The notes under the pieces: model-generated
What the model saw: the letters and a program-made list of their open reading frames with translations, nothing else
What the model was told of the DNA's origin: nothing
Databases searched by the model: none
Made by a program: the position numbers and the translations under genes
Shown here: in pieces, positions 1 to 42,887 of the stretch
How the letters are laid out: each line of letters opens with the position of its first letter
Position numbering within the stretch: the stretch's first letter is position 1
NCBI RefSeq assembly: GCF_000148725.1
Contig: NZ_GL476319.1
Coordinates: 81,172-124,058 of the forward strand
Length of the DNA: 42,887 nucleotides
From: Roseibium sp. TrichSKD4
Lineage (GTDB): Bacteria; Pseudomonadota; Alphaproteobacteria; Rhizobiales; Stappiaceae
Direction: 5' to 3'

Positions 1-59
1 TCAACGGATGTCAAAACCGTGGATCGCCCCGTGGAGATACTGATTAACCAATCTTTCAT
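1..59 (-). CDS. Start of an unidentified gene running off the left edge
   Basis: An ATG on the minus strand at 59 overlaps by one base (TGATG) the stop codon that ends the IclR gene once its frame is repaired. Nineteen codons are visible (MKDWLISISTGRSTVLTSV) before the window ends, with no stop in frame. The overlap suggests translational coupling and a shared operon with the IclR regulator. No family can be assigned from 19 residues. The upstream Shine-Dalgarno match is weak (TTGGGG), so the call rests mainly on the overlap. Confidence 0.4.
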   Translation of the reverse strand, partial: MKDWLISISTGRSTVLTSV

Positions 60-821
60 CAGATATGTGCCCCAATTTCTTGAGCTGCTTTATGCACCGC
101 AGTTCCAAAAACGTGTCTTTGATTTACATCTTGGAATACAGCTACAGGTCCCCCCCAGTATTATCGCGCCATAAACCCTTCCGTCCATTCCCACGACCGC
201 AGCACTAACAGAGGCTGCGCCAATCAAGACTTCTTCGCTTTGAAAGGCATATCCCGTCTCTCGCGCCTCATTGATCGCGATAGTTACATCCTCGATTGTG
301 TCCAGAGAGTGATCGGTCGTTTTTGCAAAAGACGTAGTGGCCAGAACCTTTGATCGATCTTCGTCCGTCATAGCGGCCAAAATTGCTCGCCCAGAAGCCG
401 TGTGGATTGCTGGCCAACGCCGGCCTAGTGGGGCGAGATTCAAGAGTTCATCTCGACTTGGGATTCGAGACAAGTAGACGATATCGTTACCGTCCAGTAC
501 CGATAGATCCGCTCTGGAAGCCAGCCGTTCGGACAGATCGATCAGATAGGGCGTTGCGTTCTCCAACAGCCGATTGTTGCGTAGGTACCCATAAACGGGT
601 CGGAGACAGCTACGCCCAGGAACAAATCTCTTACCGTTTTCTTCGCGCTCCAAATATCCAAGCGCCTCAAGAGTGTACACGCTTCTTTGGACAGAACTCA
701 GAGTTTCTCCTTTTAGTTCTGCGATATTCATGACTGATAAAGAACCAGAAGTATTTTGAAATGTTTCAAGAGCCTCAAGGGCCTTTAGAAGCGCATTCGA
801 ACTCATAGATTCTTCCCTCAT
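59..821 (-). pseudogene. IclR-family transcriptional regulator, frameshifted in a G7 tract
   Basis: This has an N-terminal winged helix-turn-helix (roughly residues 10-60, with SSVQRSVYTLEALGYLER) followed by the IclR effector domain (HTASGRAILAAM, ETGYAFQSEE). As sequenced, the frame runs from 821 to a TAA at 90-92 and ends in an atypical Cys-rich tail. Reading six instead of seven G at 150-156 gives GGPVAVFQDVNQ, then FGTAVHKAAQEIGAHI and a TGA at 59-61, which is the normal IclR C-terminus. The real start is probably the second ATG at 806, behind GAGGGAAG. It is divergent from tctC and probably regulates that operon. The extra G could be a true mutation, phase variation or a sequencing error. 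Loss of about 30 C-terminal residues would likely impair effector binding or oligomerisation. Confidence 0.8.
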
Positions 822-882
822 TTCTCCGCCAAATACTGCATTTCCATATCGGTCACCGCAACCCTATATTCGAAATAAGCGG

Positions 883-910
883 TTGACGTAGCGTTTTTTG
901 GTGTTAAATA
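883..910 (+). promoter_or_regulatory. Candidate sigma70-type promoter of tctCBA
   Basis: TTGACG (883-888) is followed after 16 bases by TAAATA (905-910), about 50 bases upstream of the preferred tctC start. The AT-rich stretch from 900 to 935 lies between divergent genes, where the IclR operator would also be expected. This is visual matching only. Confidence 0.35.
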
Positions 911-958
911 TTTTATATCGGAATAATAAATCGTTATATGATAACTGTGGAGCAAAAT

Positions 959-1912
959 ATGAAGAAGCTGCTGAAATCTGCCGTGCTTGGCTTTTTCCTC
1001 TTGTCGAGTCCAGCAACTGCGGACGAATGGCCATCAAAAGGGATCAACCTGACGGTTGGTTATGGTGCGGGAGGAACAACTGACTCTACCGCGCGCGTCC
1101 TTGCAACTTTGCTTGAAACGGAGCTCGACACGACAGTAACAGTTATCAATAAGCCCGGTGGAGGAGGTTCAGTCGCGGCAGGCCTTGGCGCCGCTCAACG
1201 CCCGGACGGCTATAATATTTTCACCTTTACCACTGGAGCTGCGGTTCTATCGCCTCATCGTCAGGACCTACCTTACGACACGCTTTCCGACTTCACTTTC
1301 ATCTCACAGTACGGAGCCTGGAATCTTGGGATCGTCGTTCCGGCCGATGCGCCCTATCAGACCTTTGAGGCACTGGTGACCTTCGCCAAAGAGAACCCCG
1401 GCGAAATCAGTTATGCAATTGCCGGCACCGGTACACCTCAATACCTGACGATGGAACGTCTGGCAAGGGAAGAAGGGCTGGATTGGAAAGCGGTCCCCTT
1501 CAAGGGCGGTGCCGCGTCGGTGACCGCTCTGCTCGGTAACCATGTCGATGTCATGGCGGGAGCAACCGAATGGCTTCCGCAGGTGAAATCAGGTGAGTTC
1601 AAATTGCTCGCCATCATAACAGACGCGCGCATGGATCAGTTCCCCGATGTGCCGACTTTGAAAGACCTCGGCTATGACATCGCAGCACCGTCCATACTGG
1701 GCATCGCAGCCGCCGACGGTGTACCGGAAGACGTGGTCGCAAAACTTGACACCGCAATCAAGAACGCCACGGAAAGCGAGGAGCTCCAGGCCATCATTGA
1801 TAAACTTGCAATGAAGATGACCTATCGCAACAGCGCCGATTTCGAGCAGAATGTCCGCAAAAACTACGAGATCCAAGGTGAGATCATTCGCGCCGCCGGT
1901 CTGGGCAAATAG
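959..1912 (+). CDS. tctC: TTT transporter substrate-binding protein (TctC/Bug family)
   Basis: This is the periplasmic solute receptor of a tripartite tricarboxylate transporter. It has a Sec signal peptide (MKKLLKSAVLGFFLLSSPATA, cleavage near ADEW), then the Bug-family core with PSKGINLTVGYGAGGTTDSTAR and KPGGGGSVAAGLGAA near the N-terminus and DVPTLKDLGYD near the C-terminus. I choose the ATG at 959 rather than 938 because GGAG lies six bases upstream and the signal peptide then starts with MKK. About 317 residues is normal for the family. It is the first gene of tctCBA-ggt. Members bind diverse carboxylates and amides, and the sequence alone does not give the ligand. Confidence 0.9.
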   Translation: MKKLLKSAVLGFFLLSSPATADEWPSKGINLTVGYGAGGTTDSTARVLATLLETELDTTVTVINKPGGGGSVAAGLGAAQRPDGYNIFTFTTGAAVLSPHRQDLPYDTLSDFTFISQYGAWNLGIVVPADAPYQTFEALVTFAKENPGEISYAIAGTGTPQYLTMERLAREEGLDWKAVPFKGGAASVTALLGNHVDVMAGATEWLPQVKSGEFKLLAIITDARMDQFPDVPTLKDLGYDIAAPSILGIAAADGVPEDVVAKLDTAIKNATESEELQAIIDKLAMKMTYRNSADFEQNVRKNYEIQGEIIRAAGLGK

Positions 1913-1977
1913 TTCCGTGACAATTTGAAGACCCGGTGCGTTCAACAACGGGCCTTCGTTTCCCGAGGGAGGTGGGA

Positions 1978-2442
1978 ATGGCACAAAAAATTTCAAATAC
2001 GATTTCAGGGCTGGTGCTGCTGTTTTTTTCCGCAGTGCTCTATTTCTACCTGATCCCGAATTTCGTCGGTTCCAGTGAGGCCGGCGCCATGTCGCCTCAG
2101 TTTTTCCCGCGCCTCGGGACTGTCTTGATCGGAGTTGGTGGATTGGCATTGATTACAATTTCTGTGTTGGCAAAGTCCCCACAACCTCCTGAAGACACTC
2201 TCAAAAAAGGAGCTGTCGACACTTCAAAGACGCTGATAGCACTGCTTGTTGCCTTATCAATGGCGGGGTTCATTCTGTTGTTCCAATGGCTCGGGTACTT
2301 CTATGCCGCCCCACCGGTCATCGCAGTCCTGATGGTTCTTTTTGGCGCTCGGAACCCGCTGATCGTTCTCCTGACAGCCGCGATTACAACCGCCGCACTG
2401 TTTGCCGTATTCAACCTCGGCTTAAACCTTCCGCTTGCTTGA
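1978..2442 (+). CDS. tctB: TTT transporter small membrane subunit (TctB)
   Basis: This is a small integral membrane protein of about 154 residues with four predicted hydrophobic segments (around ISGLVLLFFSAVLYFYLIP, VLIGVGGLALITISVLA, LLVALSMAGFILLF, and the C-terminal VLLTAAITTAALFAVF). Its position between tctC and tctA and its size fit TctB, whose sequence is poorly conserved. The ATG at 1978 follows a strong GGGAGGTGGGA ribosome-binding site; upstream in-frame codons lack one. It lies 65 bases after tctC and 9 before tctA. It is expected to pair with TctA in the inner membrane. Confidence 0.85.
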   Translation: MAQKISNTISGLVLLFFSAVLYFYLIPNFVGSSEAGAMSPQFFPRLGTVLIGVGGLALITISVLAKSPQPPEDTLKKGAVDTSKTLIALLVALSMAGFILLFQWLGYFYAAPPVIAVLMVLFGARNPLIVLLTAAITTAALFAVFNLGLNLPLA

Positions 2443-2451
2443 GGTGTAACT

Positions 2452-3936
2452 ATGATTGCCGACCTCTTCTCTGCTTTGGACATGCTGCTTTCAGTTCAGA
2501 ACCTGATAGCCATCTTTGCAGGCGTCGCCTTCGGTGTCTTCATGGGGGCCGTACCTGGGTTGACGGGAACAATGGGCATCGCTCTCATTATCCCGCTGAC
2601 TTATGCATTTGAGCCGATCACCGCTTTCGCTTTGCTGCTTGGAACTTATAAGGGCGCTCTCTTCAGCGGCTGTATTCCAGCAATTCTTATCAACACGCCA
2701 GGCACTCCCGCGGCTGCCGCCACGGTTCTTGACGGTTATCCATTGACCCAAAAAGGCCGTGGCGGCGAAGCTATGGGAATGGCGCTTTGGTCGTCTGTAA
2801 TAGGTGATGTGATATCAACCATTGCCCTGATATTTGGCGCAATACTATTAGCTCAGCTTGCAACCAAGTTTGGCCCACCAGAGTTCGCCATGCTGGTTCT
2901 GTTCTCGCTGACAATCGTTGCCGGAGTTTCAGGCGACACTATGATCAAAGGCCTTATCGCTGCAGCCGTTGGTTTCATCTTTGGGACAGTCGGCCTTGAT
3001 CCGATGATGGCGACGCCGCGGTTCACATTCGGTGAACTCACAATGTTGAACGGCATATCACTGATGGCAATGTTGATCGGTCTCTTCGCGGTCTCGGAAC
3101 TTTTCATTCAAGCCGAGGTGTCGACTGCCTTAGTCTCCAAGGTCGTCGTACCCAAAGCGCAAATCGGTTGGGCCAAGATTCGAGAGAAACTACCCACGAT
3201 TCTGCGTGGTTCGATGATTGGGATTGTATTGGGTTCCATTCCAGGTCTCGGCGCGACACCTTCGGCATTCCTGTCCTATTCCGAAGCCAAGCGTGCCTCG
3301 AAAACACCAGAGAAATTTGGAAAAGGCTCGTTGGATGGCGTTGCAGCGGCCGAATCCGCCAATAATGCGACCGCTGGCGGCGCACTGATCCCGCTAATGG
3401 CGCTCGGCGTGCCGGGCGACGTTGTAACCGCCGTTCTACTGGGTGCTTTCCTGATTCACGGGCTGGCACCAGGGCCACAGCTCTTCGCCGAGAACCTCGA
3501 TCTCGTCTATGCGATCTTCATCGCCCTGCTGATCGCTGCGTTGATGCTGCCGATGATCGGTCTGGCCGCAATCCGGCTCTTCTCCCGCATCGTGATGATC
3601 CCGCGCTATGTGCTTTATCCAATCATCGCGATCCTATGCTTGCTGGGCGTGTTTGGCTTCAATTCCAGCCCTACTGACCTCTGGATCATGTTGGGTTTTG
3701 GTTTTCTCGGATATGCAATGCGAAAGCTTGCCTTTCCGTTGGCGCCAATGATGATCGGTTTCGTCCTGGAACCCATTGGGGAGCAATCTGTCAGGCAGGC
3801 TCTCACGATTTCCTCCGGAAACTGGTCGGTATTCGTTTCAACCCCGATTTCCATTCTGTTCCTGGCTCTGACCGTGCTCTCGGTCGTATTCATCACGCGT
3901 AGAACATTAAAAGACCGAAAGGTGGTGCAGGCATGA
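2452..3936 (+). CDS. tctA: TTT transporter large membrane subunit (TctA)
   Basis: The product has 494 residues, the usual TctA length, with about a dozen hydrophobic segments and the family's glycine-rich repeats: GAVPGLTGTMGIALIIPLTY near the N-terminus and the related GSIPGLGATPSAFLSY near residue 265. The motif NTPGTPAAAATVLDGYP is also typical. It forms the secondary-transport channel that uses an ion gradient to move the ligand delivered by TctC. Its TGA overlaps the ATG of the hydrolase gene (ATGA at 3933-3936), which suggests that transport and hydrolysis are coupled in one operon. Confidence 0.93.
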   Translation: MIADLFSALDMLLSVQNLIAIFAGVAFGVFMGAVPGLTGTMGIALIIPLTYAFEPITAFALLLGTYKGALFSGCIPAILINTPGTPAAAATVLDGYPLTQKGRGGEAMGMALWSSVIGDVISTIALIFGAILLAQLATKFGPPEFAMLVLFSLTIVAGVSGDTMIKGLIAAAVGFIFGTVGLDPMMATPRFTFGELTMLNGISLMAMLIGLFAVSELFIQAEVSTALVSKVVVPKAQIGWAKIREKLPTILRGSMIGIVLGSIPGLGATPSAFLSYSEAKRASKTPEKFGKGSLDGVAAAESANNATAGGALIPLMALGVPGDVVTAVLLGAFLIHGLAPGPQLFAENLDLVYAIFIALLIAALMLPMIGLAAIRLFSRIVMIPRYVLYPIIAILCLLGVFGFNSSPTDLWIMLGFGFLGYAMRKLAFPLAPMMIGFVLEPIGEQSVRQALTISSGNWSVFVSTPISILFLALTVLSVVFITRRTLKDRKVVQA

Positions 3937-5507
3937 GCCGCGCAGCAAGTCAATCAATCCAAATCCGGAAACCCGCCATCAAAACCGAAAAAGGACTGGT
4001 TGCATCGCAGAACCGCATTGCATCCGAAATTGGTGCGGATGCTCTCCGGAAAGGCGGGAACGCAATTGACGCCGCCATTGCCACATCTTTTGCGCTCGGC
4101 GTTGTGGAGCCGTGGATGAGCGGGATCGGCGGCGGCGGCTACATGATCATTAGGCGCGCTGGAGATGACGGCGCGCAAGTCGTCGATTTCGGTATGCGCA
4201 CACCGGCCGAGCTGAAGATAGATGACTATCCAGTCATCGGGGGCAAGGCCAGCGATCTCTTCCCCTGGCCAGTCGTCGAAGGCGACACCAATGTCTTTGG
4301 GGCAAAAGCTGTCGCGATCCCCGGTCAGGTGGCGGGGATGGCCAAAGCACATGAGGCTTTCGGTTCTCTGCCCTGGGCCGATCTTGTGGCCCCTGCCGTT
4401 ATCGAAGCTGAAGAGGGACTTATGGTTGACTGGTATGCCCAGTTGATCCTTGCGGGTGCGGCCAAGGGGCTGGCCAAGTTTCCAGCATCGCGCGCAGCTT
4501 ATCTCGACGAAGACGGGTTTCCGAAGGCGTCTGCTTGGACTGCGCTCGACCAGACGCGGTGCGATCAGAGCACACTCGCAACAACGTTAGCAGCCATTGC
4601 GTCGCAAGGGCCAAGCGCCTTTTACCGAGGAGCCATTGCGCAAAGTATTGTGGATGATCTGCAATCCGCTGGGGGGCGCCACACTCTTGAGGATTTAAGC
4701 GGCTACCAAGCTAAAATTGTTACCGCATCTGAGTTTGAATACAAAGGGCATCGCGTCTTCGGCACTCCCGAGATGACCGCCGGACCGACGTTGGAACGTG
4801 TACTCCAAATGCTCAAGGACTGGTCCCCGAGCGGCTCAAAAACGACAGACCAAGACTTCGCAATCTTCGACCGCGTAATCAGGGAAGCGAACCAAGAACG
4901 CTTTGAGACCATGGGCGACCTTGAACATGAGCTTGCACCGAGTTGTACCACGCATTTCAACGTTGTGGATGACCAGGGCACGATAGTATCTGTGACTCAA
5001 ACACTCCTTTCTATTTTTGGATCACGAATGACATTGCCGAAGAGCGGTGTTTTGATGAACAACGGCATTATGTGGTTCGATCCCGAGCTGGGAAAACCCA
5101 ATTCAATAGGGCCCAACAAACGCTGCCTCGCGAACATGTGCCCGACTTTGTTAGAGCGTTCGGACGGAACCCGCTTTGGTCTCGGAGCTGCAGGCGGGCG
5201 CAAAATCATGCCAGCCGTCGCGCAGTTGACATCTTACCTATTAGATTTTGGGATGGATGCAGACAGCGCAATACACGAGCCAAGGATTGACGTAAGCCTA
5301 ACCGACACAACGATTGCCGATAATGCCTTGCAAGCGGGGGTTCGCAACGGACTTAGACGAAAGCTCCCTAGTTTGAGCGAAGCCCCGCGTACGGTATACC
5401 CTTACAATTTCGCTTGTCCCTCAATTGTCGAACGCAGCGGACCTTGCAACGCTGGGGCGACTGAAATCATGGCTTATTGGGCTGATACTGTGTCCGCGGA
5501 CGACTAA
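3933..5507 (+). CDS. Gamma-glutamyltransferase-like Ntn hydrolase, likely cytoplasmic
   Basis: At 524 residues it is similar in length to GGT and class IV cephalosporin-acylase relatives. The N-terminal region has the family block ASEIGADALRKGGNAIDAAIA and the GIGGGGYM motif. The autoprocessing and nucleophile Thr lies in SCTTHFNVVD, where precursor cleavage should give large and small subunits. No signal peptide is visible, so it probably works in the cytoplasm on something imported by TctCBA. Compared with E. coli GGT, the positions that hold the gamma-glutamyl alpha-amino and carboxyl groups differ: the Asn411 position reads Leu (TLLSIFG) and Asp433 reads Trp (NNGIMWF). The substrate is therefore probably another amide or acyl compound. 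It is translationally coupled to tctA. Confidence 0.85.
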   Translation: MSRAASQSIQIRKPAIKTEKGLVASQNRIASEIGADALRKGGNAIDAAIATSFALGVVEPWMSGIGGGGYMIIRRAGDDGAQVVDFGMRTPAELKIDDYPVIGGKASDLFPWPVVEGDTNVFGAKAVAIPGQVAGMAKAHEAFGSLPWADLVAPAVIEAEEGLMVDWYAQLILAGAAKGLAKFPASRAAYLDEDGFPKASAWTALDQTRCDQSTLATTLAAIASQGPSAFYRGAIAQSIVDDLQSAGGRHTLEDLSGYQAKIVTASEFEYKGHRVFGTPEMTAGPTLERVLQMLKDWSPSGSKTTDQDFAIFDRVIREANQERFETMGDLEHELAPSCTTHFNVVDDQGTIVSVTQTLLSIFGSRMTLPKSGVLMNNGIMWFDPELGKPNSIGPNKRCLANMCPTLLERSDGTRFGLGAAGGRKIMPAVAQLTSYLLDFGMDADSAIHEPRIDVSLTDTTIADNALQAGVRNGLRRKLPSLSEAPRTVYPYNFACPSIVERSGPCNAGATEIMAYWADTVSADD

Positions 5508-5511
5508 TGCT

Positions 5512-6204
5512 ATGAACAATTTTTTATTGCAGATCCGCTGGCCAGATTTGATTGCCCTTATATCGTTAGTAGCCTGTTTCACTCTATACGCCCCACTCAG
5601 CAATTTGATTTTGGGGGGAAACATCTCGTCACGAATGCTGGAGTGGCGAAAAAGCTGGGCGCGTCAGATGATGTGGAGAGAAGAGCGTATTACTGATGTT
5701 AGTCTTGTTAGAGGACTAATCGGAAATGTCTCGTTCTTTGCCACAACGACGGTTTTTGTAATCAGTGGATTGCTTGCTCTGATTGGATCCAGCGGACCCA
5801 TAGTTGCGAAACTTAATGCTTTACCGCATTTCGATAGGGTTAGCGAGGAAACAATAATAATGAAGCTCTCTACCCTGTTGGGAATGGCTGTTGTCGCATT
5901 CTTTAAGTTTGGTTGGGCGATGCGGTTGCATGCAAATGCACTGCTTATGGTCGGTGCGGCTCCTGAACCTGCGCAAAGAGACAGCGCGCTAGCTGAATAT
6001 GTAGGGTCTAGTCTCGCAAAGATGAGTGCCTTAGCTTCTTTACATTTCCAAGGTGGCGTTAGGGCTTATTACTTCGGATTTGCAACACTCCCTTGGCTTT
6101 TTTCTGCTTGGCTTCTATTTCCTTCCTTAGCTCTCATGATATTAGTTGCAATAAGGCGAGAGTATTTCTCAAACGCCTTTCGCGCAGCGATGCCCCCAGT
6201 TTAA
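5512..6204 (+). CDS. DUF599-family membrane protein
   Basis: About 230 residues with four or more hydrophobic segments (DLIALISLVACFTLYAPLSNLIL; NVSFFATTTVFVISGLLALIG; LGMAVVAFFKFGWAM; LPWLFSAWLLFPSLALMILVA). The NVSFFATTT stretch and the preceding WREERITDVSLVRGL resemble DUF599 (predicted membrane protein). I choose the ATG at 5512, just after the hydrolase stop, because an earlier in-frame ATG at 5425 would lie inside the hydrolase gene. No clear ribosome-binding site is seen. By eye the gene is more AT-rich than the sulfonate genes. Its function is unknown, and its link to tct-ggt rests only on adjacency. Confidence 0.7.
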   Translation: MNNFLLQIRWPDLIALISLVACFTLYAPLSNLILGGNISSRMLEWRKSWARQMMWREERITDVSLVRGLIGNVSFFATTTVFVISGLLALIGSSGPIVAKLNALPHFDRVSEETIIMKLSTLLGMAVVAFFKFGWAMRLHANALLMVGAAPEPAQRDSALAEYVGSSLAKMSALASLHFQGGVRAYYFGFATLPWLFSAWLLFPSLALMILVAIRREYFSNAFRAAMPPV

Positions 6205-6319
6205 ATGGACTGGGCTTTTTAAAATGGAACTCATTGTGAGTTGATGTGGTAATCATCCCCGAAAACGATTGGGTTGAAAATTTGATTTCTCCGTTATTTG
6301 ATGCGCATGGAGAATGAGA

Positions 6320-6489
6320 TGAATAGCCCTCCCCTTTTGAAGTTGTCCGCTGTTATGTTTAGGAAAACGGAAGATCAAAATGTCTCTGAAACACCAGAGG
6401 CCAGAAGAGGTTGTCTCGAATTTGCTGTAGGTTGAAGTGCTTCTCGGCCGGGTGTCCTCCGTCAAGGAAATTTGGACATATATTAGTTC
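6320..6489 (+). pseudogene. Degraded IS3-family orfA remnant
   Basis: From an ATG at 6380 the frame reads MSLKHQRPEEVVSNLL, then TAG, then VEVLLGRVSSVKE. This matches the start of IS3-family orfA proteins of the type RPEEVVSKLRQVEVLL...SV.EAIR, with an internal stop and then loss of similarity. The preceding bases from 6320 (TGAATAGCCCTCCCC) could be the element's terminus. The fragment stops where the next element begins, near 6490, which suggests nested insertion. Bases 6205-6319 between the DUF599 gene and this remnant hold nothing I recognise. Confidence 0.55.
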
Positions 6490-6526
6490 TGTTTAACGGG
6501 GTAACTGGCTCATCTATTTGTCGATG

Positions 6527-7309
6527 TTAGGCGGCTTGCTTGCGGTGTTGCAAGAGCCGTTGTGCGATGGGTTTTCGTTTGATCCTTTCTCGATTGCGCA
6601 GGACTTGTTCACCGCGCACATGGTCCATGCCCTTGTCGTCGAGCCAGTCGGCCAGCTCACCGGCGAAGTAACTTGACCCATTGTCCGACAACAGTCTTGG
6701 CCGGTGGCGGACACTGGCCTGATTACAGCCTGAAGCCTGTAAGGCCAGTTCCAACGTATCCGTGACATCACTGGCCAACATCGTCGTACACAGCTTCCAC
6801 GCGATGACATAGCGGCTGTAATCATCAAGGATTGTTGACAGGTAAAACCAACCCCAGCCAATAACCTTCAGATAGGTGAAGTCTGTCTGCCACAGCTCAT
6901 TGGGCGCTGTGGTCTTGTTCTTGAACTCGTCAGCTGCCTTGACCACGATAAAGGCCGGACTGGTGATGAGGTCATGGGCTTTCAGCAACCGGTAAACACT
7001 GGCCTCAGACACGAAGTACTGCTTTGTGTCCGTAAACTGGACAGCCAGCTCCCGAGGTGAGAGTTCCGGTTCTTCCAGGGCCAGATCAATGACCTGTTGG
7101 CGGATATCATCGGGGATCCGGTTCCAGACCCGTGCAGGCATGGGGGCCGTGTCCTGCAAGGCATCTATGCCACCGGTTTGATATTTGTCATACCAGACGT
7201 AGAAGGTTGACCTTGGAATACCCAGCCGATCCAGCGTCTGTCTGACTGGAAGATGGGACTGCTCCACCAGTCGAATGATTTCAAGTTTCTCGGAGGCGGG
7301 ATATCTCAT
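6527..7309 (-). pseudogene. IS3-family OrfB integrase with in-frame internal deletion
   Basis: The N-terminal helix-turn-helix (KLEIIRLVEQSHLPVRQTLDRLGIPRSTFY) and the rve integrase core are present, with the first catalytic Asp in LWQTDFTYLK and the second in LLSDNGSSYFAG. After GMDHVRG, relatives continue with the PYHPQTQGKIERWHQ-type block holding the catalytic Glu. Here the protein jumps directly to NRERIKRKPIAQRLLQHRKQAA, the normal C-terminus. Roughly 70-80 residues are therefore missing near 6605-6625 without breaking the frame. Lacking the third DDE residue, the protein should be catalytically dead. Its ATG overlaps the orfA stop (ATGA). Confidence 0.85.
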
Positions 7310-7683
7310 TCGTCGTCGACCCCATCCCCGATCATGCTTTTTTTGAGAAGGCGAAGTTCCAGAGCCTGTTCTGCAACCACTTCCTTCAAGTCCCTCGTCT
7401 CTTTGCGAAGAGACTTTACTTCATCAGAACTGGCTTCACGAGCTGCGTCCCCAGCAAGCCGTTTCTTGCCCGCTTCCATGAAGTCCTTGGACCAGGAATA
7501 ATACTGGCTCTGGGCGATACCTTCCTGGCGGCAAAGTTCTGCAATGCTGTCTTCGCCTCGAAGACCAGAAACCACTATGCGGATCTTCTCTTCAGCGGAA
7601 AACCGACGGCGGGTCTGGCGTTTGATGTCTTTTACGATCCAATCCGCATCGTCGGTCACTCGGTCCTTCTTTCGTCTCATCAT
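7306..7683 (-). CDS. IS3-family OrfA helix-turn-helix protein
   Basis: The product starts MMRRKKDRVTDD and contains an IS3 OrfA helix-turn-helix (RRRFSAEEKIRIVVSGLRGEDSIAELCRQEGIAQSQYYSWSKDF), followed by a Leu/Glu-rich coiled-coil segment (DEVKSLRKETRDLKEVVAEQALELRLLKKSM). The ATG at 7683 follows CAGGAGCAA; the TTG at 7701 would add six residues but has no better signal. Its end overlaps orfB by four bases, the usual arrangement in which a transframe OrfAB transposase can be made. It appears intact, although its partner is not. Confidence 0.85.
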   Translation of the reverse strand: MMRRKKDRVTDDADWIVKDIKRQTRRRFSAEEKIRIVVSGLRGEDSIAELCRQEGIAQSQYYSWSKDFMEAGKKRLAGDAAREASSDEVKSLRKETRDLKEVVAEQALELRLLKKSMIGDGVDDE

Positions 7684-7777
7684 TTGCTCCTGAGTTAGCA
7701 ATGATGAGCCAAAATCACTCCCTTACGAAATCAAACCAATTTGCCCATTAGGCGCTGACGGTGGACATGAAATTCCA

Positions 7778-8659
7778 TCAACCATCACGCTTGCCGTAGT
7801 AGAGCGCAACAACATGCTCTGCTTCGGCAAAAAATAGCCATCTTGACGTGAAGGTTCCTAGCCCGAATATGGTGATTGCAAAACATGTTGTCAGCGTGCC
7901 GCCAGGTAGAGCTACCACAATCAAAAACGGAAGGAGGACGATGGTGACGAACGCTATGCATCTCAGTTTCAAAGCGTGTCTTCGCCCTACCACATAGACC
8001 ATTTCCTTCAGGAGGTAGTTGGATCCTGTGTGCGGAGGCTCGAACATGCGGACCGAACCGCGATCTCCAAGCCCAGTTGCTGTTTCCATGGAATGCCCAC
8101 GCGCGGCGAACTGACGATCACCGATCCGCCAATGGGCCAGCTGAGCCAGTCCGGCGCAGGTTAGAAGCACAAGAGCTGCAGATGTGTGCTGCATCAAAAT
8201 CGCGCCGCCCGCAAGCGACAGGGTCAACATGTGGATTGGAGTGATCCAGTGGTTCCAGCGCGGCACGGTTTTCAGTTGGGTGTAGATCATCGCGGTAGAG
8301 ACGACCGTTGCCATCGCAAGACCAGCGCCAAGCCATCCGAGAACCGATATCGTGATGCCGCGAAAAATGTTGTTGATTGCAAAGATTCCCATCACCGAAA
8401 GCGTAGCAGCTGAAAGCCATGCCTCTCTGGAAAGCCAACTCGTTTTCCATTGACTAAAAGCGCGCCAGGCCCGCTGCGGATTGTCAAGATGGAAGGTCGA
8501 GGCAATCAACCCGGTAATAGTGAATGTGAAGGCAATGGCGAAGGGCATGAAAGCTGCCACGCCCTGAACGTCTAGAACACCGATCCCGAGGAAAGCAAGC
8601 ATTCCTAAGCCGAGTCCTGAGAGAACGGTGAAGATGATAACCGAGGGAGCCGGATGCAT
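7778..8659 (-). CDS. soeC: SoeC, membrane anchor of sulfite:quinone oxidoreductase
   Basis: A DmsC/NrfD-like anchor of about 293 residues with eight predicted membrane helices, from PAPSVIIFTVLSGLGLGMLAF near the N-terminus to FAITIFGLGTFTSRWLFFAEAEHV near the C-terminus. It should hold the SoeAB catalytic dimer on the cytoplasmic face and pass electrons to quinone. The ATG at 8659 overlaps the soeB TGA (TGATG), so I prefer it to the upstream GTG-type extension to 8689. It is last in xsc-ackA-soeABC. Sequence alone would also allow a DMSO- or polysulfide-reductase anchor; the operon context gives the sulfite assignment. Confidence 0.8.
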   Translation of the reverse strand: MHPAPSVIIFTVLSGLGLGMLAFLGIGVLDVQGVAAFMPFAIAFTFTITGLIASTFHLDNPQRAWRAFSQWKTSWLSREAWLSAATLSVMGIFAINNIFRGITISVLGWLGAGLAMATVVSTAMIYTQLKTVPRWNHWITPIHMLTLSLAGGAILMQHTSAALVLLTCAGLAQLAHWRIGDRQFAARGHSMETATGLGDRGSVRMFEPPHTGSNYLLKEMVYVVGRRHALKLRCIAFVTIVLLPFLIVVALPGGTLTTCFAITIFGLGTFTSRWLFFAEAEHVVALYYGKRDG

Positions 8660-9408
8660 CAGAGTGCCTCCAATGCCATATCCAACCATCCGAGGAAGCC
8701 CTTGGGCTCCTCGGCGATCGGGGTGAGAGAAGATGAGTCAGCGGCTTGCGCAGTCAGCCTGTCCTTGGGCCTTGGCGGTAGATATTTGTTGGTGGGCGCT
8801 GTGCCCTGTTCAGGCATCAGGTCAAACCCGCCACGTTCGGCCACCAGCTTCGACACGTCGCTGTCCGGGTCTCCAAGATCACCGAAATGGCGCGCCCCGG
8901 CAGGACAGGTGCGCACACAGGCCGGCACACGGTCCACCTCTTCCAAGTTCTCGTTATAAATCCGGTCAACACACAAAGTGCATTTCTTCATCACACCTGC
9001 GACCTGATCAAGCTCGCGGGCACCATAAGGACACGCCCAAGCGCATAACCCGCACCCGATACAGGCGCTTTCATCGACCAGTACAATTCCGTCCTCGGAT
9101 CGTTTATAACTCGCCCCCGTCGGGCAAACAGTCACACACGGTGCCGTGTCGCAATGCAGGCAGGACTTTGGAAAATGAACCGTCTGGCTGCACCCGCCGC
9201 CAGTTGGCGCGATCTCGTAGGAATGTACCCTGTTCAGAAAGCTGCCAACGGGATCGGCTCCGTAGGCATCTACATCGCTGAGCGGCACGCCGTAGTTTTC
9301 CGTGTTCCAGCCCTTGCAGGCGACGACACAGGCATGGCACCCGACACAGGTATCCAGATCGATGACCAGCCCGAGCTTGCGCTGCGTTGTTTCGGGAAGT
9401 TCAGTCAT
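8659..9408 (-). CDS. soeB: SoeB, four-cluster [4Fe-4S] electron-transfer subunit
   Basis: A 249-residue DmsB/NrfC-type ferredoxin subunit with four cysteine groups: DTCVGCHACVVACKGWN, SCLHCDTAPCVTVCPTGA, ACIGCGLCAWACPYGA, and CTLCVDRI with CVRTCPAGA. This is the pattern for four [4Fe-4S] clusters linking the molybdenum site of SoeA to the quinone site of SoeC. No signal peptide is visible, consistent with a cytoplasmic-facing complex. Its ATG overlaps the soeA stop by four bases and its stop overlaps the soeC ATG by one, so the three subunits are translationally coupled. Confidence 0.88.
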   Translation of the reverse strand: MTELPETTQRKLGLVIDLDTCVGCHACVVACKGWNTENYGVPLSDVDAYGADPVGSFLNRVHSYEIAPTGGGCSQTVHFPKSCLHCDTAPCVTVCPTGASYKRSEDGIVLVDESACIGCGLCAWACPYGARELDQVAGVMKKCTLCVDRIYNENLEEVDRVPACVRTCPAGARHFGDLGDPDSDVSKLVAERGGFDLMPEQGTAPTNKYLPPRPKDRLTAQAADSSSLTPIAEEPKGFLGWLDMALEAL

Positions 9409-12242
9409 GCTTCCACCTTTTGCTGAACAGTCGACGGGCCTTCGCCGACGGGCGACACCTGCGATGATGTGGTCGGCTTGCTGTGTTTTCGCGGCCGGGA
9501 CTTTTCGATCCGGACCCGCAAATCAAACCACGCAGCCTGTCCGGTGATCGGGTCGGAATTGGACCATCTCAGACCGTCTCCCTTGGGCGGAAGAAGCTCG
9601 TTGATCAGGTGGTTGAGGAGAAAGCCCTTGGTGGCCTCCGGTGCGCCAATCTCAAGCGCCCATGCCCCTCGTCTCTTGCCGATGGCGTTCCAGGTCCAGA
9701 CCGTGTTCTCGTTCAGTCCGGCCATGTGCGCAACCGGCACCCGGATTTCTCCATGCACCGAAGTTACCTTGGCCCAATCCCCGTCCTTGAACCCCTTCTC
9801 TTCCCAGATCTTGGTCGGAACATAGAGAGGGTTTATGCCATGGATCTGGCGCAGCCACGCATTCTGGCTGCCCCATGAATGGTACATGGCCATGGGGCGC
9901 TGGGTCAGTGCATGGACGGGATAGGCCTCCTCGTCTATTTCGCGGTCTTCCAGCGCCGGATACCAGATCGGCAGCGGGTCCATGCAATCAATGATCCGCT
10001 GCCTGAGGTGATCCGGCGGCTGCCTGTCGCAATGCCCTTCCGCAGCAAGCTGCATGCGGCGCAAGGGTTCCACGTAAAGCTGGAAGAGATAAGGCTGCGG
10101 CTTGTCGTAAAAACCAAGACCAACAGCCCAGTCCTGATAGGCCGTGTTCCATGGCTTGTAGAACGCAGCTTCCTCCGGCACATGCTCGACAAAGAACCCG
10201 CCATTTTCGATATAACGGTTCAGCTGGTCCGGATTGACCTCGCCTCTCCCGCTTTTCGAACCATCTCCACGGAACCCTGCCAGCGGGCCAATGCCCGGTC
10301 GGCGCTGGTGGTTGACGATATAATCCGCGTAGTCGGCGTAAATCGCCTCGCCCTTGTTATTGACGAAACCGGGAAGACCCAACCTCACGCCAAGATCAAC
10401 CAACACCGACTGGAAGCCGCGTACATCCCGGTCCGGTTCAATGACCGGCCAGCGGATTGCATCAGCCGCGGCATCCGCCTCACAGATCGGTCGATCCAGC
10501 AAAGAGATGCAGTCATGGCGCTCCAGATAGGTGGTATCGGGGAGGATCAGGTCCGCAAAGGCGACCATTTCGGACGAATAGGCATCCGAATAGATGATCT
10601 TCGGGATGACATAGTCGCCGTTCTCGTCCTTGTCTGTCAGCATTTCCATGACACTGCTGGTGTTCATGGACGAGTTCCAGGACATGTTGGCCATGTAGAG
10701 GAACAGCGTGTCGATCTTGTAAGGATCACCGGCATGGGCGTTGGAGATCACCATGTGCATCAGCCCATGGGCCGAGAGCGGGTTCTCCCAAGTAAACGCC
10801 TTGTCAATCCGCGCGGGCGTGCCGTCTTCCTTTAGGGCAAGGTCCTGCGGGCCACGCACGAAGCCAAGATGCGGCCCGTCCAGTGGGTGTTTGGGCTGGG
10901 ACTTGCAGTGCGGTGTTGGATGCGCTTCCACCGGCTTCGGGTAAGGCGGCTTGAAGCGGTACCCGCCGGGGACTTCCACCGTTCCAAGCAGGATCTGCAG
11001 CACATGCAGCGCTCGACAGGTTTGAAACCCGTTGGAATGGGCGGAGATCCCGCGCATGGCATGAAAACTGACTGGGCGACCCAACATTTTCTCGTGATGC
11101 TCGCCGCGAAAGTCCGTCCACGACTGGTCCAGTTCAAAGGCCTCATCAAACGCGACACGAGCGACTTCCGCTGCCAGTGCCCAAATGCGCTCGGCCTTGA
11201 TCCCGCATTTTTCCGCGACCTTTTCAGGGGCATAGTCTTCGGACAGGAAATGCTCCGCCATATGCTGGAACACGGTGCGATGTGTCGCCCCGTCCATATC
11301 AACAGAGCCAGCAAGATCTGGATTGACGCCCGCCTTGTCGAAAGGCTCAAGCACACCGGTCTTGCGGTCAACAACCAGCGGCTTGCCGGTCCCATCGCGC
11401 AGCAGAAGCCCCTTCTCTGGCGAGCCGGGCGTCTCGTTTACCAGACAGGGCGCATTGGTGTAGCGGGAGAGATAGTTCAGATCGATCTTTCCGGCCTTCA
11501 TGAGAAGGTGGATCATCGACAGGATCAGCAGACCGTCGGTTCCCGGTGTTATCCCGACCCATTCATCCGCAACAGCGTTATAGCCGGAGCGGATCGGGTT
11601 GACGCCGATGACCTTGCCGCCATTTCCCTTGAGCTTCCCGATCCCCATCTTGATGGGGTTGGAATCGTGGTCTTCCGCAACACCGAAAATCACAAACACC
11701 TTTGTGCGATCCCAGTCCGGTTGCCCGAATTCCCAGAACGCCCCGCCCATCGTGTAAATGCCGGCGGTCGCCATGTTGACGGAGCAAAAGCCGCCATGGG
11801 CAGCATAGTTTGGCGTTCCAAAGTTCTGCGCCCAGAAGCTGGTGAAACTTTGCGACTGGTCGCGCCCGGTAAAGAAGGCCAGTTTCTCCGGGGCATTATC
11901 ACGCAAGGGCCCAAGCCATGAAGTGGCAATTTCAAGAGCCTCGTCCCACGAGATTTCCTTGAACTGACCCGATCCCCGCGGACCTGTCCGCAAGAGAGGC
12001 GCCTTGAGTTTTGACGGGGCGTTGACCTGCATGATACCGGCGGAGCCCTTGGCACACAGGACGCCCTTGTTGACCGGGTGATCGCGATTGCCCTCGATAT
12101 AGGCAACCCGCTTTTTCCCATCCGTGCCGTCTTTCATGTGGACGTTGATCCCGCATCGGCAGGCACACATGTAGCAGGTCGTTTTCCGAACCTCGTCGGA
12201 AACCTTTGGCGAGGTGTCGAGGGTCGGGTTCGGACTGGCCAT
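9405..12242 (-). CDS. soeA: SoeA, molybdopterin subunit of sulfite:quinone oxidoreductase
   Basis: About 945 residues of the DMSO-reductase superfamily. Near the N-terminus Cys24-x2-Cys27-x3-Cys31-x32-Cys64 forms a [4Fe-4S] site (TTCYMCACRCG and LCAKGS). Cys154 in HGGFCSVNMA is the likely molybdenum ligand. There is no twin-arginine signal, so the enzyme should face the cytoplasm, as known for SoeABC and unlike PsrA or PhsA. The ATG at 12242 overlaps the ackA TGA; the TTG one codon upstream is not needed. Sharing an operon with xsc, which makes sulfite, points to cytoplasmic sulfite oxidation to sulfate. Without that context, a generic molybdopterin oxidoreductase is all the sequence proves. 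Confidence 0.83.
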   Translation of the reverse strand: MASPNPTLDTSPKVSDEVRKTTCYMCACRCGINVHMKDGTDGKKRVAYIEGNRDHPVNKGVLCAKGSAGIMQVNAPSKLKAPLLRTGPRGSGQFKEISWDEALEIATSWLGPLRDNAPEKLAFFTGRDQSQSFTSFWAQNFGTPNYAAHGGFCSVNMATAGIYTMGGAFWEFGQPDWDRTKVFVIFGVAEDHDSNPIKMGIGKLKGNGGKVIGVNPIRSGYNAVADEWVGITPGTDGLLILSMIHLLMKAGKIDLNYLSRYTNAPCLVNETPGSPEKGLLLRDGTGKPLVVDRKTGVLEPFDKAGVNPDLAGSVDMDGATHRTVFQHMAEHFLSEDYAPEKVAEKCGIKAERIWALAAEVARVAFDEAFELDQSWTDFRGEHHEKMLGRPVSFHAMRGISAHSNGFQTCRALHVLQILLGTVEVPGGYRFKPPYPKPVEAHPTPHCKSQPKHPLDGPHLGFVRGPQDLALKEDGTPARIDKAFTWENPLSAHGLMHMVISNAHAGDPYKIDTLFLYMANMSWNSSMNTSSVMEMLTDKDENGDYVIPKIIYSDAYSSEMVAFADLILPDTTYLERHDCISLLDRPICEADAAADAIRWPVIEPDRDVRGFQSVLVDLGVRLGLPGFVNNKGEAIYADYADYIVNHQRRPGIGPLAGFRGDGSKSGRGEVNPDQLNRYIENGGFFVEHVPEEAAFYKPWNTAYQDWAVGLGFYDKPQPYLFQLYVEPLRRMQLAAEGHCDRQPPDHLRQRIIDCMDPLPIWYPALEDREIDEEAYPVHALTQRPMAMYHSWGSQNAWLRQIHGINPLYVPTKIWEEKGFKDGDWAKVTSVHGEIRVPVAHMAGLNENTVWTWNAIGKRRGAWALEIGAPEATKGFLLNHLINELLPPKGDGLRWSNSDPITGQAAWFDLRVRIEKSRPRKHSKPTTSSQVSPVGEGPSTVQQKVEA

Positions 12243-13381
12243 CAATGGACCTCCATGAGTGACAGGGCGTTGCGGACGATCATCGCCTCTTCCTCTGCAG
12301 GCACGATCCAGACCTGAACCTTCGACTGCTCTGTGTGGAGACGGGTGGAATTTGCGGAATTGGCATCAGGGTCAAAATCGACGCCGAGCCAGGAAAGATC
12401 GGAGACGATGCGTTCTCGGGTTCCGGCATCGTTTTCGCCAATGCCGCCGGTGAAGGCGATCGCATCCGCGCCGCCCAGGGCCGCTATCATCGATCCAGCG
12501 TGGCGGACGGCCCAGTAACAGAAGTGATCGACAGCGAACCGGGCTTCCGGCGTATCTGCCGCTTTCAACTCCCGCATGTCGGACATGCCGCCGAGCGCCA
12601 GAAAACCGCTCTTTCGATTCAGCAGATCGGAGGTTTCGCTCGCGCCCAAATCTTTGACAAGCTTCAGGACGGCATTGCCGTCAATGGAGCCGCACCTTGT
12701 GCCCATGGTCAGGCCTTCAAGCGGCGAATAGCCCATGGTGGTTGCAACAGACTGCCCATCGCGTATAGCGCAGATGCTGGCACCATTTCCAAGATGAAAG
12801 GCCAGAAGGCGTTTAGGCAGCGGCTCGCCGGACAGCTCCGGCAGCAGATGCACAAGACTTTGATAGGAAATGCCATGAAAGCCGTAGCGCCGCAGCCCTT
12901 TTTGGGTCAGCTGCGGCCGGATCGCATAAGTCGTGGCAACGTCGGGGTTTGTCGCATGAAAGGCGGTATCGAAGCTGACATATTGGGGCAGGTTAGGCGC
13001 CAGTTTGGCGACTGCACGGATCCCGGACAGATTGTGGGGGTTATGAAGCGGCGCGAAGGGGGAGCACCGCTCGATCTCCATGAGGAGTTCTGCAGTCACA
13101 AGGTGGGGGGCGCTCAAGCTTTGCCCGCCGTGAACGACGCGGTGGGCGGCAGCGGCCAGATCGGACAGCTTGACCCCACCCGCATCAAGAGCACTCAGGA
13201 TCGCAGCCAGCGCGTTCTCATGGTTTGCAAGTGCAATGTCCTGCTTCCGGGAACCAATCGTCAGCCGGGAAGAGCCGCCGATCTCGACGGCACTCCCAGA
13301 CACTTTCTTCGTCAAATTCTCTCCAAACAGAGCGAATTTGACTGAGGACGAACCAGAATTCAGAACCAGAACATTACGCAT
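12242..13381 (-). CDS. ackA: Acetate kinase in the sulfoacetaldehyde operon
   Basis: Converts acetyl phosphate and ADP to acetate and ATP. The N-terminus has the ASKHA phosphate-binding motif VLVLNSGSSSVKFALF. Later blocks include AAHRVVHGG, SFDTAFHA, RRYGFHGISY, FHLGNGASICAI, TMGYSPLEGLTMGTRCGSID and FTGGIGEND, all typical of AckA. The length of about 379 residues is normal. I choose the ATG at 13381 because it gives MRNVLVLNSG. It lies about 20 bases after xsc and overlaps soeA. In many sulfonate degraders pta stands here; with ackA alone, the acetyl phosphate from Xsc would be used for ATP synthesis, leaving acetate to be activated elsewhere. Confidence 0.93.
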   Translation of the reverse strand: MRNVLVLNSGSSSVKFALFGENLTKKVSGSAVEIGGSSRLTIGSRKQDIALANHENALAAILSALDAGGVKLSDLAAAAHRVVHGGQSLSAPHLVTAELLMEIERCSPFAPLHNPHNLSGIRAVAKLAPNLPQYVSFDTAFHATNPDVATTYAIRPQLTQKGLRRYGFHGISYQSLVHLLPELSGEPLPKRLLAFHLGNGASICAIRDGQSVATTMGYSPLEGLTMGTRCGSIDGNAVLKLVKDLGASETSDLLNRKSGFLALGGMSDMRELKAADTPEARFAVDHFCYWAVRHAGSMIAALGGADAIAFTGGIGENDAGTRERIVSDLSWLGVDFDPDANSANSTRLHTEQSKVQVWIVPAEEEAMIVRNALSLMEVH

Positions 13382-13402
13382 CACAAGGTCCAACCTGTCA
13401 CA

Positions 13403-15181
13403 TCAGGCTGGGGTCTGGGGTCGCATATCCGACTTGGAAATGCCCGCAACCACAACCGGCTTCTTCATAGCATCGCGCCGGAAGGGCTCGCCGAGCTCCT
13501 GATTGATCAGCGCTTCGATCAAGGTGGTTTTGCCTTCCTTCATCTGGCGCTCGATGGCCTTGTCCAGTTCGGAAGTCAGCTCGTCCATCGTCCGTGCCTG
13601 CACGCCTTCCAGGCCACAAGCCTTGGCAATCCCAGCGTAGCTGACATCGTCGTCGAGTTCAGTACCGACGAAATTGTCGTCATACCACAGGGTCGAATTG
13701 CGTTTTTCCGCGCCCCACTGGTAGTTCCGGAAGACCACCATGGTGATTGCAGGCCATTCGCTGCGGCCAATGGCGGTGAGTTCGGTCACCGCAATGCCAA
13801 AGGCGCCATCGCCTGCAAAGCCGACAACCGGCGTATCGGGGCACCCAATCTTCGCGCCCACGATGGATGGCAGGCCATATCCGCAAGGGCCGAAGAGGCC
13901 CGGTGCCAGATATCTCCGACCTTCCTCAAAGCTCGGATAGGCGTTGCCGATGGCGCAGTTGTTGCCGATATCGGAGCTAATGATGGCCTCACGCGGCAGA
14001 GCAGACTGAATGGCGCGCCATGCCTTGCGCGGGCTCAGCCAATCGGGCTTGGCCGCACGGGCGCGTTCATTCCATGAGGTGCCCGGATCATCGTCCTCGT
14101 GATCCATCGACGACAGTTGCTGCGCCCATGCAGATTTCGTCTGCGCGATCATTGCCTTGCGATCGGCACGGCCTTGATCACCTGCTGACGGGCTCAGCTT
14201 GGCAAGGATGCTGTCTGCCACCTTCTTCGCATCACCGACAATACCAATGGAAATTGTCTTGGTCAGGCCAATACGGTTCGGATTGATGTCCACCTGAATG
14301 ATGCTGGCATCCTTCGGCCAGTAATCAATCCCGTAACCCGGCAGGGTCGAGAACGGATTGAGGCGTGTGCCGAGCGCGAGAACCACATCGGCCTTGGAGA
14401 TCAGCTCCATACCGGCCTTCGATCCGTTGTAGCCAAGGGGACCGGCGAAAAGCGGATGTGAACCGGGAAATGCATCATTGTGCTGGTAACCGCAGCAGAC
14501 AGGTGCATCGAGACGCTCGGCCAAAGCCATGGAAGACGGGATGGCACCTGCCAGCACGACTCCTGCCCCGTTCAGGATGACCGGGAACTTGGCGTTGCTG
14601 AGAAGGTCGGCGGCTTCGGCAATTGCCGTTTCACCACCAGCTGGGCGCTCGAACTCGACAACTGTCGGTAGGTTGATGTCGATAACCTGTGTCCAGAAAT
14701 CACGCGGCACGTTGATCTGTGCCGGAGCGCTGCAGCGGTGAGCCTGCTGGATCACGCGGCTCAGAACTTCCGCGATACGGGTTGGATCGCGCACTTCTTC
14801 CTGGTAGGCCACCATATCCTTGAAGAGAGCCATCTGCTCAACTTCCTGAAAACCGCCCTGACCGATGGTCTTGTTGGCCGCCTGCGGTGTTACCAGCAGA
14901 AGCGGTGTGTGGTTCCAATAGGCCGTTTTGACGGCTGTCACGAAGTTAGTGATCCCCGGACCATTTTGGGCAATCATCATGCTCATCTTGCCGGTGGCAC
15001 GGGTGTACCCATCCGCCATCATTCCGCCGGAGCATTCGTGAGCGCAGTCCCAAAAGGTGATACCGGCCCTGGGAAACAGGTCGGAGATAGGCATGAACGC
15101 CGAACCGATGATCCCGAACGCATGTTCGATCCCGTGCGACTGCAGCACCTTTACGAAGGCTTCTTCGGTCGTCATCTTCAT
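13403..15181 (-). CDS. xsc: Sulfoacetaldehyde acetyltransferase
   Basis: A thiamine-diphosphate enzyme of 592 residues that converts sulfoacetaldehyde and phosphate to acetyl phosphate and sulfite. Domains run in the usual order: PYR domain with the cofactor-activating Glu in CAHECSGGMMADGY, a central domain (ILNGAGVVLAGA to DVVLALGTRLNPFSTLPGYG), and the PP domain with the ThDP motif GFAGDGAFGIAVTELTAIGR followed by FRNYQWGAEKRN. The last block and the overall length favour Xsc over acetolactate synthase. The ATG at 15181 follows GGGAG. It is first in xsc-ackA-soeABC and is preceded by a TauR-type direct repeat at 15266-15298. Confidence 0.95.
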   Translation of the reverse strand: MKMTTEEAFVKVLQSHGIEHAFGIIGSAFMPISDLFPRAGITFWDCAHECSGGMMADGYTRATGKMSMMIAQNGPGITNFVTAVKTAYWNHTPLLLVTPQAANKTIGQGGFQEVEQMALFKDMVAYQEEVRDPTRIAEVLSRVIQQAHRCSAPAQINVPRDFWTQVIDINLPTVVEFERPAGGETAIAEAADLLSNAKFPVILNGAGVVLAGAIPSSMALAERLDAPVCCGYQHNDAFPGSHPLFAGPLGYNGSKAGMELISKADVVLALGTRLNPFSTLPGYGIDYWPKDASIIQVDINPNRIGLTKTISIGIVGDAKKVADSILAKLSPSAGDQGRADRKAMIAQTKSAWAQQLSSMDHEDDDPGTSWNERARAAKPDWLSPRKAWRAIQSALPREAIISSDIGNNCAIGNAYPSFEEGRRYLAPGLFGPCGYGLPSIVGAKIGCPDTPVVGFAGDGAFGIAVTELTAIGRSEWPAITMVVFRNYQWGAEKRNSTLWYDDNFVGTELDDDVSYAGIAKACGLEGVQARTMDELTSELDKAIERQMKEGKTTLIEALINQELGEPFRRDAMKKPVVVAGISKSDMRPQTPA

Positions 15182-15265
15182 GTCACTTACTCCCGTGAGT
15201 TCAAACAGGCAAAACCTGCATCAGCAATATTGGCAGTAGTTTTAACCTCCTTCCCCTGCGTTTAA

Positions 15266-15298
15266 TTAGGTCCAGTTTTTAATATTATATAGATCCAA
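15266..15298 (-). promoter_or_regulatory. TauR-type direct repeat upstream of xsc
   Basis: Read on the minus strand, CTGGACCTAA occupies 15266-15275 exactly, and a degenerate copy TTGGATCTAT (7 of 10) lies at 15289-15298. The start-to-start step is 23 bases. From memory, the published TauR target in Rhodobacter capsulatus is a direct repeat CTGGACYTAA. The repeat sits about 85-117 bases upstream of the xsc start codon, a plausible activator position. Confidence 0.7.
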
Positions 15299-15473
15299 AA
15301 TATGATTTCTGCCCAAATTTGGCTCTAGACCGCCCCCAACCACCTCAACTTGGAATCACGGCCTTTTTCGACACGTGAATTTTATTTTGATAACCATAGT
15401 CTCATTTTTTGTGAATTTATCCAAAACATTAACCCAGAAGGACAGCCCCTGAGATTTTCTACCGGCCTCCACT

Positions 15474-15522
15474 GAAAACCTGATTTCGGTTTTCCGGCAT
15501 CTGGTTTTGTGATCCAGACCGG
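15474..15522 (-). terminator. Two stem-loops beyond tauR
   Basis: GAAAACC (15474-15480) pairs with GGTTTTC (15488-15494) around a seven-base loop. Next to it, CCGG..TCTGG (15494-15504) pairs with CCAGA.CCGG (15514-15522). They lie directly after the tauR stop on the transcribed strand and may terminate or protect the tauR transcript. No U-run follows immediately, so the terminator call is weak. Confidence 0.35.
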
Positions 15523-15535
15523 AACTCCCGCCCCC

Positions 15536-17005
15536 TCATCGCATTGCTTCGCCAATCCGCTTTGCAATCAGGGCCATTCCTTCGGGAATATTGGCTGACG
15601 GGATGGAGGAGTAGGCAAGGCGATAGTATCCCGGCACCTCGCTGTTCCTGGCAAAGAAGGCGCGTCCCGGTTCGATCAGCACGCCGTCATTACGCAGGTT
15701 GAGTGCCAGCTCGGAACTGTCGATATCCTCCGGCGTGCGCATCCAGAAGGACGAACCGCCAAAGGTCCCCTGCCTCGGCATCAAGAGTCCGTTTTCCGCC
15801 ATGCACTGTTCCATGAGAGACCGGCGCTTCTGGTAGATCCGGCCCATGCGGGCGATCTGCGCATCGTAGTGTCCGAGAGAGAGAAAGTAGGCCGCCGTGC
15901 GCTGGATCAGGCCGGGAGGATGGCGCAGCACCGATGACCGCAAGGCCCTTGCCTCGCGAACGAAAGGTTCCGGGGCCACAAGATATCCTAGCCGAAGGCC
16001 GGGAAAAAGTGATTTGGAAAAGGACCCCGTGTAGATCACTGACCCACTTTGATCGAGGGACTTGAGCGCAGGAGATGGCGACTTGAGGAAGGAAATCTCG
16101 AACTCGTAATCATCTTCAACAATCACGAAGCCGTTTCGGGCGGCAAGTTTCAACAGCGCATGACGACGGGATACCGGCATCGTCGCATTGCTCGGGCAAT
16201 GGTGGCTTGGAGTGGTGAAGACAACGTCGATCTGCGCTGGAAGTTTTTCCGGCGGGAGCCCTGCCGCATCCACATCAACCAAAACTGTATTGCATCTAGT
16301 CTGATTGAGGATCTGCCGCAACCCCGGAAAGCACGGGTTTTCGATCACGGCGACCCGGCGCTGGGTCAACAGCAGTTGCGCGGTGATCCAGAGCGCGTTT
16401 TGCGCGCCCAACGTGATGAGGATTTCTTCCGGCTTTGCGGCAATACCGCGCCTTGGCAGGATTTGCCGCGCAATGAACTCAACGAGCATGGGGTCGTCCC
16501 GCTCGTAATAGTCCGTTGCCAGAATATCGAAGTCCTTGCGCCCGACCGCCTGTAATGCGCATGTCCGCCAATTGCTGTGGTCAAACAGGCTCGGATCAGA
16601 TTGTCCGTAAATGAAGGGGTACTTGTAATCGCGCCAGTTGGACGGACGCACGAGTGGAACCTCGTCGGAAAAGCGCTGACTGATCACGCGGGACCAATCG
16701 ATCTGATTGGCTTCGCCTTGCGCGGGAAGCTCAAACTTCGGACGGCTCGGTGCAGTGTTTGCAACGAAATAGCCGGAGCGTCCGCGGGAAATCAGATACT
16801 CGTTTGATACCAGTTCCGTATAGGCAATTGTTACGGTGATGCGCGCAACGCCGAGATGATCGGCAAGCTTTCGGCTGGATGGCATCTTCTCACCTGGCAG
16901 GCACCTGCCGGAGAGGATCGCCTCCACAATCAGCCGCTGAATCTGGTGCTGAAGCGTTGTTTCACTGTCGGGCCGAAGGAAAAAGGTTTCTGCCGGGATC
17001 GCCAT
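15536..17005 (-). CDS. tauR: TauR, MocR-type (GntR-aminotransferase) regulator of taurine genes
   Basis: A 489-residue MocR/PdxR-type protein. The N-terminal GntR winged helix covers about residues 12-80 (QHQIQRLIVEAILSGRCLPG, PSSRKLADHLGVARITV, YLISRGRSGYFV). A fold-type-I aminotransferase domain follows, with the PLP-binding Lys in TGSFSKSLFPGLRLGYL and FVIVEDDYEFE. Such regulators bind PLP and an amino compound and act at direct repeats. Its place between xsc and tpa, together with matching repeats at both promoters, supports TauR, the taurine-dependent activator. Partial repeats just upstream of its own start (17008-17039) may allow autoregulation. Confidence 0.9.
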   Translation of the reverse strand: MAIPAETFFLRPDSETTLQHQIQRLIVEAILSGRCLPGEKMPSSRKLADHLGVARITVTIAYTELVSNEYLISRGRSGYFVANTAPSRPKFELPAQGEANQIDWSRVISQRFSDEVPLVRPSNWRDYKYPFIYGQSDPSLFDHSNWRTCALQAVGRKDFDILATDYYERDDPMLVEFIARQILPRRGIAAKPEEILITLGAQNALWITAQLLLTQRRVAVIENPCFPGLRQILNQTRCNTVLVDVDAAGLPPEKLPAQIDVVFTTPSHHCPSNATMPVSRRHALLKLAARNGFVIVEDDYEFEISFLKSPSPALKSLDQSGSVIYTGSFSKSLFPGLRLGYLVAPEPFVREARALRSSVLRHPPGLIQRTAAYFLSLGHYDAQIARMGRIYQKRRSLMEQCMAENGLLMPRQGTFGGSSFWMRTPEDIDSSELALNLRNDGVLIEPGRAFFARNSEVPGYYRLAYSSIPSANIPEGMALIAKRIGEAMR

Positions 17006-17007
17006 AA

Positions 17008-17039
17008 CTGGCCTTATTTCAAGAACCTACTGGCACCAT
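17008..17039 (+). promoter_or_regulatory. Possible weak TauR-type repeat at the tauR start
   Basis: CTGGCCTTAT (17008-17017) and CTGGCACCAT (17030-17039) match CTGGACCTAA at 7 and 6 of 10 positions with a 22-base step. They directly precede the tauR ATG at 17005, where binding would block transcription. The match is much weaker than at xsc and tpa. Confidence 0.3.
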
Positions 17040-17117
17040 TAAACAGAAACACACAAGACCTGACAACTCTTACAATATGATTCTGCCAACAACGTCAAAT
17101 CACTCTACGGAAACCAT

Positions 17118-17145
17118 AAAAATGTGGCGGCACGAGGCCGCCACA
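17118..17145 (-). terminator. Rho-independent terminator of tpa
   Basis: TGTGGCGGC (17123-17131) and GCCGCCACA (17137-17145) form a perfect 9-bp stem with a five-base loop. On the minus strand it is followed by five U (17122-17118). It lies 35 bases past the tpa stop and isolates tpa from tauR. Confidence 0.85.
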
Positions 17146-17179
17146 GTTCTTCGGCTAAAGGGAGTAATCGATGCGAGTG

Positions 17180-18559
17180 TCAGCCGAAAACCCGTGTCAG
17201 CGCGACATCGATAGCGCTGGTGATCTGATCAATGTCATCCGTCGTCGCAATCAGGGCCGGTGACAGGCAGAGTGTGTTGTTGAGGCCCGGAAGAGCGCGG
17301 TTCGTGGCTCCGATGATGACGTTTTGTGCCATGCATTCGCCAACCACCGCCTGAACCAGCTTCTCGGCTGCCGGTTCCTTTGTGGCCCGGTCCGCCACCA
17401 GTTCCAGCCCACAGAAGAGACCAAGACCGCGGACGTCACCGACGGCGCGATGCTTTTCCTGCAGGGCATGGAGATTGTCCATCAGGCGCGCGCCCATGGC
17501 CGTGGTGTTGTCGAGAAGGTTTTCGTCTTCGATGATCCGCATGTTCTCCAGCGCAGCTGCCGGCCCGGCGGTGCATCCGCCATAGGTGGAGATATCGCGG
17601 AAATGGCTCATGTGATCGGACGGATCGTCCTTGAACATGTCGAAGACCTTTTCGGTCGTCACAAGGCAGGCAACGGCGGCATAGCCCGAGGCCACGCCCT
17701 TCGCCATGGTCACGAAGTCCGGCTTGATGCCGTAATGCTGATACCCGAACCACTTACCGGTTCGCCCGATGCCGCACACCACTTCGTCGAGATGGATCAG
17801 GATTTCGTATTTTTCGCAGATTTCCTGAACCCGCTCCCAGTAGCCCTTTGGCGGGGTGATCACTCCGCCACCGGCGGTTACCGGTTCAAGACAGATCGCA
17901 CCGACCGTATCCGGCCCTTCCCGCAGTACCACTTCCTCAATCGCGTGTGCGGCGCGTTCGCCGTAGGCTTCCGTGTCCCACTGGGCGCGGTATTCGCAGC
18001 AATGCGGCACCTCCACGAAACCCGGAGTATAAGGCCCGTACTGGGCGTTGCGCTCCGGCTGCCCGCCGGCAGAAATCGCGCTGATAGAGGACCCGTGATA
18101 ATCCCGCTCGCGGAACAGGATCTTGTGCTTCTTGCCGCCATGACGCTTGTGAGCGATCTGGCGGATCATCTTGAAGGCCTTTTCGTTGGCTTCTGTGCCG
18201 GAGTTGATCAGGTATACTCGGCTCATGCCCGGCATCTTCGAGATCAGGCGCTCGGAAAATCGGGCACCGGGGATGGACCCTGCGGAATTGGCAAAATAAT
18301 TCAGTTTGATCAGCTGGTCGCGCACCGCATTGGCAATGCTCTCGCGGCCATAACCAACATTGACCGTCCAGACCCCGCCAGATACGCCATCCAGATGCTC
18401 CCGACCCGTCGCATCCCAAAGGCGCATACCCTTTCCCTCGACCATGATTTTCGGATCGTTGGTCTCAAGCGACTTGTGCTGTAGGAGATGGTGCCAGACA
18501 TGGGCACGATCAGCCTCAATAACGTCAGTCAGATCATTCGGCGATGATGCAATATTCAT
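17180..18559 (-). CDS. tpa: Taurine:pyruvate aminotransferase
   Basis: Transfers the amino group of taurine to pyruvate, giving sulfoacetaldehyde and alanine. This class III PLP aminotransferase has LDGVSGGVWTVNVGYG, INSGTEANEKAFKMIRQ, RDYHGSS, ICLEPVTAGGGVI, HLDEVVCGIGRTGKWFGYQ and the Schiff-base Lys in FVTMAKGVASGYAA. The length of about 459 residues matches Tpa. I choose the ATG at 18559, behind AGGAAA, over the codon at 18580. It is transcribed away from tauABC across a shared control region holding a TauR-type repeat, and ends at a strong terminator. Omega-amino acid:pyruvate aminotransferases are close relatives, but the neighbours settle the substrate. Confidence 0.93.
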   Translation of the reverse strand: MNIASSPNDLTDVIEADRAHVWHHLLQHKSLETNDPKIMVEGKGMRLWDATGREHLDGVSGGVWTVNVGYGRESIANAVRDQLIKLNYFANSAGSIPGARFSERLISKMPGMSRVYLINSGTEANEKAFKMIRQIAHKRHGGKKHKILFRERDYHGSSISAISAGGQPERNAQYGPYTPGFVEVPHCCEYRAQWDTEAYGERAAHAIEEVVLREGPDTVGAICLEPVTAGGGVITPPKGYWERVQEICEKYEILIHLDEVVCGIGRTGKWFGYQHYGIKPDFVTMAKGVASGYAAVACLVTTEKVFDMFKDDPSDHMSHFRDISTYGGCTAGPAAALENMRIIEDENLLDNTTAMGARLMDNLHALQEKHRAVGDVRGLGLFCGLELVADRATKEPAAEKLVQAVVGECMAQNVIIGATNRALPGLNNTLCLSPALIATTDDIDQITSAIDVALTRVFG

Positions 18560-18879
18560 GACATTTTCCTTTCGTGCCAAGTCGCCACCAACAAATACTC
18601 GGTGTTTTGAAAAGCTCGCCGGAGCAAGTGACGGGAAAGATCACTCCGCCCTATTCATCTCCACGTCCTGCTTACCTCCAAATCAAACTGCACGCGTTTT
18701 GAGCAACATATAGGGCCAGTTCTGAACTTACCTTAGGTCCAGTCCACTGTTTCTATTGTCAGACGGCCCGTCAGCCGCGACCATTTTTCCCTACGCAGGA
18801 AAGCCGTGGTGAAAAATCACGGTCATAAGACGGAATAATCCGCGTGCCTGCGCCAGTTCTGGGAACAATGGGGAAATCT
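18560..18879. other. Divergent tpa / tauABC control region
   Basis: This 320-base region between the divergent tpa and tauA genes holds the TauR-type repeat at 18710-18742, about 150-180 bases from either start codon. A GTGA-AAAA-TCAC element lies near 18805-18825 on the tauA side. I found no small gene. Confidence 0.6.
18710..18742 (-). promoter_or_regulatory. TauR-type direct repeat between tpa and tauA
   Basis: Read on the minus strand, an exact CTGGACCTAA lies at 18733-18742 and CTGGCCCTAT (8 of 10) at 18710-18719. The step is 23 bases, identical to that at xsc, although the order of strong and weak copies relative to the minus-strand gene is reversed. One site could serve both divergent promoters. 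Confidence 0.75.
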
Positions 18880-19875
18880 ATGACCATCAAATCAAAGCTA
18901 CTTGGTACGTTGGCTGCGCTTTCCGTGATCAGCGGCGTACAGGTTTCACATGCAGCAGAGGAGCTGACCGTCGCATACTTCCTGGAGTGGCCGATGCCGT
19001 TCCAGTACGCGAAGGTTAAGGGCACATACGAAAAGGAGCTGGGCGTTCCGATCAAATGGGTATCGTTCGACACCGGCACGGCGATGTCTGCCGCCATGGC
19101 ATCCGGTGATGTCCAGATCGCTGTGAGCCAGGGAGTTCCGCCCTTCGTGGTCGCAGCCTCCGCAGGACAGGACCTCCTGGTGGTCGACGTTGCCGTCAGC
19201 TACTCGGAAAACGACAACTGCGTTGTCGCCGAAGCCCTCGAAATCGACAAGACCAATGCCAACGAACTGGAAGGCAAGAAGGTCGGCGTGCCGATTGGCA
19301 CCGCTGCCCATTTCGGTTTCCTTGAGCAGATGAAGCATTTCAATGTCGACATCACTAGCATGGAACTCGTCGACATGGCCCCGGCGGACGGAGCTGCCGC
19401 CTTTGCACAAGGCAACCTCGACATGGTGTGCGGCTGGGGCGGTGCGCTTCGCCGGATGAAGGAACATGGCAACGTGTTGCTGACAGGTGCGGAAAAGGAA
19501 GAACTCGGCATTCTCGTTTTTGACGGCATCAGTGTTCCTTCCGACTTTGCCTCCAAGGAAGGCGAACTCCTGACCAAGTTCCTGAAAGTCACGGCTGACG
19601 CAAATTCCATGTGGCGCGCGGGCGACAACCGGGCCGATATGCTGGAAGTAATCGCCAAGGATGCCGGTATGGAGCTGGCAGACACGGAGTCGACCATCGA
19701 CACCTTCCCGACGCTTGAGGAAACCCTCAGCGCGAAGTGGATGGATGGCAACGTCCAGAACTTCATGCTCGGCGTCGCAGACGTGTTCCAGGGAGCCGGG
19801 TCCATCCCCGAGGCTCTCGACACCTACACTGCCGCCGTCGATGCCAGCTATCTGGCAGCAGCCGGTTCGCAATAA
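18880..19875 (+). CDS. tauA: TauA, taurine ABC transporter periplasmic binding protein
   Basis: A Sec signal peptide (MTIKSKLLGTLAALSVISGV, cleavage after SHA-A) is followed by an NMT1/SsuA-type binding domain: LTVAYFLEWPMPFQYAKVKG, WVSFDTGTAMSAAMASGDVQIA, GKKVGVPIGTAAHFGFLEQM and GNLDMVCGWGGAL. Captures taurine for TauBC. Of several in-frame starts (18844 GTG, 18868, 18880), the ATG at 18880 gives a compact signal peptide behind GGGGAAA. It heads tauABC. A strong stem-loop follows the gene, as is common after binding-protein genes that need higher expression. Confidence 0.92.
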   Translation: MTIKSKLLGTLAALSVISGVQVSHAAEELTVAYFLEWPMPFQYAKVKGTYEKELGVPIKWVSFDTGTAMSAAMASGDVQIAVSQGVPPFVVAASAGQDLLVVDVAVSYSENDNCVVAEALEIDKTNANELEGKKVGVPIGTAAHFGFLEQMKHFNVDITSMELVDMAPADGAAAFAQGNLDMVCGWGGALRRMKEHGNVLLTGAEKEELGILVFDGISVPSDFASKEGELLTKFLKVTADANSMWRAGDNRADMLEVIAKDAGMELADTESTIDTFPTLEETLSAKWMDGNVQNFMLGVADVFQGAGSIPEALDTYTAAVDASYLAAAGSQ

Positions 19876-19895
19876 ACCGCAGTCCTGCAAGACGC

Positions 19896-19916
19896 GGGGT
19901 GGCCAGCGGCCACCCC
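19896..19916 (+). promoter_or_regulatory. Strong stem-loop between tauA and tauB
   Basis: GGGGTGGCC (19896-19904) and GGCCACCCC (19908-19916) form a perfect 9-bp GC-rich stem with a three-base loop. No U-run follows. It probably protects the tauA mRNA 3' end or partly attenuates transcription, so TauA exceeds TauBC, rather than being a full terminator. Confidence 0.75.
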
Positions 19917-19953
19917 CATGTTTCATGTCTCAAACTGCAGGAGAATGCAGCCT

Positions 19954-20760
19954 ATGGGTGGCCTTCATATTGAAAATGTTTCCATGCGTTTTGACCTGCC
20001 GAACGGGAGCCACGTTCAGGCACTTCAGGACGTATCCATTGATCTTCGCAAGGGGGAGATCATGTCTATCCTCGGACCGTCCGGCTGCGGAAAGACAACA
20101 CTTTTGAACATCGTTGCAGGATTTCTGGCCCCGACCAGCGGTCAGGTCCGCATGAACGGCCATGTGGTGACGGGCCCTGCTGCAGAGCGCGGCATGGTGT
20201 TTCAGAAAGGCGCCCTGTTCGAGTGGATGAATGTTCGCGAGAACGTGGACTTCGGTCCGCGCATGAAAGGCATGCCGAAGGCCGAGCGCAACGGGATTTC
20301 CAATCGCCTGCTGGAAACCGTCGGCCTGAGGGATTTCAAGGAAAAGGCAGTCTATGAACTGTCCGGCGGGATGCAGCAGCGCGTGGCCCTCGCCCGCTGC
20401 CTTGCCAATGATCCCGACGTGATCCTGATGGACGAGCCGCTTGGTGCCCTCGATGCCCTGACCCGCGAGAAGATGCAGGGCCTTGTGCTGAAGCTCTGGA
20501 AGGAAACCGGCAAGACCGTGATTCTGATTACCCACTCCGTGGAAGAGGCCCTGCTTCTGGGCGAACGGCTGCTAGTGATGGCCCCGCGCCCCGGACGCAT
20601 TCACAAGGAGTATCGCCTTCCCTTTGCCGAGCGCGGTGTCGACAATGACCTCAGGGAGGTCAAGAAGAGCGAAGGCTTTGCGGAGACCCGCGAGGAAATC
20701 CTCTCCATGATCTGGGAGATGGAAGAAGAAATCATGGGCAGATCGGAGACAGCAGCATGA
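19954..20760 (+). CDS. tauB: TauB, taurine ABC transporter ATPase
   Basis: An ABC ATPase of about 268 residues with Walker A GPSGCGKTTLLN, Q-loop around VFQKGALFEW, signature LSGGMQQRVALARCLA, Walker B VILMDEPLGALD and the switch His in ILITHSVEEALLL. It energises uptake through TauC. I choose the ATG at 19954 (MGGLHIENVS), nine bases after AGGAGA; the ATGs at 19918 and 19945 are badly spaced from any ribosome-binding site. Its stop overlaps the tauC start by four bases (ATGA). Confidence 0.93.
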   Translation: MGGLHIENVSMRFDLPNGSHVQALQDVSIDLRKGEIMSILGPSGCGKTTLLNIVAGFLAPTSGQVRMNGHVVTGPAAERGMVFQKGALFEWMNVRENVDFGPRMKGMPKAERNGISNRLLETVGLRDFKEKAVYELSGGMQQRVALARCLANDPDVILMDEPLGALDALTREKMQGLVLKLWKETGKTVILITHSVEEALLLGERLLVMAPRPGRIHKEYRLPFAERGVDNDLREVKKSEGFAETREEILSMIWEMEEEIMGRSETAA

Positions 20761-22019
20761 CCGGTCTTGTTGTCCTTTTCGTCTATGTCGCCCTGTTTCT
20801 GCTGGCCTATTTCGGTGTCAGATACATTGTCTCCCGCCGCCAGCAGGCGCAGGATTTCACCAGCCTGAAAACGGTCACCTTCGGTGATGAAAGCGCAATC
20901 CGCCCAGACCGCACCGCCTCCATCATCTCGATCATCGTGGTGTTTCTCATCTGGGGTGCATTCACCGGATCCAGGCTGGTTCCGATCCACGTTCCTGGCC
21001 CATTCATTGGCGAAACGCAGTTCACCTACACAGCGACTGATGGCTCCGGGAATACCGGGGACGCCACTGTTACCGTGATCGTTCATGATCCCGGTGAGGA
21101 TGTCGAAAAACCAGTACCTGCAGCGCGTGACGGCTTTGCCCAAGATGATGCGGCAACCGTTGGCGCCTGGCGTTCAGTGCTTATAAAGGCAACCCGCAAC
21201 GATGGGGACGACGCCAATGTCACCGCCATTAACGGCAAGCCGATCGCGCCGGGCGAAACAGTGGATGTCGCAGATGGTCAGGTGACCATGACGGCCAAGG
21301 GATCCCTCAGCTTCCAGCCTGAAAAGGGTCTCCAGATGGAACCGATCTGGATGCCATCCCCGGAAGCTGTGGTGAAGCGCTTTGGTGAAATCGCCTCTGA
21401 GGGCTATCAGAACTTCACCTTGTGGGAGCATCTGGGCTCTTCCCTTCTGCGTGTAATCGGCGGTTTCCTTCTCGGGTCCCTGATTGGTATTCCGCTCGGC
21501 TATGCCATGGGGCTCTCCAGCTGGGTGCGCGGGTGGTTCGACCCGATCGTGGAGTTCATGCGGCCTGTTCCGCCACTAGCCCTGATCCCGCTTGTCATAA
21601 TCTGGTTCGGCATATGGGAGACAGGCAAGATCGCGCTATTGTTCCTTGCCGCTCTCTGGATCATGACAATCGCCGCAAGAGCCGGTGTTTCGGGCGTCAA
21701 CATCACCAAGGTTCACGCGGCGTATTCGCTCGGAGCCAGCAAGACACAGATCCTGTGGCATATAATTGTTCCAAACTCCCTGCCAGAGATCTTCACTGGG
21801 GCCCGTGTCGCCATGGGCGTATGCTGGGGAACGGTGGTAGCTGCCGAACTGGTTGCCGCGCAAAAGGGAGCCGGCATGATGATCATCGCAGCTTCAAAAT
21901 TCCAGCTGACCGATATCGTGTTGATGGGGATCATTCTGATCGGGATCGTCGGCTACAGCATCGACATCCTGATGCGGATGGCCGAGCGCTTGCTGGTTCC
22001 GTGGAAAGGGCGCTCCTGA
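20757..22019 (+). CDS. tauC: TauC, taurine ABC transporter permease with Ig/cadherin-like periplasmic insert
   Basis: At 420 residues it is much longer than the usual TauC of about 250-280. The C-terminal 220 residues are an ordinary binding-protein-dependent permease (MPSPEAVVKRF onward, with the EAA-loop region AAYSLGASKTQILWHIIVPNSLPEI). An extra N-terminal helix (residues 3-25) precedes the first core helix (53-70). Residues 82-192 are a soluble insert resembling bacterial cadherin/Big_9-type repeats: QFTYTATDGSGNTGDATVTV, then DDAATVG...IKATRNDGDDANVTAINGKPI...GSLSFQPEKG. Basic residues at 27-30 put that loop in the cytoplasm and hence the insert in the periplasm, near TauA. The two halves appear in permuted order. 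Confidence 0.9.
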   Translation: MTGLVVLFVYVALFLLAYFGVRYIVSRRQQAQDFTSLKTVTFGDESAIRPDRTASIISIIVVFLIWGAFTGSRLVPIHVPGPFIGETQFTYTATDGSGNTGDATVTVIVHDPGEDVEKPVPAARDGFAQDDAATVGAWRSVLIKATRNDGDDANVTAINGKPIAPGETVDVADGQVTMTAKGSLSFQPEKGLQMEPIWMPSPEAVVKRFGEIASEGYQNFTLWEHLGSSLLRVIGGFLLGSLIGIPLGYAMGLSSWVRGWFDPIVEFMRPVPPLALIPLVIIWFGIWETGKIALLFLAALWIMTIAARAGVSGVNITKVHAAYSLGASKTQILWHIIVPNSLPEIFTGARVAMGVCWGTVVAAELVAAQKGAGMMIIAASKFQLTDIVLMGIILIGIVGYSIDILMRMAERLLVPWKGRS

Positions 22020-22115
22020 AGACGCCCTATTTTCTCGGACAAAAAAGAGAGGCGCACCAGACATCGGCGCGCTTTTCAAGTTTCTGGCTAGGGTCAGGAC
22101 CGAGCCTCGGAAATT

Positions 22116-23786
22116 TCAGTTTGCCTGAGCAGCGTCCTCAAGGATCATGTCGCTGGCCTTCTCGCCGATCATGATCGCCGGAGCGTTTGTATTGCCACTG
22201 ACAATTTCCGGCATGATGGAACAATCGGCTACCCGCAATCCCCGTATGCCATGGACCCTCAAACGGGCATCGACCACAGAATTGCTTCCCTCCCCCATCC
22301 GGCAGGTGCCTGTTGGGTGGTAGATTGACGTGGAATTGCTGCGGGCCCAGTCCAGTGATCCTTCGTAATCGTCCATCTCCAGCGCTTTGGTGGGACGTAA
22401 TTCTTCGGAGACCTTGGATGTCAGAGGTGCGTGCCGTGCAATCTTACGGGCGATCTTCACGCCCTCGACGATGGTTCGGCAATCAAGCTCCGTTGAAAGA
22501 TAATTCGGAATGATCTTCGGATAGGTCCGAGGATCGGGCCCTTGCAACTTAATCTCCCCGCGGCTTTCAGGCCGGAGCTGACAGACCGACATGGTGAAGG
22601 CGGAAAACGGATGCACGCCCTCACCGGGACTATCCGCAGACCACGGCTGCACATGAAACTGGATATCGGGCGTCTCGACATGCGGTCCGGTTTTGATGAA
22701 GCCGACGGCCAGACTGGCCGCCATAGTCATCGGACCTGAGCGAAACAGCGCGTACTTCAAAGCGATCCGCGCCTGATTGTATAGGCTGCGCACCTCATCA
22801 TTCAGGGTCGGTTCGTTGCATTTAAACACAAGCCGTGCCTGCAGGTGGTCCTGCATGTTCCTGCCGACCGCAGGTATGTGGGCGACCACATCAATGCCGT
22901 TTTGCTTCAGCTGCTCCGCATCACCAAGCCCGGACAACATCAGGATTTGCGGGGAGTTGATCGCACCGCCCGAAACAATGACCTCCCGGTCACTGGCAAT
23001 CGTCTGTTCGACACCCGATTTTCCGGAATACACCACCCCTGTTGCCCGACCGTCCTCGACCACGATCCGGTGAACGAGCGCATTGGTGATGATCGTCAGG
23101 TTGGGCCGACTTCTGGCGGGATTGAGAAAGGCGACAGCAGAACTGCAGCGTCTGCCGTTTCTCGTCGTCAGCTGGAAATAACCGACCCCCTCCTGTGTTT
23201 CACCATTGTAGTCCGGATTGAACGGATAGCCCGCCGCCTGAGCCGCCGCCACCCATGCGTCACAGATCGGCCGTTGCAGGCGCATGTTCGAGACGGACAG
23301 TTCGCCCTTGTCGCCATGAAAGGGGTCGGCGCCGCGTTCCTGATTTTCGGACCGCTTGAAAAGGGGCAGGACATCGTCCCAGCCCCAGCCTTCATTGCCC
23401 ATCTGCCGCCAGCGGTCATAGTCTTCCTTCTGGCCGCGTACATACAGCAGACCGTTCAGCGACGAGGAGCCTCCCAGCACCTTTCCGCGTGGCCAATCGA
23501 TCGCCCGACCATTCAGCCCCTTGTCCTTGTCTGTGCGGTAACACCAGTCCACGGACGGGTTATGCATGGTCTTGAAATATCCGACCGGCACATGGATCCA
23601 GGGATTCCAGTCGCGAGGCCCGGCTTCCAGCAAGACAACGCTGTTTTTGGGGTCCCTGCTCAGGCGATTTGCCAGCACGCAGCCTGCCGATCCACCTCCA
23701 ACCACAATGTAATCAGCTCGTTTTGCTTGCATTTTCGGAACACCGGCCCTGCTGAAAATATCGTTGTTAAGTTTCCCTTGCGGCAT
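22116..23786 (-). CDS. iseJ: GMC-family dehydrogenase, probable isethionate dehydrogenase IseJ
   Basis: A choline-dehydrogenase-like GMC flavoprotein of up to 556 residues. The FAD motif is ADYIVVGGGSAGCVLANRLS, the second signature RGKVLGGSSSLNGLLYVRG, and the C-terminal active-site His and Asn lie in STSIYHPTGTCRM and EIVSGNTNAPAIM. The start is uncertain: ATG at 23786, or 23732 (MQAKRADY), neither with a clear ribosome-binding site. It is divergent from a TRAP transporter followed by an IclR regulator, the gene set described for isethionate use, and it lies beside xsc. It would oxidise isethionate to sulfoacetaldehyde and pass electrons to the respiratory chain. Another alcohol or choline is possible if context misleads. 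Confidence 0.75.
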   Translation of the reverse strand: MPQGKLNNDIFSRAGVPKMQAKRADYIVVGGGSAGCVLANRLSRDPKNSVVLLEAGPRDWNPWIHVPVGYFKTMHNPSVDWCYRTDKDKGLNGRAIDWPRGKVLGGSSSLNGLLYVRGQKEDYDRWRQMGNEGWGWDDVLPLFKRSENQERGADPFHGDKGELSVSNMRLQRPICDAWVAAAQAAGYPFNPDYNGETQEGVGYFQLTTRNGRRCSSAVAFLNPARSRPNLTIITNALVHRIVVEDGRATGVVYSGKSGVEQTIASDREVIVSGGAINSPQILMLSGLGDAEQLKQNGIDVVAHIPAVGRNMQDHLQARLVFKCNEPTLNDEVRSLYNQARIALKYALFRSGPMTMAASLAVGFIKTGPHVETPDIQFHVQPWSADSPGEGVHPFSAFTMSVCQLRPESRGEIKLQGPDPRTYPKIIPNYLSTELDCRTIVEGVKIARKIARHAPLTSKVSEELRPTKALEMDDYEGSLDWARSNSTSIYHPTGTCRMGEGSNSVVDARLRVHGIRGLRVADCSIMPEIVSGNTNAPAIMIGEKASDMILEDAAQAN

Positions 23787-23806
23787 TATTCATAATCGAC
23801 TAAAAA

Positions 23807-23823
23807 TGATACCACAAGTATCA
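23807..23823. promoter_or_regulatory. Palindromic operator between iseJ and iseK
   Basis: TGATAC (23807-23812), five spacer bases, and GTATCA (23818-23823) form a perfect inverted repeat in the 71-base gap between the divergent iseJ and iseK starts. Size and symmetry fit an IclR-family dimer site, and iseR is at the end of the iseK operon. Confidence 0.6.
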
Positions 23824-23857
23824 AAAATACTAATTTATGAACATGGGAGGAGAGTTC

Positions 23858-25090
23858 ATGAAAGTATCTGATAAACTGCGTGAAATTTCGCGCCGCGACC
23901 TTTTCAAGGTTGCCGGGCAATACGGTTTGTCGTCCACGCTGCTGGCCGCAGGTGCGCTTGGAGGCAGCGTATCTCTGAGCTCACTGGCCAAGGCAGCGGA
24001 GTCCAGCTACCAGAAGCGCTATGCCAAAGAAGCCAAACACACGCTGAAATTCGGCGCTGCCGGTTTCAACGCCCGTAACCTTTTGATCGAGCGCGCAGGC
24101 TGCCTTGAATTTGCACGTGACCTTGAAGAGCGCACGGACGGGGAGATCCGGGTCGAATTCATCGGTGACACCCAGATCTGCGGTCAGCTGTCCTGCGTCG
24201 AGAAGACCCAGAACGGCATCGTCGACATTTACGCGGCATCAACCCAGAACTCGGCAGGCGGCGCCCCTTACCTTAACGTGCTGGACTATGCCTATGTATT
24301 CCCGGGCCGCGCGTCCCAGTACCACTTCCTGTACAGCCCGGAATCCAACAAGATCCTGCGCGAGCCCCTGGAAAAGCGTCACGGCCTGAAGTTCCTGTTC
24401 AGCCACTGCGAGCTGCGCGGCATTCAGCTTGGCCAATCCTTCGCCGACAAGCCGACCGTCACAAAGCTGGAAGAGCTGTTTGGAACCAAGAACCGCGTCA
24501 CCGGCACACAGCTCGGGCGTATCGCCATGCAGCTTTTGAACCTCAACCCGGTACCGGTTGCCTGGGAAGAAACGCTTGATGGCCTGAAGACCGGCCTAAT
24601 TGACGGTGCAGAAACATGGGCATCGGCTGTTGCCTATGCCAACATGTCGCCGTTTGTCTCGCAGTCCGTTGACCTGCGCTTCTTCTGTGGCACGGAGCAC
24701 ACCTCCATGTCGGCCAAGGTGTTCGACAGCCTCGACGGTCATTTGCAGGATGCCGTCATGGAATCTGCCTATCTTGCACAGGTTCACGTTCAGGCGGCCA
24801 ACGAAGCAGCGCTCGTCAAGACCGTTGGCTTCTCGAATCCGGTCATGCCGGGCACCCTGTTTGACGAGTTCGACGTCCGTCCGGCCTTCCTTGCTGATGA
24901 GCAGATCAAGCTGGCAGAGGAGATGTGCTCGCCAGAGTTCAATCCGGAACCGTGGTCGCAGTGGCGTGAGCGCATCAACAACTGGGCGGGAGGACTCGAC
25001 ACCTATACCGAACTGCACCGTGTTGCTCGTGAAGTTCCGGCAGACATGAAGCCGGAAAACGTCGAGCCACGCCGCTGGTGGAAGGCTTAA
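23858..25090 (+). CDS. iseK: TRAP transporter binding protein (DctP type), probable IseK
   Basis: The product starts MKVSDKLREISRRDLFKVAG with a twin-arginine signal (SRRDLFK, hydrophobic run to SSLAKAAES), so it is probably exported folded. The DctP fold follows (LKFGAAGFNARNLLIERAGCLEFARDLEERTDGEIRVEF; GVDIYAAST-like block; WEETLDGLKTGLIDGAETW). About 410 residues is on the long side. The ATG at 23858 has an ideal GGGAGGAGA upstream; the ATG at 23837 does not. With iseLM and iseR it should deliver isethionate, inferred from the divergent GMC dehydrogenase and nearby xsc. Taurine (TauK type) is an alternative ligand, less likely with TauABC present. Confidence 0.78.
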   Translation: MKVSDKLREISRRDLFKVAGQYGLSSTLLAAGALGGSVSLSSLAKAAESSYQKRYAKEAKHTLKFGAAGFNARNLLIERAGCLEFARDLEERTDGEIRVEFIGDTQICGQLSCVEKTQNGIVDIYAASTQNSAGGAPYLNVLDYAYVFPGRASQYHFLYSPESNKILREPLEKRHGLKFLFSHCELRGIQLGQSFADKPTVTKLEELFGTKNRVTGTQLGRIAMQLLNLNPVPVAWEETLDGLKTGLIDGAETWASAVAYANMSPFVSQSVDLRFFCGTEHTSMSAKVFDSLDGHLQDAVMESAYLAQVHVQAANEAALVKTVGFSNPVMPGTLFDEFDVRPAFLADEQIKLAEEMCSPEFNPEPWSQWRERINNWAGGLDTYTELHRVAREVPADMKPENVEPRRWWKA

Positions 25091-25101
25091 ACTCCCGGAC
25101 A

Positions 25102-25136
25102 GTGGCGGCAGGACACTCGCCTGCCGCCACATTTTT
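25102..25136 (+). terminator. Terminator-like attenuator between iseK and iseL
   Basis: GTGGCGGCAGG (25102-25112) and CCTGCCGCCAC (25120-25130) form a perfect 11-bp stem with a seven-base loop, followed by ATTTTT. It lies inside the TRAP operon directly after the binding-protein gene and before the membrane subunits. It probably terminates most transcripts so that binding protein is made in excess. Confidence 0.85.
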
Positions 25137-25183
25137 CACAAATATAAAGAACCATTCATAACCGGCTTTTGGGAGGGGCGGTC

Positions 25184-25852
25184 GTGACCACATTTGCAAG
25201 TGAAGTTGCGGAAATTTTCAACGCAATCCTGTCGAACGACTCTTGGATGATTAGCGAAGCGTTGAGAGCAGATGCAGCCTGGGTCATTGGAGGCATCGCC
25301 ACATTGCTCGGCGGTGCCATTGTCCTGCTGCTTTACAAGCATGTTCCGTGGATCGAGCGAAAGCTGGAGTCCTCGGTAATGGTGTCGACCTATCTCCTGA
25401 TAGGCGCCATTATCTTCGTGGAGGTGTTTCGCCGGTTCATCCTGAATCAGCAGGCACCATGGTCCACTACCCTACCGCCCTTCCTCTTCCTGATCATGAC
25501 CTGGGCCGGATGCGCCTACAATGTGAAGCTCAGGACGCATCTGGGTTTTGCCGAGTTTCGTTCGCTCATGCCGCGGCCGCTGCAGTTTGCCTGTCTGACG
25601 CTGGACGCGTTGTTGTGGATCGGCTTTTCATGTGTGGTTGTTGTCACATCGACACAGGTCACGGCCAATTCTGCTGCCAATTTCCAGATCCTGCTCGGGA
25701 CGGACAATGTGCTGCAATGGTGGTTCCTCATCTCCGTGCCGATCAGCTTCATCTTGATTACGGCCCGCGCCATGGAAAACTGGCTGGAAGATTTCAAGAA
25801 CTACAGAACCGGCGCCCCTTTGATCGCCGCCGTTGCCATCGGTTCGGACTAG
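25184..25852 (+). CDS. iseL: TRAP transporter small membrane subunit (DctQ type), probable IseL
   Basis: About 222 residues with four main hydrophobic segments (IGGIATLLGGAIVLLL; VMVSTYLLIGAIIFVEVF; LTLDALLWIGFSCVVVVTS; WWFLISVPISFILITA) and the DctQ-like RRFILNQQAPWSTTLPPFLFLIMTWAGCAYNVKLRTHLGF region. The GTG at 25184 lies six bases after GGGAGGGG, so I use it rather than the TTG at 25169. It lies 13 bases before iseM. It forms the membrane complex with the large subunit. Confidence 0.8.
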   Translation: MTTFASEVAEIFNAILSNDSWMISEALRADAAWVIGGIATLLGGAIVLLLYKHVPWIERKLESSVMVSTYLLIGAIIFVEVFRRFILNQQAPWSTTLPPFLFLIMTWAGCAYNVKLRTHLGFAEFRSLMPRPLQFACLTLDALLWIGFSCVVVVTSTQVTANSAANFQILLGTDNVLQWWFLISVPISFILITARAMENWLEDFKNYRTGAPLIAAVAIGSD

Positions 25853-25865
25853 GGAGTGCGCATAA

Positions 25866-27227
25866 ATGACAGACGGTACCTGGATCACCTTGATTTCAAT
25901 TGGTGTCACAATCTTCTTCATGCTGGGCGTGCCGGTTTTTCTGGTCATCGGCTATTGGGTCATTGGCATGAGCTTTGTGCTGGACCTGCCCCTGATTAAC
26001 ACCGGCGCAGCTCTGGCCGATGTCTTTACTGACGGCTTTGCGCTTCTGGCCATGCCGCTGTTCATCCTGACCGGCGACCTGATCAACCGGTCTGGCATTG
26101 CCCGGCGACTGTCCGATTTTGCCTATGCGTGCCTTGGTTGGCTGCGCGGCGGACTTGCCATGGCCGCTCTCGGCGCCTGTGGTCTCTTTGCTGCCATCTC
26201 GGGATCGAACTCGGCAACAACCGCCACCATCGGGTCCATGCTGCATCCGGAAATGGTGAAAGGCGGATATGACGAGCGCTTTTCGGCAGCAACGTCTGCG
26301 GCTGGCGGCACAGTTGGCATCATCATCCCACCGTCGATCATCTTCATCGTTTATGGCTTCCTGATGAACCTGCCGATTTCCGAGCTGTTTCTAGCAGGCA
26401 TCATTCCCGGCACCATGATGGTCAGCGCGATGATGCTGGTCGCTTTCATCTACTGCACCCGCATGGGATGGGGCTATCTTATAAAACTTGAGTTCGCGCG
26501 GGTCTTCAAAACGGGTGTCGGAGCCTGGCTCGGGTTCTTTGCTATCGGCCTTGTGCTTTGGGGCATCTACACTGGCAAGTTCTCGCCAACAGAAGCTGCC
26601 GGAGTGACTGTGGGTTTTTGCATCATCGCCGGGTTTGTCAGCCTGCCGATCCACAAGATGATGGGTGCGGGGTCGGAAGACCGGGATTTCCGCGAACGCG
26701 GGATCGGCGAATATCTCGTGGTTCAGGGCTTTGGTCCTCGCGAAGTTCCCTCCATCACCATGCGCTCTGCCCAGATTGCGGGTATTCTGGCCCCGCTGAT
26801 TGCCGTGTCCGTTGTCATGCAGCAGATCCTGTCGGTTCTCGGTGCTCAGCAGTTCATCGGTGACTTTGTGAGGGGCATGGGCGGCTATCACGCTGTCCTG
26901 TTCACCTCGATGGCCATTGTCTTCGTCGCCGGAATGGTTTTGGAAAGCCTACCCGTCACGATCATTCTTGCGCCGATCCTCGCACCGATCGCCCATTCGG
27001 TTGGTGTCGAGCCGGTCCAGTTTGCCGTGATTTTCCTCGTTGGCGCGTCGATCGGGTTTATTACACCGCCCTATGGCCTGAACCTTTACGTCGCCTCTGG
27101 CGTCACGGGTGTTCCCTATTTCCGCCTGCTTCGCTATACGGTTCCTTACCTTTTTGCCCTTCTGGCAGTGTGGATAACTATCGCTCTAGTCCCGGTGCTC
27201 TCGACGATTCTCATACCAAGCGGCTAA
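25866..27227 (+). CDS. iseM: TRAP transporter large membrane subunit (DctM type), probable IseM
   Basis: 453 residues, many hydrophobic helices and the DctM signatures: PLFILTGDLINRSGIARRLSDFA, AAISGSNSATTATIGSMLHPEM, SAAGGTVGIIIPPSIIFIVYG, GKFSPTEAAGVTV and FITPPYGLNLYVASGV. This is the sodium-coupled transport subunit. It is preceded by AGGGAG and followed 31 bases later by iseR. The isethionate assignment is contextual. Confidence 0.82.
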   Translation: MTDGTWITLISIGVTIFFMLGVPVFLVIGYWVIGMSFVLDLPLINTGAALADVFTDGFALLAMPLFILTGDLINRSGIARRLSDFAYACLGWLRGGLAMAALGACGLFAAISGSNSATTATIGSMLHPEMVKGGYDERFSAATSAAGGTVGIIIPPSIIFIVYGFLMNLPISELFLAGIIPGTMMVSAMMLVAFIYCTRMGWGYLIKLEFARVFKTGVGAWLGFFAIGLVLWGIYTGKFSPTEAAGVTVGFCIIAGFVSLPIHKMMGAGSEDRDFRERGIGEYLVVQGFGPREVPSITMRSAQIAGILAPLIAVSVVMQQILSVLGAQQFIGDFVRGMGGYHAVLFTSMAIVFVAGMVLESLPVTIILAPILAPIAHSVGVEPVQFAVIFLVGASIGFITPPYGLNLYVASGVTGVPYFRLLRYTVPYLFALLAVWITIALVPVLSTILIPSG

Positions 27228-27258
27228 GAAGCATAAGGTGTTTCAGGTTGGGGGAAGT

Positions 27259-28032
27259 ATGGCAGACGAAAATTCAGAAGGGTCCGTCCCGCCCAGCCTT
27301 CGTCTTCTCCTTGTTCTGGAGGAGCTGGCAGAAGCCGGTGTTCCGGTAACGCCGACCGAGGTCAATCAGAAGCTCGGCCTTCCCAAGCCCACGATCCACC
27401 GCCTGTTCAGCACGCTGGAAAGCGAAGGCTTCATCCAGCGAGAGATTGATGGAAGGGGATACTCGCCGGGCCAACGCCTACGGAAAATGTCTACCGGCAT
27501 TCTTTCCTCACTGAGGATCAGGACAGCACGGGTTGCCATCCTGAACGAACTTGCCGAACGCATTGGAGAGACCTGCAACATCGCTATCCCCGACCGTGAT
27601 GCGATGGTTTATCTGGACCGTGTGGAGACGAAATGGCCCCTTCGCATTCAGCTGCCGATCGGGTCTCGCGTTCCATTCTATTGCACGGCCAGCGGTAAGA
27701 TGTATTTGAGCACGCTGGATCGCAGGCACCTGAAAAACTATGCCGGGTCCGCCATTCTGGAAGGCCGCACCCAAAAGACGATTACCGATCCGGAAGCGCT
27801 GGTCGCCGAGACGAAAGCCGTCAAGGATCGTGGTTATGCGACCGACAACGGTGAATTCATGGAAGAGATGATCGCGATTGCAGTTCCGATCTCCGATTCA
27901 AACAAGCGGCTCGTCTCCACCCTCTCGTTCCACGCTCCTGAACAGCGCCTCTCGCTTGATGCCGCAGTAAAGCATGTCGATAAGTTGACGGAAGCTGCCG
28001 CCCGACTTTCAAACCTTCTGACCGGCGAATAG
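27259..28032 (+). CDS. iseR: IclR-family regulator, probable IseR
   Basis: About 257 residues. The N-terminal winged helix-turn-helix is VTPTEVNQKLGLPKPTIHRLFSTLESEGFIQRE; the effector domain contains RVETKWPLRIQLPIGSRVPFYCTASGKMYLS and ATDNGEFMEEMIAIAVPI. The ATG at 27259 follows GGGGGAAG; the GTG at 27238 is less likely. It is the last gene of iseKLM-iseR. An IclR regulator is part of described isethionate clusters, and the palindrome at 23807-23823 is the natural target. Bases 28033-28164 downstream, before the convergent dehydrogenase gene, contain no recognised element. Confidence 0.8.
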   Translation: MADENSEGSVPPSLRLLLVLEELAEAGVPVTPTEVNQKLGLPKPTIHRLFSTLESEGFIQREIDGRGYSPGQRLRKMSTGILSSLRIRTARVAILNELAERIGETCNIAIPDRDAMVYLDRVETKWPLRIQLPIGSRVPFYCTASGKMYLSTLDRRHLKNYAGSAILEGRTQKTITDPEALVAETKAVKDRGYATDNGEFMEEMIAIAVPISDSNKRLVSTLSFHAPEQRLSLDAAVKHVDKLTEAAARLSNLLTGE

Positions 28033-28164
28033 GAAGCTGTCATAATTTATTTATCCCACTCAGCGCCTATGAGCCAGAATTGGTTAATTGCATAAGGAAG
28101 TGATTTTGGCTGTATTGCCAAATTGTTTCGTTAAGTTTGCAAGGTTTCCCGTCTTGGACGGATT

Positions 28165-29103
28165 TCACGCGTCCCTTTTAGGGGTGTTGTCACGCAGGAG
28201 TGCCATTAGCGATCTATCGCGTTCGACTTGGGCTTGCGCGATGTTTTTAATCGGTGTCTTTTGCTCAAGGTCACGGGCCAGCCCACCTTCAACAACCTTT
28301 GTCCAGTCGGCAGCATCCTGCGGACCGACGCCGAAACCACGATACATTGCGGCGTAGCGCTCGACATATTGTGTAACGCCCCCGGGCGCATTGAGATGGA
28401 TGGTCTGCATCGGCCCCATGAAGGACCAGCGCAGGCCAAGACCGTCGCAGATGGCCTTGTCGAGATCTTCAACTGAAACAATACCGCTGCCCACCAGCTT
28501 GAAGGCTTCTTCAAGCAGGGCTCCTTGCAGGCGGTTCACGACAAAGCCGTCGATTTCTTTCGTCAACGTGATGGTTTGGCGCTTGCAGCGGATCAACAAG
28601 CCCCTGACACGTGCAACGACCTCGTCCACCGTCCACGGCGTTGGTACGATTTCAACGGCGGGAATGAGATGGGGTGGATTGATCGGATGGGCCACCAGAC
28701 AGCGGTTCCGGCCCGCAATGTTCTCGCAATAGCGCGAGGCGGAAATGCCGGAGGTGGAACTGCAGATGGGAACTCCCGGCGCTGCAATGGCATCGATCCG
28801 CGTCGTCAACTCACGCTTGATGTCAACATTTTCCGGTCCATTTTCCTGAACATAGACCGCGCCGTCCAGTGCGCCTTCAAGGCTTGGCGACGCGGTTATC
28901 CGGCTCAGCACCACGTCTGTTTCACCACGGTCGATCAGATCATATTCCGCCATGTCGCCGATGCGGGTTTGCATGGCGCTCAAGGCTTTATCGAGAGCAT
29001 TTTCAGACACATCGTGCAGCGTAACCTGATACCCGGCCTGAGCAAACACCGCGGCCCATCCCTGCCCAATCAACCCGGCCCCGACAACTGCAACCTTTTC
29101 CAT
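28165..29103 (-). CDS. 3-hydroxyacyl-CoA dehydrogenase / L-gulonate-3-dehydrogenase-like oxidoreductase
   Basis: 312 residues with an N-terminal Rossmann motif VAVVGAGLIGQGWAAVFAQAG, the ENGPENVDIKRELTTRID and SSTSGISAS blocks, the catalytic His in LVAHPINPPHLIPAVEIVP, and the C-terminal helical domain beginning around FVVNRLQGALLEEAFKLV. Relatives oxidise a 3-hydroxy acid to a 3-keto acid with NAD (lambda-crystallin, L-gulonate or carnitine dehydrogenases). The ATG follows ACAGGA. It is last in the TRAP-SDR-BKACE operon. The likely order is oxidation here, then BKACE cleavage. Carnitine is possible, but TRAP uptake and the added SDR make another hydroxy acid at least as likely. Confidence 0.78.
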   Translation of the reverse strand: MEKVAVVGAGLIGQGWAAVFAQAGYQVTLHDVSENALDKALSAMQTRIGDMAEYDLIDRGETDVVLSRITASPSLEGALDGAVYVQENGPENVDIKRELTTRIDAIAAPGVPICSSTSGISASRYCENIAGRNRCLVAHPINPPHLIPAVEIVPTPWTVDEVVARVRGLLIRCKRQTITLTKEIDGFVVNRLQGALLEEAFKLVGSGIVSVEDLDKAICDGLGLRWSFMGPMQTIHLNAPGGVTQYVERYAAMYRGFGVGPQDAADWTKVVEGGLARDLEQKTPIKNIAQAQVERDRSLMALLRDNTPKRDA

Positions 29104-29145
29104 GATCCTGTCCCGTGTTCTGGCGTTTTTGCCGCTCTCACAATC

Positions 29146-30090
29146 TCAAAAGGCCACCTGATCACCGCCCTTGAGGGAGAGGATCTGGCGGGCTTCATCC
29201 GGCGTTGCGACCTGAAGGCCGAGCCCCTCAATCAGGTTTTTCACCTTGGTCACCTGAACCGCATTTGATTTCGCCAATTCGCCCTTGCCGGCCCACAGGC
29301 TGTCTTCCAGCCCGACCCGGACATTGCCCTCGAGCGTGATGGCTTGCGCGGCAATGCGGAACTGGTTGGCCCCTGCCCCCAGAACCGACCAGCGATAGTC
29401 GGAACCAAACAGCCGGTCCGCCGTTCGTTTCATGTGCATGACGTCTTCATGATGCGGGCCAATCCCGCCAAGAAGCCCGAACACCGACTGGACAAAGAAC
29501 GGCGCCTTCACCAGCCCGCGATCCGCGAAATGAGCCAGATTGTAGAGATGGGAAATGTCGTAGCACTCGAACTCGAAACGGGTTCCATTCCCGTAACAGG
29601 TGTCCAGCACATACTCGATGTCTTTGAACGAATTGCGGAAGACAAGATCCCGAGACCCTTCCAGATGCTCCCGCTCCCAATCGTGTTGAAACTCATTGAA
29701 ACGCTTGAGCATCGGATACAGACCGAAATTCATGGACCCCAAGTTGAGCGAGGCGAGTTCCGGCTGAAATTTGGCTGCCGGGGCGGCGCGCTCTTTCACG
29801 CTCATATAGGGGCTGCCGCCGGTGGTGATGTTCACCACCGCGTTTGTCCCCTGTTTCACCCGTGACAGAAACGGCGCAAAGCCCTCCGGTGTCTGGTCTG
29901 GCCGCCCATCCTCGGGATTTCGCGCATGGAGGTGAAGGACCGCAGCACCCGCTTCGGCCGCAGCCAGTGCTTCGCTTGCGATCTCGTCCGGCGTCACCGG
30001 CAGATAGGGCGACATGGAGGGCGTATGGATAGCGCCTGTTATGGCGCAGGTGATGATGACCTTGCCTGCAAGTTCGTTTGATTTTGTCAT
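29146..30090 (-). CDS. BKACE-family beta-keto acid cleavage enzyme
   Basis: 314 residues. The start VIITCAITGAIHTPSMSPYLPVTPDEIASEA and the metal-ligand block AAVLHLHARNPEDGRP are hallmarks of the 3-keto-5-aminohexanoate cleavage enzyme (Kce) superfamily. Later blocks are NITTGG, LNLGSMNFG, FECYDISHLYNL and NVRVGLEDSLW. Family members use acetyl-CoA and zinc to split a beta-keto acid into acetoacetate and a new CoA thioester. The third metal-binding His is likely in the central region, but I did not map it. It lies between the SDR and the hydroxyacid dehydrogenase, whose product would be its substrate. The exact keto acid is unknown. Confidence 0.85.
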   Translation of the reverse strand: MTKSNELAGKVIITCAITGAIHTPSMSPYLPVTPDEIASEALAAAEAGAAVLHLHARNPEDGRPDQTPEGFAPFLSRVKQGTNAVVNITTGGSPYMSVKERAAPAAKFQPELASLNLGSMNFGLYPMLKRFNEFQHDWEREHLEGSRDLVFRNSFKDIEYVLDTCYGNGTRFEFECYDISHLYNLAHFADRGLVKAPFFVQSVFGLLGGIGPHHEDVMHMKRTADRLFGSDYRWSVLGAGANQFRIAAQAITLEGNVRVGLEDSLWAGKGELAKSNAVQVTKVKNLIEGLGLQVATPDEARQILSLKGGDQVAF

Positions 30091-30106
30091 GTTTTTCTAT
30101 CCGAGA

Positions 30107-30937
30107 TCAAAGCACTTCTACGTTGCCATCGACACAAAGGGATTAGCCGGAAATGTTCGCACCAGCATCCGAAATCAGGAAGGCAACAGTCGCCGCCACC
30201 TCATCTGCCGTCACCATCTTTCGCAGCGATATCCGGCTCAAATACTGGTCTTTCATATCCTCATAACTGACACCCGTCACCGCCGCTCGGTCACGTATAA
30301 CGCCTTCAATCCGGGGCCCCTCGACGATGCCCGGCAAAATGGCATTCACGCGGATGTTGTCCGGCCCAAGCTCCTTGGCAAGGCTTTGCGTGAAGCCGAT
30401 GACGCCGAACTTCGCTGCCGAATATGGCGTCCTATATGCATAGCCGTGTTTTCCTGCAGCAGAAGACATGTTGACCATGGCCCCGCCGCCGCTTTTCTTC
30501 ATCAGGGGAACTGCACGGCGGGCACATAGAAACTGCCCGGTCAGGCAAACATCGACGCACTGCCGCCAATCCGACGGTAAAATGTCCTCAACACCACCTG
30601 TCGGCCCCGCGATCCCAGCATTGTTTACGAGTGCGTCAAGTCCATTGAATTGCTCCTGAACAGCATCAAAAAACCTATCAACGGACGCCTCATCAGACAC
30701 ATCAGCTCGAATTGCGAGACAATTCCCCAGCTGCCCGCTGGCCAGAGCGAGCGCGTTTTCATCCACATCGCAGATGGCAACCCGCGCCCCTTGCGCATGT
30801 AGTGCCTTGGCAATGGCAAGGCCTATGCCCCCTGCCCCGGCAGTGACCACGATCCGTTTGGCCATCAGACCTGGCAAGCGCAAGGAGGCCCGATAGGGAT
30901 CATTGCTTGCTGGACTTTCATTCGATTGGACATCCAT
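30107..30937 (-). pseudogene. Short-chain dehydrogenase/reductase with a premature stop near the C-terminus
   Basis: A classical SDR with TAGAGGIGLAIA (cofactor), DVSDEASVD, NNAGIAG, NMSSAAG (Ser) and YRTPYSAAKFG (Tyr-x3-Lys). The frame stops at a TAA (30143-30145) after GANISG. Reading through it continues SLCVDGNVEVL and ends at a TGA (30107-30109), 16 bases before the BKACE ATG. SDRs of this type end NISGQ..xVDGN, so the stop sits exactly where Gln is expected and one C to T change (CAA to TAA) explains it. The stopped product is 264 residues and lacks 12. It may be inactive or partly active. The operon context (after dctM, before BKACE) is intact. Confidence 0.8.
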
Positions 30938-30949
30938 AATTTCTGATCC

Positions 30950-32293
30950 CTAATTTCCAAAGACTGCATTCGGCACCCACAGGACCAGACCGGGCCAGAT
31001 AACCAGCATGAGAAGTCCTGCAAGCTGCAGACCGACAAATGGAATAATGCCTCGATAGATTGTGCGAATGGTGATTTCTGGCGGTGCAACTCCCTTTAGA
31101 TAAAACAGGGAGTAGCCAAAAGGCGGCGTCAGGAAACTGGTCTGAAGATTAACGGCCACCAACATGGCAAACCACAGAAGTTGTTCCTGCTGGGAAAGCC
31201 CAAGCCCGAAATCAAGCGCTGCTACAATCGGAGCGAAGAGCGGTAGCACAATGAAGCTGATCTCGACCCACTCCAGAAAGAAGCCCATCACAAAGATCAG
31301 AACCAGCAGGATACCGAGCGTGCCATAGGCGCCAAGGTCGAAATGCAAGATGGCATTTTCGATCATTCGGTCACCTTTGAGGCCCTTGAAGACCATGCCA
31401 AAGATAGTTGCACCAATCAGAACCCCGAGGATCATCGCCGAAGTGCTCCCCGTTTCCCGGACACAGTCGGACAACGTCTCCCGCGACAGCTTGCCATTAA
31501 GCGCCGCAAGGATCATTGCGCAGATTGCACCAAGCCCTGCCGCCTCGGTTGGGGTTGCGGTTCCTGTTGCGATTGACCCAAGGACTGTCAGGATCAATAC
31601 CAACGGAGCGAATAGATCCTTCAAAAGGGCTAGAAAGAGGGAGCCATTATCTGCCCGGCTGGTTGACACCGGGGCGTGGTGCGGCTTGGTCAGCGCGACG
31701 TAGATGATGTAGGCGATATAGAGACCGCCAAGCAGAAGCCCGGGAACAATCGCTCCTAGAAAAAGTTCTCCGACCGAGATCTGCAGGATGTCTCCCACCA
31801 GCACCAGCATGATCGACGGCGGAATTAGAATACCGAGCGTTCCCGAGGCTGCAATTGTGCCAACAGCCAATTCGGGCCTGTATTTCTCGCGCAGCATGAT
31901 CGGCAGGGCCAGAGTGCTCAACATAACAACCGAGGCACCAACAATTCCGGTGCTGGCAGCCATAATGATCCCGAGAACTGCTACGGAGATCGCAAGACCG
32001 CCGCGTTTACGGCCAAGCGCACGCTCCAGCGAATAAAGCAGGTTCTGGGCCAGTCCGGACTTGTCCAGCATCGCACCCATGAAAACAAAGAGCGGGACAG
32101 CCAGAAGCAGCCAGTTTTCGATCACGCCCGCATAAATACGCGAAACGCCGATTTTCAAGAATGCAAAGGGCAATCCGCCGATAACGGCGAAGATGATACC
32201 GATACCGGCAAGAACGAAGGTAACCGGATAGCCGCTGAAGATCCCCAGCAGCAAGCAAATGACCATCGACAGGGGTATGATATGCTCAATCAT
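30950..32293 (-). CDS. TRAP transporter large membrane subunit (DctM type)
   Basis: About 447 residues with the DctM blocks PLFVFMGAMLDKSGLAQNLLY, ASTGIVGASVVMLSTLALP, IAASGTLGILIPPSIMLVLVGD, GTATPTEAAGLGA and LTPPFGYSLFYLKGVAPPEI. The ATG at 32293 overlaps the end of the small-subunit gene by eight bases, so I prefer it over 32314. It is part of a six-gene minus-strand operon that ends with BKACE and a hydroxyacid dehydrogenase. It differs clearly from the iseM protein, so this is a separate transporter type and not a recent duplicate. Confidence 0.88.
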   Translation of the reverse strand: MIEHIIPLSMVICLLLGIFSGYPVTFVLAGIGIIFAVIGGLPFAFLKIGVSRIYAGVIENWLLLAVPLFVFMGAMLDKSGLAQNLLYSLERALGRKRGGLAISVAVLGIIMAASTGIVGASVVMLSTLALPIMLREKYRPELAVGTIAASGTLGILIPPSIMLVLVGDILQISVGELFLGAIVPGLLLGGLYIAYIIYVALTKPHHAPVSTSRADNGSLFLALLKDLFAPLVLILTVLGSIATGTATPTEAAGLGAICAMILAALNGKLSRETLSDCVRETGSTSAMILGVLIGATIFGMVFKGLKGDRMIENAILHFDLGAYGTLGILLVLIFVMGFFLEWVEISFIVLPLFAPIVAALDFGLGLSQQEQLLWFAMLVAVNLQTSFLTPPFGYSLFYLKGVAPPEITIRTIYRGIIPFVGLQLAGLLMLVIWPGLVLWVPNAVFGN

Positions 32294-32876
32294 CTGCTGC
32301 GTCCTTCCTTGCAAAAAGCGCTCGCAATTTGATGATGCTCAGGCCAATTCCTGCGATAAATAGCAACCCGAAGCCAATCGGCATGAAGGACTTGAGCAAA
32401 AAACGATCATACAGACCGTCATAGTCCGACCCTTCCCCCATCGAGAAAGAACGAGTAGCAAAATCAAAGCTGTGAATGATCACGATGGCACAAAAGGGAA
32501 GAAGCAGCGCAAGGTGACCGATCAGGTCCACAATATCCTTTGTCCGTTCACTCATGTGCTGACGCAGAAAATCGACCCTCACATGTGCATCGCTGACAAG
32601 GGCACCGGCCATGGTCAACATCAACATAATGCCGAACAGGTGCCACTGCAGGTCACCAAGGCTGGAAAGCGTCAGCTTTGAGCCAAAAAGGAAAATGTCT
32701 GTTTCCCAGCGGGCGATCGTTCCAATCTTGGCCGCTGACAGCACAACGCTTGCAAGGACCAACAAAAGGATCGGCATGATAAGCCATGCCGCTGCCTGAC
32801 CTATCCGCACGATCCAGGTGAGGATCGTACGGATGTAGCCATTGGCGCGATCAGGAGCACTCTGGCGCGTGTCCAT
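32286..32876 (-). CDS. TRAP transporter small membrane subunit (DctQ type)
   Basis: 196 residues with four hydrophobic segments (AAWLIMPILLLVLASVVLSA; LFGIMLMLTMAGALVSDAHVRVDF; LIGHLALLLPFCAIVIIHSF; FGLLFIAGIGLSIIKL). The LSDAHVRVDFLRQHMSERTKDIVDL-like region is characteristic of DctQ. It starts 17 bases after the binding-protein gene and overlaps dctM by eight bases. Confidence 0.83.
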   Translation of the reverse strand: MDTRQSAPDRANGYIRTILTWIVRIGQAAAWLIMPILLLVLASVVLSAAKIGTIARWETDIFLFGSKLTLSSLGDLQWHLFGIMLMLTMAGALVSDAHVRVDFLRQHMSERTKDIVDLIGHLALLLPFCAIVIIHSFDFATRSFSMGEGSDYDGLYDRFLLKSFMPIGFGLLFIAGIGLSIIKLRALFARKDAADD

Positions 32877-32893
32877 GTTTCGTGCCCGACCGG

Positions 32894-33931
32894 TTACTCA
32901 GCCGGAATTGTCTGAAGGGCCGTCCAACGCCCCGAGGACGCGACAAACGCCTTCATCGAGTTGTAGGCTTCACCGTAGAGCGCGTCTTTTTCAGCCTCCG
33001 AACTCAGAACCTGTTCGGTTGCGATACGCAGCTCAGCAAGAACGTCATCCGGGAAGCGTTTGACGATCGTCCCGCCAGCCTCGAACTCTTCAATCTGTGG
33101 CGTCTGAGCAGCTGGAGCATATTGCAAGGTCCAGCCAAGGCTGACCTGACAAGCCGCCTCATACATTGCCTGATCTTCACCACTCATGCCTTTCCAGACA
33201 TCCATGTTGATCATCAACACATCGACGCTGCCCGGTTGGTGCCAGCCCGGATAGTAGTAGTATTTGGCGATCTGGTTGAACCCCAAATCCTTGTCAATGA
33301 TCGGCAGCGAAAACTCGGTCGCATCAATACGACCACGCTCAAGCGCAAGATAGATTTCGCTTGCCGGCAGATATTGGGCAGATGCACCAAACTCGTTCAG
33401 CACCCGTGCACCGACACCTGCCATACGCATCTTGAGGCCGTTGAAGTCCTCGATGGACTTGATTTCCTTATTGAACCAGCCACCGGGCTCCGGGTTGGTA
33501 ACGTGACACGCAAGGACCTTTACGTTCAGCGGGTCGAAGCCCTTTTGAACGATCTCCAGCCCGCCTCCAATATGCAGCCAGGCGGCCAGCGCTTCCGGCC
33601 CGGCACCGAACGGGGTCGCGCCAATCTGAGCAACTGGAACTTTTCCTCCCCACTGCCCGAGGAAACTCCAGCCTGCGGGAATGGCACCGGAACTCACGTT
33701 CTCAAGAATTTCACCGGCCGGAACGAGTTCGCCGGAACCGAACAGGTTCAAGCCAACGTCCCCTCCGCTCATCTTTCTGAGCGTCTCGTCCATCAGCTGC
33801 GCACTTTCAGCAAGGAATGTCAGGTCCTTTGGAATGCTCATGTGCACATCAAGCGTATCAGCGCTGACAGCTGGTGCTCCGAATGCCAGCGAACTGGCTA
33901 CCATCGCCGTAGCAATTTTTGAAAATCTCAC
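32894..33931 (-). CDS. TRAP transporter periplasmic binding protein (DctP type)
   Basis: About 345 residues. The GTG at 33931 follows GGGAGGACAAA and gives a Sec signal peptide, (M)RFSKIATAMVASSLAFGAPAVSA, before DTLDVHMSIPKD. The core has the DctP pattern, with FNGLKMRMAGVGARVLNEFGA carrying the conserved Arg that usually contacts a substrate carboxylate, and ALERGRIDATEF. YYYYPGWHQPG resembles the group that binds alpha-keto or hydroxy acids. It is the first gene of the TRAP-SDR-BKACE operon, whose control region holds a 40-bp palindrome. The ligand is probably a hydroxycarboxylate, inferred from the downstream enzymes. Confidence 0.85.
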   Translation of the reverse strand: MRFSKIATAMVASSLAFGAPAVSADTLDVHMSIPKDLTFLAESAQLMDETLRKMSGGDVGLNLFGSGELVPAGEILENVSSGAIPAGWSFLGQWGGKVPVAQIGATPFGAGPEALAAWLHIGGGLEIVQKGFDPLNVKVLACHVTNPEPGGWFNKEIKSIEDFNGLKMRMAGVGARVLNEFGASAQYLPASEIYLALERGRIDATEFSLPIIDKDLGFNQIAKYYYYPGWHQPGSVDVLMINMDVWKGMSGEDQAMYEAACQVSLGWTLQYAPAAQTPQIEEFEAGGTIVKRFPDDVLAELRIATEQVLSSEAEKDALYGEAYNSMKAFVASSGRWTALQTIPAE

Positions 33932-33998
33932 TTTGTCCTCCCGTTTCCGCAACCATTTGGACAATCCGACGGGGACCATCCAACCAATCGCTTCACAA

Positions 33999-34038
33999 TA
34001 TTGATGTTTGATTTTTGATCAAAAATCAAACATCAATA
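33999..34038. promoter_or_regulatory. Perfect 40-bp palindrome upstream of the TRAP-SDR-BKACE operon
   Basis: Bases 33999-34018 are the exact reverse complement of 34019-34038, centred on a GATC. Each arm contains TTGATG and TTTGATTTTTGATC, so TTGAT recurs within the arm as well as across the centre. It lies about 70-105 bases upstream of the dctP start and downstream of the GntR gene. It is the natural operator for that regulator, perhaps with two overlapping dimer sites. Confidence 0.75.
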
Positions 34039-34227
34039 GATGCAGAAGTGAGCGATATTTCTTTCTCTTTTTCAAGTGATTAGGAGTGGAAGGTGAGTCG
34101 ACTCATGGGCATCCCGCATCGTAATTTGTGCGTATGCCCAACGGCTACACATTGCGCTGCGCGTGCAGCCGCCGCCCTTCGAGCAGCCCTTCGAAGCAAT
34201 TTGGCCTTCGTCGGAGAACCAATACGA

Positions 34228-34896
34228 TCAGGCCTCGGTGGAGAACAACACCCGCACCAGCACATCATAGGCGTCGGAGATATCCTGTCGCAGCGAGGCG
34301 GATGCTTGCTCAGCATCTCCCTTGCGGATCGCCTCGACGATCTTGCGGTGCTGCTCGTTGGAGACCTTGTACTGGTCTTCCCGCTCCAGCTGGTAGAGAT
34401 GCGGGCTGACCCGAAGCCACAGAGTGTTGATAATGTCGATCAGCACCGGCGAGCGGGACTGCTGGTATAATCTCAGGTGAAACTCGTAGTTTGCCTTGAT
34501 GTAGCCGCGCACTTCGCCCGAGCGTTCTGTCGTTTCGAGCTGCTCCAGCAAAGCCTCAAGATCGCCGATAAACGCGGCATCGCGATTGGCGACTGCCCAA
34601 CGCGCCGCAAGCGTCTCAACCTCAAGCCGCACGTTCCTAAGATCCGTGAGCTCCGGATAGCCCAGAGCTGGAACCCCGACAGACCTTCCTGAAACATTGG
34701 CAACAACGCCGATGGCCAAAAGACGTGTCAACGCCTCACGCACCGGCATGGCGCTCACGCCAAAAGCTTCGGCCACATGCGCAACTGGGACGGCTTGGCC
34801 CGGCGTGAACTCACCTTCTCTCAGCAACATGCAAAGCCGGTCGTAGACCTGATCGTGCAGCTTGTCTTTTTGGATCGGTTTGGCGTTCTTGAACAT
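34228..34896 (-). CDS. GntR-family (FadR/FCD) transcriptional regulator
   Basis: 222 residues with an N-terminal GntR winged helix (DKLHDQVYDRLCMLLREGEFTPGQAVPVAHVAEAFGVSAMPVREALTRLLAIGVV) and a C-terminal helical FCD ligand domain (TDLRNVRLEVETLAARWA, NYEFHLRLYQQSRSPVLIDIINTLWLR, EQHRKIVEAIRKGDAEQASASLRQDI). The FCD His and Asp residues usually bind a metal and a carboxylate effector. It is the same strand and directly upstream of the TRAP operon; the palindrome at 33999-34038 is its probable target. The 190 bases between the gene and the palindrome contain no gene I trust. Confidence 0.88.
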   Translation of the reverse strand: MFKNAKPIQKDKLHDQVYDRLCMLLREGEFTPGQAVPVAHVAEAFGVSAMPVREALTRLLAIGVVANVSGRSVGVPALGYPELTDLRNVRLEVETLAARWAVANRDAAFIGDLEALLEQLETTERSGEVRGYIKANYEFHLRLYQQSRSPVLIDIINTLWLRVSPHLYQLEREDQYKVSNEQHRKIVEAIRKGDAEQASASLRQDISDAYDVLVRVLFSTEA

Positions 34897-35359
34897 GCCT
34901 TGTCTATTCGCACATTATTGGCGACAGAATCTACAATTCGGTTCCCCAACCAATCCATTTTCTTTCAAATATTTGAAAATCCTCATCTAATTCAGCCGAC
35001 AGATGGATACACTTCGGCCAGATAGCATCACAAATTAGATCAGGTACTCAAAGAAAAATGCACTTTCAGCGAACAGCCCCCAAACACGGTCAGATGCGTT
35101 TTTTTCTTTGAGGGTTGCTATATCGAAGACGTTTGGGCCGAATTATATCCGCTGACATTTTTCCTATTTGTTCTGCTATCGGGTAAGAATACGAAGCCCA
35201 AAAAGACTAGAAACATCCCTAATTTGCCGCCTCACCGACTTCTAATCGATTAAAGTCAAAGTGCTTATGGACAAGGCATTTGCACTGGAGCTAAACCCCC
35301 TCGCAGGCAGGAGGTCTGCCGGGATTATTGTTAAATTTTATCGCGAGGAGTTGGTCGAT
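34897..35359. other. Long intergenic region before gap, with a 12-bp inverted repeat
   Basis: This 463-base gap lies between the divergent GntR and gap genes. CTCAAAGAAAAA (35047-35058) is the exact reverse complement of TTTTTCTTTGAG (35101-35112), with 42 bases between, and the inner flanks TGCA and TGCG pair partly. This could be a looping operator or a small structured RNA. An in-frame upstream extension of gap to 35261 exists but looks non-coding. Nothing else was recognised. Confidence 0.5.
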
Positions 35360-36793
35360 ATGGCGGCTATGGATAATCACTTCGATAACTGGAAGGAACA
35401 GCAATCCGCCGCTGAGCAGATGATCCCGCTCGTTGGTCACCTCTATCGTGATTACGGCATCAACATCCGGATATTTGGTCGTCGGCTGCTGAACAACTCC
35501 GCGATCGAAATCATCAAGGCCCACCGCTACGCCCTACAGATCACCGGGCAGGAGCTGGACGTTTCAAAGAGCCTTGAAATCGTCAAGGCGATGCTTGAGC
35601 TGGACCTTGCAGCCTCGCGCGTGGACCTTGGAAAGTTGTGCCACCGCTTCATGGAGACCGGCGGCGACGCTGCCAGCTTCGTTCAAGAGCAGCTTGCCAG
35701 CATCAACACCGGCAAGAATTCCATTCTGCAGGAACCGCAAGACGTTGTGCTTTACGGTTTCGGTCGTATTGGCCGCCTTCTGGCGCGCATGCTGATTGAA
35801 CGTGTTGGCGCTGGTAACAAAATGCGCCTGCGTGCCATTGTGGTTCGCGGCGGCAAGGACGGCGACCTCAAGAAGCGTTCCAGCCTTCTGCGGCGCGACT
35901 CCGTTCATGGCGCGTTCAACGGCTCGATCACGGTTGACGAAGAACAAAACGCCATCATCGCCAACGGCAATTACATTCAGGTGATCTACGCCAGCTCTCC
36001 GGCTGAGGTGGATTACACCAAATACGGCATTCGCAATGCGCTTATTGTCGACAATACCGGGATTTGGCGCGATGAAGCGGGCCTCGGCCAGCATCTGAAA
36101 TGTCCAGGAGCCTCAAAAGTCATCCTGACCGCTCCCGGCAAAGGCGACATCAAGAACGTCGTTTATGGCGTCAACCACACGGACGTGACAGAGGACGACG
36201 ACATCTTGAGTGCTGCGTCCTGCACCACCAATGCAATCACGCCTGTACTTAAGGTGATCAATGACGAGTTCGGGATCGAGAACGGGCATGTGGAGACCAT
36301 CCATGCGTTCACCAACGATCAGAACCTGATCGACAACTACCACAAGGGCGATCGCCGGGGGCGGTCTGCTCCGCTCAACATGGTGTTGACCAGCACGGGT
36401 GCGGCAAGTGCCGTTGCAAAGTGCCTGCCAGAAATGAAGGGCAAACTGACCGGCAACGCTGTTCGTGTTCCTATTCCCAATGTCTCCATGGCTATCCTCA
36501 ACCTGAACCTCAAGCGGGAGACGACGGACGAGGAGATGAACGACTACCTGCGCCGTATTTCGATCCAGTCTCCATATCAGGATCAAATCGACTACACCGC
36601 CTCAACCGAGCTCGTATCTTCTGATCTTGTCGGTTCCACCCATGCCGGTGTCGTCGACAGTCAAGCCACGATTGTCGATGGGGACCGCCTCGTTCTTTAT
36701 GTCTGGTACGACAATGAAGCAGGCTACAGCACTCAGGTGATCCGCCTGATGCAGGAAGTTGCCGGGATGAAATATCCATCCGTTCCAGCGTAA
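35360..36793 (+). CDS. gap: Long-form glyceraldehyde-3-phosphate dehydrogenase
   Basis: About 477 residues, versus about 335 for ordinary GAPDH, because of an N-terminal region of some 125 residues (AAEQMIPLVGHLYRDYGINIRIFGRRLLNN onward) seen in the Pseudomonas/Vibrio long-form group. The NAD domain begins VVLYGFGRIGRLLARMLIE, the catalytic Cys is in LSAASCTTNAITPVL, and the C-terminus has VRVPIPNVSMAILNLNL and YVWYDNEAGYSTQV. The ATG at 35360 follows GAGGAG at normal spacing and matches the length of relatives; ATGs at 35261 and 35267 would add residues without similarity. It stands alone, divergent from gntR. Confidence 0.92.
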   Translation: MAAMDNHFDNWKEQQSAAEQMIPLVGHLYRDYGINIRIFGRRLLNNSAIEIIKAHRYALQITGQELDVSKSLEIVKAMLELDLAASRVDLGKLCHRFMETGGDAASFVQEQLASINTGKNSILQEPQDVVLYGFGRIGRLLARMLIERVGAGNKMRLRAIVVRGGKDGDLKKRSSLLRRDSVHGAFNGSITVDEEQNAIIANGNYIQVIYASSPAEVDYTKYGIRNALIVDNTGIWRDEAGLGQHLKCPGASKVILTAPGKGDIKNVVYGVNHTDVTEDDDILSAASCTTNAITPVLKVINDEFGIENGHVETIHAFTNDQNLIDNYHKGDRRGRSAPLNMVLTSTGAASAVAKCLPEMKGKLTGNAVRVPIPNVSMAILNLNLKRETTDEEMNDYLRRISIQSPYQDQIDYTASTELVSSDLVGSTHAGVVDSQATIVDGDRLVLYVWYDNEAGYSTQVIRLMQEVAGMKYPSVPA

Positions 36794-36830
36794 TTCAGAC
36801 TGAGCGTTGGTCTGACACTTTATTAGGCAC

Positions 36831-36900
36831 GTGAACCGGTATCGGTTCACATCGGGTTGGCATTTTTTGCTCCGTTCAGGAGAATTGGAAGTGCCAACCC
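36831..36900. terminator. Two nested inverted repeats between gap and the DUF296 gene
   Basis: GTGAACCG (36831-36838) and CGGTTCAC (36843-36850) form an 8-bp stem with a four-base loop; T6 follows at 36863-36868, after a gap of 12. A second repeat, GGGTTGGCA (36854-36862) and TGCCAACCC (36892-36900), encloses that T-run and a CTCC/GGAG pair. The genes converge here, so these may terminate both transcripts, although neither has the textbook stem-then-T layout. Confidence 0.45.
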
Positions 36901-36919
36901 TCCTCCCCTTAACTTGGCT

Positions 36920-37750
36920 CTATGTCCGGTTCAGAACCAATTCTGCCGTAACCAGAATTGGGTTTTGATCTGCTGTTAAATTGCCCGTGATGATGTCGCC
37001 ATCCGTCTCCCCGACGATCATGATTTCAGGTGCGGCTCCTTCGCCAGCAAGATAATCAGTGATCAGGAATTCGGTCGCAAACGATGTCATTCGACTGCCA
37101 TCTTCAAAAACGGCTCCGGCGAGACTTCCGAGCCCGCTGACCTTTGCCCGCTGCCAACCCAACTGTTGAAGCGCTTGCTCGACACCTTTGACAAGCTCGA
37201 CATTCGGTTTGAGACGCAAAAGCGCGTGGTCACCGCCACTTGTTGCAATCTCCCTGATTTTGAAGAGGTCGAATTTTGTCTCGGCATCATGGCTGCGATC
37301 AAATACAGCACCCCGTATTCCGATCCCCTTGGCGCGCACATCCGTTGCCAAAAACGTTTCGCCGGCCAAAACGTGGCCGAATTTCGTTTCACCTTCCAAC
37401 GCATGCCATGCGCCATGCCCATGAATGAACGTCGCCGACTGGTGCTTGCCAACGACCATTCCCAGTCGTTTGATCCGCCCGGTGTCAAAAGACTTGATGT
37501 CGCTGTACCAAGCAACATGATCATCATCGGGGGATTCTGCCGGGATGACATAACTCAGCTTTTCAACCGGCACGTCCGCAATTTCGAGCCATGCGGTTTC
37601 AAAACCCGAATGCTCCATCGCGCCTGCAACTGCCTCTGCAAGTGGCTGATTGGCTGCAAGCTGAAGCTCCAACGGTTCTCCGTGACATTTGACTAATTGC
37701 TGGCGTTCGCTGTCCGCTGGTCCCTTGTGCTGAACGAAATACAAGCCCAT
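36920..37750 (-). CDS. Two-domain DUF296/PPC protein
   Basis: 276 residues that appear to hold two PPC (DUF296) domains, the first from about 30 to 140 (VEKLSYVIPAESPDDDHVAWY...RLGMVVGKHQSATFIHGHGAWHA) and the second from about 155 to 270 (DLFKIREIATSGGDHALLRLKPN...VSGLGSLAGAVFEDGS). The IHGHG histidines may bind metal. No signal peptide is visible. An excellent AAGGAGG precedes the ATG. The biochemical role in bacteria is not established. It is divergent from the antiporter gene. Confidence 0.65.
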   Translation of the reverse strand: MGLYFVQHKGPADSERQQLVKCHGEPLELQLAANQPLAEAVAGAMEHSGFETAWLEIADVPVEKLSYVIPAESPDDDHVAWYSDIKSFDTGRIKRLGMVVGKHQSATFIHGHGAWHALEGETKFGHVLAGETFLATDVRAKGIGIRGAVFDRSHDAETKFDLFKIREIATSGGDHALLRLKPNVELVKGVEQALQQLGWQRAKVSGLGSLAGAVFEDGSRMTSFATEFLITDYLAGEGAAPEIMIVGETDGDIITGNLTADQNPILVTAELVLNRT

Positions 37751-37954
37751 TGCCCTCCTTGAACAATAAGGTTAGAGGCACACGCTAAGCGCTTCGTCGA
37801 TGGTTTCCAAACACAGCAGTAACCAAGAGAAAAATCCGCATATACACGGACAATTCGGCACCACCAGCTTTTCAGAAGGTTTTGAATATTAATATTTTTC
37901 TCTTTTTGTTCCACTAATCTAAAGCAAAGAGATGATTCGGTAAGTGAGACGAGC

Positions 37955-39517
37955 ATGCATTTTGAAGTCTTTGCTATCGGAACGGCCTTTGTCTTCGGTC
38001 TTGCCGTTAGGCAAGTCGGACTACCTCCATTGGTTGGGTTCTTGGCTGCGGGCTTTTTCATCAACGCGATCGGGCCGCATCTTGGAATGCCAGCCGAAAC
38101 AGGCCCTATTCTAGAATACATCGCTGAACTTGGCGTCTTGATGCTTTTGTTCACGATCGGCCTCAAGCTGAAATTGCGCCAGATCACAGAACCTCAGGTT
38201 ATCGGCGGCGCATTGGTCCATTTTGCCGTCTCTATCGCCGTCTTTTCGCCCATCGTCTGGCTGTTGTTTACTTCAGACTGGATGACCGCTGTTCTGGTCG
38301 GGATCGCGCTTGCCTTTTCATCAACGGTTCTGTCTGCGAAAATCCTTGAAGCCAAACGTGAACTTGGCACCTTTCACGGGCGCACCGCCATTGGCATCCT
38401 CATCGTTCAAGACATCATCGCTCTGGTGGTTTTGGCCATCTTTGCCGGAAAAATGCCCGGCCCTTGGGCGCTTTTGATCTTTGCAACACCGCTGCTGCGC
38501 CCTCTGCTGTTCAAGATGCTCGATCTGGCGGGTCACGACGAAGTGCTTCTGTTAACCGGAATGGTGCTCAGTCTTGTGATCGGCGGCGTTGGTTTTGAAA
38601 TCATCGGATTGAAGGGGGAGATTGGCGCGCTGGTCATGGGTTTGCTTTTGTCAGGGCATCCTCGGTCCAGCGAATTGTCCAGCTCTCTCTGGGCGCTAAA
38701 GGAAGTCTTTTTGATCGGCTTCTTCCTTTCGATCGGCATGTCGGGCCTTCCAGACTGGGACTCCATTGTCTTTGCCGTAGTGCTTGGTGCACTTCTGCCG
38801 CTGAAAGGCATATTGTTCTTCTTTGCACTCATCGCCTTCAAACTAAGGGCACGCACGTCCTTTGTGACAGCATTGTCGCTCACAGCGTACAGCGAATTTG
38901 GATTGATTGTTGCAGCCGGCATTCCTGCCGCACAGGACTACCTCGTTCCGCTCGCGATTGCGGTCTCGGTTTCCTTCCTGATCGCGGCCCCACTAAACCG
39001 CTTCGCACACCAAATCTTTGAACGCTTTGAGGATCGTTTGCTGGGGTTCGAGTTGTCTGCACGGCACCCGGATGAGCAACCAAAGAACCTCGGGGATGCA
39101 GACGTTCTCGTCTTTGGCATGGGACGAACCGGCACTGCGGCTTACAACGCGCTTATGGAAAAAGCCCGTCGCCCTGTTGGTCTCGATGCGGATATCTATA
39201 AGGTTGAGGGGCACGTGAAGGCTGGGCGAAATGTGATTTTCGCCGATGCGGAGGACAGCAACTTTTGGCACGGTGTCAATCTGCAGAACATCTCTGCGGC
39301 AGTTCTTGCTATGGATGATCTGGAAGCCAAACTGATCGCGGCCCGTATGCTGCGATCCAACGGGTTCACTGGAACGGTTGTCAGTCATGCATTGCATGAG
39401 GACCATGTCGCGAAGATCTGTGAAGCCGGAGCCGATCAGACCTATCTGACGATGCAGGAAGCCGGCCAGAGCCTCGCCGCCCACGCGATTGAGACAATTC
39501 TACCCAGCAAAGAGTAG
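37955..39517 (+). CDS. CPA2-family cation/proton antiporter with TrkA-N domain (KefB/RosB-like)
   Basis: 520 residues. The first 350 or so contain a dozen hydrophobic helices with CPA2 features: GLPPLVGFLAAGFFIN, GVLMLLFTIGLKLK, AFSSTVLSAKILE, GRTAIGILIVQDIIAL (the Gln-Asp pair of the ion site), KGEIGALVMGLLLSGHP and TAYSEFGLIVAAGI. The C-terminal part (DADVLVFGMGRTGTAAYNALMEK, then VIFADAEDSNFWHGVNL and VLAMDD) is a TrkA-N nucleotide-binding domain. It is likely a potassium or sodium/proton antiporter gated by NAD(H), for pH or osmotic control. No TrkA-C domain is evident. Confidence 0.88.
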   Translation: MHFEVFAIGTAFVFGLAVRQVGLPPLVGFLAAGFFINAIGPHLGMPAETGPILEYIAELGVLMLLFTIGLKLKLRQITEPQVIGGALVHFAVSIAVFSPIVWLLFTSDWMTAVLVGIALAFSSTVLSAKILEAKRELGTFHGRTAIGILIVQDIIALVVLAIFAGKMPGPWALLIFATPLLRPLLFKMLDLAGHDEVLLLTGMVLSLVIGGVGFEIIGLKGEIGALVMGLLLSGHPRSSELSSSLWALKEVFLIGFFLSIGMSGLPDWDSIVFAVVLGALLPLKGILFFFALIAFKLRARTSFVTALSLTAYSEFGLIVAAGIPAAQDYLVPLAIAVSVSFLIAAPLNRFAHQIFERFEDRLLGFELSARHPDEQPKNLGDADVLVFGMGRTGTAAYNALMEKARRPVGLDADIYKVEGHVKAGRNVIFADAEDSNFWHGVNLQNISAAVLAMDDLEAKLIAARMLRSNGFTGTVVSHALHEDHVAKICEAGADQTYLTMQEAGQSLAAHAIETILPSKE

Positions 39518-39696
39518 TCGGCCTCGCTTTGAGTTAGGGGCAGACACCATTTCCTTTGCTTTGATAGCCCGTTGCATTTCCAGTATCTTGCGCGTTCTAG
39601 GAAGCCGAAAAAGGGACTGCGGGTGTCGGACAAAACGAACAGTAAAAAAGCGAGAAGCGGCATAGCGCACTTGATATCGGGTCAGGTGCAATAGGC

Positions 39697-41574
39697 ATGG
39701 AACCGTTGAAAACCACCCGTGTCAAAGTCACATCGAGCATCATATTGTCGGTTTTTGTTGTTGGCTCGTTTCTCGTCGCTCTCATCGCTGCGCCGCTGCT
39801 GGAACGCTACTTCCAGATACAGGCAGGGCTTCGCGGGAAGGACACGCTTCAACTGACTGTAGCTGGCCTAACTGGTGCCCTTCACAGATATGAGCCACTG
39901 CCTTCCCTCATCGCCGAAAAGGCCATACTCGTTGAGCTTTTGAATGCGCCTGACAACGAGGCCCTTGTTGAGGCCGTCAACGAGGATTTGCGGCTCGCCG
40001 CCTTTCGGCTCAAGGCGTCAGACATCTACATCATGGATGTCACCGGAACGACAATCGCAACCAGCAACTACAAGAAGGAACTGTCCTTTTTGGGCAGGAA
40101 CTTTGCTTACCGCCCCTATTTCACCCAAGCGCTTGAAGGCGGCACAGGTCGCTTTTTTGCGCTTGGGAGCACCTCCGGCGAACGCGGCTATTTCTTCGGA
40201 GCACCGATCGAAGATGGTGCCCGTATCATTGGTGTCGTCGCTCTGAAGTTTACAGTCGACAGCTTTGAGGAAGCTTGGAGAAGCGCGGACCACCAGATCA
40301 TTGTGTCTGATCTCAACGGGGTTGTGTTCATGGCCAGTCAACCTGACTGGCATTTCAAGACACTGCGCCCCTTGTCTCGAACCGACATGCTGGAAATCGA
40401 GACCAATCGGCAGTATCCGAAAGACCAGTTGATGCCACTGGTCAATACCATGTCGCCTTTGGATGATGGACTTGACACGGTGCAGATTACCGATGCTGGC
40501 ACGACGACAAATTATGTCAGCAGCTCCATATACTTGGCGAATGCGGCTTGGAATGTGCGAATTCTGGTGCCTACGACACGTGCCAGAACGCAAATGCTGG
40601 CTGCCCTGCTCATTCTCGTGCTCGCCATCATGCTCATCGGCCTTGCCTTTGCCTTTTACATTCAGCGACGTGCGCGGCTTTTGGAACGACTTGAAACGCA
40701 GCAGGCAGCCCAAGAGCAACTCGAAACCCGCGTTGCAGAGCGGACCGCAGATTTGAACCGAACAAACGAGCAGCTTCTGGAAGAAGTTTCAGAACGCAAA
40801 GCTGCAGAAAACCGTTTGCGAAGAACGCAAGCAGAGCTTGTGCAAGCAGGAAAATTGGCTGCGCTCGGTCAAATGTCCGCCGCGTTGAGCCACGAATTTA
40901 ACCAGCCACTGGCCGCCGTAAAATCCTACGCAGACAATGCGGTCAAACTTCTGGATATTGGCCGCACGGATGAAACGCGTGAAAACGTCACGCGGATTTC
41001 CGAAATGGCCGACCGAATGGCGTCCATCTCCAAACACTTGAGAAATTTTGCCCGGCGGCCGGGGGAAAAGACGCGGCCGGTTGTTTTGACCCAGATAATC
41101 AACGATTCTCGAGCGCTGGTCCAACCGCGTCTTAAATCCGCCAACGCATCGTTAGAATTCGCCATTCCAGATAAAGACATTCAGGTTTTGGGTGGGCACA
41201 TTCGCCTTCAGCAGGTGATCGTAAATCTCTTCACCAATGCGCTGGACGCCATGAAGGATCAGGCTCATCCGGTGATAGATATGACATTGGAAGATCAGGA
41301 AACCCATTGCACGCTGACAGTGCGCGACCATGGTCCCGGCGTGTTGGAAGGTGAGTTCGAAAAGATCTTTGACCCCTTCTACACAACGAAGCAACCAGGA
41401 GAAGGCATGGGCCTTGGTCTTTCCATCTCCTACAACATCATCAAGGATTTTGGTGGAGACCTGAGGGTCACCAACCACCCTGACGGCGGAGCTGTGTTTG
41501 AATTGACGCTTCGCAAGGTTACAGAAGATCAGCCAGCCCAAACGACTAAAGAACTGGAAACCGCGGCCAAATGA
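39697..41574 (+). CDS. dctB: DctB-type sensor histidine kinase
   Basis: 625 residues. A membrane helix at about 13-33 and another near 303-325 flank a periplasmic PDC/Cache sensor domain (DIYIMDVTGTTIATSNYKK, GRNFAYRPYFTQALEGGTGRFFALGSTSGERGYFFGAPI) typical of C4-dicarboxylate sensing. A coiled coil follows (about 330-395), then HisKA with phospho-acceptor His399 (AALSHEFNQPLAAVKSYADNA), and HATPase blocks NLFTNALDAM, DHGPGV and GEGMGLGLSISYNII. It phosphorylates DctD, whose ATG overlaps its stop. No dct transporter of the classical kind is in view, so its target genes lie elsewhere or beyond the right edge. Confidence 0.92.
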   Translation: MEPLKTTRVKVTSSIILSVFVVGSFLVALIAAPLLERYFQIQAGLRGKDTLQLTVAGLTGALHRYEPLPSLIAEKAILVELLNAPDNEALVEAVNEDLRLAAFRLKASDIYIMDVTGTTIATSNYKKELSFLGRNFAYRPYFTQALEGGTGRFFALGSTSGERGYFFGAPIEDGARIIGVVALKFTVDSFEEAWRSADHQIIVSDLNGVVFMASQPDWHFKTLRPLSRTDMLEIETNRQYPKDQLMPLVNTMSPLDDGLDTVQITDAGTTTNYVSSSIYLANAAWNVRILVPTTRARTQMLAALLILVLAIMLIGLAFAFYIQRRARLLERLETQQAAQEQLETRVAERTADLNRTNEQLLEEVSERKAAENRLRRTQAELVQAGKLAALGQMSAALSHEFNQPLAAVKSYADNAVKLLDIGRTDETRENVTRISEMADRMASISKHLRNFARRPGEKTRPVVLTQIINDSRALVQPRLKSANASLEFAIPDKDIQVLGGHIRLQQVIVNLFTNALDAMKDQAHPVIDMTLEDQETHCTLTVRDHGPGVLEGEFEKIFDPFYTTKQPGEGMGLGLSISYNIIKDFGGDLRVTNHPDGGAVFELTLRKVTEDQPAQTTKELETAAK

Positions 41575-42887
41575 GTGACCAGAAAATCCTGTTTGTTGAC
41601 GATGAGGAGCATCTGCGGTTTACCGCCAAGCAGAGCCTTGAGCTTGAGAACCTCACGGTTGAGTGCTTCAGCGAAGCACTGCCCGCATTGGATCATATCT
41701 CAAAGGACTTTTCCGGGATTTTGGTCACGGATATCCGCCTACCGGGCATGGATGGTATCGAATTAATGCGCAAAGCGCTGGAAATCGACACTCAATTCCC
41801 GGTGATTCTAGTTACAGGCCATGGGGATGTTGAACTGGCTGTCAGCTCCATGCGCGATGGTGCTTATGACTTTCTGGAAAAACCCTATGCGCCGAGCCGG
41901 TTGGTCGATACGGTCCGCCGGGCACTCGACAAGCGCCGATTGACCGTCGAAAACCGAAAGCTCAGGGAACAAGTCGGAGCGCGCGACGCAGTAGAGGCAT
42001 CATTGCATGGCCGCAGCGAGCGAATGGAGAAGCTGCGAGATCAGGTCAAGGCAATCGCCGCTGCAGATATCGACCTTCTGATCACCGGAGAAACAGGTGT
42101 CGGTAAGGAAGTCGCCAGCCGAGCCATCCATGCTGCATCAACCCGCGGAAACAGACCCTTCATTCACATCAACTGCGGTGCCCTGCCCGACAATCTCGTT
42201 GAGAGTGAGCTGTTCGGGCATGAAGCTGGCGCATTTCAAGGTGCCATGCGAACCCGGATTGGGCGGTTTGAAGCTGCGCGTGGTGGGACAGTCCTACTGG
42301 ATGAGATAGACAGCCTGTCACTGCCCATGCAGACCAAATTGCTGCATGCCATTCAAAACCGTGTTGTCACGCGCCTTGGCTCGAACGAGCCCATTGAACT
42401 GGATGTGCGTTTTATTGGGGCAACGAAGAAGAATTTGGACGAGGAAGTTTCCAACGGCACTTTCCGATCCGATCTCCTCTACCGCTTGAACGTTGTGACA
42501 TTACATGTTCCAGCCTTGAGCGAACGACGCGAAGACATCCCGCTTTTGTTTTCCCGATTGGTGGCCGAGGCGGCAGTTCGCTACCAACGAGAGGCTCCAG
42601 ACATTCCAAGTTCGGTTATGTCTGCGATTGCCGGACAGGAATGGCCGGGAAATGTCCGCGAACTCAGGAACGCGGCCGACCGTTTCACCCTTGGGCTCGA
42701 CCTCGACCTTTCCAATAGCGATATCGAACACCAAGCGGACGAGCTCGGACTGTCTGACAAGATCGCGCTCCACGAAAAATCTCTGATCGCTGCAGCCCTT
42801 GCCGCATCCGCTGGGAACGTCACTGAAACCCATCAGTCACTCAAGATTTCCCGCAAGGCGCTTTATGAGAAAATGCAGAAATACGGC
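41571..42887 (+). CDS. dctD: DctD-type sigma54-dependent response regulator, 3' end cut by window
   Basis: The 439 codons visible run off the right edge, probably only a few residues short of the end. The receiver domain has Asp10, Asp11 and phospho-Asp54 (ILVTDIRLPGMDG). The AAA+ domain has Walker A GETGVGKE and Walker B GGTVLLDEIDSL. The C-terminal Fis-type helix-turn-helix begins around GNVTETHQSLKISRKALYEKM. The sigma54-contact loop, usually GAFTGA, reads GAFQGA (residues 220-225). It is translationally coupled to dctB (ATGA). It should activate sigma54 promoters of C4-dicarboxylate uptake genes. Confidence 0.92.
   Translation, partial: MSDQKILFVDDEEHLRFTAKQSLELENLTVECFSEALPALDHISKDFSGILVTDIRLPGMDGIELMRKALEIDTQFPVILVTGHGDVELAVSSMRDGAYDFLEKPYAPSRLVDTVRRALDKRRLTVENRKLREQVGARDAVEASLHGRSERMEKLRDQVKAIAAADIDLLITGETGVGKEVASRAIHAASTRGNRPFIHINCGALPDNLVESELFGHEAGAFQGAMRTRIGRFEAARGGTVLLDEIDSLSLPMQTKLLHAIQNRVVTRLGSNEPIELDVRFIGATKKNLDEEVSNGTFRSDLLYRLNVVTLHVPALSERREDIPLLFSRLVAEAAVRYQREAPDIPSSVMSAIAGQEWPGNVRELRNAADRFTLGLDLDLSNSDIEHQADELGLSDKIALHEKSLIAAALAASAGNVTETHQSLKISRKALYEKMQKYG

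Follow-up and report, generated by a model that had tools for sequence, protein, structure and literature searches.

A circularly permuted Big_9/cadherin-like domain within the permease TauC of a taurine-type ABC importer

Here, we analysed a stretch of 42,887 nucleotides from Roseibium sp. TrichSKD4 (the window), in which the genes of a taurine-type ABC importer stand in the row tauA-tauB-tauC. The following genes at the locus are needed for the argument:

13403 to 15181, reverse strand: xsc, sulfoacetaldehyde acetyltransferase (TIGR03457, 934 bits, cut-off 676)
15536 to 17005, reverse strand: MocR-type regulator (top match PdxR NF052282, 349 bits, cut-off 320)
17180 to 18580, reverse strand: class III aminotransferase, divergent from tauA (aminotransferase families match, all 25 shown staying under their cut-offs)
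18844 to 19875, forward strand: tauA, substrate-binding protein (top NCBIfam match taurine_ABC_bnd TIGR01729, 152 bits, under the cut-off of 304)
19918 to 20760, forward strand: tauB, ATPase, overlapping the start of tauC (top NCBIfam match PRK11248, taurine ATPase, 287 bits, under the cut-off of 357)
20757 to 22019, forward strand: tauC, permease of the importer, 420 amino acids, with an Ig-like insert

All three importer proteins score under the curated cut-offs of the NCBIfam taurine families. The importer is assigned to taurine on account of its neighbours Xsc, the aminotransferase and the MocR-type regulator, a gene context by which its substrate would be taurine. From the same context we read the aminotransferase as taurine:pyruvate aminotransferase (Tpa) and the regulator as TauR-like. 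According to the available part of one source, Tpa and Xsc catalyse successive steps of taurine use (PMC5320631). Beyond xsc, positions 7778-13393 encode an acetate kinase, a molybdopterin oxidoreductase, a membrane protein and, within 8601-9500, an iron-sulfur protein; this stretch reads like a sulfite dehydrogenase set, SoeABC. An open reading frame resembling an integrase or transposase (6527-7309, reverse strand) lies between the first transporter genes of the window and the taurine cluster.

The tauC frame begins with ATG, is complete and uninterrupted and shares four bases with the end of tauB. Its product has a Pfam BPD_transp_1 permease core (96.6 bits, residues 244-411) and reaches 237.4 bits with NCBIfam NF007545, which is the top score among the 18 families listed and lies under the curated cut-off of 342. 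Judged by these profile scores, it is a divergent TauC-type permease and not a curated TauC (NF007545). The parts of TauC are as follows:

20760 to 20840, forward strand: extra N-terminal membrane helix TM0, residues 2-28 (hydropathy, AlphaFold2)
20868 to 20897, forward strand: motif KTVTFGDESA, residues 38-47, between TM0 and TM1 (alignment)
20910 to 20966, forward strand: TM1, first core membrane helix, residues 52-70 (AlphaFold2, CmpB/NrtB alignments)
21000 to 21332, forward strand: insert, residues 82-192, a circularly permuted Big_9/cadherin-like domain (Pfam, rotation test, AlphaFold2)
21003 to 21086, forward strand: first part of the insert, corresponding to the end of Big_9 (F-G hairpin), residues 83-110 (Pfam 83-107 on profile 64-88; predicted strands 85-94 and 100-110)
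21087 to 21146, forward strand: linker, residues 111-130, where two repeats meet in an array (array matches; no regular structure predicted)
21147 to 21329, forward strand: second part of the insert, corresponding to the beginning of Big_9 (A to E), residues 131-191 (rotation test, predicted strands)
21168 to 21176, forward strand: W138-R139-S140, candidate contact site in the insert (conservation in 81 rows)
21360 to 21401, forward strand: helix with which the ordinary permease resumes after the insert, residues 202-215 (AlphaFold2, ordinary-TauC alignment)

Two ordinary TauC proteins of 284 amino acids (L005, L006) were aligned for comparison and lack three features that are present in the window: TM0, the KTVTFGDE motif and the insert. 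A preliminary description of this DNA had proposed an additional N-terminal helix and an insert at residues 82-192. Both were recovered: TM0 appears as a hydrophobic stretch at residues 3-21 and as a predicted helix at 2-28, and about 110 extra residues separate the first core helix from the helix starting after MPSPEAV. Residues K38 to E45 are invariant in 81 aligned rows (the window and 80 genome loci), while TM0 itself varies; by the inferred topology, the KTVTFGDESA segment probably sits on the cytoplasmic side. A broken or misread tauC gene was considered and is ruled out by the open frame together with the presence of the insert at 80 of 80 genome loci. The dN/dS ratio of the insert ranged from 0.01 to 0.17 in eight of ten pairs, three of these eight having a dS above 1.3, which is near saturation; one of the two remaining pairs gave no dS and the other a ratio of 0.35 at a dS of 0.035.

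What kind of domain interrupts the permease? Big_9 (PF17963) matches the whole of TauC with 36.7 bits in two stretches and the insert alone with 39.5 bits, both above the gathering score of 23.6. In the top stretch, residues 83-107 fall on positions 64-88 of the 89 profile positions, so that the end of the repeat comes first in TauC. We moved residues 82-112 behind 113-191 and scanned both orders in five of the 81 members. The rotated window insert gave a single match of 49.8 bits covering profile positions 6-88, compared with 36.7 bits in two stretches in native order. In the other members the score rose by 11.5 bits (L008, one match, 7-88), 12.2 bits (L042, 22-86), 11.0 bits (L085, 6-89) and 11.6 bits (L046, 21-88), hence a gain of 11-13 bits in five of five; two pieces became one only in the window and L008, as L042, L085 and L046 have at most one stretch that passes alone in native order. 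Seven alternative rotation points gave 29.1 to 45.9 bits for the window insert, the highest of them cutting at the end of the G-A linker. This pattern of scores over rotation points is what circular permutation predicts. The window insert does not form a Big_9 domain continuous in the ordinary strand order; in two pieces natively and in one after rotation, it reads as a permuted relative of Big_9 rather than an ordinary member. The profile search that the preliminary description had suggested for residues 82-192 thus brings out Big_9, and its assertion that the end of a repeat precedes the beginning gains support from the rotation scores. Chance or composition as the source of the Big_9 match was also considered; it is ruled out by these scores and by the 79 of 81 inserts (window and 80 loci) that match Big_9 at E<=0.01, a kinship exceeding chance.

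The order of the insert is reversed within one repeat, and the same order is ordinary across the junction of two head-to-tail repeats. Using a profile built from the inserts in native order, we looked for repeat proteins. The genome of Roseibium sp. MMSF_3544 (L009) holds an open frame of 2293 residues in which ten matches of almost full length recur at intervals of about 114 residues, and two other genomes have matches in open frames of 7695 and 7659 residues. In L105, residues 399-500, 501-603, 604-706 and 708-809 match positions 4-112, 3-112, 3-112 and 4-112 of the 121-position profile with 43.5-50.8 bits. The head-to-tail units of these arrays start at strand F and finish after strand E (the letters A to G are our own assignment). 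Because the insert in native order is matched over almost its full length by tandem-repeat proteins, it resembles a single array period excised in a shifted phase, and it probably originated from such an array. With Big_9, Cadherin_5 and tandem-95 repeats (PF17963, PF17892, NF012211) it shares sequence kinship along nearly its whole length, but, unlike them, it is single and permuted and sits in a membrane permease, not in an array of repeats.

The AlphaFold2 model of the insert is mostly beta, with eight strands (pLDDT 86, pTM 0.77), the six of the second part being predicted at residues 131-136, 141-143, 154-158, 168-171, 174-178 and 184-188. Of a model without a beta-sandwich, which would have counted against the preliminary description, these predicted strands give no sign. 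In this model-based reading, the F-G strands come first and A to E after them, and the lone insert would close as one permuted Ig-like domain. Both of its ends would exit through what is normally the E-F loop and would therefore lie next to each other, a geometry that a loop insertion needs. Searching the PDB with the insert gave no significant fold match in a comparison that follows sequence order, and the search by sequence gave short, weak matches only. The nearest fold neighbours, though weak, were split Ig-like domains from RTX adhesins; according to PMC12077191, these carry ligand-binding domains. The arrangement there is the converse one: in FrhA, MpAFP and AhLap the Ig-like domain hosts the insertion, whereas in TauC it is itself the inserted part, in permuted form.

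Scanning genome contigs gave at least 584 coding stretches, the best 80 loci of which were examined; all 80 carry the insert in the alignment. P82, G85, F89, Y91, R139, G160 and G191 are invariant in the 81 aligned members, and W138 and S140 are kept in at least 90% of them. Shorter inserts without W138, with gaps near the linker and strands A-B, occur in L083 (8001-9221), L078 (2964-4184) and L001 (7929-9155), which retain R139. The phylogenetic survey proposed in the preliminary description found the insert profile (E<=1e-15) in 139 of 295 genomes of one Rhodobacterales family, that of a Phaeobacter genome. In a phylum sample (E<=1e-12), 15 of 398 genomes match, 13 of them with TauC and two with repeat proteins; the 13 comprise seven loci that were read (two of them identical), five further ones with KTVTFGDE and the Phaeobacter genome at the centre of the survey. 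These counts may be low, since only the best 14 candidates per genome were scored in the family and the best 11 in the phylum. On a tree of the permease core alone (110 rows), the 96 insert-bearing proteins fall on one side of a branch (support 96/92; 96% of 200 bootstrap trees), with program warnings on long branches and an unsettled bootstrap. One gain of the insert is the simplest account, and no loss was seen in the sampled genomes. In 80 family genomes, all 33 core matches of 72-91% identity belong to open frames no shorter than 423 residues, and the insert profile matches each of their genomes; the remaining seven core matches are 37-52% identical. None of 125 pattern stretches in viral contigs encodes a relative. 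Among the matches listed from open-licence literature, no title or start of an abstract deals with an Ig-like or permuted insert in TauC.

The insert follows the second of seven hydrophobic segments of TauC, with five segments after it. In E. coli MalF, the domain P2 (residues 100-260) follows the third of eight, and BPD_transp_1 lies at 298-501. Because five segments and BPD_transp_1 come after the domain in both proteins, the two loops are equivalent. Both also carry a sizeable domain in the loop immediately preceding the permease domain (P2 is PF14785) and extra N-terminal helices before the first core helix, two in MalF and one in TauC. MalF P2 has an Ig-like fold. Yet MalF_P2 (PF14785) matched neither TauC nor its insert at E<=10 in Pfam, which leaves the permuted Big_9 insert without Pfam kinship to P2. 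Alignments of CmpB/NrtB to TauC begin at residues 30-53 of their models, and this core homology would place the insert after the first core helix; together with charge, homology suggests the periplasmic side, and a cytoplasmic insert, the other outcome that would have spoken against the preliminary description, was not found. That description had further regarded an Ig-like domain in an ABC importer permease as unusual. This holds only in part, since the domain is common in Rhodobacterales and MalF offers a precedent for a domain in this loop.

As to function, the accessible parts of the literature on MalF describe a simulation in which MalE is directly contacted by part of P2 (PMC3150292), two titles, cited in PMC3328499, that present P2 as an interactor of MalE and as a signal path to MalK, and another simulation in which P2 does not change significantly during the cycle (PMC8134467). 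Given the contact of MalF P2 with MalE, the TauC insert should by analogy touch TauA. We hypothesise that it is a periplasmic TauA-docking domain of the MalF-P2 type with an unrelated origin, a proposal to which we give about even chances; from a periplasmic position between the first two core helices, it would hold or orient TauA on the permease, as P2 does with MalE. The co-divergence of the proteins bears on this. With the core and TauB controlled, the divergence of the insert correlates with that of TauA (r = 0.39; 0 of 999 permutations as high) in 77 of 85 operons, eight being left out for missing, short or stop-bearing matches. The corresponding values were 0.10 for TM0 and TauA (53 of 999), though TM0 is more variable than the insert, -0.12 for the segment adjoining the insert and TauA (946 of 999) and 0.13 for the insert and TauB (14 of 999). 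With 80 rows the comparison gave 0.38 versus 0.11, and without six divergent rows 0.26 versus 0.17. Co-divergence moderately favours a link between insert and TauA. Along TauA, 12 windows gave r from -0.08 to 0.34 and singled out no one lobe, so we claim no docking patch.

Could the domain be passive instead? It might aid folding, dimerisation or stability of TauC without contacting TauA, as its evolution would allow: insert length differs between members, the insert evolves far more rapidly than the core (mean pairwise distances of 0.49 and 0.13), and ordinary TauC exists without it. However, the invariant R139 and the near-invariant W138 and S140 appear too specific for a spacer, insert divergence tracks TauA beyond core and TauB, and the insert is kept in all 33 of the closer core relatives described above, which makes a purely stabilising role rather unlikely in our view. 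Another partner or ligand, such as the cell wall, an outer-membrane protein, calcium or the substrate, would be in line with cadherin-like adhesin domains, with the Big_9-type repeats of large repeat proteins and with the nearest, if weak, fold neighbours, the ligand-domain-holding split domains of RTX adhesins as portrayed in the available part of PMC12077191. Against this, the insert is a single copy bound to one operon, and a search near 84 loci that covered nine proteins of the window, and so might have missed one, revealed no further partner gene; we regard such a partner as improbable.

Two further explanations concern the fold itself. The permease is expected to be a homodimer, and with a linker of 20 residues joining the halves, the F-G hairpin of one TauC might complete strands A to E of the other in a domain swap. 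The single-insert model is confident as one unit, although one-chain AlphaFold2 is blind to swap versus closure, and we hold a swap to be very unlikely. That the likeness to Big_9 is compositional, reflecting Thr-, Asp- and Gly-rich beta hairpins in an unrelated beta domain, would agree with fold searches that lack a significant match, but it is hardly credible in view of scores over the Pfam gathering score, of a pre-selected rotation that improved the score more than any other, and of genuine arrays that match almost the entire insert.

The preferred reading, a docking domain for TauA, also has to be seen next to a sister family of permeases of 642 amino acids (L114, 220-2148; L115, 118-2046; L123-L127). 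Like the window TauC, these have TM0, here with an EVFGDP motif after it, and a large insert; theirs, of about 270 residues, has no Pfam match in the two proteins scanned. Read from the sequence (the hydropathy scan missed the sister TM1), this insert appears to occupy the same loop as that of TauC. On the core tree, the sister family is the branch nearest to the insert-bearing clade (99/98, with long branches). One sister system (L121) is 43% identical to the window in TauA and 64% in TauB; ordinary systems reach 29-32% in TauA (five with a match) and 42-52% in TauB (six). The family occurs in five of the 295 genomes, none of which is among the 139 with the Ig-type insert; Xsc is present in five of five and, among the matches listed, lies 1.5-2.1 kb from the sister permease in three. 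These are two sister importers, probably both for taurine, that carry different kinds of domain in the loop that holds P2 in MalF. This loop between helices 1 and 2 may be a general port for domains that capture binding proteins, gained at least three times from unrelated sources: P2 for MalF, an adhesin-type repeat shifted in phase for the taurine importer of Rhodobacterales, and an undescribed third domain for the 642-residue sisters. The two ends of an ordinary Ig-like repeat lie at opposite poles; an out-of-register repeat would have solved the geometry by placing both at the membrane-facing pole. We offer this generalisation tentatively, as somewhat doubtful.

A role in taurine uptake fits the genomic setting of the insert-bearing importers. 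Near 84 insert-bearing loci we found TauB at 83, TauA at 80, a Tpa relative at 52, the MocR regulator at 48 and Xsc at 25; with set identity thresholds and flanks of at most 8 kb, these counts are lower bounds. Xsc occurs in 126 of 139 genomes with the insert versus 66 of 156 without it (Fisher p = 2.5e-19, uncorrected for kinship). At the E<=1e-100 used here, 192 of 295 genomes count as Xsc-bearing, 186 of them over the curated cut-off, as do two of 14 control genomes, neither over that cut-off. Importers of the insert type in L001 (7929-13504) and L003 (1-7191) adjoin genes annotated as D-cysteine desulfhydrase, amino acid racemase and hisD; a Tpa relative was not found in their flanks of up to 8 kb, and their inserts and TauA are further from those of the window than their cores are. 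Their substrate may be another sulfonate. For Ruegeria pomeroyi, the available part of PMC4334477 gives the gene order tpa (SPO0673), tauA (SPO0674), tauB (SPO0675) and tauC (SPO0676). Mutants in its tauA (SPO0674) and tauC (SPO0676) are reported to be impaired with taurine (PMC10130141), with values of 91.8 and 92.8, respectively, which we take as percent growth reduction, and drawdown values of -3.1 (not significant) and 49.1. The title of PMC6647121 names taurine as a major source of carbon and energy for marine prokaryotes off Iberia in the North Atlantic.

That an importer permease can carry a domain in this loop is not new in principle; new are the kind of domain, its permuted state, its probable mode of origin and the fact that one loop has been used repeatedly. 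Duplication followed by trimming is the usual explanation for natural circular permutation. The arrays suggest a simpler route, in which a unit taken from a head-to-tail array in another phase is permuted at once and has both termini placed as insertion into a loop requires. The sister family with its other insert provides a natural comparison. Should the domain dock TauA, an importer of the taurine type that is common in Rhodobacterales would use a MalF-P2-like device of other ancestry.
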